Both the position numbers and the translations under genes were made by a program. Below the pieces are notes generated by a model. The model ran no database searches, was not told the origin of the DNA, and saw only the letters and a program-made list of their open reading frames with translations. A DNA stretch of 41,105 nucleotides from a virus: positions 1-41,105 of IMG/VR virus record IMGVR_UViG_3300005289_000010. One strand, given 5' to 3'. Below are positions 1 through 41,105 of the stretch, in pieces (within the stretch, counting starts at the first letter, position 1; each line of letters begins with the position of its first letter).

Positions 1-50
1 TCCTGGTAGAACACCTTCTTCTCACCGAGCCACTTGGCCGAGTACGACAG
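1..50. repeat. Terminal overlap of the contig, copy 1
   Basis: These 50 bases are identical to the last 50 bases of the window (41056-41105). They lie inside a coding frame that continues correctly across the join, so they are an assembly overlap showing circular closure, not a biological terminal repeat. The unique unit is 41,055 bp. Confidence 0.95.
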
Positions 51-167
51 GATGTACCAGTCGTGCTCGATCTGATTGAGGCCCACGTTCTCCTTGAACG
101 TCCGCCAGACCCGCGCCAGGATCGGCGCGGTCTCGATGTCTACAACCAGGGTACGGGGACCGGCCAT
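1..167 (-). CDS. DEDDy 3'-5' exonuclease, N-terminal part (gene split by the contig ends)
   Basis: The ATG at 167-165 overlaps the stop of the preceding 82-aa gene by one base (TAATG). The frame runs to base 1 and continues at the other end of the window to a stop at 40437, giving 261 aa across the join. This part encodes about 55 residues, including the ExoI motif DIETAP at residues 10-15, whose Asp10 and Glu12 would bind the catalytic metals. Together with the C-terminal part (ExoII, ExoIII with Tyr172-x3-Asp176, then a zinc ribbon) it belongs to the RNase H-like DnaQ exonuclease superfamily. Its place after endonuclease VII and before nucleotide-pool and ligase genes suggests degradation of host DNA or repair of phage DNA; the substrate is not known. 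Confidence 0.88.
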   Translation of the reverse strand, partial: MAGPRTLVVDIETAPILARVWRTFKENVGLNQIEHDWYILSYSAKWLGEKKVFYQ

Positions 168-415
168 TACTGTGCGGCTCCTGCTGCGGCGATGGCGCGC
201 TTGATGGAGTCACCGGTAACGTCCACCTTGCCGGCGGGGTCCACGTAGTTGTACACGTTCTCGCGGACTTCAATCGTGTCCGTGCCCTGGCGGCCATCCT
301 CGGCGGTGTAGGTGGTCTTCAGCGTGACCGTGCCGGTGGGGTTGTACGTCACCTTGACGCGGGCAACGCCGCCGGACTGGACGTGTTCTTCAGTGGTGGT
401 AAAGTTGGCGCTCAT
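167..415 (-). CDS. Hypothetical protein, 82 aa
   Basis: I do not recognise this protein. It is rich in Thr and Val with alternating hydrophobic residues in the first 55 positions, which suggests a small beta-strand domain, followed by an Ala-rich helical tail. No membrane segment, cysteine or signal peptide is visible. The ATG at 415 overlaps the endonuclease VII stop (ATGA) and is preceded by AAGGAG, seven bases upstream and still inside the endonuclease gene. Its own stop overlaps the exonuclease start, so it is translated between two nucleases. Confidence 0.75.
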   Translation of the reverse strand: MSANFTTTEEHVQSGGVARVKVTYNPTGTVTLKTTYTAEDGRQGTDTIEVRENVYNYVDPAGKVDVTGDSIKRAIAAAGAAQ

Positions 416-789
416 GCTTGCTCCTTGGATGCGGCCCGGCGTTTCCGGGCTTGGGTGTTGCGCTTGACGCGCTTCTCGTCAGCGGTGCGGAACGTGGGAT
501 AGGCCACGCCCAGCCCGTCGCTGAACAGGTAGGGGATGATGCCCTGCACGAACTGGGCAAGGGCAACGGTGCTGGTCAGCTTGGCGATGCGGCGGTGGTT
601 CTCGATCTTGCCAAGCATGGAGTTGCAACCGCGGTGCAGGACACCTCGGCATTCTCCTGTGGCGTGATCATGATCCAGCACCGCGTCGGCCGGGGCCAGT
701 GGCTGCTGACACAGCGCGCACTTATTCCCCTGGTTGGCCAGCGTTTGCAGCCTGAAGGGCCGCAAGGCGGATGGACTCAATCTCTGCAT
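412..789 (-). CDS. Recombination endonuclease VII (Holliday junction resolvase)
   Basis: This 125-aa protein has the endonuclease VII His-Me finger signature: CALCQQPL near residue 25, then DHDHATGECRGVLH and a closing CN, with two Cys pairs for structural zinc. The family (T4 gp49 is the type member) cuts branched DNA and clears junctions before packaging. I chose the ATG at 789, which begins MQRLSPSALRPF; an in-frame GTG at 837 would add 16 residues unlike the family. The gene overlaps the 3' end of the 5'-3' exonuclease by 68 bases. The C-terminus is Arg/Lys-rich, suitable for DNA binding. Confidence 0.88.
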   Translation of the reverse strand: MQRLSPSALRPFRLQTLANQGNKCALCQQPLAPADAVLDHDHATGECRGVLHRGCNSMLGKIENHRRIAKLTSTVALAQFVQGIIPYLFSDGLGVAYPTFRTADEKRVKRNTQARKRRAASKEQA

Positions 790-1741
790 GTTGTTCCAGT
801 ACCCGGGTCTCCAGGCGGTTGAAGGCGGCGAGCACACGTGCTACACCAGGGTGGTTCATGGCGGGCAGGAAGCCGGCGAAGTTGCGGACGCTGGCGCCGG
901 CATCGGTGCGCAGCCACAGCAGCGCGGCCTGCTCGGCGAAACGATCCTGCCACTCCTCGCCGTAGTTCTCCGCGTACATCCGGGTCACCACGTTGAAGGC
1001 TTCGATGTGATTCTCAGCTTGGGCCAGGGCCTTGCCAGCCGTGACCTCGCCGACCTTCTTGCCCAGGTACAGTGGCAAGCCGGGGATGGCGTCAGCTGAA
1101 TCACCTTGCAGCATCTGCAACCAGAACCACCTGTAGCCGTACTGCAATCCGTCCGGGCTGCGCTTGATGTCGTACGCACCCTTCGGAACCTCGACCACCT
1201 GGTACGTGTTCCAGTCCACATGCAGGCCGGGCAGCATGCGCATGTCCTTGTCGGCCGTGTAGATAGCAGCGACGGGCTGCTTGTACAGCTCCACGCAGTT
1301 GTGCGCCACGAAGGCCATGCCGTCGTCCGCCTCTCGATCCTTCCAGAGCTTCACCGAGAAGGCGTCACCCTGGTAGGTCTCCAGGTAGTTGCGCAGGAAC
1401 TCCCAGTTCTTGGGCCGGCGGCTGCCGCTGCGCTGCCCTTGGTAGGGCTTGACCGTGGCGATGTAGTAGCGATACCCCTTGTGGCTGCCGGACATCGTGA
1501 GGTGAACCACGATCTTGCTGGCGCCGACGATTGCTCGTCCGGCCTCCAGCTTGTTCAGCACGTTGGCCCGCGCCCTGCCTGGTTCGCACTCGTCGTTGCC
1601 GGAACAGAAGTAGGCCAGGTAATCACCGTCAACGTGGAGGGTCAGGTCCTTGTTGACGGCAGGCAAGACAACCCCCGGCATGGGGGCTGCCTCTGCTACC
1701 TTAGCGATCTGGTCCTTGAGGGAATCAGTAAGGGATGTCAT
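722..1741 (-). CDS. 5'-3' exonuclease (FEN/T7 gp6-like)
   Basis: This 339-aa protein shows FEN/PIN-type exonuclease motifs in order: HVDGDYLAY at about 36-44, a KPYQGQR helical-arch motif near 105, READDGMA with acidic metal ligands, TADKDMRMLPG, and LQGDSADAIPGLP, the last resembling the helix-hairpin-helix part of the fold. The family removes RNA primers and degrades host DNA from 5' ends. The open frame extends upstream to 1933, but that Arg/Ser-rich stretch is only the SSB tail read in another frame. The ATG at 1741, giving MTSLTDSLKD, overlaps the SSB gene by 17 bases and is the likely start. The C-terminal 40 residues form a predicted helix. Confidence 0.9.
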   Translation of the reverse strand: MTSLTDSLKDQIAKVAEAAPMPGVVLPAVNKDLTLHVDGDYLAYFCSGNDECEPGRARANVLNKLEAGRAIVGASKIVVHLTMSGSHKGYRYYIATVKPYQGQRSGSRRPKNWEFLRNYLETYQGDAFSVKLWKDREADDGMAFVAHNCVELYKQPVAAIYTADKDMRMLPGLHVDWNTYQVVEVPKGAYDIKRSPDGLQYGYRWFWLQMLQGDSADAIPGLPLYLGKKVGEVTAGKALAQAENHIEAFNVVTRMYAENYGEEWQDRFAEQAALLWLRTDAGASVRNFAGFLPAMNHPGVARVLAAFNRLETRVLEQHAEIESIRLAALQAANAGQPGE

Positions 1742-2645
1742 CGTCACCGATACCGTCCAGCGGGTCAGCGGATGCTGCCTTCGCCGGCTTGGGCTTGGGT
1801 TTCGGGGCAGGCTTGGCAGGCGCCTTGGGCTTCTTGGGCGGCTCCTGCTGCGGCGACTGGTCTTCGATGTCCGTGCTCGGATCATCTTCACCCGGGTCAT
1901 CGTCCGGCGTATCCTCGTCACCATCCGGGTCATCGTCGTCGGGCATGGCGCCGGCCAGCAGCTGCTCCAGCGGGCTGCCCTTGTAGTTGACGGCAGCGAG
2001 CACGGTTTGCTGGATGACGTTCTTGGTCTTGCCTTCCTCGTACTCGCCGTCGATGAACAGGCTGTCCCACATCTCCTTGCTTGGCTGGTCCCACACGAAC
2101 AGGCGCAGCTCGCTGATGGCTTCGGGCACCTTCAGCTTCGTGCTCTCCCCGGTCTCGGGGTCCTCACGATACGGCGGGCGGATGCTGTAGCCAGCGTCGT
2201 TGCGGAGGTTGGCGTACACCTTGTCTTCCTTGCCGGTGTTGTGGGTGATGCGGCCGAGGAAACCTTCGCCCAGCATCTGTGCCATGTGGGTGATCTCGCT
2301 GCGGTTGTTGCGCATCGAGTTGAAGATCTTGAAGAAGTGTGCCTTCTCCGACAAGCTCAGGGTCTCGGTGATCGTGATGCGAGTGGGGATCAGCGTGCCA
2401 TCGTCCAGCTTCTTGGGCGGATAGTTCTTCCCGTGGACCTCGAAGATCAGGCGCACCTTGTCCTTGATCTTGGTCTCGCCCTTGTACGTGGACTTCTGTT
2501 TGCCCAGCTCGATGTAGCCGATGAAGCGCAGGAAGCAAGGCCCCGCGGCAGGCGGCTCGTAGTCGCCACCACCCTTCTGCGCTTCTTGCATGTTGGGTGC
2601 GTTCTTGGCGATCTGGCCAACAGCTTTCTTGAGATCAAAACCCAT
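1725..2645 (-). CDS. Probable single-stranded DNA-binding protein with bacterial-SSB-like C-terminal tip
   Basis: This 306-aa protein lies directly between DNA polymerase and the 5'-3' exonuclease, where phiKMV-type phages carry a poorly annotated replication protein. Residues 1-220 form a compact domain with mixed basic and aromatic patches. A very acidic stretch follows (about 232-265), then a Pro/Lys/Ala linker (about 270-292), and the protein ends GIGDDDIPY. That ending nearly equals the DDDIPF tip by which bacterial SSB recruits repair and replication proteins. SSB function is inferred from position, the acidic tail and the tip; I did not identify an OB fold directly. GGAG lies nine bases before the ATG, and the gap to the polymerase stop is three bases. 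Confidence 0.75.
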   Translation of the reverse strand: MGFDLKKAVGQIAKNAPNMQEAQKGGGDYEPPAAGPCFLRFIGYIELGKQKSTYKGETKIKDKVRLIFEVHGKNYPPKKLDDGTLIPTRITITETLSLSEKAHFFKIFNSMRNNRSEITHMAQMLGEGFLGRITHNTGKEDKVYANLRNDAGYSIRPPYREDPETGESTKLKVPEAISELRLFVWDQPSKEMWDSLFIDGEYEEGKTKNVIQQTVLAAVNYKGSPLEQLLAGAMPDDDDPDGDEDTPDDDPGEDDPSTDIEDQSPQQEPPKKPKAPAKPAPKPKPKPAKAASADPLDGIGDDDIPY

Positions 2646-2648
2646 TCT

Positions 2649-5030
2649 TCAATTCTCCAGGATGAACGAGGGCACGCGGCCCTCCATGTATTTGGTCCGC
2701 AGATAGGACCGGACTTGAGCAGACTGCTCGTTGAACTTCTCGTCGTACCCGATCTCTTCGATCATGGACGAACCCCAGCTGGTGTCAGACGGCACACCCA
2801 CCGGCAGCGGCCAGTCGAAGTAGAACTCCATGAAGTCGCTGGCCGCCTCCATGCAGGCATGCAGTAGCACCGCTGCCTTGCGTGCCACCTTCTCGTCCGC
2901 GTCCAGATAGGTCGCGTCGTGGACCGTGTTGACCAGCAGGGCCAGGCCGTCGAAGTTCTTCCGGGTGTAGAACTCACGCACCGCCAGCCACAGTGCAGCC
3001 TTCATGAACTCACCGCCCTCACCCTGGACAGGGTAGTTGCGGATCTCAGTGGGCATGAAGCTGGTCAGCGTGCCACGCTTGACCTGCCACTTGGGCGCCG
3101 GTACTTCGGTCCAGGTGTAGATCTTCCCACTCGGTGCCTGGTACGTGCCGCGCCCAAGCTGTATGTTCAGACCAGGAACCTCGGGGTGCATCAGGAAACG
3201 CGACGTGGGCTTGCGGCTTTGCTGGATGCTAACCGTCAGCTTCTCGTACCAGGACTCGACACCAGGGTATCGGATCTTGTCGGCCTCAACCCAGCCCTCG
3301 ACCACCTCGACGGGGATCTTCAGGCCGGCCGCAATCTTCGGAGCGCCGGCACCGTAGGCACGCTGGAAGCTGAACACCTTGATGGCTGTCCGCTTCTCAT
3401 CCCACAGCTTGCGCAGCGCCGCGTCGATCTCGCCCTTACCCTTGGCCAGGCGGAACACCTCGTCGTACTCCATACCCTCGGCAGTTGCCAGCCGTGCGCA
3501 GTGCATGTCCAAGCCAGCACGCAGGTCAGAGATGAGTTGTTCGTCTTGCGTCAGGTTGGCCTGGATGTACACCTCCAGCGCGCTGAAGTCAGACTGGATG
3601 ATCTTGCCCTTGGCACCGAAGCGGCTGGTGAACACGGACTTGATCTGCGAGGTCTTGCCCTTCGGTACGTTCTGAAGGTTGGGATTGCTCGCGCTGAAGC
3701 GGCCGGTCACCGTGCTGGTCATGTTGATGGAGCCATGCACGATGCCATCGTCACCCACCAGGGTGAGCATGCCCTTCGGCTCCTCGTCCTCGGTGATGTA
3801 GTAGGTGCCCAGGTCCTTGGTCAGTGCCGCCACCTTGGACAGCGTGACCAGGAACGGTACGTCATCGCGCAGGCCCAGCTCCTCAATCACCTCGCCGGCC
3901 ACGGACCACAAGCCAGGCGTGCTGCTGGCCCACTTGTCATCCGGCTCCGTCATGCGGGGAAAGTCGTAGCTGAACTCACCGATGCGGGTCTTGGCCCCGC
4001 GCTCCAGGTCAGGCACCTTGACCTTCTTGGTCTTGATCTCGCCCTTGTTCTTGCCTCCGGCGAAGCGCACCGCGTTGGTTCCTTCGGGGGCGAGACCATT
4101 GTTCCAGTCATCAAGGCTGATCGTGGTGTCGTTGTCCAACACCACATGCAGCTCGTCCTTCTGGTAGTAGGTCTTGTTGCCCTCTTCGTCCAGCACGTAC
4201 TCACGCGCCTTGTAGTTGACGGAGCCACCGAAGATCAGCGGCGACAGATGGTAGCGGTTGGTCCAGTTGAACTCGAAGGGCAGGTCCGCAGGCAGGTAGC
4301 CGCGCAGCTCCTCGGTGTACCCGGCCAGCTCAGCACGCAGCTCGGCTGCAATCACCAGGCCGCGCGCCTTGTCCACGTGCATCCCGTTGCGCATCATCTC
4401 GACCACGGCAACCAAGGCACCCATGTTCAGCAGCAGGGACTTGAGCTGGCCGCGGCCGCGCGCCTTCTTGAGCTGGCCAAGGAAGGCAAGCTCCGTGTTG
4501 CCGATGTCACCGAAGTCTTTCCACTTGCCCTTGTCGTCACGCTCACCAATGAGGTAACGCTTGAGCAGATCGGGGTCGATGTCCTCGGTCATGACACCGG
4601 CTTCCCACAGCACCTTGACCTCATCCACCTTGGTCGTGCCGCCGTAGCGCGGGGCCACCTCGTTGAGCGACAGCATCTGTGCCTCTTGCACCATGCCATC
4701 CAGCAGGTACTCGGCAAGCTGGCAGTCCCAGATCTGTCCGCCCTTGGCGATCCAGTCCATCCAGGCTTCCAGGTTGCGCTTGTCCTGCAATGCCCACAGC
4801 AGATCGAAGCCGATGTTGAAGCCGACCAGGATGCGGGTGCCCTCCAGCATGGAGGTGAACCAGTCCTCGGGCAGGGGCACGGCCTTGCTGCTGGTGTAGT
4901 GCCAGTCCGGTTCCTGCTTGGCGCGCTTCCAGCCAGTGGCCACGATGAAATTCTCGGGGTGCCACGGGCTGGCCTTGCGCTTGAACAGGGTACGTGTGCC
5001 TGTCTCCAGGTCCCATACGGTATGGCTCAT
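2649..5030 (-). CDS. DNA polymerase, PolA family with 3'-5' proofreading domain
   Basis: A 793-aa T7-type replicative polymerase. The exonuclease domain has WDLETG (Asp7, Glu9), GFNIGFD (Asp76) and FGDIGNTE. The polymerase domain has motif A SDFSALE (Asp481), motif B RTAIKVFSFQRAYG (Arg547, Lys551, Phe555, Tyr559) and motif C NTVHDATYLD (His704, Asp705). Position 555 aligns with T7 Tyr526 and is Phe, as in E. coli Pol I and Taq. Residues 265-370 contain a large insert between thumb and palm where T7 binds thioredoxin; no clear thioredoxin-binding sequence is visible. The ATG at 5030 overlaps the stop of the upstream 56-aa gene (ATGA); a GTG four codons earlier is less likely. Confidence 0.97.
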   Translation of the reverse strand: MSHTVWDLETGTRTLFKRKASPWHPENFIVATGWKRAKQEPDWHYTSSKAVPLPEDWFTSMLEGTRILVGFNIGFDLLWALQDKRNLEAWMDWIAKGGQIWDCQLAEYLLDGMVQEAQMLSLNEVAPRYGGTTKVDEVKVLWEAGVMTEDIDPDLLKRYLIGERDDKGKWKDFGDIGNTELAFLGQLKKARGRGQLKSLLLNMGALVAVVEMMRNGMHVDKARGLVIAAELRAELAGYTEELRGYLPADLPFEFNWTNRYHLSPLIFGGSVNYKAREYVLDEEGNKTYYQKDELHVVLDNDTTISLDDWNNGLAPEGTNAVRFAGGKNKGEIKTKKVKVPDLERGAKTRIGEFSYDFPRMTEPDDKWASSTPGLWSVAGEVIEELGLRDDVPFLVTLSKVAALTKDLGTYYITEDEEPKGMLTLVGDDGIVHGSINMTSTVTGRFSASNPNLQNVPKGKTSQIKSVFTSRFGAKGKIIQSDFSALEVYIQANLTQDEQLISDLRAGLDMHCARLATAEGMEYDEVFRLAKGKGEIDAALRKLWDEKRTAIKVFSFQRAYGAGAPKIAAGLKIPVEVVEGWVEADKIRYPGVESWYEKLTVSIQQSRKPTSRFLMHPEVPGLNIQLGRGTYQAPSGKIYTWTEVPAPKWQVKRGTLTSFMPTEIRNYPVQGEGGEFMKAALWLAVREFYTRKNFDGLALLVNTVHDATYLDADEKVARKAAVLLHACMEAASDFMEFYFDWPLPVGVPSDTSWGSSMIEEIGYDEKFNEQSAQVRSYLRTKYMEGRVPSFILEN

Positions 5031-5197
5031 GCTTGTGCCCACGCATGGACAACGCGAGAGTCCACGTTGTTTTCGTCAGGCTGTATGCTGCCGTCGAGGT
5101 AGCCTTCGAGTACCACCGTCTCTGCCTCACCGGCATCGTGGGCGGTAACGCGAAACTTGCTAACGACGACCTCCTCTATCTCTACGATGTACTCCAT
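5027..5197 (-). CDS. Small protein, 56 aa, between helicase and polymerase
   Basis: This frame starts at ATG 5197 behind GGAGCTACT and ends in a TGA that overlaps the polymerase ATG. The product begins MEYIVEIEEVVVSKFRVTAHDAG, has alternating hydrophobic and charged residues suggesting beta strands, and is acidic. It overlaps the preceding 72-aa gene by 16 bases. Function is unknown; the tight coupling suggests it helps set polymerase translation or acts with the replisome. Confidence 0.72.
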   Translation of the reverse strand: MEYIVEIEEVVVSKFRVTAHDAGEAETVVLEGYLDGSIQPDENNVDSRVVHAWAQA

Positions 5198-5400
5198 AGT
5201 AGCTCCAGTTGATGGTTGTGTTTGACGGGTGTGTACACCAGGGACTTGAGTGGCAGGTGTAGGCTTAGCTGGCCCCGCCCCGTGTACTGCATGGTGGCTG
5301 GCTCGTACCAGATAGTCGGCTCGCCCGTAAAGTCTTCAAGTCGGGATGGCCCGTAGTACGGCAGGCTGGGGTCGGCAAGGAAGTCGCAGAGGTCAATCAT
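5182..5400 (-). CDS. Small protein, 72 aa
   Basis: The ATG at 5400 lies inside the last codons of the helicase gene (eight-base overlap, ATGATTGA). The product starts MIDLCDFLADPSLPYYG and is Pro/Tyr/Leu-rich, with no membrane segment. A longer in-frame reading to 5544 is the helicase tail in another frame. It lies between helicase and polymerase. Homology is not recognised; function unknown. Confidence 0.65.
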   Translation of the reverse strand: MIDLCDFLADPSLPYYGPSRLEDFTGEPTIWYEPATMQYTGRGQLSLHLPLKSLVYTPVKHNHQLELLWSTS

Positions 5401-6679
5401 CGGGCGCGTCGTCGGGCATGAGATAACGCCCCCGGTCCTCATCAAGGATGACCTCGTAGCCGAAGGGATCTCCCGGCTTGCCAGCCCGGTTGAGCTTGGT
5501 CTTGGGAATACCGATGAAGCGAGACTTCGCAAGAAGCGGATCATTGCTCTTTCCGATTGCGATGAGGAAGTCCAGCGCGCCTTGCTTGCCGGTCTTGCTG
5601 TCCTTCATCATGGCCAGGGTTGGACGGGTCAACCCTTCGGCATCCCCGTTGAGTTGGCTGGTACACAGCACGATGCAGTCATGCTTCACACCGAGGATGC
5701 GTGCCCACTGGTACATGGCCTCCAGGATCTGGTCCGTGCGCTGGCCGCCGTTGGACATCTCGCCGCCGAAGCGAACGTTGTCCACCATGTCGATGACCAC
5801 GATGTACGGGTTGTGCTCTCGGATGATATCCTCAAGCTCACCACTCGACATGTCGTGTGCGTCAAGAACACGAATGCGGCCAGCGCCACCGACTGCTGCG
5901 GCGTAGGCTTGCTTGTGCCCATTGCCCTTCGGCCCGCGTAGCTCACCGATCTCACCGAACGTCATGCCCAGTGCTGACTGCCAGCACCGGCCAACGATTC
6001 GCTTGCTCGGTCCCTCGTTGTTGAACCAGAACACGCCGCGACCATCGGGACACTGCGGCGCCATGAACGTGATCTCGCTGGTGAAGAACGTGGTCTTGCC
6101 AGCGCCGGGGCGCATGGCTACGCAGCCGAAGTCACCAGGACGAAGCGGGCGCATGTACTCATTGAGCACAGACAGCCGCCACTTGATGCCCTCGTCGTTC
6201 TCCTCCTCGTTCAGCAGCTCGTCAATGTCCACGTCGCAGAAGGGCGTCTTCACCTGACGGGCAACGCGCTCCTCGTACTTGTCCATGATGCTGCGCAGGT
6301 GCTGCCCGAACTGGATGTCATCACCGTCAGTGAATGACGTGACCAGATCCTCCAGGGCGCGGGCTGTCTGCGCTGCTACCAAACGCTCTACGATCCCAGC
6401 TCTCACGTCCGCGTCAACATCTTGACGGGCGCGCTTGAGCTGGGCATTGATCAGTGCCAGCTTCTCATCAGCCAGCGAGGGATGTTCGAGCTTCACCCAA
6501 AGGCCGAAGCTGTCGAAGTCGATGACTTGTTGCAGCGGGTTCTCTTTGAACCAGGTGCCGTAGTCCTTGAGTATGGATTCCGTTGCCGGGTCCAGCACTC
6601 GGTCAGGGATGAGCCGGCGCAGGTTATCGTAGTCCTGCCGCCGCTTCATCACCTGAAGCAGGGTAATGTCTAACGCCAC
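5393..6679 (-). CDS. DnaB-like replicative DNA helicase
   Basis: A 428-aa RecA-fold hexameric helicase equivalent to the C-terminal half of T7 gp4. The Walker A motif is RPGAGKTT at about 190-197 and Walker B is IVVIDMVDN at about 293-301; CTSQLNG near 339-345 matches the H3-type sensor. The N-terminal 150 residues are helical and would contact the separate primase. I chose the GTG at 6679, which overlaps the primase stop and has GGAG five bases upstream; an ATG ten codons later (6649) is the alternative. The frame upstream of 6679 is only primase read out of frame. Primase and helicase as two genes is typical of phiKMV-type phages. Confidence 0.93.
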   Translation of the reverse strand: MALDITLLQVMKRRQDYDNLRRLIPDRVLDPATESILKDYGTWFKENPLQQVIDFDSFGLWVKLEHPSLADEKLALINAQLKRARQDVDADVRAGIVERLVAAQTARALEDLVTSFTDGDDIQFGQHLRSIMDKYEERVARQVKTPFCDVDIDELLNEEENDEGIKWRLSVLNEYMRPLRPGDFGCVAMRPGAGKTTFFTSEITFMAPQCPDGRGVFWFNNEGPSKRIVGRCWQSALGMTFGEIGELRGPKGNGHKQAYAAAVGGAGRIRVLDAHDMSSGELEDIIREHNPYIVVIDMVDNVRFGGEMSNGGQRTDQILEAMYQWARILGVKHDCIVLCTSQLNGDAEGLTRPTLAMMKDSKTGKQGALDFLIAIGKSNDPLLAKSRFIGIPKTKLNRAGKPGDPFGYEVILDEDRGRYLMPDDAPDD

Positions 6680-7464
6680 ACATTCTCCAGGATGATGTTG
6701 ATCTCGTCTCGGGTGTACAACTTGGGGTCGTACTCGCCCAGTACGTTGCGGTAGTCCACGCCGAAAACATCCAGGCGCTTTCCAATCTTGCGGGCCGCTG
6801 TCTGTCCTGCCTCGTCGGGGTCCAGCCACACGGATACCGAGCGGCCCCATGCCAACAGCTTGGCCAGGTGTTCGTCGTGCAGCGTGGTCCCGAGCAGGGG
6901 CATGGCGCTGCGCCCAGCCATGTGCATCTTGTACGTGGACAGCAGGTCCTCAGTCAGCACGACAGAGTACCCCTTGTCCACCTTGTCACGGAGTAGCGCC
7001 ACCTCACGCTCGCCGCCGTCGCTGATATACTTGGGCTTGTGCCCTGCCATCACGGCGCGGGCCTGCCAGTGATGCGTGCCTGGGTAAGGCAGCACCACAC
7101 GCATGCTCGGCTCGTGGTAGTAGATGCCCAGCTTGATGGCGTCCACCTCACCGATGCCTGCCTTCAGCAGCCAGAGCTGCGCCTCGACCGGCCAGTCCTC
7201 CCACTTGCGAACAGCAGGCTCGGGCATGGCCTGGGTACGCAGGGTCTTGTCCGCGTCCCGTCGATCCTGGTTGATCTTGATCAGCTCTCCCAGGCTGAGG
7301 CGCTTGGCCTCGTACAGCTTCTCCTTGCAGCGATAGCAGAAGCCACGCCAGCACTCAGGCTCGTTGCTCACGGACAGGCTACGGTCGCCGTTGGGTGAGC
7401 AGTCATGCTGGATCTTCCGGCTCCTGCCTACGGGTAATGCTTGGGCTATGCGTAGCCAGTCCAT
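6670..7464 (-). CDS. DNA primase (zinc ribbon plus TOPRIM)
   Basis: A 264-aa primase. The N-terminal zinc ribbon is formed by His20, Cys22, Cys43 and Cys46 (HDC and CYRC). The TOPRIM core follows, with VVLTEDLLST (Glu172) and WLDPDEAG (Asp215, Asp217) supplying the metal-binding acidic residues that make RNA primers. The size and domain order match the primase half of T7 gp4. It starts at ATG 7464 behind AAGGAG and overlaps the helicase start, so the two subunits are translated together. Confidence 0.93.
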   Translation of the reverse strand: MDWLRIAQALPVGRSRKIQHDCSPNGDRSLSVSNEPECWRGFCYRCKEKLYEAKRLSLGELIKINQDRRDADKTLRTQAMPEPAVRKWEDWPVEAQLWLLKAGIGEVDAIKLGIYYHEPSMRVVLPYPGTHHWQARAVMAGHKPKYISDGGEREVALLRDKVDKGYSVVLTEDLLSTYKMHMAGRSAMPLLGTTLHDEHLAKLLAWGRSVSVWLDPDEAGQTAARKIGKRLDVFGVDYRNVLGEYDPKLYTRDEINIILENVWR

Positions 7465-7473
7465 GTCTACTCC

Positions 7474-7641
7474 TTACGTGGGGTACGGCTCATCGCCGTG
7501 CTCAGCTTGCCAGGCTGCGGCCAACTGCTGGCCGATGGGGGGCAGCTTGTCCACGGGGCGCGTGGCTTCCAGCTGGTACTGGCTCTGCCACAGGGTGCGG
7601 ATGTCTTCCTCGTCATCCCAGATGTCATCAACGTCAGGCAT
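7474..7641 (-). CDS. Small acidic protein, 55 aa
   Basis: The ATG at 7641 shares its A with the TAA of the 85-aa gene (TAATG). The frame ends nine bases before the primase ATG and contains the approach to the primase ribosome binding site. The N-terminus, MPDVDDIWDDEEDI, is strongly acidic; the rest is amphipathic with a PPIGQQLAAAWQAEHG segment. Function is unknown. Acidic small early phage proteins often mimic DNA or bind host enzymes, but nothing here proves that. Confidence 0.7.
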   Translation of the reverse strand: MPDVDDIWDDEEDIRTLWQSQYQLEATRPVDKLPPIGQQLAAAWQAEHGDEPYPT

Positions 7642-7898
7642 TACACACGCTCCAACAAACGCAGGGCTTCCGCCTCGTTGGCGCGGGACTTCTCCTCAGC
7701 CTTGGCTTCGGCAATGTCTGCACTCTCCAGTGCAGCAGCGGCCAGGTCCGACACGTGTTCAGCGTAGCGGAACTTGCGCTTGGCCTCGGCCTTGGCCTTC
7801 CCAGTTTCCTGGTGCAGGCTGGCCACGTGGACAGCAGTGGCCTGGCCGAGCAAGGCGACGATGTAGTTCAGGATGGCACGGGTGATGGTGGTCTTCAT
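7641..7898 (-). CDS. Hypothetical helical protein, 85 aa
   Basis: The ATG at 7898 follows AAGGA at good spacing. The first 25 residues are fairly hydrophobic (ILNYIVALLG). The remainder is an Ala/Glu/Lys-rich helix that could form a coiled coil. No known family is recognised. It is translationally coupled to the acidic 55-aa gene downstream. Confidence 0.72.
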   Translation of the reverse strand: MKTTITRAILNYIVALLGQATAVHVASLHQETGKAKAEAKRKFRYAEHVSDLAAAALESADIAEAKAEEKSRANEAEALRLLERV

Positions 7899-7906
7899 GT
7901 CTGTCC

Positions 7907-8098
7907 TTAGACGAGGTGGTATCCGGCCTGCTTGGCCAGGGCTTCGGCAGCCACGATGGCTTCCCGGATGGTGGGTTGAGGTGCGGTGCTCACGTACTCA
8001 CCGTCGTCACGTTTGATGCTGGTCACCACCACGTAGCCAGCGGGTAGCTGGCGGAGGTGGCTGGATGCAGTACGCAGGGGCAGGGATTGGTCGCGCAT
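7907..8098 (-). CDS. Hypothetical protein, 63 aa
   Basis: This begins with TAATG overlap at the stop of the 122-aa gene. The product has a basic N-terminus, a central VVVTSIKRDDGEYVS strand-like stretch, and a C-terminal helix resembling the REAIVAAEALAK signature of small phage proteins of unknown function. No membrane segment is visible. Function is unknown. Confidence 0.68.
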   Translation of the reverse strand: MRDQSLPLRTASSHLRQLPAGYVVVTSIKRDDGEYVSTAPQPTIREAIVAAEALAKQAGYHLV

Positions 8099-8466
8099 TA
8101 CAGGGCCACCACACGCAGCAGCGTTTCACCACGGAACTCGCCGGCAAACTTGTAGCCGTACAAGCGGAGACGCAGCTCGTCCAGGGTGTCACACTTCAAG
8201 GCGCCCACGAACAGCACGTCGTGACCGTCGCGGACGTAAGCGTCGGTCTCGCTGTGCGTGTGCCCGATGGTGCGCCACACGGTGGGCACCACCTCAACCA
8301 AGTCCCGGTTGGCGTAGCCGCTGGCACTGTGCCCGTTCGCACGCCAGCCACGAACCTGGTTGCCGACCAGCCCGAGGATGGGGTAGGGTCCACCTCGGTC
8401 CACACACAGGATGCGCACGTCGTCGCCGGCTTTGGTCTTGTACTTCTTGTTGATGTCGATGGTCAT
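8098..8466 (-). CDS. Hypothetical phage protein, 122 aa
   Basis: The ATG at 8466 has AAGGA nearby. The N-terminus, YKTKAGDDVRILCVDRGG followed by PILGLV, resembles a small beta-rich domain common in phage accessory proteins of unknown role. Two cysteines are present and there is no membrane segment. It follows the secreted 90-aa gene and is coupled to the 63-aa gene by TAATG. Confidence 0.75.
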   Translation of the reverse strand: MTIDINKKYKTKAGDDVRILCVDRGGPYPILGLVGNQVRGWRANGHSASGYANRDLVEVVPTVWRTIGHTHSETDAYVRDGHDVLFVGALKCDTLDELRLRLYGYKFAGEFRGETLLRVVAL

Positions 8467-8476
8467 TGCTGGTTCC

Positions 8477-8749
8477 TTATGTGTTGCGGCCAGGGATGCA
8501 GGCCAGGATGCCGAAGGTCTTGCCGTACTCTTTGATGAGGCTGTCCCGTACTGCGAGACATTCCTCCTTGCTACCGTAGATCTCCAGCACCGTGGTGCTT
8601 GACTGGATACCGTAGCCAGTGGTGATCAGGATATGCGGGCCTTGGTCAAGCGGGCCTGCCTTGGCACTGGATGCGAAGCCGATGGCTGCGCCCAGCACCA
8701 GGCCAGCCATGACCACAGCCTTGATGATGTCTTTGAAGTTGGGGAACAT
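8477..8749 (-). CDS. Secreted small protein with signal peptide, 90 aa
   Basis: The ATG at 8749 lies three bases after the previous stop, behind GGAG. Residues 1-31 read as a Sec signal peptide: Lys6 and Lys10, a hydrophobic core around 11-25 (AVVMAGLVLGAAIGF), and a type I cleavage site A29-K30-A31 before Gly32. The mature form would be about 59 residues with Cys64 and Cys84, which could form a disulfide in the periplasm. No lipobox is present. The open frame upstream to 8905 is the previous gene in another frame. Function is unknown; an envelope role such as blocking superinfection is a hypothesis from location only. Confidence 0.78.
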   Translation of the reverse strand: MFPNFKDIIKAVVMAGLVLGAAIGFASSAKAGPLDQGPHILITTGYGIQSSTTVLEIYGSKEECLAVRDSLIKEYGKTFGILACIPGRNT

Positions 8750-8750
8750 G

Positions 8751-9044
8751 TCAGTCTCCAGGGAACTGGCCAAGGTAGGCCAGCACATCCGAGCGGCGGT
8801 TGTCAATGAAGGGGATGGCGCGGCTGGCGCGGCTCCGTGGGGTGGCGTCAATACCTGTCCCTTCGGTGGGGAAGAACACACCCAGGGCGTTGTACAGCTC
8901 GCCACCGGGGCCAGTACACGGGGTGCGTCCGAGCAGCAGGGAGATCAGCGCCGCCTCCTGCTGGCTGACATCGAGCACAACTCGTTCGTGCTTTGCGGCC
9001 ACGCCCTGGCTGTCCACGGGCAGGTACTTGTTAACGGTGGTCAT
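8751..9044 (-). CDS. Hypothetical protein, 97 aa
   Basis: This starts at ATG 9044 (MTTVNKYLPVDSQG) behind AAGGA and overlaps the preceding gene by 14 bases. It contains a helix with VVLDVSQQEAALISLLLG and a loop rich in Gly, Pro and Thr. No domain is recognised. The TGA is followed by C and the ATG of the secreted protein (TGACATG), a junction repeated at 9295-9289. Confidence 0.72.
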   Translation of the reverse strand: MTTVNKYLPVDSQGVAAKHERVVLDVSQQEAALISLLLGRTPCTGPGGELYNALGVFFPTEGTGIDATPRSRASRAIPFIDNRRSDVLAYLGQFPGD

Positions 9045-9291
9045 TGATGAATTCCTTGTACGCATCCCGGCACTGCTGGCTGGGCGTGGCTATCACCACA
9101 GTGTTGATGTACATGCGGGCGGCTGCCACGCAGTGTGCTTGCTTACTCCAGCGTACGACACCAGCGGCGCGTCGGCTTGGGTCCACCCATTGCCAGGTGC
9201 CATCACCGTACGCTACGATGACCACGGGGTACAGCTCACCCACGCTGTGCTTCTGCACAGGTGAGCCGTTCGGCATGTGTCCTTCGTACAT
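9031..9291 (-). CDS. Hypothetical protein, 86 aa
   Basis: I chose the ATG at 9291 because GGAGG lies at ideal spacing before it; an in-frame ATG at 9306 has no good site and overlaps the kinase-like gene. The product has a beta-like centre (VVIVAYGDGTWQWVDP) and a helix containing HCVAAARMYINTVV. It is unrecognised, and coupled to the 97-aa gene by overlap. Confidence 0.72.
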   Translation of the reverse strand: MYEGHMPNGSPVQKHSVGELYPVVIVAYGDGTWQWVDPSRRAAGVVRWSKQAHCVAAARMYINTVVIATPSQQCRDAYKEFINDHR

Positions 9292-9292
9292 G

Positions 9293-9913
9293 TCAACCTC
9301 CGTCATACACAGGGTCCATCACGATCCAGTTGCCTGTGTCCTGGTCCTGCATCAGGTTGCCGGCGTGCAGATCCTCGTGGCCGAAGTCTTCAGCCTCACA
9401 CATAACTTCTGCGATGCCCTCGATCTGCGGTATCAGCACATCGGGTAAGTCACGGCCGCAGCTGTACGCCTCTACCAGCTTCTCACGGGTCCCGTAATCA
9501 CCCGGCTCATACCGCTTCATCCATGCGAAGTCCACCCGGCTGGCCAGGCTGTCGTTACCCAGCGCACCAACGACGTACACCACGGGCTTGTGAGGGCCGG
9601 GGTTTTCAGCGCAGTACTTCCACCAGCTGGCGGCTGCACTGTCAGGGTGGATGGCAATCTTGAGCACGCGATCCGGGTAGTCCACATGGGTGTAAGCCAC
9701 GCTGAACGCACCGTTGCCCAGGTACTGGAACCCTTCCTCTTGCAGCTGATCACGCACCAGCTGCAACTCGTACAGCTGCTGGTCTGTCTTGCCCCACGGT
9801 TTGTAGCTGGGGTTCAGTGGATCAGGCCGACGGCGTCCAATCAAGGGCAGCGCAACACGCGCCACCTTGACGGCCAAGGCTTTCACGTCAGGCGTTGAGG
9901 TTGAGGGATGCAT
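9293..9913 (-). CDS. Compact protein-kinase-like protein
   Basis: A 206-aa protein with protein-kinase-fold motifs in the right order. There is a glycine-rich loop LGNGAFSVAY at 65-74, a VLKI lysine (Lys85) as in VAIK, a catalytic loop HEDLHAGNLM at 179-188 with Asp181 and Asn186, and a metal-binding MDP (Asp200) in place of DFG. The spacing and HxDLHxxN form resemble small RIO, aminoglycoside phosphotransferase or phage kinases more than eukaryotic kinases, and the C-lobe after DFG is almost absent. The start is ATG 9913 behind GGAGATCGCT; the frame upstream is spurious. T7 gp0.7 is a different kinase that alters host RNA polymerase and other proteins; a similar takeover role here is inference. 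The substrate is unknown. Confidence 0.8.
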   Translation of the reverse strand: MHPSTSTPDVKALAVKVARVALPLIGRRRPDPLNPSYKPWGKTDQQLYELQLVRDQLQEEGFQYLGNGAFSVAYTHVDYPDRVLKIAIHPDSAAASWWKYCAENPGPHKPVVYVVGALGNDSLASRVDFAWMKRYEPGDYGTREKLVEAYSCGRDLPDVLIPQIEGIAEVMCEAEDFGHEDLHAGNLMQDQDTGNWIVMDPVYDGG

Positions 9914-10364
9914 AGCGATCTCCACGTGCCACGTCATGGGCGTTCTGGTTGAGAAACATGGCTTCGATTTCTTCCATCGTGATACGGCTACCGGCCAGCG
10001 CCACCCGGCGTACGCACGTAGCCAGGCTGGGTATGAACAGGGTTTGCTTCGCCAGCACTTCGACCGTGTACTCGGGACAATCCCACACCGTGAGCAACCC
10101 GTCATGCTCCGCGTCGGGGGAGGCCAGGGCATTGACTGCCCACTCCGGCCACCACCTACGGAACTGCTGCATGTCCACGGAGCAGCAGCTCTGATGATCA
10201 CGTATGGTGGCTGGGTTGCCGGTCACCAGGTAGTGGTCCCCGTGTGGCGCAGGCAGGTCGTACCACCAGTGACGGTCGCGGTCAGTCAGCCTCATTACGA
10301 GGTCGGCTATGTCTGCGCCTGGCCTGTTGCCACGCTCACGACCTATGCGGATGACCCGGATCAT
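9888..10364 (-). CDS. Hypothetical protein, 158 aa
   Basis: The ATG at 10364 overlaps the stop of the 59-aa gene (ATGA), and the 3' end overlaps the kinase-like gene by 26 bases. The protein has several Trp/His-rich stretches (RHWWYDLPAPHGDHY and FRRWWPEWAVNAL) and five cysteines, and ends in a helical segment with MEEIEAMFL. No family is recognised. The pairing with the kinase-like gene suggests they act together, but this is inference. Confidence 0.75.
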   Translation of the reverse strand: MIRVIRIGRERGNRPGADIADLVMRLTDRDRHWWYDLPAPHGDHYLVTGNPATIRDHQSCCSVDMQQFRRWWPEWAVNALASPDAEHDGLLTVWDCPEYTVEVLAKQTLFIPSLATCVRRVALAGSRITMEEIEAMFLNQNAHDVARGDRYASLNLNA

Positions 10365-10540
10365 GGCGCCACCTTCAGGTCGTAGCCATAGCCAGCCGGG
10401 TTATCGAACAGCCCCGGATGATTGACACGGATGAAGTGGCGCAGCTCTGCCTGTGCCTCGGCCAGGGTGTAGCAGCGTGTGCTGTACCCGTCGATGTAGT
10501 CACCCGAACGAGTGAGCAATTGGAAAGAGAAGGTCTTCAC
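10361..10540 (-). CDS. Small protein, 59 aa, GTG start
   Basis: This frame runs from GTG 10540 to a TGA overlapping the next ATG (ATGA). The product starts MKTFSFQLLTRSGDYIDGYS and has a helix with LAEAQAELRHFIRVN and a Gly/Tyr-rich end. No good Shine-Dalgarno is seen; the repeated 12-mer ATTCAAGCGAGA lies immediately upstream. It is the first gene after the 10541-10638 gap. Confidence 0.68.
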   Translation of the reverse strand: MKTFSFQLLTRSGDYIDGYSTRCYTLAEAQAELRHFIRVNHPGLFDNPAGYGYDLKVAP

Positions 10541-10609
10541 GATGTGGTTCTCGCTTGAATCCCGGGGCTGTGAGCGGCGATCCCGGGTAGGTCTATGGGT
10601 AGGTAGCTA

Positions 10610-10634
10610 CCACACAAGATCGTCGCTTGTGTGG
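10610..10634 (-). other. Perfect 9-bp stem-loop in an early intergenic gap
   Basis: CCACACAAG and CTTGTGTGG pair perfectly across a 7-base loop. It lies in the only sizeable gap of the early block (10541-10638). No T-run follows on the minus strand, so a classical intrinsic terminator is unlikely. An RNase III-type processing site, or a structure that protects the 3' end of the upstream message, fits better. Confidence 0.6.
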
Positions 10635-10638
10635 CGCC

Positions 10639-10860
10639 CTAGTGGGTGCCAGTATCCGGCAGGGAGAAGAGCGGCACGTTGTTCCGCATGAGGTGGGACT
10701 TCACGCAGTCAGTGTACAGCTCACGGGCAAAGGCACGGAAGGTCTTGCCCTTGTTCTGCCGGCGGAACCAGCGCGGTGCATAGAAGTACCGGCGTTCACC
10801 CTGGAAGTGAACGGATTCAACGGTGGTCTGCGCCACGACGGGCGGGGTTTGCTTGGTCAT
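10639..10860 (-). CDS. Small basic protein, 73 aa
   Basis: The start is ATG 10860, preceded by CAAGGAGCAAGC and overlapping the 49-aa gene stop (ATGA). It contains a basic aromatic centre (RRYFYAPRWFRRQNKG) followed by FRAFARELYTDCVKSH. It may bind nucleic acid, judging from charge only. The upstream extension to 11046 is another frame of the 49-aa gene. Confidence 0.7.
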   Translation of the reverse strand: MTKQTPPVVAQTTVESVHFQGERRYFYAPRWFRRQNKGKTFRAFARELYTDCVKSHLMRNNVPLFSLPDTGTH

Positions 10861-11006
10861 GCTTGCTCCTTGAACGCGAGGCGGGCACGCTGGCCCAGGT
10901 TGAACCAGCCATCCGTGGGATGGGGCTTGCGTTGGCGGCGCACCTGCTGCACCTTGGGTTGCTTGGGCTGCGCCTTCGGGCGCTTGTCTTGCTTGGCTTG
11001 GGTCAT
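10857..11006 (-). CDS. Very basic 49-aa protein
   Basis: This frame starts at ATG 11006 behind GGAGTAATC, ten bases from the ribosome binding site, and ends in TGA overlapping the next start. The N-terminal half is nearly all Lys, Arg, Gln and Pro (MTQAKQDKRPKAQPKQPK); then comes a Trp/Phe-containing helix ending KEQA. It is probably disordered and nucleic-acid binding; function is unknown. Confidence 0.68.
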   Translation of the reverse strand: MTQAKQDKRPKAQPKQPKVQQVRRQRKPHPTDGWFNLGQRARLAFKEQA

Positions 11007-11008
11007 GA

Positions 11009-11353
11009 TTACTCCAGGTCAACGAGGTGTTTGATGCAGCGGTCAAGCAAGGCCCAGCGGTTGCGTCCGTACTCCGTGCTTACATCCCACAGGTTGGGTT
11101 GTGCGAACAGGGCTTGCGCCGACTGGCCAGAGCTGTCACGCACTGGGTAGGAAGGGTCCAGTCCGAAGGTAAAGAACAGCTCTTGCAGAGCGTTGTCAAC
11201 TTCATTCAACGTGGCCACCACCCCGGTGCCGTGATCACGCCGCCAGTACACCTCCTCCACGTTGTAGCATATACCAGTGCAGAGGGAGGTTGGACCGTCG
11301 GTCTGAACCGTGAGCAAGCAGGCCAGCAGCTCGCGGGCAACAGGCTTTAGCAT
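11009..11353 (-). CDS. Hypothetical protein, 114 aa
   Basis: The ATG at 11353 follows AAGGAGCTGCC. The product starts MLKPVARELLACLLTVQ and contains several Cys (CTGICYNV, LLDRC) and the motif ELFFTFGLDPSYPV, a pattern seen in unannotated phage proteins. It overlaps the upstream gene by seven bases and the stop lies just before the 49-aa gene. No function can be assigned. Confidence 0.75.
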   Translation of the reverse strand: MLKPVARELLACLLTVQTDGPTSLCTGICYNVEEVYWRRDHGTGVVATLNEVDNALQELFFTFGLDPSYPVRDSSGQSAQALFAQPNLWDVSTEYGRNRWALLDRCIKHLVDLE

Positions 11354-11757
11354 GGCAGCTCCTTGAAATATGCAGGGTTGAACGGCGCCCACTTGTCAGC
11401 GCACGGGCCGACCAGCACCTCATGTACCACGGGATGTGGATCACGGTACGAATCATCCCGTACCCGGACAGCGATGCAGTCCTGATGCAAGGCGTAGGCC
11501 ACGGACCAGATGCGGGAGTACACTTCACCCGGCGGGATGCGGGACACGTCAAGCTCCACGATGTGCGTGTCTTCCTGATCTTCCGGGCTGGCACCCAGTG
11601 CGATGAGGGTACTATGCTTGGCCACCAGGAATCCAACGGCACGCAGCGCAGCGCGCACCTCACGCCAATGGACGTAGCCAAGCACGTCACCCTTGAACGC
11701 ATCGGCCTGTACTTGAGCGGGGCTGCGGTCTGCGCCCACGTTGATAGTGAATTTCAT
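11347..11757 (-). CDS. Hypothetical protein, 136 aa
   Basis: This starts at ATG 11757, five bases from the stop of the 23-aa peptide. The sequence mixes beta-strand patterns (MKFTINVGAD; THIVELDVSRIP; CIAVRVRDDS) with short helices, so a small globular cytoplasmic protein is likely. There is no membrane segment. Family and function are not recognised. Confidence 0.75.
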   Translation of the reverse strand: MKFTINVGADRSPAQVQADAFKGDVLGYVHWREVRAALRAVGFLVAKHSTLIALGASPEDQEDTHIVELDVSRIPPGEVYSRIWSVAYALHQDCIAVRVRDDSYRDPHPVVHEVLVGPCADKWAPFNPAYFKELPC

Positions 11758-11761
11758 GATG

Positions 11762-11833
11762 TCACCCCGACACGATGAAGGATATGAGAAGGGCCAGCCA
11801 CGATACCACGTGGCCAGCCAGGAACCGATCCAT
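11762..11833 (-). CDS. 23-aa membrane peptide
   Basis: The ATG at 11833 overlaps the TAA of the preceding gene (TAATG), and the stop lies four bases before the next ATG. The whole peptide, MDRFLAGHVVSWLALLISFI followed by VSG, is one predicted transmembrane helix with a short charged N-terminus. The coupling on both sides supports translation; being so short it could still be chance. Confidence 0.5.
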   Translation of the reverse strand: MDRFLAGHVVSWLALLISFIVSG

Positions 11834-12327
11834 TACTCCCCGTCTTCGGCCACGTCGCCGAGCGGGTCAGCAACCAGGGCTTCCAGCTTCTTGCGCAGTC
11901 CCTCGCCACCAGCGGCCAGCTGCTTGGTGCCAGCCTTCTTGATGAGCGCGGCCACGGCAGCCTGCAAGTCGAACACTTCGTCAGGGTCCGGCTCCACCTT
12001 GAAGTCGAACCAGGGATTGGCGTCCGCCTCTTCCAGCATGGTCGCCTTGTCTTTGGCGTAGACGAACGGCTTATCCTTCTTGTCTTCGCCAGCGTTGGCC
12101 ACGACCTTGGCATAGGCCAGGAGCCAGGCAGTCAACGCGGACTTGCGATGGCCCTTGCCCAAGGCCAGGAACAAGCGGTTAACCGGGCCGATGTCACCGG
12201 ACTTTTCGACGTGAGCGATGGCGGACAAGCCGGCCACTTGGATATCCATGTCCAGCTTCTTGCCACGGGCAGCGATGCTGTCGATGGCCTTGTTGAGCTT
12301 GGCGATGTCAGTGATAATTGCACGCAT
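11833..12327 (-). CDS. Hypothetical early protein, 164 aa
   Basis: The ATG at 12327 has GGAGATC upstream. Long amphipathic helices dominate; GPVNRLFLALGKGHRKSALTAWL and WFDFKVEPDPDEVFDLQAA are recognisable as a recurring T7-like phage protein of unknown function. The C-terminus is acidic. It is the second gene after the hub and so among the first proteins made; host takeover is a reasonable but untested role. Confidence 0.8.
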   Translation of the reverse strand: MRAIITDIAKLNKAIDSIAARGKKLDMDIQVAGLSAIAHVEKSGDIGPVNRLFLALGKGHRKSALTAWLLAYAKVVANAGEDKKDKPFVYAKDKATMLEEADANPWFDFKVEPDPDEVFDLQAAVAALIKKAGTKQLAAGGEGLRKKLEALVADPLGDVAEDGE

Positions 12328-12358
12328 GATAATGATCTCCAGTTATTTACGATGGGCC

Positions 12359-12562
12359 TTAGCCCTGGAAGATACGCGTCACGCTGTATTCAGCGCCACG
12401 CAGGGATGATAGCTTGCGGTCAGCCCGCCCAGCTAACAGCTTACGATTCAACACCGAAGCAGGATGCTTACGCTTGTCAAACCGCTTGTCAGGATTGGAA
12501 CCCCGCAGTGTGTCATGCCAGATGGCCGACGTGCTACGCTGGTCCGCTGCTCTTTGCTTCAT
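12359..12562 (-). CDS. First early gene: basic 67-aa protein
   Basis: The start is ATG 12562 (MKQRAADQRSTSAIWHDTLRG) with GAGGG about nine bases upstream. The protein is rich in Arg and Lys, lacks a membrane segment and probably binds nucleic acid or an acidic host protein. It is the gene nearest to the two sigma70-like promoters in the hub, so it should be expressed first. Family not recognised. The open frame upstream to 12634 has no ribosome binding site. Confidence 0.65.
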   Translation of the reverse strand: MKQRAADQRSTSAIWHDTLRGSNPDKRFDKRKHPASVLNRKLLAGRADRKLSSLRGAEYSVTRIFQG

Positions 12563-12639
12563 TGGCTTTGAACCCTCAGTGAAGACGCAAAGACAATGAG
12601 ACTTTGTGTTAGCTACCCCAATCGTGCTCAGCACACTGC

Positions 12640-12734
12640 CGGATCATGGGTGCAGCTTGCAGCCGTCCCCCAGCATACGCCAGGTTCAGCAAGCCACCCT
12701 TCACTCATGGGCTGGCGTCCGCCGCCATGATCCG
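12640..12734 (-). other. Inverted repeat in the early leader
   Basis: The 10-base arms CGGATCATGG (12640-12649) and CCATGATCCG (12725-12734) are perfect complements 75 bases apart. Smaller complementary pieces (CATGG/CCATG and GGCG/CGCC at 12706-12728) lie nearby. It would fold the leader RNA just upstream of the first early gene. Role unknown. Confidence 0.5.
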
Positions 12735-13109
12735 TGGATAGTTATACGTATTTTTCGTGTTGCCGCCACGCCTGCCTAGTCTACCGCGCAGGTTTCCGAG
12801 TTGTCATATGCACTGTCACCCATGCGGCACGTACGCAGGTATCCGCCCCATCATAACCAATCCAGTGTTACCCATCATGGTCAATCCAGTTTGGACATGG
12901 TGTCCCGAGATGCGGCCAACGGCTTACCCGCCTGAAACCGATCTCTTGGCTTTCCGCCTAGCACCGTCTACCCGGTGTCTTACCCCGACGCTTTATTGTG
13001 GTGGCCGATAACCGTACTGCCTAGTCGCCTTGAATCACGTGTAATCCCGTGTGGTTTGTCGAAGGCTGATCAGGTATGCCGCTGATCTACCGGCTGATTA
13101 CATGACTGC

Positions 13110-13138
13110 ATTGTAGCACACTTTCTACTGCTTGTCCT
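13110..13138 (-). promoter_or_regulatory. Candidate sigma70 promoter, extended -10
   Basis: On the minus strand, AGGACA (13138-13133) and TACAAT (13115-13110) are 17 bases apart, and TGC directly before the -10 gives an extended element. It points toward the early genes and suits use by host RNA polymerase straight after DNA entry. Confidence 0.55.
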
Positions 13139-13247
13139 GCTTGCTGCTCTACCGTATGAATCGCCGAAGCGTTAGACCGTTCTACCCTAGCATTTAACGT
13201 CTGCTTTGACTCTCAGGGCTTCCCGTTTCCGGTAGTGCATGGAACGT

Positions 13248-13276
13248 ATATTAACCCGTTCCTTTCTGGCTGTCAA
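13248..13276 (-). promoter_or_regulatory. Candidate sigma70 promoter with perfect -35
   Basis: On the minus strand TTGACA (13276-13271) is separated by 17 bases from TAATAT (13253-13248), a 4/6 match to the -10 consensus. It lies about 0.7 kb before the first early gene. Two spaced strong host promoters are usual at the left end of T7-like genomes. Confidence 0.6.
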
Positions 13277-13457
13277 GCCGGTTATAAATCTTCCGGTTTG
13301 CTGCCTGGTTCGTCCTGCTTGTTGAACCGTTAGACAGATAGTCTCATGATATCTACCTGTCTGTCTACCTGTTTATTTATCCAGGTACTTCCTGGTGCGT
13401 CCTGGTGTCTGGTCTATCGTACTCCCAGCTATCCCTCTGTCTATATGTCAGGTATTC

Positions 13458-13560
13458 CCGTCTATAGATACCGTCTATCTATCTGGCTATTGCCCGTCGT
13501 CTAGCCCGTCGTGTCTCCGTCTATAGATCGGCTATCTATCCGGCTTGACCGTCTACAGAT
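13458..13560. repeat. Short direct repeats CCGTCTATAGAT
   Basis: CCGTCTATAGAT occurs at 13458-13469 and 13517-13528, with a one-base variant (CCGTCTACAGAT) at 13549-13560 and a partial copy at 13471-13482. The core TCTATAGA is an 8-base palindrome. Further short repeats (CTACCTG and TCCTGGTG, each twice) lie at 13350-13410. Such arrays flank the terminal repeats in T7; here they may mark the genome ends. Confidence 0.6.
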
Positions 13561-13630
13561 ACCGCTCTCGTCCGTCCGTTCTCCGGCCCCCTTCCGTCGT
13601 CGCATTCGCTCCGTCGTCTATCCCTCTATC

Positions 13631-13648
13631 CGTATAGCCGACCGTAAT
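13631..13648 (-). promoter_or_regulatory. T7-type phage RNA polymerase promoter, copy 1
   Basis: The minus strand reads ATTACGGTCGGCTATACG, identical over 18 bases to 35941-35924. It keeps TACG-5 bases-CTATA exactly as in the T7 class III promoter. AT-rich DNA lies just upstream (13655-13680). Its place at the genome-end hub matches T7 phiOL/phiOR, which also serve as replication origins. Confidence 0.8.
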
Positions 13649-13860
13649 TCCAACCCATTGATTTATAAGGATAATTTCCGTGACTCTGATCGGCTGATTT
13701 CGGGCAGATTCCAGGCAATCTACTGGATGGATACCCAGTAGACTCCCGGCGATTTCCGTGGTACAATCCCGCGCGTGGCGTAGCGCGTGCGTAGGAGGGC
13801 TATGGGGGCATAGGCGTATGGGAATGTGGGAAGGAGGTCCCTCGGGGATGCAACCCAAAT

Positions 13861-14109
13861 TTAAGCCGTGGGTCCCTCAGCCCAATCCCGGAGAGCTTCC
13901 TTGTCCGCATTACACAGGTCCAGGGCCAGCTGATAGCTTTGGATCAGCCGAGCCAGATCCCCGTTGGTGCCGGAGTCTGGCCAGGAAGGCCCAGGGCAGG
14001 CTTTCAGGAGGTGAGTAAGGGGGTAGGTAGGGTTAGGGCTTGAGAGCGTCCCACACGCCGTCAGGGACAGCGCCGTCAGCCCAGTCAGGAGCAGCCTTGA
14101 GAGCTTCAT
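13861..14109 (-). CDS. Rz1: Rz1-like outer membrane spanin lipoprotein
   Basis: An 82-aa lipoprotein precursor. MKLSRLLLTGLTALSLTAC is a type II signal peptide with lipobox LTAC and acylated Cys19; the mature part is Pro/Ser-rich then helical. It starts at ATG 14109 (AAAGGAAGCTAG upstream) inside the Rz gene in another frame, and runs 172 bases past the Rz stop, an overlapping Rz/Rz1 arrangement. With Rz it spans the periplasm and fuses the membranes in the last step of lysis. It is the final gene before the hub. Confidence 0.88.
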   Translation of the reverse strand: MKLSRLLLTGLTALSLTACGTLSSPNPTYPLTHLLKACPGPSWPDSGTNGDLARLIQSYQLALDLCNADKEALRDWAEGPTA

Positions 14110-14344
14110 CTAGCTTCCTTTGTGCGGTGTTGGCCTTATCCTGGGCAGCGCGGCGGGCGCGATCCGAGGTTTCGGCGGATTTGCGAAGGGCCTTCTCGCT
14201 TGCCAGCAGGCCCGCCACGCGGTTTTCGAGGGTGGAGACGGTACTACGTAGCTCCTGGACCTCGGAACGCTGCCAGAGGCCGTATCCGGCCCCCAGGGCA
14301 GCCACCACTACGAGAGCGATGGCGCCGTAGAGCTTGAGAGACAT
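14033..14344 (-). CDS. Rz: Rz-like inner membrane spanin
   Basis: A 103-aa protein with an N-terminal transmembrane helix (LYGAIALVVVAALGAGYGLW) followed by a long heptad coiled coil (VQELRSTVSTLENRVAGLL onward), the typical i-spanin form. The ATG at 14344 overlaps the preceding stop (TGATG); the adjacent ATG at 14347 is possible. It pairs through the periplasm with the lipoprotein encoded in the overlapping frame. Confidence 0.88.
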   Translation of the reverse strand: MSLKLYGAIALVVVAALGAGYGLWQRSEVQELRSTVSTLENRVAGLLASEKALRKSAETSDRARRAAQDKANTAQRKLDEALKAAPDWADGAVPDGVWDALKP

Positions 14345-14658
14345 CATCGAACCTTGCTGAAGTGGTTGATCAGGTGGCCCAGGAGGTAGCAGAACGGCTC
14401 CTGGTTGCCGGCCTGGGCGTCGAACCCGGCCCACTCCAGGATGTCCAGGGCTACATGGGCCATCTCGTGAGCCATGGTGCCCGGGTCCTTGGTGAATACG
14501 CCGACGATGAAGCCGCCGGAGTCCAGAGCGCAGGTCAGGCCGTCAGCGCACTGCCCGTCATCGAAGCCGCCGGCAGCCTCAACGGCCTTGGCGAACTCCT
14601 TGCGGGAGCGGGTGAACTGGATGCCCACCTCGTAGATGGGCACTCGGTAGGTGTGCAT
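14344..14658 (-). CDS. Putative zinc metallopeptidase-like protein (HExxH) in the lysis cassette
   Basis: A 104-aa protein with HEMAH at 64-68 (His64, Glu65, His68) and a downstream Glu87 in NQEPFCYLLG, the arrangement of a gluzincin-type metallopeptidase. A matching family of small phage proteins begins with IYEVGIQFTRSRKEF; its function has not been established to my knowledge. No signal peptide is present. It starts by TGATG overlap with the endolysin and is coupled to Rz, so it is made with the lysis proteins. It could act on a host or phage protein late in infection; equally it may be inactive. Confidence 0.75.
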   Translation of the reverse strand: MHTYRVPIYEVGIQFTRSRKEFAKAVEAAGGFDDGQCADGLTCALDSGGFIVGVFTKDPGTMAHEMAHVALDILEWAGFDAQAGNQEPFCYLLGHLINHFSKVR

Positions 14659-15158
14659 CAGTTACCTCGGAACATATCGGCTTCCTTCAGGCGGCGCGTC
14701 CACATGCCGTAGCAGTTGTTGGAGCGCACCGTGCAGTCACGGCCTTGGGCGTACTTGAACCACAGCATAGCCTCGGGCACACCAGCGTAATCGCCGGCGT
14801 TGAGGCGCTTCATCGCGGTGCTGCCGATGGCGGTGGGTGCGCCCACGTTGTACGCCCAGCTGCAAATGGCAGCCATCTCGTACGTGTGGACGGGGACCTT
14901 GATGGCCTTGGCCACCGGCACGCAGATCTCGCGCACCTTGCGGTCCAGCTGGGCAGAGCAGACAGCCTCGTTCAGCGGGATGTTCGGCACAGGGCCTGTG
15001 TCGCCGTAGCACCAGGTCTTGATGCCCACGGGGTCAATGTAGACCAGCCGCCCCCGGCCATCGCCGAGGGCTTCCTCAGTCTTGAGGTGCGGGATCAGCA
15101 GGCCACCAGCCCCAAGCACCAGGCTCAGGGCAGCAGTCGCTGCTATGCGCTTGGACAT
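14658..15158 (-). CDS. SAR endolysin, GH24 lysozyme type
   Basis: A 166-aa lysozyme-like endolysin. The N-terminus (AATAALSLVLGAGGLLIPHL) is a weakly hydrophobic Ala/Gly/Leu helix of the signal-anchor-release type, so the enzyme can be exported by Sec and released on membrane depolarisation. The catalytic region IDPVGIKTWCYGDTG matches GH24, with Asp42 and Thr48 at the right D-x5-T spacing. The catalytic Glu is less clear: Glu28/29 are 13-14 residues before Asp42 instead of nine, and the canonical place holds Asp33. There are six cysteines. The start is coupled to the 149-aa gene by TAATG. Confidence 0.9.
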   Translation of the reverse strand: MSKRIAATAALSLVLGAGGLLIPHLKTEEALGDGRGRLVYIDPVGIKTWCYGDTGPVPNIPLNEAVCSAQLDRKVREICVPVAKAIKVPVHTYEMAAICSWAYNVGAPTAIGSTAMKRLNAGDYAGVPEAMLWFKYAQGRDCTVRSNNCYGMWTRRLKEADMFRGN

Positions 15159-15607
15159 TACGGCGTGGCCGTGAACGCCGCGGTGACGACGTTGTTGGCG
15201 ACGGTGATGGTGACGGTGCCACCAGTGACGTTGATCACCTGCGCGTTCGTGACGACGGCGGAGGTGGCCGGCAGGCGCAGGCCGGTCAGGGTGTTGCCAG
15301 CGACAGCCGCGGTGGCCGAGCCTTGAGCCGGCGTGGTGCCGGTGGCGGGCAGCAGGGTGACCGTGCCGGAGTTGGCGACCGTGGCCGTGCCCGAGGGCGG
15401 CAGCGGGGCCGAGTAGCCCGGGGTCTTCTGTGCGGCGTCCAGCAGCAGATCCGCGATGGCCTTGGCCGTGGGCGAAGCCGCCGGCGTAGCACCACTGGGG
15501 CGGTAGCGTTGGACCGTCTCCGCGAAGGAGACAGCGTGCGCGATCCGGGCGCGGAGTTGTTGGCCGCCCGAGTACGTGCCAGGGTTCTTCAGTTCTTCGA
15601 TACGCAT
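15158..15607 (-). CDS. Unknown 149-aa protein between terminase and endolysin
   Basis: The ATG at 15607 has GGAG upstream. The N-terminal 60 residues are helical (MRIEELKNPGTYSGGQQLRA); the last 80 are Ala/Thr/Val-rich with repeated TVT and ATG-type strands, like a beta-rich surface or decoration domain. No signal peptide or known family. The position suggests a late product, perhaps a minor virion protein, but I cannot assign it. Confidence 0.75.
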   Translation of the reverse strand: MRIEELKNPGTYSGGQQLRARIAHAVSFAETVQRYRPSGATPAASPTAKAIADLLLDAAQKTPGYSAPLPPSGTATVANSGTVTLLPATGTTPAQGSATAAVAGNTLTGLRLPATSAVVTNAQVINVTGGTVTITVANNVVTAAFTATP

Positions 15608-15616
15608 GTGTTTCTC

Positions 15617-17377
15617 CTAGCGGCGGTAGCGGTCCATGATGGACTTACCGCGGGTTTGTGGGGAATATCTTTTGTGCAGAAGCGGGTCCTTCAACCATTT
15701 CAGCATCTCAGCTTCCTGGCGGTCCCGTGCGGCCTTCTCCTGGTCGATAGCCAAGGAGGAAAGGTATCGCCGTACTGCACCCTCTACGGCGTCAAGCCGG
15801 TCATCGTGTGTCAGGGAATCGCGCTCTCGCGTGACCCGTGACAGCTGGAAGAAGAACGAGTAGAACAGCCGCTTGCTTGCGTGATAGCGGTTGATGCTCG
15901 CTGCGTCTTCCTCAATGATCGACTCGTTGATGATGAAGCTGCCGCGACTGATCACAGGCTCAAGGCCCTCGATAATCCGCAGCTCCTTCTGGCCAGTCAC
16001 GTAGTCATCGTTCACGGCGCACACGTGCTCCTTCCGAAGTATGGGCATCCACACTTCCTTGAAGGCGCCGTAGCCCATGTTCTTTTCGATGATGACTTCG
16101 TTGACGCTCCAGTATTTGGCGATGGATGCCAAGTGGTCCATCTGCTCTTTGTTGTAGCCACCCGGCACGCCCCCGATGTCCAGCAGGAAGACGTTGCCGT
16201 TCAGACCAGCCATGACAGCGTAGCCGGTTTCGTCGCCGTTCTTACCGCCGCCGGCCGGGTCCACGTACATGATGATCATGTCCGGCACGCTGGTGATGTC
16301 GCTGACCTCGTGCGCCGATGCCACGCGGAAGCTGTGCCCGTTGACGCTGTACTCTCGCAAGCCGGCGTCCGTCATGGAGCGCACAACCGTGAGAGGCAGG
16401 GCCTTCGGGTTCAACCGCATGGCGATGATGCCGGTGGTCTTGAGCGGGTACAGCAGCGCGTCGGTCATCGCCGTGCTCAGCATGTGCTGAAGCTGGAAGT
16501 ACGCGGGACCTTGGTCCAGCTCCTTCTTCTGTAGGATGGCCTCGTGCAGGCGTGTGTCCGTGGCTTGGCCCTGGTCGCCCAGGACGCCGCCGCCGGTACG
16601 CAGGCCCGGGTTGGCAGCCATGCGGCGCCGGATGCCTGGGGCCAGACGCTCGTCGTAAGCTTGCTCCTGGTCGTGCGTCGGGTAACGACCCGGCCAGATG
16701 CGGACGGTGAAGCCCCGAGACGGCAGGGTGTTGTAGATGGAGTCCTGATTCTGCGGCGTGCCCAGGTAAATGATCCGGCCTTCCTCGCAGATGGAGGTGA
16801 AGTCACGGGTCAGGTCCAGCAGGTCCTGGCGGGCGCCAGCGGTCTTCGAGTTCCGCTTGGACTCCACGTCGTCGGCGATCAGCAGCGTCGCGCGCTTGCC
16901 CTGCAAGTTGCCGTTGATGCCCACACACGCGACGGACGGGGACTTGTCCATGCCCTTCAGCGTGTAGTGGATGTCGTAGGCTTCCACAGAGGTGCGGTCG
17001 CCGTTGCTGGCGTCCGGGCGCATACAGTCAAACAGGTCCACGTTGCCGATGAACCGAGTGATGAGGGTGCTGATCTCGTTGGCCTGCTTCTCGCCAGCGG
17101 AGATGATGAGCACCCGGCCTGCGGGGTTGTGGATCAGATGCCATACAGCGAAGATGGCCACGACGGTTGTCTTAGCCTGGCCGCGCTGCGCCTGGATCAT
17201 CAGGTACAGTGGGCCGTACTCCAGGAACTCAGCAATCTCCTTCTGGATCTCAGAGGTGGTGAAGCCAAGCTCCTGCATCATGTCGTCCAGGAACGGGACG
17301 AAGTGCGGATAGGCCGTCTGCAACATCTCCAGCTTGCGCCAGCGGATGAGGGCGGCCTCTGTGCTCTCGCGTGCCAT
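15617..17377 (-). CDS. Large terminase (DNA maturase B)
   Basis: A 586-aa packaging motor. The ATPase has Walker A QRGQAKTT at 64-71 and Walker B LLIADDVE at 165-172. The C-terminal RNase H-like nuclease has MYVDPAGGG (Asp373), IIEKNMG (Glu431) and HDDRLDAV (Asp525, Asp526 and Asp529). Size and motif order match T7 gp19 and phiKMV homologues. The start overlaps the small terminase stop (TGATG). It cuts concatemers at the genome ends and drives DNA into the prohead. Confidence 0.96.
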   Translation of the reverse strand: MARESTEAALIRWRKLEMLQTAYPHFVPFLDDMMQELGFTTSEIQKEIAEFLEYGPLYLMIQAQRGQAKTTVVAIFAVWHLIHNPAGRVLIISAGEKQANEISTLITRFIGNVDLFDCMRPDASNGDRTSVEAYDIHYTLKGMDKSPSVACVGINGNLQGKRATLLIADDVESKRNSKTAGARQDLLDLTRDFTSICEEGRIIYLGTPQNQDSIYNTLPSRGFTVRIWPGRYPTHDQEQAYDERLAPGIRRRMAANPGLRTGGGVLGDQGQATDTRLHEAILQKKELDQGPAYFQLQHMLSTAMTDALLYPLKTTGIIAMRLNPKALPLTVVRSMTDAGLREYSVNGHSFRVASAHEVSDITSVPDMIIMYVDPAGGGKNGDETGYAVMAGLNGNVFLLDIGGVPGGYNKEQMDHLASIAKYWSVNEVIIEKNMGYGAFKEVWMPILRKEHVCAVNDDYVTGQKELRIIEGLEPVISRGSFIINESIIEEDAASINRYHASKRLFYSFFFQLSRVTRERDSLTHDDRLDAVEGAVRRYLSSLAIDQEKAARDRQEAEMLKWLKDPLLHKRYSPQTRGKSIMDRYRR

Positions 17378-17649
17378 CAGTGCATCAGGTGTTCAACATC
17401 GGCAACGCCGCCCAGCTCCTGCTTCTCCTTGAGGGAGAGGCCGGTCTTCTGCTTGCGGCGCGCGATGGCTGCTTCCAGCTCACCCATGGCGTTATCGGAC
17501 GAGGGCGTGCAGGTCACGTTGTTGTCCTTGAGGAACTTGGCCGCTACCGCCAGGACGGCGGCGGACGGAGCTTCGACCCCAACCAGGTCCTTCAAGGTGT
17601 TGGCGAGTGCGACGTGCAACTCGCCTAGTGCAACTTCAGTAGCGGCCAT
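17377..17649 (-). CDS. Small terminase (DNA maturase A)
   Basis: A 90-aa protein of the size of T7 gp18, with the motif AAKFLKDNNVTC and a basic helix ARRKQKTGLSLKEKQ. It recognises DNA for packaging and regulates the large subunit. The ATG at 17649 follows AAGGAG, three bases after the holin stop. Confidence 0.9.
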   Translation of the reverse strand: MAATEVALGELHVALANTLKDLVGVEAPSAAVLAVAAKFLKDNNVTCTPSSDNAMGELEAAIARRKQKTGLSLKEKQELGGVADVEHLMH

Positions 17650-17652
17650 GCT

Positions 17653-17832
17653 TTACTCCTTCTTCTTGATTTTCGAGTAGATCCACCAGCTCATTTGCAG
17701 GAGAATCCACACACCGGCAAGGATCGCTGCCCAGTCTTGGACAGTCACGCCCAGGATAGTCACGCCGATGGTGCCGGTTGCGATTACATTGGATGTTTGC
17801 TCCATCGTATGCCTAATTGGATTGTGGTTCAT
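17653..17832 (-). CDS. Class II holin
   Basis: A 59-aa protein with two predicted membrane helices (IATGTIGVTILGV and WAAILAGVWILLQMSWWIY) and a basic tail IYSKIKKKE, comparable to T7 gp17.5. The ATG at 17832 follows GAGG; a second in-frame ATG at 17805 follows AGG. Two starts nine codons apart resemble the lambda S dual-start timing device, but this is inference. It lies between the fibre and terminase genes as in T7. Confidence 0.83.
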   Translation of the reverse strand: MNHNPIRHTMEQTSNVIATGTIGVTILGVTVQDWAAILAGVWILLQMSWWIYSKIKKKE

Positions 17833-17845
17833 GAAGTACCTCGCC

Positions 17846-20356
17846 TTACTCACCCTGAAGGGTAGCACGGATCTGGGCCAGTTCCTCTTTCAAGGATTGG
17901 ATCTGTCGTTGCTGCTCCTGGAGGGCGGCCACAACATCAGGCAGCACCTTGCTCAGGTCAACACCCTGCATGACAGGCACGGTATTGCCGACCTCATCCA
18001 CCCGGGTCTGATCTTTATAGCCAGTGACTGCTTGGGGAATGACATCCTGCAACTCGTGGGCGACGAACCCACGCAGGGGCTTGTTGACCACGGGTACGCC
18101 GTGCATGCGGAACTCCACCGGGCGCAAGCGCATGATGTTGTCCAGGCAACCCGCCCCGTCCAGTTCACCGAGTACCGTTTTGGAACGGTAGTCAGAGGTG
18201 GTGGAGTACACCACAGACAGCGCGGAGTTAGACTGGATGAAACCAGCCACCGCTCCGTTGTACGCCTGGAACTGGATGGCCACGCCGTCAGCGAACAGCT
18301 CCGGCCGGTAGACGGTCCCGTACTGGGTGCCTCCTCCGGTGTAGTAGACGTGGGTGCGTGCGTTGATAGACGGCGTGTACAGGTACGGACCAAAGATCCA
18401 GGAACCCGTGGACAGGATACGGGCACACTCGGTCGTCGCGGAGATAAACCGGAACGCTCCCGGAACCGCTGCGGTCCCGTGGCGGCTGAACGTCAGCTCA
18501 CCATGGCCCAGCGTGCCGTTGTACCCCAGCGCCACGAAGGCGCTGTCTGCGGAAGCCGCACTACGAAAGATTGCGTGCGCACTGTTCTGGCCAGCGGGAG
18601 GGACCACAGGCAGGTAGGTCGTTGCGGCCTTCTTGTTTACGAAGCTCCAGGTGTCGGCTGTGTGTGTGCCGTCGAAGTTGCCCGCCACTTGCCCGTTGGT
18701 AGCACCGGAGAGATCCAGCGTGCCGGTCACGGGAGTGGAGGCAGCGTAAGCCGATCCGTTCCAGCGATACCAACCCGCGCCGTCTACGTACACATCCCCC
18801 ATGTCCGCAGTGGGAAGGCGGGATACGGCGGATACCGCACCGATCATCCTCCAGGTGCCCCAGGATGACCCGGAGAAGATCCGCTGGCAAAGGCGAGGCT
18901 TCTCACCCGCCACAGGGATGGTTGCCGTTTGGATTATGTAGTCCGACGCCACCCAGTGAACGACGACGCTGGCCCCTGCCACGTTCGTGCCGATGGGGGG
19001 CCAGTTGCTCCCACCTGTGATCACGGTGCCACTGCGGGATGTGTAGTACGTGTTGTCTGCTGTCAGGGTGTTGCAGTCCGTGGCAGCCGTCAAGTACACG
19101 TGACTCATCACCTCGTTCTTGCGGGCAACCTCACGCCAGGGACCCCAGGCGCCACTCACCTGGTTAGTGCAGCTACGCCAGAAGCGCCGGCCGCCACTGT
19201 TGTTAGCCCCTGGCTCCGCTCCGTACACGATGTACTCTTGGGACAGGAGGTTTGCAGCGCTCACACCGTTAGCTGCCCATACCAGGAGTAGACCAGCGAG
19301 CGCTACGGGATAAGAAGCACCACCAGCCACTGCACCAGCCGTGGCATTCTGTGCGTACAGGCCACGGCTCCGGTAATCGTCCAGACTGTGGGCCGTGGCG
19401 GGCAGCAGAATCGGGTTGACCCGCGGTTCCATGGCCGACACACGCGCCTCAAAGCTGTTGGCGGTCGCCTCAGCGTCGTTGGCCGTGTCCAGTGCCTCGT
19501 TGGCAGTGGCAGCAATGCCGTTGGCCGTGGTCTCCGCAGCCTCCGCGGTGTCCAAAGCCTCCTGGGCCGTGGCTGCGATGCCGTTGGCCACCGACAGGGC
19601 GTTGTTCGCCGTGCCTGTGGCGCCGTTGGCGATAGTGACAGCGTCTTCCGCCGTGTCCAGGGCCGCAGCAGCGGTGCCCGTAGCAGCCACAGCAGACGCG
19701 TTGGCGTTGGTAGCAGCCAGGTTGGCCGCATCCGCAGCCTCAGTGGCCAGGATAGCAGCCTCTTCGGCGCCGGCCACGTCCTCCACAGCCTGGTTGGCCG
19801 TGGCGATGGCGGTGTTGGCCAGGCTGACCGCGCTGGCAGCCGTAACGTTGGCAGCAGCGGCGGACGTGATGGCACTATCAGCCTTCGCGTCGGCGCCGTT
19901 GGCCGTGTCTTCCACGTCAGCGAGTCGGTCCAGCACCGCTTGCGAGAATTCTGCCGTCTCGTCCAGGGCGTCGGCGAACCGGTCCACCATCTCAGCAGTC
20001 GCATACACGGTCTGCTGGTTGCTGGTGTCCAGGTTCTTCTCGATCATGAGCGCGCCATCGGTGTAATCCAACAGCGGCTCATCCTTGGGCGAGTTGCGGC
20101 GCACCTCCAGGGTGCTGCCGACAGGAACTGCCGGCGTGACCTGGAGGCGCGTGGGGAGAATGAAGTTGCCAGGACCCAGAGGATAAGGCGTGCGCACCCC
20201 CGTGGTATCATTCACGATGGTGGCCTGCACGTGGTCCTGGCTGATGTAGCCCGGTGACACCCCGGCGAACGACAAGTCCCACTGCGTGGTGGAACCGTCG
20301 CCGGGGAACCGATTCAGAGCGAAGCGATACCCAGGGGTATCAAAGGGATCAGCCAT
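17846..20356 (-). CDS. Tail fibre with S74 intramolecular chaperone
   Basis: An 836-aa fibre. Residues 1-140 match the T7 gp17-type attachment domain (FALNRFPGDG; IEKNLDTSNQQTVYATAEMVDRFADAL). Residues 141-303 are an Ala/Asn-rich coiled coil with tandem 21-residue repeats at 258-299. A beta-rich receptor-binding region follows. The last 116 residues are a peptidase S74 chaperone beginning SDYRSK near residue 721, where the Ser/Lys pair cleaves the chain after trimer folding, and ending in a coiled coil. Start ATG 20356 behind GGAGG. It determines host range. Confidence 0.93.
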   Translation of the reverse strand: MADPFDTPGYRFALNRFPGDGSTTQWDLSFAGVSPGYISQDHVQATIVNDTTGVRTPYPLGPGNFILPTRLQVTPAVPVGSTLEVRRNSPKDEPLLDYTDGALMIEKNLDTSNQQTVYATAEMVDRFADALDETAEFSQAVLDRLADVEDTANGADAKADSAITSAAAANVTAASAVSLANTAIATANQAVEDVAGAEEAAILATEAADAANLAATNANASAVAATGTAAAALDTAEDAVTIANGATGTANNALSVANGIAATAQEALDTAEAAETTANGIAATANEALDTANDAEATANSFEARVSAMEPRVNPILLPATAHSLDDYRSRGLYAQNATAGAVAGGASYPVALAGLLLVWAANGVSAANLLSQEYIVYGAEPGANNSGGRRFWRSCTNQVSGAWGPWREVARKNEVMSHVYLTAATDCNTLTADNTYYTSRSGTVITGGSNWPPIGTNVAGASVVVHWVASDYIIQTATIPVAGEKPRLCQRIFSGSSWGTWRMIGAVSAVSRLPTADMGDVYVDGAGWYRWNGSAYAASTPVTGTLDLSGATNGQVAGNFDGTHTADTWSFVNKKAATTYLPVVPPAGQNSAHAIFRSAASADSAFVALGYNGTLGHGELTFSRHGTAAVPGAFRFISATTECARILSTGSWIFGPYLYTPSINARTHVYYTGGGTQYGTVYRPELFADGVAIQFQAYNGAVAGFIQSNSALSVVYSTTSDYRSKTVLGELDGAGCLDNIMRLRPVEFRMHGVPVVNKPLRGFVAHELQDVIPQAVTGYKDQTRVDEVGNTVPVMQGVDLSKVLPDVVAALQEQQRQIQSLKEELAQIRATLQGE
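19450..19910 (-). repeat. Internal coding repeats of the tail fibre shaft
   Basis: About 150 codons encode Ala/Asn-rich heptad units. The clearest are two adjacent 63-base units encoding NGIAATAQEALDTAEAAETT and NGIAATANEALDTANDAEAT. They could change length by recombination and so vary shaft length. Confidence 0.7.
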
Positions 20357-20364
20357 GTGGCCTC

Positions 20365-23300
20365 CTATTCTGATTGCATGATTGCTTGAAAGATCGGAGC
20401 GATCATCGGCGTACGGCCGAATGGAAGCACCCGCAGTGTCGCAGTGGGATCACCCTTCTGCGTCAGCGCGCTGGCGGCGGACTGCACGTCCTCGACCAGG
20501 GACAGCCCCGGCACGACAGACGACAGGAAGCCACCCTTGGGCGTACGCGGGGAGCCAGGCACGTCGAAGCCGGTGAAGGCCCCACCCATGTCCAGCACGT
20601 CGCGCGCCCAGCCACCCAGGGCAGTGTAGCCCAGGGCTGCCATCCCGATGTTCTCGGGCGACAGACGCTGCTCCTTGAACTTCTCCCACTGGTCGCCGGA
20701 CAGCATGGAGCCGGCCAGCGCGGTGCGCAGGAGGTAGATCGGAGCGGACACAGACGTGGCTGCCAGCAGGATGCCGGCGGCCTTCAGTGCGCCGTGGTTG
20801 CGGTACTGACGGACGAACTGCTTCTCAAAGGACGTGATGCTGTACGTGCGGAACTGCGTCAGGAATTTCAGGTATCCGTTGTGTGCCCACTTGCCGGTCT
20901 CGCCGACAAAGGTTTCCTGGATGACCTGGCCAATGCCGCGGAAGATAGCGTCATTGAATTCCTTGATGGCGCCGGTATCCGCACCCTTCTGCGGCTCGTA
21001 GCGCAGGACCTTGCCCGCCGCGTCAAACTCTGCGACGTTGGGCAGCTCGGCCTTGACGCGGGCAGCCAGCTCGGGGCTGATACCCATGTCCCGCAGCGCG
21101 GCGCTGTCCAGTCCATCACGGACGTAGGTCAGGCCCTTGTTGATCGCCATCTCGGCGACCATGCGCTGCTGCACGGCGTGGATACGGCGCCACATGGAGA
21201 GCTTCCCTTGCAGGTACTGGCCACCGCGGATCATGCGGCCTACCGTCCCGATGCTGTCGCGGCCATAGACCACTTCGTTCGGGTCGCCCATCTGGTGTGC
21301 CCAGGTGTTGCGGTAGTTGTGCATGCCGATGTTGCCGGCGAACTCGTCCAGGCCGTTGAGCACCGGGTTGTCCACCTTGCCGCCCTTGGCCATCGTGCTG
21401 ATCTCTCGATACAGCCGGCCGAACGCAGGCACCTTCTTCAGGGAAGCCATGACGCCGAAGGTGGACACGGCGTTGGCCGACTCCACCAGCTGCGCAAAGC
21501 CCATCCCGCCCAGCTGCACCAAGGAGGTGGCAGCGCGGACGTTATCCACGAACAGGGGAACCTGGTCCGAGAACGGGCGGGCCAGCATCTCAGCCACGGT
21601 CTGGTCAAATGCTTCCAGCTCCTTGGGTGTGGCGCCGCTGTGCTCCATGGCCGTACGGATCAGCTGCACTTCAGCGTCCGAGGTGACTCCGAAGTTCGAC
21701 AGGGCCACTTCCCCCGATACGCGGCGCGCTTGGCGCTGCAACAGGGTCATGGGGTCCGTCTCCATCAGGTCAGCCAGGGTCATGTACCCGCCCTCACCGT
21801 CATCGTAAGGGGTCAGCATGTTGCGGTCCAGGCGGCCCTTGGTCTGCTTGCGGCCACCCTGCGTGAACTCCTGCAAACGCTGCAAGACTTCCGCCGTGTT
21901 CAGGCCGCGCGCTTCCAGAGCACGCTTCAGGACATCGACTGCTGATTCGTTGGGCACCACGCTGGCGTGTACGCCGCCGTTGGTCCACTTATTCACCTGG
22001 TCCACGTACTGGAGGGAGAAGAAGTCCGAGAACTCCTGGTCCCAGCCGTGACGGGCCTGCACTTCCTCCGAGAGCGCACGAGTGTACGCGCGCTTCTTGG
22101 CATCCGACAAGCCCTTCCACTTGGACGGGCTGATGGCCCAGGGCTGGTAGCCGCTGGAGTCGGTGGGCAGGTTGCCGAAGCCGGAGACACGGGCGTACCG
22201 CTGGTGGCGGCGCATCGTGTCGTAGGACTTGGTGAGCAGATCCGATGCCTGCTTGATCAGCGGGCTTTCATTCTCGCCGACCACGCGAATACCGTTACGC
22301 ACGCCTTCGCGGTAGCGGAAGATCTGGTCGCCGAACTCTTTCCAGTCAGCCTGGGTGAAGAACTCGGTGAACCGTCCGCCTTGGCGCTGGGCCTTCCATC
22401 CCTGGAAGATCATCTCCATCTCGTTCTTGCTGTCGCCCATGTACATGTGCTCCAGCTGGTACTTGGTGATGGATGCCGTGCTTGTCCGGTGCGCGCCGGT
22501 CGTATTCTCCAGGGCCTGCATAGCCCACCACTTAGCGACCGGGGATTCCGAGCGCAGGAGGGCCAGGGCCGTGGAGCCTAGGTTGTTGCGAATCCCCTCG
22601 AAGACGCCTGACTGGGACAAAGAGTCGGTCAGGACTTGGAGCCGGCCGGCGTCAACCGGGTTCAGCTCCACGCCTCGCTGGGCTTGATGCAGGATGCCGC
22701 GCACTGCTTCCCGAACTTGTCCCGATGGGATGAAGTCCAGGCCGTCAGGGTCAGCGACAGGCTCACCGCGTACGAAGTCCCAGGCTCGCTGGATGCGTTC
22801 GCGCACGGTGATGCGCCCCGTCTCAGGGGGCAATACTTCTGGAGCTGCCTGCACTAGACCCTGCCCTGCGCCCAACTGCGGCGCCGGCTCGTCCATACCG
22901 ACAGCTACCGAAGCGGGTTCCATACGTGGCACCGGGGCTTCGGGGATAATCATCTTCTCACGGGTCGGCTTGGACAGCACGATCTCCATGTTCCTGATCA
23001 GGCGGCTTGTTTCCATCTGATCAGCCCTGGCCGACACCTGCTCAGGAGTGGCCGTGGGGCCAAGCTCAAGCGCAGCTGCGTTCAGGGACTCAGCACGGGC
23101 CTCAGTGGCAGCGTGTTGAGCTTCGGTGTAGCGACGGAAGGCTGCATCTTGCGCGGCGCCTCCAACGCGGTAGCCGGCCATGCCCAAGCCTGCGCCCAGG
23201 ATGCCGCCCGCGATGAAGTCCAGGCCCGATACGTCAGCGCCGGCGGCTGCCCGCACTGCGTCGTAGCCCATGTTGCCGAATGCACCGCCTGCCGCGTACA

Positions 23301-24321
23301 TCGCGTACCCGCTCTTGCCTACCAGGGCAGCAGCCTTCATGCCTGCCACGCCTGTGACGTAGGTCATCGGGTCCGCCACGCCAGCCACCAGGCCAGCGGA
23401 GAGCGTGCCGGCCAAGCCACCAGTGGCGAGGACCTTCATGTTCTCCTGCTTGCGGGTGATGTTGGTCACCTCGTAATCAAAGCGGGCCTTGTTCTGGCTG
23501 GACAGCAGCGTCACAACGTCGTCCGGGTCCGAGTATTTCTGGCTGATCTCGCTGAACGCCTTGCTGGCGTCGAAGGATTCATCCACGAAGTTCCAGGGAC
23601 GGTCGCGCTGGCGCCCGATAGCGGGGAAAGTGGTCTCATCGTAGCTGGCTTTGACCATATCCAGCCAGGATACCCCGTCCTTCCACGATTGGATGGACTC
23701 GTTGGCCTTGATAACGGCCATGGGGTCCTGTACCGGCTGGGCCTCCAGGCGGGCCGTCACGGCGTCCGCATTGATGGGGGATAGGGTGGGCTGGGGTACG
23801 TCCTTGCCGACCGCTGACGAGCTTTGTAGGCGGTCCCACAGGGTCTCGACAGTCTTGGTGTATTCTTCGCCAAGCGGGGCGCGTACGGCGGGGACTTCCA
23901 TCCCAGCCTTGCCCATCTTGGCCATGATCTTCTTCACATAGGGGACAGTCTCCTCCGGCTTGGGGAGGAGGGCCATCCAGTCACCCTGACCGGTCTCTTT
24001 GGCCTTGGCCAGGGCGTTGTCAACGTTGCCGGGGCCGGCGTTGTAGGCTGCCAGGCCCCGTTCCAGGTCGCCATCGTACTTGGCAACCATGGCCGCCAGG
24101 TAATCACGGCCGACACGGGCGCGCTCCTCCAGGGAGTCGTCCTTAGCCGGGACCACGCCGTAGCCTGGGTCCCGGTTCGTGTCGTCCATGACCTGCATGC
24201 GGCCCTTCGCACCCTTTTCGGAGGTGATGACGTTGCCCGCAGCGTCGTAGTCCCGGTTTTGGCTTTCGGCCATTGCGACCTCCTGCTCCAGGTCTGCCAT
24301 TTTGTCACTGCGTTCTGCCAT
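20365..24321 (-). CDS. Internal virion protein with lytic transglycosylase domain (T7 gp16-like)
   Basis: About 1318 aa, the largest protein here. Residues 15-110 form an SLT/lysozyme-like transglycosylase domain, with catalytic Glu19 in AMAESQN, GRMQVMDDT and LAAYNAGPGNV. The remaining 1200 residues are helical with a hydrophobic Ala/Gly-rich segment at about 300-390 (AGLVAGVADPMTYVTGVAG), which in T7 gp16 family members helps form the trans-envelope DNA channel. I chose the second of two adjacent ATGs (24321) because AAGGAG is five bases away; 24324 is possible. It follows the gp14- and gp15-like genes. Confidence 0.92.
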   Translation of the reverse strand: MAERSDKMADLEQEVAMAESQNRDYDAAGNVITSEKGAKGRMQVMDDTNRDPGYGVVPAKDDSLEERARVGRDYLAAMVAKYDGDLERGLAAYNAGPGNVDNALAKAKETGQGDWMALLPKPEETVPYVKKIMAKMGKAGMEVPAVRAPLGEEYTKTVETLWDRLQSSSAVGKDVPQPTLSPINADAVTARLEAQPVQDPMAVIKANESIQSWKDGVSWLDMVKASYDETTFPAIGRQRDRPWNFVDESFDASKAFSEISQKYSDPDDVVTLLSSQNKARFDYEVTNITRKQENMKVLATGGLAGTLSAGLVAGVADPMTYVTGVAGMKAAALVGKSGYAMYAAGGAFGNMGYDAVRAAAGADVSGLDFIAGGILGAGLGMAGYRVGGAAQDAAFRRYTEAQHAATEARAESLNAAALELGPTATPEQVSARADQMETSRLIRNMEIVLSKPTREKMIIPEAPVPRMEPASVAVGMDEPAPQLGAGQGLVQAAPEVLPPETGRITVRERIQRAWDFVRGEPVADPDGLDFIPSGQVREAVRGILHQAQRGVELNPVDAGRLQVLTDSLSQSGVFEGIRNNLGSTALALLRSESPVAKWWAMQALENTTGAHRTSTASITKYQLEHMYMGDSKNEMEMIFQGWKAQRQGGRFTEFFTQADWKEFGDQIFRYREGVRNGIRVVGENESPLIKQASDLLTKSYDTMRRHQRYARVSGFGNLPTDSSGYQPWAISPSKWKGLSDAKKRAYTRALSEEVQARHGWDQEFSDFFSLQYVDQVNKWTNGGVHASVVPNESAVDVLKRALEARGLNTAEVLQRLQEFTQGGRKQTKGRLDRNMLTPYDDGEGGYMTLADLMETDPMTLLQRQARRVSGEVALSNFGVTSDAEVQLIRTAMEHSGATPKELEAFDQTVAEMLARPFSDQVPLFVDNVRAATSLVQLGGMGFAQLVESANAVSTFGVMASLKKVPAFGRLYREISTMAKGGKVDNPVLNGLDEFAGNIGMHNYRNTWAHQMGDPNEVVYGRDSIGTVGRMIRGGQYLQGKLSMWRRIHAVQQRMVAEMAINKGLTYVRDGLDSAALRDMGISPELAARVKAELPNVAEFDAAGKVLRYEPQKGADTGAIKEFNDAIFRGIGQVIQETFVGETGKWAHNGYLKFLTQFRTYSITSFEKQFVRQYRNHGALKAAGILLAATSVSAPIYLLRTALAGSMLSGDQWEKFKEQRLSPENIGMAALGYTALGGWARDVLDMGGAFTGFDVPGSPRTPKGGFLSSVVPGLSLVEDVQSAASALTQKGDPTATLRVLPFGRTPMIAPIFQAIMQSE

Positions 24322-24331
24322 CATTGCTCCT

Positions 24332-26542
24332 TTACATTACCGGCGCCGCCCAGTTAACAGCTGGGGCGGTGGCGGGGGTGGACTTGCGCTTCTTGGTGGA
24401 CTCGTACAGAGCCTTGATCTCACTGCCACGAACCATGACGGGTGTCATGGCGCCGTCGCCGATGGCCTGGACGTACAGCATAGGCTCCCCGTTGCTGTCC
24501 GGGGCGCGCCAGATGGTGTAGCTGTCCACGGACGTGGCGCCGCTGGCCTTCAGCTTGGCCGATACCGTGGCTTCCACTGCTTCCGAGGCCCATTCCTTGA
24601 CCGGGCCGACGTACTGCGACAGCGCGATCTGGGACGGGTCCTTGCCCCAGGCGTATTCGCCGTACATTTCCACCTCACCGTTGGCCACAGCCGCCTTGGC
24701 AATCGTTTCCGATACGCCAACGGGGTCTGCATCCGGGTTCAGCTGCATGTACTGGTCGAACTTGGGGGCCAGCACAGCCGTGAGGCCGCGCACGCCGGAG
24801 TCAGACAGGGGCCGACCCACGAACCAGCGGAAGTAGGACTTCAGACCGTCGTACTGGTTGACCGTCTTGATCGCTTCCTCCAGCGCCTTGCTGTTTGCCT
24901 TCGTCAGCTCGGGGCTGGGAGGCACAGGCTTGTTGAAGATGCGGTCATAGGCCATGGGCAGCGGGATACCGCGGCTTTCCAGGGTCTGCATCGCCTTCAG
25001 CTGGGCGTGTACGGGGCCGTAGTAGGCAGAGGCGGCTGCCTCACCACCATTACCGTACCCCTGGATGGTCTTCCAGTTGCCGTACACGCTCTCCATACCC
25101 GCATTCCATTCCGATTGCAGGCTACCCTGCACCGTGGCCCGGATCTCACCAGCGATAGCCGGCGAAACGTAGGGGTCAGTGGCCAACACGGCGTTGTCCA
25201 CCAGGAACTTCGTGGGGTCCTTGGCGCCTCGGAAGGCGTCACGGAAGGCTACGTCAGCCTCAGTCTTGCTCAAGCCGGTGTCAGCATACGCCGACGCGCC
25301 GTAGCCCGCCGAGAAGGCGATCTTGGCGTTGGCCAGCTTGGCCTCCGTCTGCTGCTGCTTGGTCAGCACCCGCTTGTTGTCCTCAAACAGCTGGACAGCT
25401 GAGGTGGTGGTCAGCGTTTCCACGTTTACCACGTCCTCCGGGATGCCTGTGGCGCGCCGGAACTTCTCGTTCATCATGCGGGCCGTCTTGGCGGCGTCCT
25501 GGGGGTTGATCTGGCCAGTCTGGGCGGATGCCTTCAGGGCTGCCAGGTCCTCAGCCATGTACTGGCTGGCGTATTCGGCCTTGGCGCGCTGGCTGTACCG
25601 GAATACCTGGTCGTCCAGCGTTCGCAGCTGCTCAGGGTTGAGGAACTGGCGTACGCCGGCCTCGTCCATGATGTTGACCATGTGGAAGTTCCCGTCCTGC
25701 GCCGCCTTTCCGTACATAGCGAGGATGTTGCTCTTGTAGGACTCGTCCGTTTGTCCGTCCAGCGGCGTGATCTTGGCCAGGGCCTGGTTCTTCAGCACGT
25801 TCCAGTCCTGATCGGGCACCGTACCCACAGCGTAGCCGGCCGCAGTGGCCTGCAAGTGTGCGGCGACAGGCTGCCATGACTGGAACTGGGTGTTCTTCAG
25901 GTTCGTTTGGAGGTACGCATAGTGCTCCTTGGCGTGCTGCTTCAGGAGCAGGGGCAGCTGCTGGGATGCAGACTGCTTCAACACGGCGTCCGTCAGGGGG
26001 TCGCCGGTCATCATCGCGTCCAGACGGCCAACAAACGTGTTGGTCACCTGGCTCGGATCGACTTTGCGCAGCTCCGGCATGCGCTGGGTGAAGTCCGCAA
26101 GGGCCTCGTCCAGCTTTGCCTGTGACGTGTAGGCCCGGGCACCCTCAACCAGCGGGGATTTCCCGAAGATCTGTGAGTACCAGGGCTGCTCGTCAATGAT
26201 TTCTTTGATGGATTGCCCGGTGGCCGCCTTCTTTACGCCCTCCCAGTACGCACCTTCCTCTGCCTTGTCCTGCACCTTCTGCGCCAGGGCGCCCCCGAAC
26301 TTCATGAGGGTGTCCAGGTCGCGCTGGGAGATGGCCGCAGCCTGGGCACCAGCCCGGGCCACGCCACCATGATCCAGCTGGGCATCCGGCGACGACCCTT
26401 GTGCGCGGACTCCACCCCGAACCGGGGCGCCCTGCGACACAGCGCGTGCTTGGCTGGTCGGGTTGCCCACCTGGAACGAGAAAGTCGGCACTCCGCTCTC
26501 GCGGGCCGGGGCGCCGCTTGTGGCGGATGATCGTTCTGCCAT
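24332..26542 (-). CDS. Internal virion protein (T7 gp15-like)
   Basis: A 736-aa protein that is almost wholly alpha-helical, located between the gp14-like and gp16-like genes as in T7. The N-terminus is low-complexity (Ala/Ser/Gly/Pro), then long helices with many Gln, Ala and Lys. It should sit in the capsid core stack and form part of the ejection conduit. Assigned by size, composition and synteny. ATG 26542 follows AAGGAG. Its first residues (MAERS) repeat those of the next gene. Confidence 0.85.
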   Translation of the reverse strand: MAERSSATSGAPARESGVPTFSFQVGNPTSQARAVSQGAPVRGGVRAQGSSPDAQLDHGGVARAGAQAAAISQRDLDTLMKFGGALAQKVQDKAEEGAYWEGVKKAATGQSIKEIIDEQPWYSQIFGKSPLVEGARAYTSQAKLDEALADFTQRMPELRKVDPSQVTNTFVGRLDAMMTGDPLTDAVLKQSASQQLPLLLKQHAKEHYAYLQTNLKNTQFQSWQPVAAHLQATAAGYAVGTVPDQDWNVLKNQALAKITPLDGQTDESYKSNILAMYGKAAQDGNFHMVNIMDEAGVRQFLNPEQLRTLDDQVFRYSQRAKAEYASQYMAEDLAALKASAQTGQINPQDAAKTARMMNEKFRRATGIPEDVVNVETLTTTSAVQLFEDNKRVLTKQQQTEAKLANAKIAFSAGYGASAYADTGLSKTEADVAFRDAFRGAKDPTKFLVDNAVLATDPYVSPAIAGEIRATVQGSLQSEWNAGMESVYGNWKTIQGYGNGGEAAASAYYGPVHAQLKAMQTLESRGIPLPMAYDRIFNKPVPPSPELTKANSKALEEAIKTVNQYDGLKSYFRWFVGRPLSDSGVRGLTAVLAPKFDQYMQLNPDADPVGVSETIAKAAVANGEVEMYGEYAWGKDPSQIALSQYVGPVKEWASEAVEATVSAKLKASGATSVDSYTIWRAPDSNGEPMLYVQAIGDGAMTPVMVRGSEIKALYESTKKRKSTPATAPAVNWAAPVM

Positions 26543-26552
26543 CTGTATCTCC

Positions 26553-27413
26553 TTAGAGTCTCAATCCCTGGAAGGTGTAACCTGCCGGGGTGGTCGTGTA
26601 GGACCGGGCCTGGGATGCTTGGAGGCCCTGGCCACCTTGCGGTGCCGCGCCTCCCCCACCTCCACCGAACAAGCCGCCCATAAAGCCGCCTGCCTGGCCC
26701 GCGCTTTGGCCGTTCATGCCCAGCTTGCCCAGCAGGGACATCGGGCCGGCCGTGTCACCAGACTTGTTGAACAGGTTCCCCGCCGCGCCGAAGGTCGTCT
26801 CCAGGAAGACAGACTTCCAGCTCGCGCTGGAGCTGCCCGGGTCCACTCGGATAGGCATTTGCTTGGACATGAAGTCCGAGGTAGCCGCGTCATAGCTGTG
26901 GTCCCACTGGTCGTAGCCGTTGTCCATGACACCCGCGCGCTGCATGAGCTGGTCGTAGGTGGCCTGGCCTTCCTGCTTCTCGATCTCCATGTTCAGCATG
27001 GCGTTCCGAAGCTTCAGGCTGCCGTTGATCATGTCAACGGTGGACCCGCCCACACCAGCAGCAGCGGCGGACGCCTGGATGGCGCCCATCTGCTCGCTGG
27101 CCTGGATGCGGCGCTGGAGCGAACCCGTCGCAGACTGTGCCCACATCCGCCCCAGGTTCTCACCCAGGGCGTTGTACTGCTCCCCGGCCGCCTCAATGGT
27201 CCGCTTGTTGCTCACGGATCGCATCCAGTTGGACAGGGAGGATTGGGCGTTGCCCAGCTCGTTGTTCGCTTCCCGGATCTTGTTAGAGGCTTCCACCTCT
27301 GCCTTGTCCAGGATGCGCTGGCTCTTGTACTGCGCAGCCTCCAGCTTGCTGTTCTGAAAACCAGACAGGAGACTCATGCCCATCTGGGCGATTGCTACCC
27401 AAGGCATTGCCAT
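26553..27413 (-). CDS. Internal virion protein (T7 gp14-like)
   Basis: A 286-aa protein beginning MAMPWVAIAQMGMSLLSGFQ, with a hydrophobic N-terminal helix, a long central coiled coil (ASNKIREANNELGNAQ) and a Gly-rich tail near 245-260. Order and size fit T7 gp14, which inserts into the outer membrane on ejection. The ATG at 27413 overlaps the tubular B stop (TAATG) and AAGGAG lies seven bases upstream. Confidence 0.85.
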   Translation of the reverse strand: MAMPWVAIAQMGMSLLSGFQNSKLEAAQYKSQRILDKAEVEASNKIREANNELGNAQSSLSNWMRSVSNKRTIEAAGEQYNALGENLGRMWAQSATGSLQRRIQASEQMGAIQASAAAAGVGGSTVDMINGSLKLRNAMLNMEIEKQEGQATYDQLMQRAGVMDNGYDQWDHSYDAATSDFMSKQMPIRVDPGSSSASWKSVFLETTFGAAGNLFNKSGDTAGPMSLLGKLGMNGQSAGQAGGFMGGLFGGGGGGAAPQGGQGLQASQARSYTTTPAGYTFQGLRL

Positions 27414-30013
27414 TACACTCTCCTTTGGTTGTAGAACAGCTGGCCGACCCACTCGATTGCGGTCAGGGTGAACGGCAGCCACTTCTTGGCCCGCAACTTG
27501 TAAGTGAACTCGCGGGTCTCACGGCCCACAGGTACGGGTACGGCACCGGTAGAGATGGGCTGGATGCCGATCTCCGATGACGGCCGGCCTACTGTGCGCC
27601 CCGTCCAGTCCAGGACCTGGTACTCGCCCCGGCCTGGCGTGGTGACGGTGGCGATCATGCCGCCGCTGTCTGCCAGGTAGGTGCTGTACCGATTGATGGT
27701 CAGGCGCCCGTTGATGATCGCCTTCTCATTTCGGTCCCGGATGTACGGGTTCGTGGGAATCACGTAGCTCAGGTCCGCGTAGTCCGCACCGACCCACATG
27801 TGGCTCACCTCCGATGGGAAGGTGGTAGCGAAGTCGTTGGCCAGATTGGCCGGCACACCCATGAACTGCCGGGTGGAGTTACGGCCGATGGCCACGCTGC
27901 TCTCTGCCACACCAGGTGCCCAGCCAGGACGCAGTGTCCCGTTGCCAAGCATGTAGGTGGACCAGGGACGCGCGCTGTCCACGTAGGGCCGCTCAGACAG
28001 CTCCGTCGTAAGGGTGAACCTGTCGGCACACACGAACCAGGAATCCACCCCAGCAGCCGTCGTAGCGGCGCGCAGCGTGAAGATCAGGATGTCGCCACCA
28101 GTGTACGTCATGCCAACGGTGTGGCCCAGGATGGGATTCCACCGCCACTTGGACCAGCTGTCGAACAGGCGCTGCCCGCCGTCAGGTGAGTCCATGTAGG
28201 TGTACACGTAGATCGTCTGCCGGTCACCCGTGGTGCGGATGAACAGCGTGTTGGGCGCCATGACGGGCAGGATCTGCACCGGGCGGCCTTCGATGTACGT
28301 GTCCAGCTGCTTCGACACCTCGTAAGTCTCAGGTGCCTCTGCGACCAGGCCCGTCTGGATCTGATGCAGGCTGGTGAAGCCGTTCCGGGATTTGCCGTAG
28401 AAGACAAAGTTGCCGTTGGGCTGCGGGTCCGCCTCCGTCGCATCCTCGTAGGAGGACATGACCACGACACTCGCGTTCTGCGGTGTGATGTTCTGCCGGC
28501 CGTTGATGATGTACTGCTTGCGCCGGCCGAAAAGGACGATGGAGCGGTCGTAGGATACGCCCGCCGTGATCACGTCGTCTTCAGCGCCAAGCGCGAACAT
28601 CTCGATAGGGTCCGCTTCGTCTACTGACAGCACGCTCTTGCGCCACCAGTTCAGGTAGTCGCCGGGGCGGGACAGGAACAGCACGGAACCTGCCGCAATG
28701 ATCATCCGGTCCTGGATCAGGCCCATGTAGGTGATCTGCTTCCCGAACAGGAACGGCACAGGGCTGGTTACGTTGTCTCCTACCGCACGGGAGGAGAAAC
28801 CGGGAACCGCTAGGCCGGTCGCGGCGCCAAGGGCGGCGGCTGAGCTGGCGATACGAAACACGCCCGCCTCCACCGTGGCGAACACCAGGGTGTTATCGGG
28901 AGCCGGTGTGGCCACCTGGCCCGCGGTCTCCACCCACGTCACCTCGGCCCAGCCGGTTTGGCCAGTGATCCGGGGCAGCGCCTTCATGTAGTAGGCATCC
29001 TCCTGGTCCGCCTTCTTGGGACGAATCCGTACGACCTTGCCCACGAAATGCTTGGCCGATAGCTTGGCGACCTCGGGGACCTCATTGCCAACAGCCCAGG
29101 CGCCGTCGCCGTTACCACCGTCATCTACAATGATGTCCACGATGGTATCCGTTCCGGCAGCCCACACGACTACGTGGCTGTCCGTGCGGCCGATGGAGGC
29201 CAGGGGCCAGCCCCAGGCAGCGTTGGCGGCGTTGGCCAGCGCGACGCGGAGCTGGTCCGCGATGTTCTGCGGCTGAATAGCGTTGGACGCCGTGCCAATC
29301 CACTGCGTCACCGCAGTCTGGTAGGCTGACTGGCGGTCGGTGACCTTCTTGTTATAGTCCGGGTCAGACGCAGCGATGTCGCTGGTGTCCAGGACGCCAG
29401 GGTACGAGGAGGTCGGCGTGGTGTACGTGACCTCAATCGTGCCCAGGTTGGTCCGCATGGTGATGCGGTACGTGCGACCGTAGGCTCCCGTGCGCACCCA
29501 CACTACGCCCCACTGGCTGTTACCCTGGCTTGACCAGGCAGGCGTGGTGGTGTAGGTGGACACGTGGTTGTTCGGGGCGAAGTACAGGTAGCGACCTACG
29601 TTCACCACGGCCGACACCCCGTTGTTCTTCAGGGTCGTCAGCAGCGTGCCGGCGGTCTCGCTGACGGTCACAAACTGGTTGGTGTCCTTGTTGTAGCAAA
29701 TCAGCGCGGGCGCCTGGCTGTTCGCCGGGCGGGGCTTGGTGCGGTACAGCAGGCTGTACTCCACAGGGCCGACGAAGAACGTCAACTCCTTGTAGTCCTG
29801 GGTGTCCGTGAGGGTTGCAGCGTCGAACGCAGTGTTCCGCGCGCTGACCAAAGTCTCGGCCTCCATCACGGAGCCTTGACGACGGGACAGCCCGCGCACC
29901 GGGTCCGAGATCATGTTCACCTGATCGTAGTGCTGCCCCGGGCGTCGGTCCTGAGGGACCTGCTGGGACACACCTTGGATCACGCTGGCATATGAGCCTG
30001 AGACTTTGGCCAT
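27413..30013 (-). CDS. Tail tubular protein B (nozzle)
   Basis: An 866-aa beta-rich protein. The opening, VSGSYASVIQGVSQQVPQDR followed by PGQH and later DPVRGLSRR, is the hallmark of T7 gp12-type tubular B proteins, which form the nozzle at the tail tip that holds the fibres. It starts with a TAATG overlap to tubular A. Size matches the phiKMV family. Confidence 0.95.
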   Translation of the reverse strand: MAKVSGSYASVIQGVSQQVPQDRRPGQHYDQVNMISDPVRGLSRRQGSVMEAETLVSARNTAFDAATLTDTQDYKELTFFVGPVEYSLLYRTKPRPANSQAPALICYNKDTNQFVTVSETAGTLLTTLKNNGVSAVVNVGRYLYFAPNNHVSTYTTTPAWSSQGNSQWGVVWVRTGAYGRTYRITMRTNLGTIEVTYTTPTSSYPGVLDTSDIAASDPDYNKKVTDRQSAYQTAVTQWIGTASNAIQPQNIADQLRVALANAANAAWGWPLASIGRTDSHVVVWAAGTDTIVDIIVDDGGNGDGAWAVGNEVPEVAKLSAKHFVGKVVRIRPKKADQEDAYYMKALPRITGQTGWAEVTWVETAGQVATPAPDNTLVFATVEAGVFRIASSAAALGAATGLAVPGFSSRAVGDNVTSPVPFLFGKQITYMGLIQDRMIIAAGSVLFLSRPGDYLNWWRKSVLSVDEADPIEMFALGAEDDVITAGVSYDRSIVLFGRRKQYIINGRQNITPQNASVVVMSSYEDATEADPQPNGNFVFYGKSRNGFTSLHQIQTGLVAEAPETYEVSKQLDTYIEGRPVQILPVMAPNTLFIRTTGDRQTIYVYTYMDSPDGGQRLFDSWSKWRWNPILGHTVGMTYTGGDILIFTLRAATTAAGVDSWFVCADRFTLTTELSERPYVDSARPWSTYMLGNGTLRPGWAPGVAESSVAIGRNSTRQFMGVPANLANDFATTFPSEVSHMWVGADYADLSYVIPTNPYIRDRNEKAIINGRLTINRYSTYLADSGGMIATVTTPGRGEYQVLDWTGRTVGRPSSEIGIQPISTGAVPVPVGRETREFTYKLRAKKWLPFTLTAIEWVGQLFYNQRRV

Positions 30014-30624
30014 TACTTGACTCCTATTCCGGGATACGGTAGACGCGCGCTGCCATACGGCGTGACCGCCGCGAGCTTGGCGCCCACCGTCGTGCGGTAG
30101 ATGAGGTTGGTCTTCATCTGGCGCGTGTGCTCGGACTTGAGCAGGATCATGGCGTCGGCCGCGTCTGAAGTTTGCTCGCTGGTCTTCTGCGGATCAGCGT
30201 CGTAGTTCTTCTGGAAGCGCAGCACAGCGTTCTGGCCAATGGCGTCTTGCGCCGTGGGCGGCACTTCCTCAAACGGGATCTCGCGGATGATCATCACCGG
30301 GACGGGACTCTCCTGGATCTCGAAAGTTCCATTCGTCACGTCGTACAGCCGGCGGCCGCGCTGCGTGTAGCGTGCGGCGCACAGGTTGCGTACGCCCTCG
30401 GCGCTGATCACATCTTCCGGCACATAGATAAACTTCGACGTGGCGTCCGGGACCATCGTCAGTATTTCGGTGTTGAACCACCATCCGCGCGACTGCACCT
30501 TGCGGTTCGTGGACGCCAGAAAGCGGCGGCCGGCAGCCACGTAGGGGTGGTCTTCGTCAAGCTGGTTAAGAGGGGCTTCGCCCATCGTGGCCAGCATCTC
30601 ATTGATTACGTCAAGTTCATCCAT
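30013..30624 (-). CDS. Tail tubular protein A (gatekeeper)
   Basis: A 203-aa T7 gp11-like protein. MDELDVINEMLATMGEAPLN and GWWFNTE are family hallmarks. It forms the ring linking portal and nozzle. I chose ATG 30624 behind GGAGG; the open frame up to 30792 crosses the terminator region and is not coding. Confidence 0.94.
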   Translation of the reverse strand: MDELDVINEMLATMGEAPLNQLDEDHPYVAAGRRFLASTNRKVQSRGWWFNTEILTMVPDATSKFIYVPEDVISAEGVRNLCAARYTQRGRRLYDVTNGTFEIQESPVPVMIIREIPFEEVPPTAQDAIGQNAVLRFQKNYDADPQKTSEQTSDAADAMILLKSEHTRQMKTNLIYRTTVGAKLAAVTPYGSARLPYPGIGVK

Positions 30625-30674
30625 TGATGCCTCCACAGGGTTGTTTTGTCGCTCTTGCGGGAACGACAAAAGAA

Positions 30675-30727
30675 CCCCACTCTGGGTAGGATCGCACCCA
30701 AATTGGGCACGGCTACTCAGAGTGGGG
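30675..30727 (-). terminator. Stem-loop terminator after the major capsid gene
   Basis: CCCCACTCTG (30675-30684) pairs perfectly with CAGAGTGGGG (30718-30727). The 33-base loop contains a smaller CCC-AATTT-GGG hairpin, and on the minus strand the stem is followed by TTCTTTTG. It lies in the 167-base gap between capsid and tubular A, the place of the T7 Tphi terminator. Partial read-through would make capsid mRNA more abundant than tail mRNA. Confidence 0.75.
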
Positions 30728-30791
30728 AAGCAATGAGAAGGCCCGCACATGACCCAGGACAAGCCAGGGACAGAGGTGTGGGCGCGGTTCA

Positions 30792-31784
30792 TTACGGGGT
30801 TTGCGTGACGACGCCGGCCAGCTCAGGGCGGTTCGGCGTTGCACCGAAGGCCAGGAAGCTGTCCACGTAGTGCGACTTCGACACTTGGTCGTAGAAGACT
30901 TCCGAGGTCAGGCTGATGGTTTCACCGGCCAGCACGGCGCGCGGCGAGAACGCAGCGGCCACGACGTTGGTGAAGTTGCCGTTGTAGGCGTTGCCGTTGC
31001 GGGCGTTCGACAGCAGGTGCGACGTGATGTTCTTCCCGCCCGGGAAGTTGTTGCTGCGCACGACGGGCACACCGAAGGCTTTGAAGATGAAGCCTTCCTT
31101 CGTGGTGCCGGCGGCAGTCACGTACTGGCCGTTGATGATCTGTTCGGCCTGCATCAGGTTGTAGAAGTCCGTGGGACGCAGGGCCAGGATGACGTCATCC
31201 GAGCTGGGGTCCACATCCTTCTCTTCCATCTGCGCGAACAGCTTGGCCAGCGCGGCGTAGATCGCAGCCGGGTCGGTGCGGTCAGCAGCGGGCACGGCGA
31301 CTTGCGTGCCGCCCAGGTGGCCCGAGGAGCCGTACGGCGAGGCCGTCAGCAGCGCGGCCTTGATAGCCTGGATGAAGAACGCCTCGTCGCGGAACTTGGC
31401 GATACGCTGGCCTTGGGCCAGGGCCAGTTCCTTGCGGGCGTCGAAGCTGGTCTGGAAGACATCCAGCAGCGGCAGCACGTGACGGGCCAGCGCCACGGTG
31501 TCGATGGTCACGGACGCCTTCGAGAAGTCAGCGTCTTGGCCATCCGGCGTCACGCCCGGAACCAGCGCCTGGATGCCAACGTCGCCGACAGCGTAGTTGG
31601 TCAGGGTCGTGGTGCCGCGCACGGGGCGCACGTTGATCCAGCCTTCCAGGACCGACTTGCGGGCCAGGACTTGTTCCACGTCGCCAGTGAATTCTTCAAT
31701 GGCGAGTTCCAGTTCGTCCCCGGTGCCACCAGACAGCTGGTTCTTTTGCAGGGGGCGGACAACGTTAAAAGTGTCGAGAGACAT
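30792..31784 (-). CDS. Major capsid protein
   Basis: A 330-aa HK97-fold capsid protein of the T7 gp10/phiKMV type. Recognisable segments are MSLDTFNVVRPLQKNQLSGG, LEGWINVRPVRGTTTLTNYA and ILALRPTDFYNLMQAEQIIN. AGGAGC precedes the ATG at 31784. The gene lies between scaffold and a terminator-like stem-loop, matching its need for very high expression. No frameshifted minor form is seen. Confidence 0.96.
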   Translation of the reverse strand: MSLDTFNVVRPLQKNQLSGGTGDELELAIEEFTGDVEQVLARKSVLEGWINVRPVRGTTTLTNYAVGDVGIQALVPGVTPDGQDADFSKASVTIDTVALARHVLPLLDVFQTSFDARKELALAQGQRIAKFRDEAFFIQAIKAALLTASPYGSSGHLGGTQVAVPAADRTDPAAIYAALAKLFAQMEEKDVDPSSDDVILALRPTDFYNLMQAEQIINGQYVTAAGTTKEGFIFKAFGVPVVRSNNFPGGKNITSHLLSNARNGNAYNGNFTNVVAAAFSPRAVLAGETISLTSEVFYDQVSKSHYVDSFLAFGATPNRPELAGVVTQTP

Positions 31785-31796
31785 GTATTGCTCCTA

Positions 31797-32570
31797 TTAT
31801 CGGGCTTGCCGGCCTTGGCGGCGGCGTTGCTTCAATTGCTCGTATTCCGGGCTGCCTTCCATGCGGTGGCCCAGCTTCTTGTGGAGTTCGTTCACAGCCT
31901 TGGAGTATTCCGCCGCGGATGTGATCGGCCCGCCGTTTCCGGGTTGATACCCGCCCCCACCGGCAGTGGGTTTGACGGCGCGCTCGGGTTCGACAACCGT
32001 GCCATTGGCCCGTTCGTAGAGATCCTTGAGGTACACCGCCGCAGCCTTCGCCTGTCGCGGGGTGCCGCCGAGCATGGAGTTGATCTCCTCGCGCTCTTTG
32101 TCATCTGCGTTGGCTTTGGCCCATGCGTGGATGGCGGCCCATTGATCGGGGCTGCCTACCACCGAGAGCACGGCCTTGACAGCTTCAGCCTCGTTGGCCT
32201 CGTGCTGCTTCACCGTGTCTTGATACGCCTTCTCGGCCAGGGCGACGTAGGCTTCATAGCCTTGTGCTCGGTCGCCCATGCCGGCCAGCTCTGCACGCAG
32301 GAGGGAGAAGTTCCCCTCCATGGCAGCCTGGACAGCGGGGTGGCCTTGACCAAAACCGCGCTTGCCGATGTAGCCCAGGGCCATGTCCAGGCCACTGTCG
32401 CCAGTCTTGCCCCAGTCAACCGGGGTAGGTTCTGCGGGCGCCGAGGGCGCAGCTACGTCACCCGGCTTAGCGGCCGGGGATTGTACCGCTGGTGCAGCGG
32501 GGGCAGCGGCAGGAGCCGCGGCGGGGGCAGCAGGGGCGCCTGATGCAGGTGCTGCTACTTGATCGGTCAT
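31797..32570 (-). CDS. Capsid assembly scaffolding protein
   Basis: A 257-aa acidic-to-basic helical protein. The N-terminal 50 residues are Ala/Pro low complexity, the middle is helical, and the end is strongly basic (KQRRRQGRQAR), the form of phage scaffolds whose basic C-terminus binds the capsid protein. It overlaps the portal stop (ATGA) and precedes the capsid gene. Confidence 0.9.
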   Translation of the reverse strand: MTDQVAAPASGAPAAPAAAPAAAPAAPAVQSPAAKPGDVAAPSAPAEPTPVDWGKTGDSGLDMALGYIGKRGFGQGHPAVQAAMEGNFSLLRAELAGMGDRAQGYEAYVALAEKAYQDTVKQHEANEAEAVKAVLSVVGSPDQWAAIHAWAKANADDKEREEINSMLGGTPRQAKAAAVYLKDLYERANGTVVEPERAVKPTAGGGGYQPGNGGPITSAAEYSKAVNELHKKLGHRMEGSPEYEQLKQRRRQGRQAR

Positions 32571-34048
32571 TGTGGCATATCTCCTTGTGGGGTTTCAGGC
32601 GCTGGTGCAGCGGCAGTCTCTTCTGCGGGCGGCGGTGCGCCACCCCCTGCACTGATGTATTCGCTGGATGACAGACCGCGGCCGGCGGCAAACGCCTTGA
32701 TCACCCGCTCCATGTTCAGGAGGCCGGAGATCGTAGGCGGCAGCGTGCCGAGGGCGGTGAGGTCACCAATGAACAGCTTCAGGTTGTCCAGGTCGCTGGC
32801 CCGGGACAGTGCGTCCAGACCGGTAACGATGGCTGGACGAATGGCTTTGCCCTTGAGCGAGAAGCCAATCTTCTTGAGCAGGTACAAGGCCAGGGGCGTC
32901 TGCATATCCACAGCGATGCGGCTGTAAGCGCCACCCAGGCTCGTTTCAAGCTCTTGTGCTTGCATGCGGATTTCTTCTGCGGTCACGCGCTCAGCGTTGC
33001 GGGTGACGGCGGATGCGAGGAGGAAGCCTCGTCCGATGCGGTTGATGTACTCGGCGGATGTCGCCTGAAGGTGCGGCACAGCTTGGGCCGTACCGGCGTT
33101 GACGAGCGTCAGGTCACCCTGTTGGCCAGGCAGCACCGCGCCGTTCTCGCTGGCCTCCATGTCTTCGGGCTTGGTCATCCCCGCAGGGTTGGCCAGCCAT
33201 CGGAACTCGGAGGCGAGGATAGCGGATGTGACCAGGGCCTCGGACAGCATCGAAAGCGAGCTGAAGTCGCCTTGATAGTCCTCCACCAGGCCAGTGCCGT
33301 AGTCGTTGCCATCGGCCAGGTCCCACGTCAGCGGGCGCAGAGGCAGGTCAGCCTCGGGCCAGATACCGTTGAAGTTCTTGGGCAGGACCTGTCGGTCAAC
33401 CCACTGGGTCATGACGTACTTCTCGCCCTCCAGACGCACCCAGCGATAGAAGTCCACCTTGTCGTCCGGTTTCTTGTTGGGCACCACCTGCTGTACCTTG
33501 GTCTCCAACTCATCGAATTCCAGGCAGTCCTTGGTGAGCAGTTCGATCACCTTGCCATGCTGGTTCCGCTTGACGACGTAGTTCTTCAGCCCGATGGCGC
33601 GCATCTTATCGCCAGAGGTATCCTGAAGCACGTTCCCGACGACCGCGAGGTGCGTCAGGATCTCGTACAGGGTGGGGCGCATGCCGGCTTCACGGTCAAT
33701 GCCCTTCCAGGCTTCCTTCTCTGACGCCGCCAGGGTGTCGGCGATGTCAGCCTCGGACATGTTGACGGCTGCCAGCTGTTCCTTGGCATCAGGGTCCAGC
33801 TCCAGGCGCATAGCGGGACGGGACGGCGCGAACAGGGCGAGCATCAGCTTACTCACCAGGTGGCGAGTCGCTTGCGCGCCCACCGACTGGAAGTCGTGCT
33901 GTAGCTCCGTGTTGTTCTCGCTGTACCCATCCGGCAGGCATACCTTGCGGATAGTGTAGGACGCGTACTTCTCGCAGCGGGTCAGTAAGCTGCGCCGCTT
34001 GTTGTTCAGCTCATCCCACCGGGCCGCGGCATTCATGTTATAACGCAT
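32567..34048 (-). CDS. Portal (head-tail connector) protein
   Basis: A 493-aa T7 gp8-type connector. It has family segments RWDELNNKRRSLLTRCEKYA, VGAQATRHLVSKLMLALFAP and WDLADGNDYGTGLVEDYQGD. The C-terminus is Ala/Pro/Gly-rich. ATG 34048 follows GGAGG; an internal ATG at 34036 has no such site. Twelve copies form the vertex channel through which DNA is packaged and ejected. Confidence 0.95.
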   Translation of the reverse strand: MRYNMNAAARWDELNNKRRSLLTRCEKYASYTIRKVCLPDGYSENNTELQHDFQSVGAQATRHLVSKLMLALFAPSRPAMRLELDPDAKEQLAAVNMSEADIADTLAASEKEAWKGIDREAGMRPTLYEILTHLAVVGNVLQDTSGDKMRAIGLKNYVVKRNQHGKVIELLTKDCLEFDELETKVQQVVPNKKPDDKVDFYRWVRLEGEKYVMTQWVDRQVLPKNFNGIWPEADLPLRPLTWDLADGNDYGTGLVEDYQGDFSSLSMLSEALVTSAILASEFRWLANPAGMTKPEDMEASENGAVLPGQQGDLTLVNAGTAQAVPHLQATSAEYINRIGRGFLLASAVTRNAERVTAEEIRMQAQELETSLGGAYSRIAVDMQTPLALYLLKKIGFSLKGKAIRPAIVTGLDALSRASDLDNLKLFIGDLTALGTLPPTISGLLNMERVIKAFAAGRGLSSSEYISAGGGAPPPAEETAAAPAPETPQGDMPQ

Positions 34049-34063
34049 TCGGCCCTCCCGCCG

Positions 34064-34687
34064 TTAGATTCGCATGGCCAGGCCAGCGCCACCGTAGGAT
34101 TGGCGGCGGCGACGAGCGTTCTCGTTGCCACCTTCGCCAGCGTCACCGCCTTCGTCCAGGTTGCTGCCCTCCACGACGTCGGGCGTGCCGCCCTCACCAC
34201 CGTCGTAGGCAGCGCCCTCGGCCGCAGCCAGGCTCTGTCGCTGGGCGGAGGCGATGCCCGCGCCCATGTTGGCAACCTTGGCACGCTCACGTCCCTGCTG
34301 GGCGATGTTGGCCGCGTCTTGCTGTCCGCGCTCCTGGATCTCGAAAGCTTCGATGGCGCTGTTGAGCGCCTGGTTGCTGTAGTCCATGTCACCGCGCCCG
34401 ACAGCGGACCAGGTGTTCGTGACGTTCTCGTCGCGGTCGCCGCCCGTGGTGGTTTGGTAGCTGGACGAGTAGTTGCGCAGGGCGTCCACGGATGTCGCGT
34501 TGCCCAGGGCGCCACGCATCTTCTCGATTTCCCGGCCGTCGTCAATGCCGAAGCTGCCCTGCTGGCTCAAGGCGTTGATCGCCTGCTCCAGGTTGATGGA
34601 GAGGTTCCCATCAGCGCCTCGGCTGACAGCTCCCGACAGCGGGTTGCCGCCTTGTTTCTTCGCGTATCGCGCAATGAGGGTTCCCAT
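34064..34687 (-). CDS. Probable minor structural protein, 207 aa
   Basis: This starts at ATG 34687 (MGTLIARYAKKQGGNPLSGA) behind AAGGAG. The centre is Gln/Ala-rich helix, followed by a Gly/Glu-rich flexible stretch and a basic RRRRQSYGG end. The open frame to 35032 is spurious. Genes in this position of phiKMV-type genomes are usually annotated as structural or hypothetical; no function is known to me. Confidence 0.75.
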   Translation of the reverse strand: MGTLIARYAKKQGGNPLSGAVSRGADGNLSINLEQAINALSQQGSFGIDDGREIEKMRGALGNATSVDALRNYSSSYQTTTGGDRDENVTNTWSAVGRGDMDYSNQALNSAIEAFEIQERGQQDAANIAQQGRERAKVANMGAGIASAQRQSLAAAEGAAYDGGEGGTPDVVEGSNLDEGGDAGEGGNENARRRRQSYGGAGLAMRI

Positions 34688-34697
34688 TGGCCGCTCC

Positions 34698-35075
34698 TTA
34701 GAGTTGAAGGCTGATGCCCGTGTACGCACCTGTCGGCGCCATGTACTGCGCGCGTGGGTTACGCCGGCGGGCTTCTTCTTCGATGTCCGCCTCCGGGTCA
34801 GTCGGGGTTTCGCCCAGCTCGACGGTCTCAGCATCACGGGCAGCCTGCTCCTCCATCCGGCGGGCTTGGTCGGATGCCGCCATCTGACGGGCCATGGCCT
34901 CCTGCTGGAGTTGCGCGGTCTGTGCGTTCTGCCGGGTTTGGCTTGCTTGGCGTTCAGCGTCAGCTGACAGGCGGGCGGCTTGCTCGGTGGCTTGCCGACG
35001 CATCTCGTCAGCAATCCGGTTTGAGTCACCACCCAGGCCCAGCAGCTTGGTCACGCCTTTCAAAAGGCTTCCCAT
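34698..35075 (-). CDS. Coiled-coil protein, 125 aa
   Basis: The ATG at 35075 has AAGGAGG upstream. The N-terminus is amphipathic (MGSLLKGVTKLLGLGGDSNR) and residues 20-90 form a long Gln/Ala/Arg coiled coil, then an acidic linker and RRRNPRAQYMAPTG. It is probably virion-associated, judging from its place beside portal. Family not recognised. Confidence 0.72.
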   Translation of the reverse strand: MGSLLKGVTKLLGLGGDSNRIADEMRRQATEQAARLSADAERQASQTRQNAQTAQLQQEAMARQMAASDQARRMEEQAARDAETVELGETPTDPEADIEEEARRRNPRAQYMAPTGAYTGISLQL

Positions 35076-35085
35076 GCTGGCCTCC

Positions 35086-35202
35086 TTATGCGACCAGGTA
35101 GGCCGCCACGGCGACGACAACAGCCGCCACGACAGCGGCCTTCACCGGGTTGGCCTTGGCTTTCGCCACGACGCTCTTGACCAGAGCTTTGATCTTTTCC
35201 AT
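35086..35202 (-). CDS. 38-aa single-pass membrane peptide
   Basis: A Lys-rich N-terminus (MEKIKALVKSVVAKAKANPV) is followed by one hydrophobic Ala/Val helix ending AAYLVA. AAGGAG lies seven bases before the ATG at 35202, still within the GNAT gene end, and its TAA overlaps the next ribosome binding site. Lysine-flanked helices of this kind can insert in membranes. Function unknown. Confidence 0.65.
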   Translation of the reverse strand: MEKIKALVKSVVAKAKANPVKAAVVAAVVVAVAAYLVA

Positions 35203-35205
35203 GCG

Positions 35206-35643
35206 TTACTCCTTGAGATTTTTGAATAGCTCCACAGAGGATACCTGGAAGCCGTGACGCGCATACATGCGCTGGAGTGCCCGGTTGGTGCGCGTAAGTG
35301 CCGTCCCAACGACAATAGCCCCCGCGCCCACAGTCTCCGCGAGGAGCTGTAGGACACGGGGGATACTATCAAACTTTCCGGGACCGTCGTACACTCGCAG
35401 CACCAGCAGCTCGGCCAACGTCTTGTTGTCCGGCGCAGCGTACCACGGGGTAACGATGTCAGCCATTACCAGGTAGGTCTCCTCTACGATCAAGCCGATG
35501 TACTTACCGGATGTAATCTCCTGGTATGCTGTCGGTAGATCTACAGAAGATATCCAGTCTTTACTCTCCGCTTTAGCTACTGCCTTCCAGAGAGCTACCT
35601 GGATAGCTTCATGATCTTTATCGGTAAGAGACCTGTAGTTCAT
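35206..35643 (-). CDS. GNAT-family acetyltransferase
   Basis: A 145-aa protein with the GNAT pattern: acidic helix early, central strand LAELLVLRVYDGPGK where the acetyl-CoA loop would lie, and a C-terminal NRALQRMYARHGFQVSSVEL signature. It would transfer an acetyl group; the target is unknown. The 5' half is AT-rich and unlike the neighbours. It starts by ATGA overlap with the 87-aa gene. Similar small acetyltransferases occur near portal genes of other phages. Confidence 0.8.
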   Translation of the reverse strand: MNYRSLTDKDHEAIQVALWKAVAKAESKDWISSVDLPTAYQEITSGKYIGLIVEETYLVMADIVTPWYAAPDNKTLAELLVLRVYDGPGKFDSIPRVLQLLAETVGAGAIVVGTALTRTNRALQRMYARHGFQVSSVELFKNLKE

Positions 35644-35903
35644 TGAGGATCTATCACAATATCATTCCTCAGTACCTGTAATACCTTCTGGATACCTAGT
35701 TGGAATGCAATGTTATCTATCCCTGTATCACCACGGATATGACCTACCTTCTGTTCTATCAATTTATAGACTTCATAATTCAATCTATAAACCTGGTTAA
35801 TCTCCACCTTCGGTGGAATCCCATCCCCCTTACCCCCTTCCCTTATCGGGCTGGGAGTAGGGTTTCGCTGCCCCCGGTCGGGGCGGTTTGGCGCTTGGGT
35901 CAT
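35640..35903 (-). CDS. Hypothetical protein, 87 aa, first gene after the late promoter
   Basis: The ATG at 35903 follows GGAGG, twenty-one bases downstream of the phage promoter core. The N-terminal 30 residues are Pro/Arg/Gly-rich and probably disordered. The rest, IEQKVGHIRGDTGIDNIAFQ followed by LGIQKVLQVLR, is helical and sits in DNA of only about 33-40% GC. No domain recognised. Confidence 0.75.
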   Translation of the reverse strand: MTQAPNRPDRGQRNPTPSPIREGGKGDGIPPKVEINQVYRLNYEVYKLIEQKVGHIRGDTGIDNIAFQLGIQKVLQVLRNDIVIDPQ

Positions 35904-35923
35904 TGGACCTCCACACGTTATAG

Positions 35924-35941
35924 CGTATAGCCGACCGTAAT
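35924..35941 (-). promoter_or_regulatory. T7-type phage RNA polymerase promoter, copy 2 (late promoter)
   Basis: Identical over 18 bases to 13648-13631. It lies in the 45-base gap just after the RNA polymerase stop and before the first late gene. The TACG-N5-CTATA layout matches T7. The first transcribed base would be C or the following G. Confidence 0.85.
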
Positions 35942-35948
35942 CGGCGAA

Positions 35949-38357
35949 TTATCCGAAAAAGTATTTGGAATCAAGGACTTGGGTAAGATCCAGGGTTCCC
36001 TTCTCCGGTGGGTCAGGAAGGATCACACCGGCTTCCATGTACCGGGCGGCGAACTCGTACAGCCAGTCCGTGTCCTGGTACATTTCCAGGAAGACTTCCC
36101 GGATGATCCTGGCGAACTTCGCTGCATCCGCTGCCGGACAGCCGAAGTCGTCGTGGATCATGGCCAGGGAGTTGATGCCCTGCTGGGCAGCCCGGATGGA
36201 TACCAGCTGCATGTGGCTTGCGTCCATGCTGTGGATGAAGTTCGGTGCGATGGCGTTCCGGTGGGCTACCCGGTCAGCTTTGTCCGTGGCGCCGGAGATG
36301 TTCCACCGCGCGCCGCCGAACAGCAGCACCCGGATGGTGCCCTGGGGCGCCATTTTCCTGTAGTCCTGCTGCACGATGAAGCCCGTGGGCGTCTTCCAGC
36401 GGATCACGTCGTACTTGTCCAGGATCTTACCGGAGCATTCCTGCAACCAATCCATGGCCTCGCGAGCTTTGACTACCACCTCGCCGATGCTGGACCACAG
36501 ATGCTCGTTAAGCCAGCTGCTGGCCTGGGCCTGCACCTCCTTGTCGAATACCTGCTGGTCCCGGATGTAGTCGTTCAGGATGAAGTCCCGGCTGCTGAAC
36601 TTCGTGCTACCGTAGGGCAGGGTCATCACGCTGCGCTTGGCCACCTTGCGGTTGACGCCGTGCTCCAGCCACAGATCCCGCATCGGGTGCTCATCCGCGC
36701 CCTGCACCTTCCGGTAGCAGACCTCGGCCACGGCCAGGTAGATGTCGTTGGGCTTCAGGCTGGGCACCAGGTTGGTAGCCACTCCACCTACCTCATCGCG
36801 CAGCATGGCGCTGAAGTTCTGCAAGCCGTTGCAGCTCCCGTCCATGCCGACCGGCAGGTGGCTGACGAACGCCGCGCCGTACTGGATGTACTCCAGGTAC
36901 TCCTTAGCCCAGGCCAGGAACTGGAACGGGGCGTCGGCCTCCAGCCAACCGCGGTTGTCCAGCGGGTGCTGGGCGCAGTCCAGGATCATCTGGTGGTTCT
37001 CGTGAACCCAGTCAATGCGGTCCTCGTAGCTCACCTTGTCCACGCCGAACTTGTTGGCGCCGTTGATGAGGAACCACTCACGAGCCTCCTGGCTGTCCAG
37101 GGCGCGGCCCTCGGCGAAACGAAGCAGGGCCTTCTGCAAGTCGCTGCCCTGGGGACTGACGCCCGTCGTGTACGGGTAGAAGCGGCCCCGGCTGTCTGCG
37201 AAGTACACGAAGTACAGCTCCGGCTGGTGGCGCAGCTTGTCGGCCACGTGGAACGCCAGCTTCATGCGGCCGAACTTCTGGCCTTTCAGCTTGTTCTGCG
37301 TATGGCATTCGGCGCAAGCGCGCTTCCACGCCTTGAACTCCACCTGCTGCTCCTCGGTCATGTCCGCTGCCTTCAGCCCTGGCGTGAGCCAGGAGGGCTT
37401 AGCCGGCGGCTCCGTCATGCGGCTGGTGACCAGCTCATCCGTCTCGGCGGTCTTGGCCAGGCCGCGTGCCACGTCCAGTATGTCCCCGTTAACCTGCCAC
37501 TTGACGCTTTGCAGGACGTTCAGGGCGCGGACCAGGGTGGTTACCTCACCACCAGCCGGGTTGCCGTGCAGCACAGCCACGGGGGCGCGCTGCTGCATGG
37601 GCAGGGTGTGGAACCCGCCGCCGTGGATGCCGGCCCAGTCCAGCGGCTTCTCCACGCAGGGCAGGAAGTACGGGGTGGTCTCCTCAATCATCTCCCGCAT
37701 GCCGTCCAGAAGCTCCAGAACCTCCCAGGAGAGGCGCAGGCGGGTGACCGAGGTGTACCCCTTACCCTTCTTGACGCGTTGGTGCCAGGCTTCGAGAAGC
37801 CCGTCAGCGCGCAGTTGCTCCAGCAGGTAGGCGCCGACCTGATCGCGGTTGCCACCGCCCCAGTTGATCGGCTCCAGATCCAGGGAGCGCATATCCTTGA
37901 GCGCCAGGATGACGCGGTGGCGCGGGTCTCGGCTATGCCGGCGATCCAGCTCCTGCTGTAACAGCCAGAAGCGTTCCGGCTCTGCCTGCCGGAACTGTCG
38001 GAGCACTTGCTCGTCCTGGATACGCCGGCCCAGTTGGCCAGCATGGTAACGTCCGCGGTCCTCGCTCGGGTCTTGCAGCAGAGTGACGACCATGTGGCGC
38101 ACAGCAATGAAGGCTACTGCTTCCGGCTCCAGCCCGTCCAGCAGCTTCAGGTGAGCGTGCCGGCGACCCGGCAGGCTGCTGTCCCGTGCTGCCTGGATGC
38201 GCTCGGCAAGCGGGCCGACGAACCGGCGGAACAGGGGGCTGGCGTAGCGGTTGGCGTTCGCCCGCCCGTCCTCCTCGTTCCGGGCCATGTTGATACGGGC
38301 ACGTTCGCGCCCGCCGTCGATCATCTCTTGCTCAAGTTCCAGCTGTGTCAGAATCAA
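35949..38357 (-). CDS. Single-subunit DNA-directed RNA polymerase (T7 type)
   Basis: An 802-aa polymerase with all catalytic parts: MDGSCNGLQ (Asp506), NRKVAKRSVMTLPYGST (Lys574, Arg575, Tyr582), FIHSMDASHM (His709) and MIHDDFG (Asp736), corresponding to T7 Asp537, Lys631, Arg632, Tyr639, His784 and Asp812. It ends FFG, like T7's FAFA foot. The promoter-specificity loop should lie near 655-690. The first codon is probably TTG 38357, with AGAGG upstream; ATG 38324 is the alternative. It transcribes the late genes from the two 18-bp promoters. Its place after the replication genes is phiKMV-like. Confidence 0.96.
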   Translation of the reverse strand: MILTQLELEQEMIDGGRERARINMARNEEDGRANANRYASPLFRRFVGPLAERIQAARDSSLPGRRHAHLKLLDGLEPEAVAFIAVRHMVVTLLQDPSEDRGRYHAGQLGRRIQDEQVLRQFRQAEPERFWLLQQELDRRHSRDPRHRVILALKDMRSLDLEPINWGGGNRDQVGAYLLEQLRADGLLEAWHQRVKKGKGYTSVTRLRLSWEVLELLDGMREMIEETTPYFLPCVEKPLDWAGIHGGGFHTLPMQQRAPVAVLHGNPAGGEVTTLVRALNVLQSVKWQVNGDILDVARGLAKTAETDELVTSRMTEPPAKPSWLTPGLKAADMTEEQQVEFKAWKRACAECHTQNKLKGQKFGRMKLAFHVADKLRHQPELYFVYFADSRGRFYPYTTGVSPQGSDLQKALLRFAEGRALDSQEAREWFLINGANKFGVDKVSYEDRIDWVHENHQMILDCAQHPLDNRGWLEADAPFQFLAWAKEYLEYIQYGAAFVSHLPVGMDGSCNGLQNFSAMLRDEVGGVATNLVPSLKPNDIYLAVAEVCYRKVQGADEHPMRDLWLEHGVNRKVAKRSVMTLPYGSTKFSSRDFILNDYIRDQQVFDKEVQAQASSWLNEHLWSSIGEVVVKAREAMDWLQECSGKILDKYDVIRWKTPTGFIVQQDYRKMAPQGTIRVLLFGGARWNISGATDKADRVAHRNAIAPNFIHSMDASHMQLVSIRAAQQGINSLAMIHDDFGCPAADAAKFARIIREVFLEMYQDTDWLYEFAARYMEAGVILPDPPEKGTLDLTQVLDSKYFFG

Positions 38358-38380
38358 GAATGCCTCTCTCGCTTGAATAC

Positions 38381-38397
38381 AGCCCCGTGGCGGGGCT
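38381..38397 (-). other. GC stem-loop before the RNA polymerase gene
   Basis: AGCCCC and GGGGCT form a 6-bp stem with a five-base loop that overlaps the stop codon of the upstream gene. No T-run follows. ATTCAAGCGAGA, also found before the 59-aa gene, lies just downstream. It may attenuate or process mRNA in front of the polymerase gene. Confidence 0.5.
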
Positions 38398-38729
38398 TAC
38401 GTGGGTGGGGTGGTGGGTATGCCTAGGTGGGCCAGAACTGTGGCCTCGTTGCTGCCTCTTTGCACAGCTCGCCGTGCGTCTTCGTAGGCGTCAACCTTGT
38501 TGTAAAGATCCGCCAGGTCGTCTCCCGTGATGTGCGCCTCGCTATCGCCGAGTCGGGCGGCAAGTCCGTATAAAGGTCCTCCGTATCCCGTGTGCTTTGT
38601 CAGGCGGAAGACCACCCCAGCGTGTGTCCAGGTGTAGGCCACGCCATAGCGGATCGTACACTGGATGTCAGAGCCGGGGTACGATTTCCGCGCTGCTGCG
38701 ATCAGCCCTACCCTTTGCTCTGGTGTCAT
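38397..38729 (-). CDS. Hypothetical protein, 110 aa
   Basis: This starts by ATGA overlap at 38729. It begins MTPEQRVGLIAAARKSYPGS, has a beta-like centre (GVAYTWTHAGVVFRLTKHTG) and a helical, charged end. No family is recognised and there is no membrane segment. It lies directly before the RNA polymerase gene. Confidence 0.72.
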   Translation of the reverse strand: MTPEQRVGLIAAARKSYPGSDIQCTIRYGVAYTWTHAGVVFRLTKHTGYGGPLYGLAARLGDSEAHITGDDLADLYNKVDAYEDARRAVQRGSNEATVLAHLGIPTTPPT

Positions 38730-38917
38730 TGCAGTGACGAACCTGCGGGGCGCTCGGTGACCACGGCCAGGCGCAGTACCCCGGTCGCCACGTCGTTCTC
38801 GACCTGGATCGTACCTGACATCTCCAGGGCTTCCAGCTCAGCGTGGGTGATCTCCACCGATCCGCCCAAGCGGTTGATCAGAACCGCCAGGGCCATCTTC
38901 GTGATTACGTCTTCCAT
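38726..38917 (-). CDS. Hypothetical protein, 63 aa
   Basis: TGATG overlap with the ligase stop and ATGA overlap with the next start fix this gene. The sequence (VITKMALAVLINRLGGSVEIT; LEALEMSGTIQVENDVATG) looks like a small helix-plus-beta domain reminiscent of other phage proteins of unknown function. No catalytic motif visible. Confidence 0.75.
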   Translation of the reverse strand: MEDVITKMALAVLINRLGGSVEITHAELEALEMSGTIQVENDVATGVLRLAVVTERPAGSSLQ

Positions 38918-39849
38918 CAGTCCGTCTCCAATTTGTCAAAGCGGATACCCTTGAAGCGCGGCTCGCGCAGCAGGCCGTCTTCGCTGTAGTCCATGGCTTC
39001 GATCTCGGCGATGCACCCTACGACCGTAGTGCCATCTGCATCCTGCAAGCGCCACCATTTCTCACGCTCGTAGTCCGAGAACCCCGTACCGACACGCAGC
39101 TCCTTGCCCCGGAAGTCCACCACGATGGCGCCCAGGCGGCCGGCGTGCTTGCCCTTGCCTTCTTCCATCCCGGTTACCCGTAGGTCAAACGACAGCACGC
39201 GCTTGAGCTTGATGATCTCGCCGGTCGTGCCGCTGCCGCGCTTCCAACCGCCTTCCGGGTCGCGGAGGATGCAGCCATCGTAGCCGCCCTGGTCAACCAG
39301 GTGGTTGCACCAGTCCTGCCAGGTGTTTCCCCGCCCGGTGGTCTTGGGGGTGAAGTGGAACTCAGCCGCGCTAACCCAGTCCACGTCCGCCCGGTATTGC
39401 GGCCGAAGCACACGCTGGACGCGCTGGATGTAGGGCACGGTAGACTCTCCGGCTTCCCACTCGTTGGAGGTCAGCACGTCGAACACCTTGACACCCAACT
39501 GGGGCGCCGGAGCGTGCTGGCGGAACTGACCGGATAAGGTAGCGAAGGACTCTCCCTCCGTCCACGCCTCACCCAGCACTGCCACACCACCGTGTTCCAT
39601 CACCTGGTCAGCGAACAACCGGTGCATTGCCGGGAGCATGTGCTCCATGCTACGCACCCGCTCTCCGGTGCGGGACAAGACCAGATCGGCCTCGCCCGCC
39701 ACCGTGAGCACGAAGATCACATGGCAGCCGTCGTACTTGGCCTGGCCCAGGTAATTCTGGTCCAGGTATCCAGGCTGCTCCAGCACCAGCCGGCGCTTCT
39801 TGACAACCTTGTCCAGGTTGACCGCTTTCTGTACGATGTATTCAGGCAC
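38917..39849 (-). CDS. ATP-dependent DNA ligase
   Basis: A 310-aa ligase. Motif I AKYDG has the adenylated Lys38; GEAW at 93-96 corresponds to motif III, DGCILR at 191-196 to motif IV and EIIKLKR at 211-217 to motif V. The OB-fold domain follows, with a PRFKGIRFDK motif VI-like end. It joins nicks and Okazaki fragments. GTG start at 39849 with GGAGG at good spacing; it overlaps the previous gene by eight bases. Confidence 0.94.
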   Translation of the reverse strand: MPEYIVQKAVNLDKVVKKRRLVLEQPGYLDQNYLGQAKYDGCHVIFVLTVAGEADLVLSRTGERVRSMEHMLPAMHRLFADQVMEHGGVAVLGEAWTEGESFATLSGQFRQHAPAPQLGVKVFDVLTSNEWEAGESTVPYIQRVQRVLRPQYRADVDWVSAAEFHFTPKTTGRGNTWQDWCNHLVDQGGYDGCILRDPEGGWKRGSGTTGEIIKLKRVLSFDLRVTGMEEGKGKHAGRLGAIVVDFRGKELRVGTGFSDYEREKWWRLQDADGTTVVGCIAEIEAMDYSEDGLLREPRFKGIRFDKLETD

Positions 39850-40336
39850 TGTGCCTCCAGTAGATGATGTCGCCTGCGTCGCCCCGGACGGACCAGCGTA
39901 GGAAGCTGGCAGGCACTCGCGTCATGACGGCTCCCGAGCGGAGCTGAACATCCACGAACTCGGGCAGCCCTTGATCAGACCCGGGATTATTGCGCCACAG
40001 AGGAGGAGCTTCAGGCACCTCCGTTCTGGGCACCAGCCCAGCCTTCTTGGCTTCGTGCAGCTCCAGCAGGAACAGCGCGTTGGTGGCCACGTGGGCGTAC
40101 TGGTGTTCCTCGGTGTCGGGATCGTAGACGATGCCCTTGTCCAGGTCAGCCAGGTGGCGATCCAAGGCATCGCGGTAGCGCACCTCGGCGTTCTCCACCA
40201 GCTTCCAGTTCTCGTCGCCGTACTTCTTGGCGCCGTACTCCAGCACCTTGATCACAGCTTCGAGGGCATGCACGCAGCCCTTGCGCAGCAGCTGCCAGCG
40301 GCGCTTGCCGGTGTCGTCTTTGCGTCCCTCGGTCAT
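39842..40336 (-). CDS. DUF5664/MazG-like dATP/dGTP pyrophosphohydrolase with extra C-terminal domain
   Basis: A 164-aa protein. Residues 12-100 match the all-alpha NTP pyrophosphohydrolase family (MazZ/DUF5664): RWQLLRKG, VIKVLEYGAKKYGDENW and later RHLADLDKG. Residues 125-164 (VDVQLRSGAVMTRVPASFLR and DIIYWR) form a short domain found in other phage proteins. It probably hydrolyses dNTPs to dNMPs. No purZ is present, so there is no sign of 2-aminoadenine DNA. Start at ATG 40336 overlaps the 35-aa gene (ATGA); the longer frame to 40432 is spurious. Confidence 0.8.
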   Translation of the reverse strand: MTEGRKDDTGKRRWQLLRKGCVHALEAVIKVLEYGAKKYGDENWKLVENAEVRYRDALDRHLADLDKGIVYDPDTEEHQYAHVATNALFLLELHEAKKAGLVPRTEVPEAPPLWRNNPGSDQGLPEFVDVQLRSGAVMTRVPASFLRWSVRGDAGDIIYWRHSA

Positions 40337-40440
40337 GCGAGCACCGCGAAGGCAAAGCAGATCGTGAACGTCACGTCCAACACCAGGTGAAAGTTGCGGT
40401 AGGTGAAGCCCTCCACGGGCTTCTTGAACCATTCGATCAT
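40333..40440 (-). CDS. 35-aa membrane peptide
   Basis: The ATG at 40440 overlaps the exonuclease stop and the stop overlaps the next ATG, both as ATGA. The N-terminus (MIEWFKKPVEGFTYRNFHL) is amphipathic; the C-terminus is one hydrophobic helix (VLDVTFTICFAFAVLA). The two couplings make translation likely. Function is unknown. Confidence 0.7.
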   Translation of the reverse strand: MIEWFKKPVEGFTYRNFHLVLDVTFTICFAFAVLA

Positions 40441-41105
40441 CCTGCGTTCCTCAAGATGGTAGCGCGCTTGGCGCGGGAGTTTATGAGGCTGCCGCCTCGG
40501 GACCAGCCGCCGCAGTCCAGGCACTGGTAGCGTTGGTACTCGCCCACCTGGGTGCGGTACGTGCCCCGACGATGAACGTGGTGGCTGCCGCACTTGGAGC
40601 AGGCCGGGATGTCCAGGTCATCGTAGACGCCAGCGACCGGACCACGCGGGTCCCAGGCACGAAGCTTGAGGTACAGCTCCTCAAGGGACTTCACGTCCTG
40701 GATGTTATACTTCTTCATCTCGCGCCATGCTGCCTGGTTGCCCTGCATGCACTGCTTCCACAGCTCGAAGCCAGGGAACTTGCCGTGCAGCATCTTCTTC
40801 TCGGTGCACAGCGTGCTGGTCAGGAACTCCAGGCGGTTGCTGGTGAACTTGAAGTTCTTCTTGGCGATGTCCAGGGTGTCATGCACCTTGTACGGCGACG
40901 GCGGCTTGAAGCCCAGGGTGATGAGGCGGGCGTTGATCTTGGGCACGTCGAATCGCCGGCCGTTGTGCGCCACAACGATGTCCGCCTCGTCCAGGAAACC
41001 GTACAGCCCGGTCAACAGAGCACGATCATCCTCAATGTCAGCGGCTTTGGACTGATCCTGGTAGAACACCTTCTTCTCACCGAGCCACTTGGCCGAGTAC
41101 GACAG
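40437..41105 (-). CDS. DEDDy 3'-5' exonuclease with zinc ribbon, C-terminal part (continues at 1-167)
   Basis: This is the rest of the 261-aa exonuclease whose start is at 167. ExoII is VVAHNGRRFDVPKIN (Asp92) and ExoIII is YNIQDVKSLEELY (Tyr172, Asp176), the DEDDy form. A C-terminal zinc ribbon has CSKC and CLDC (Cys208, 211, 234, 237), which may grip DNA or RNA. A methionine-start reading at 41069 is only an internal GTG. The contig ends inside the gene, with the last 50 bases duplicated at 1-50. It is followed by the 35-aa peptide. Confidence 0.9.
   Translation of the reverse strand: MSYSAKWLGEKKVFYQDQSKAADIEDDRALLTGLYGFLDEADIVVAHNGRRFDVPKINARLITLGFKPPSPYKVHDTLDIAKKNFKFTSNRLEFLTSTLCTEKKMLHGKFPGFELWKQCMQGNQAAWREMKKYNIQDVKSLEELYLKLRAWDPRGPVAGVYDDLDIPACSKCGSHHVHRRGTYRTQVGEYQRYQCLDCGGWSRGGSLINSRAKRATILRNAG
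41056..41105. repeat. Terminal overlap of the contig, copy 2
   Basis: Identical to 1-50. It marks the point where the assembled circle was cut. Confidence 0.95.

Follow-up and report, generated by a model that had tools for sequence, protein, structure and literature searches.

A 306-residue protein of the phage family PHROG 862 ends in DDDIPY, a close likeness of the C-terminal tip of bacterial single-stranded DNA-binding protein (SSB). Comparable tips recur across the family, have many separate origins and are absent from the control proteins encoded at the same loci. The protein is encoded in a virus record of 41,105 bp, the whole of which was analyzed here and is referred to as the window. 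The tip is best read as repeated convergent mimicry of the SSB C terminus (SSB-Ct) that would allow the phage protein to dock host SSB partners. For the complete reading, a putative ssDNA-binding protein with tandem tail motifs, the last of which is an SSB-Ct mimic for host SSB partners, the probability is estimated at slightly more than one half. What is new is a many-times-evolved, family-wide SSB-Ct mimic on an uncharacterized phage replication protein, together with a second motif, DPLxGI, in front of it. The literature searched, which excluded most subscription journals, contains no prior report of an SSB-Ct mimic in this family or of the DPLxGI motif.

The gene set of the window is Autographiviridae-like and includes primase, DnaB-like helicase, family A DNA polymerase, the PHROG 862 gene, 5'-3' exonuclease, and endonuclease VII (Table 1), as well as genes for a phage RNA polymerase, a ligase, a T7-type tail fiber, and a head-tail connector. 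The order helicase, DNA polymerase, PHROG 862 gene, exonuclease, and endonuclease VII is shared by the window and the named phages, and the gene is also located between DNA polymerase and exonuclease in JG068, Cd1, Paku, P26059B, and others. Two start sites in this module deserve comment. The first ∼60 residues of the helicase frame are not covered by the PHROG match and share their DNA with the primase gene, and the true start is probably near 6670, inside the frame. The longest exonuclease frame (722-1933) extends back through the tail of the upstream PHROG 862 gene; the real start is most likely the ATG at 1741, since the resulting MTSLTDSLK matches MSKGLTDTLK of the nearest relative.

Table 1. 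Positions of the PHROG 862 gene, its protein segments, and neighboring replication genes in the window
Feature	Position	Strand	Basis
PHROG 862 member (306 aa) with SSB-like tip, a putative ssDNA-binding protein of the phage	1725..2645	-	ORF, ATG start; PHROG 862 E 2.3e-85
Folded core, residues 1-232	1950..2645	-	AlphaFold2 pLDDT about 96
Disordered tail (residues 233-306), acidic at first, then rich in Pro/Lys, with the motifs last	1728..1949	-	Low pLDDT, composition
Family C-terminal motif DPLDGI, residues 294-299	1749..1766	-	D294, L296 nearly invariant (72-row alignment)
SSB-Ct-like tip DDDIPY, residues 301-306	1728..1745	-	ORF translation
5'-3' exonuclease	722..1741	-	PHROG 107 E 2e-68; likeliest start is ATG at 1741
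Family A DNA polymerase	2649..5042	-	PF00476 E 6.9e-35
DnaB-like helicase	5393..6850	-	PHROG 19, match from residue 67
Primase (Toprim)	6670..7464	-	PHROG 47, PF13155
Endonuclease VII	412..837	-	PF02945 E 1.7e-13

The match to the PHROG 862 profile is full length (residues 3-278 of 306 on positions 4-267 of 276; E 2.3e-85). The family has no assigned function, and the homologs of the 306-residue protein detected by tblastn in 974 phage records are nearly always annotated as hypothetical proteins, with one Klebsiella record naming a single strand DNA binding protein. The NCBIfam model NF046043 (NGO0469 family phage replication initiation protein) aligns with residues 27-149 at E 8.7e-19, with a score of 67.7, below its cut-off of 75. 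Pfam gives no match for the protein and only chance-level matches across 72 family members, and a comparison of the sequence profile with PDB chains gives none up to E 10. Five scans of viral contigs, together with the named phages, yielded 181 distinct homologs with complete C termini. The nearest relative, L001, is 62% identical by tblastn and about 70% identical across the core.

AlphaFold2 modeling with the 72 family members predicts a folded core with a pLDDT of about 96 in the full model and 95.6 for residues 30-234 alone. Strands are predicted at residues 35-54, 57-71, and 88-95, followed by a helix at 103-112, strands at 128-137 and 143-146, and small C-terminal elements. This order of β1-β2-β3-helix-β4-β5 is that of an OB fold. 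Tyr44, Phe68, Phe108, Trp185, and Trp193 are invariant in the 72-row alignment. Structure prediction for an OB fold had been suggested in the preliminary description; the strand order fits at high model confidence, but Foldseek searches of the PDB with the full-length and core-only models return nothing at E <= 0.001. Among the top 50 PDB entries, SSB, RPA, and PriB recur, mixed with ribosomal beta-barrel proteins and an intein-type endonuclease, and TM-scores are low throughout. Against viral models, the family itself comes first (Xp10 37L, phiL7 p43, and proteins of Ralstonia phages), followed by weak matches to DUF669 proteins and to an SSB from a crAss-like phage. The earlier designation as a DNA-binding protein is favored by the position in the replication module, the acidic disordered tail, the OB-like strand order, and the annotation of the Klebsiella homolog; the absence of Pfam matches and of any solved SSB among significant Foldseek results weighs against it. 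Because Foldseek gives no significant solved relative, ssDNA binding stays an inferred activity, plausible rather than proven, although gene context and predicted topology make it likely that the PHROG 862 protein is the ssDNA-binding protein of phage replication.

Two known phage proteins bear on this assignment. T7 gp2.5, the SSB of other Autographiviridae, likewise has an acidic disordered tail with a terminal aromatic residue and likely fills the same replication role, while profile homology between the two is absent (hhalign probability of 0.2% or less). Enc34 ORF6 (DUF2815), once a hypothetical phage replication protein, has been shown to be a T7-type, OB-fold SSB with an acidic tail (PMC5686142). 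The part of the published account used here mentions no SSB-Ct tip, which the tip-bearing members of PHROG 862 possess. DUF2815 has no match among the 72 family members, and the family profile finds no PDB chain up to E 10. Similarly, the bacterial SSB OB domain, PF00436, matches neither the window record nor any of the 72 members.

The tail of the window protein is predicted to be disordered from about residue 235 (pLDDT of about 46-63). The 74 residues past position 232 comprise 23 Asp/Glu, 8 Lys/Arg, and 17 Pro residues. The C-terminal letters of the protein are DPLDGIGDDDIPY, within the longer stretch ADPLDGIGDDDIPY, and the translation of the frame closes with KPAKAASADPLDGIGDDDIPY before the stop codon. 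Among window frames of more than 60 codons, this is the sole one closing with [ILVMAD]P[FYW]. SSB of E. coli ends in DFDDDIPF, so that the window tip differs from the bacterial D-D-D-I-P-F in having a terminal Tyr in place of Phe. As in bacterial SSB, a disordered linker leads to acidic residues and I/L-P-aromatic at the free C terminus; the terminal Tyr and the extra DPLxGI motif before the tip distinguish the phage protein. The likeness of a C-terminal DDDIPY, behind an acidic and Pro-rich linker, to DDDIPF of SSB, as first described, is confirmed by the reading frame and by the family statistics given below.

DPLxGI is the more widespread of the two tail motifs. Most members carry D-[PA]-L-x-G-[IVL]-(x), mostly 6 to 7 residues before the C terminus, and D-x-L/M near the end is found in 155 of the 181 homologs. 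The motif is nearly invariant in the window protein and in the C termini of L018 to L385, as are Asp294 and Leu296 in the 72-row alignment, although the rest of the tail aligns poorly. In most tip-bearers, DPLxGI is located 8 to 15 residues before the end with the SSB-like tip behind it, which indicates that the tip is usually an addition and not a drifted native end. In the Cd1 group, and in a small number of other members, motif and tip are fused (DPLDDIPF and DPLDDDIPW). Both motifs have been lost in three phiKMV-type, Klebsiella, and Vibrio homologs (L009, 2381-3436; L010, 2435-3259; L013, 2447-3262), whose C termini consist of Pro/Ala/Val-rich repeats.

An acidic end with [ILV]P[FYW] is present in 23 of the 181 distinct homologs. 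When each tail is shuffled over 2,000 rounds, 0.02 tips are obtained on average and never more than 1. Of 7,917 internal tail positions, a single one has the tripeptide, and none of the 384 other C termini of long ORFs at the same loci carries the tip. The exact end DDDIPF is found in L131, L136, and L139, and the NCBIfam SSB profile PRK08763 weakly matches the C-terminal end of L136 alone (E 0.015). JG068 gp20 ends in LEDDIPF, Caulobacter phage Cd1 and Brevundimonas phages BC and Babayka end in DPLDDIPF, and Paku ends in NEDLPF. The likeness can span ten residues, as seen when the end of Achromobacter deleyi SSB (NLADMDDDIPF) is compared with that of L054 (DPLADLDDDIPY; LADLDDDIPY). A terminal Tyr or Trp is recurrent among the tips.

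A single origin of the tip, with all tip-bearers in one clade, is rejected (p-AU 3.65e-6). On the tree, the tip state changes at least 13 times, or at least 12 times with weak branches collapsed, compared with 22 for shuffled labels. The lower number than with shuffled labels indicates that tips are also inherited, in addition to being acquired or dropped on repeated occasions. In several lineages, D-[IL]-P-[FY] is kept at the C terminus of tails whose linkers have diverged to 36 to 60% identity. The preliminary description spoke of a copy of the SSB tip; the motif is a real SSB-Ct-like one that recurs in separate branches, but convergent mimicry is the better term, as tips originated repeatedly and the linkers that bear them differ. 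Recurrence of the exact SSB-Ct signature points to selection for pockets that accept it, the simplest candidates being those of host SSB partners, whose recruitment, as proposed in the preliminary description, would best explain why just this sequence recurs.

The genomic arrangement in the window raises the question of whether IPY is here a functionless by-product of a stop codon shifted into the exonuclease start, whatever the role of the tip elsewhere. With its start at 1741, the exonuclease gene overlaps the end of the PHROG 862 gene by 17 nt (ATGACATCCCTTACTGA), so the DIPY codons are read in both frames. The conserved Leu-Thr-Asp codons of the exonuclease set the register of Pro, Tyr, and stop, and the nearest relative ends in GIGEDE with its stop before IPY. 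This geometry, true of the window, does not account for the tip in general: in 18 of the 22 other tip-bearers, the stop alone reaches the exonuclease ATG, with one shared base, and the overlap therefore does not create their tips. Furthermore, neighboring branches in the same subclade carry DDDIPY, DGDDIPF, and a DDEIPD form, and shuffled tails give a chance of ∼1e-4 for any single C terminus to carry [ILV]P[FYW]. A by-product is therefore considered improbable even for the window. Since the window and its nearest relative group with these phages, the relative has lost an ancestral tip or else the window has gained a tip of its own. The tip of the window alone is weaker evidence than the tips of the family.

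A second alternative, also given little weight, is a self-regulating tail in which the acidic-aromatic end folds onto the DNA-binding face of the core as a competitor of ssDNA and without involvement of a partner protein. Such behavior is known for the tails of T7 gp2.5 and Enc34 ORF6 (PMC5686142) and for the tail of E. coli SSB (PMC10164576), and the tail of the window protein is strongly acidic. A generic acidic tail, however, needs no I/L-P-F/Y at the exact C terminus, and 158 of the 181 members lack the tip although family tails average 23% Asp/Glu.

The strongest rival to mimicry directed at host partners is the docking of a phage partner such as the DNA polymerase, helicase, primase, or exonuclease, in which case the likeness to SSB-Ct would mean that the two tips had converged to fit pockets of one type. 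The SSB of phage HK620 has a comparable tip, NDYPPF, which is needed for binding the phage recombination protein Sak4 (PMC5928155); it was the only case of SSB-Ct mimicry by a phage protein found in the literature search. The acidic tail of T7 gp2.5, with its Phe end, serves the polymerase and helicase of its own phage (PMC5686142). The window phage encodes its own polymerase, helicase, primase, exonuclease, and ligase, and some lineages tolerate a terminal Tyr or Trp, which, like the Tyr of the window, possibly suits another pocket and counts against mimicry, as do the nearest relative without IPY, the use of the HK620 tip for Sak4, and the lack of a Foldseek match in the PDB at E <= 0.001. 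On the other hand, the exact host motif is repeatedly gained and lost while gene order is conserved, which is harder to reconcile with a conserved phage partner, and the near-universal DPLxGI is the more natural motif for such a role. HK620 also represents one described phage SSB, in contrast to the repeated appearance of the tip on the uncharacterized core of PHROG 862. The contrast with T7 gp2.5 drawn at the outset, an acidic tail with a terminal Phe and not this motif, holds throughout: in each of the 45 distinct gp2.5 homologs, Phe closes an acidic run, and none ends in IPF or IPY, compared with the acidic tail of the window protein, which closes with IPY. Docking of a phage partner is regarded as rather unlikely, if clearly worth considering.

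Under the favored reading of host-directed mimicry, the OB-like core and disordered acidic tail would form the ssDNA-binding protein of phage replication, with the DPLxGI motif of the family probably serving a partner in the phage replisome. DDDIPY behind it would mimic the bacterial tip. SSB partners hold the C-terminal Phe in a hydrophobic pocket, the carboxylate on a basic lip, and the Asp residues on a basic ridge, and loss of the Phe or a change of the Pro in SSB-Ct destroys or weakens partner binding (PMC10164576). The mimic may let phage-coated ssDNA dock host proteins with such a pocket, lip, and ridge, and the docking could bring helicases, nucleases, primosome functions, or RecO-type functions to phage forks. 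Alternatively, an abundant phage protein might act as a decoy that titrates host SSB partners harmful to phage DNA without using them. Nucleases and helicases are among the SSB partners, and a decoy fits the same sequence evidence as mimicry, which does not separate use from sequestration. The location of the gene in a replication module, among enzymes that would gain from recruitment, makes the decoy the least probable of the alternatives.

The bacterial SSB tip is an address label for replication, repair, and recombination proteins. If host-directed mimicry is correct, a phage protein family has arrived at this label roughly a dozen times with a core unrelated to SSB, which would make it a clear example of motif mimicry by viruses within bacteria, and sister phages with and without the tip would form a natural experiment that could reveal which host proteins a lytic phage borrows. 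A more tentative extension, held at somewhat less than an even chance, is that PHROG 862 repeatedly gains and loses an exact SSB-tip mimic behind DPLxGI and in this way switches between a closed, phage-only replisome and the host SSB network, with the tip state marking lytic phages that exploit host repair and replication proteins. The analysis also proposes a function, ssDNA binding, for a family mostly annotated as hypothetical in nearly 1,000 sequenced phages of Klebsiella, Pseudomonas, Acinetobacter, and others, and draws attention to DPLxGI as its second, near-universal motif. The main text of the JG068 genome paper mentions neither gp20 nor SSB.

A scan of bacterial genome contigs for the PHROG 862 module returned one contig, a 276-kb sequence of Achromobacter deleyi LMG 3458 (NZ_CADIJO010000007.1; L445) with the order polymerase, PHROG 862 gene, and exonuclease, which suggests an integrated or co-assembled Autographiviridae-like phage. 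In the window, the gene for a DNA polymerase exonuclease subunit (40437-41105) runs off the right end and endonuclease VII (1-837 region) lies near the left end. As the corresponding genes are close neighbors in JG068, the record probably represents a circularly permuted phage genome that was opened in this region. The T7-type tail fiber (17846-20356) carries a Peptidase_S74 chaperone domain at its C terminus.
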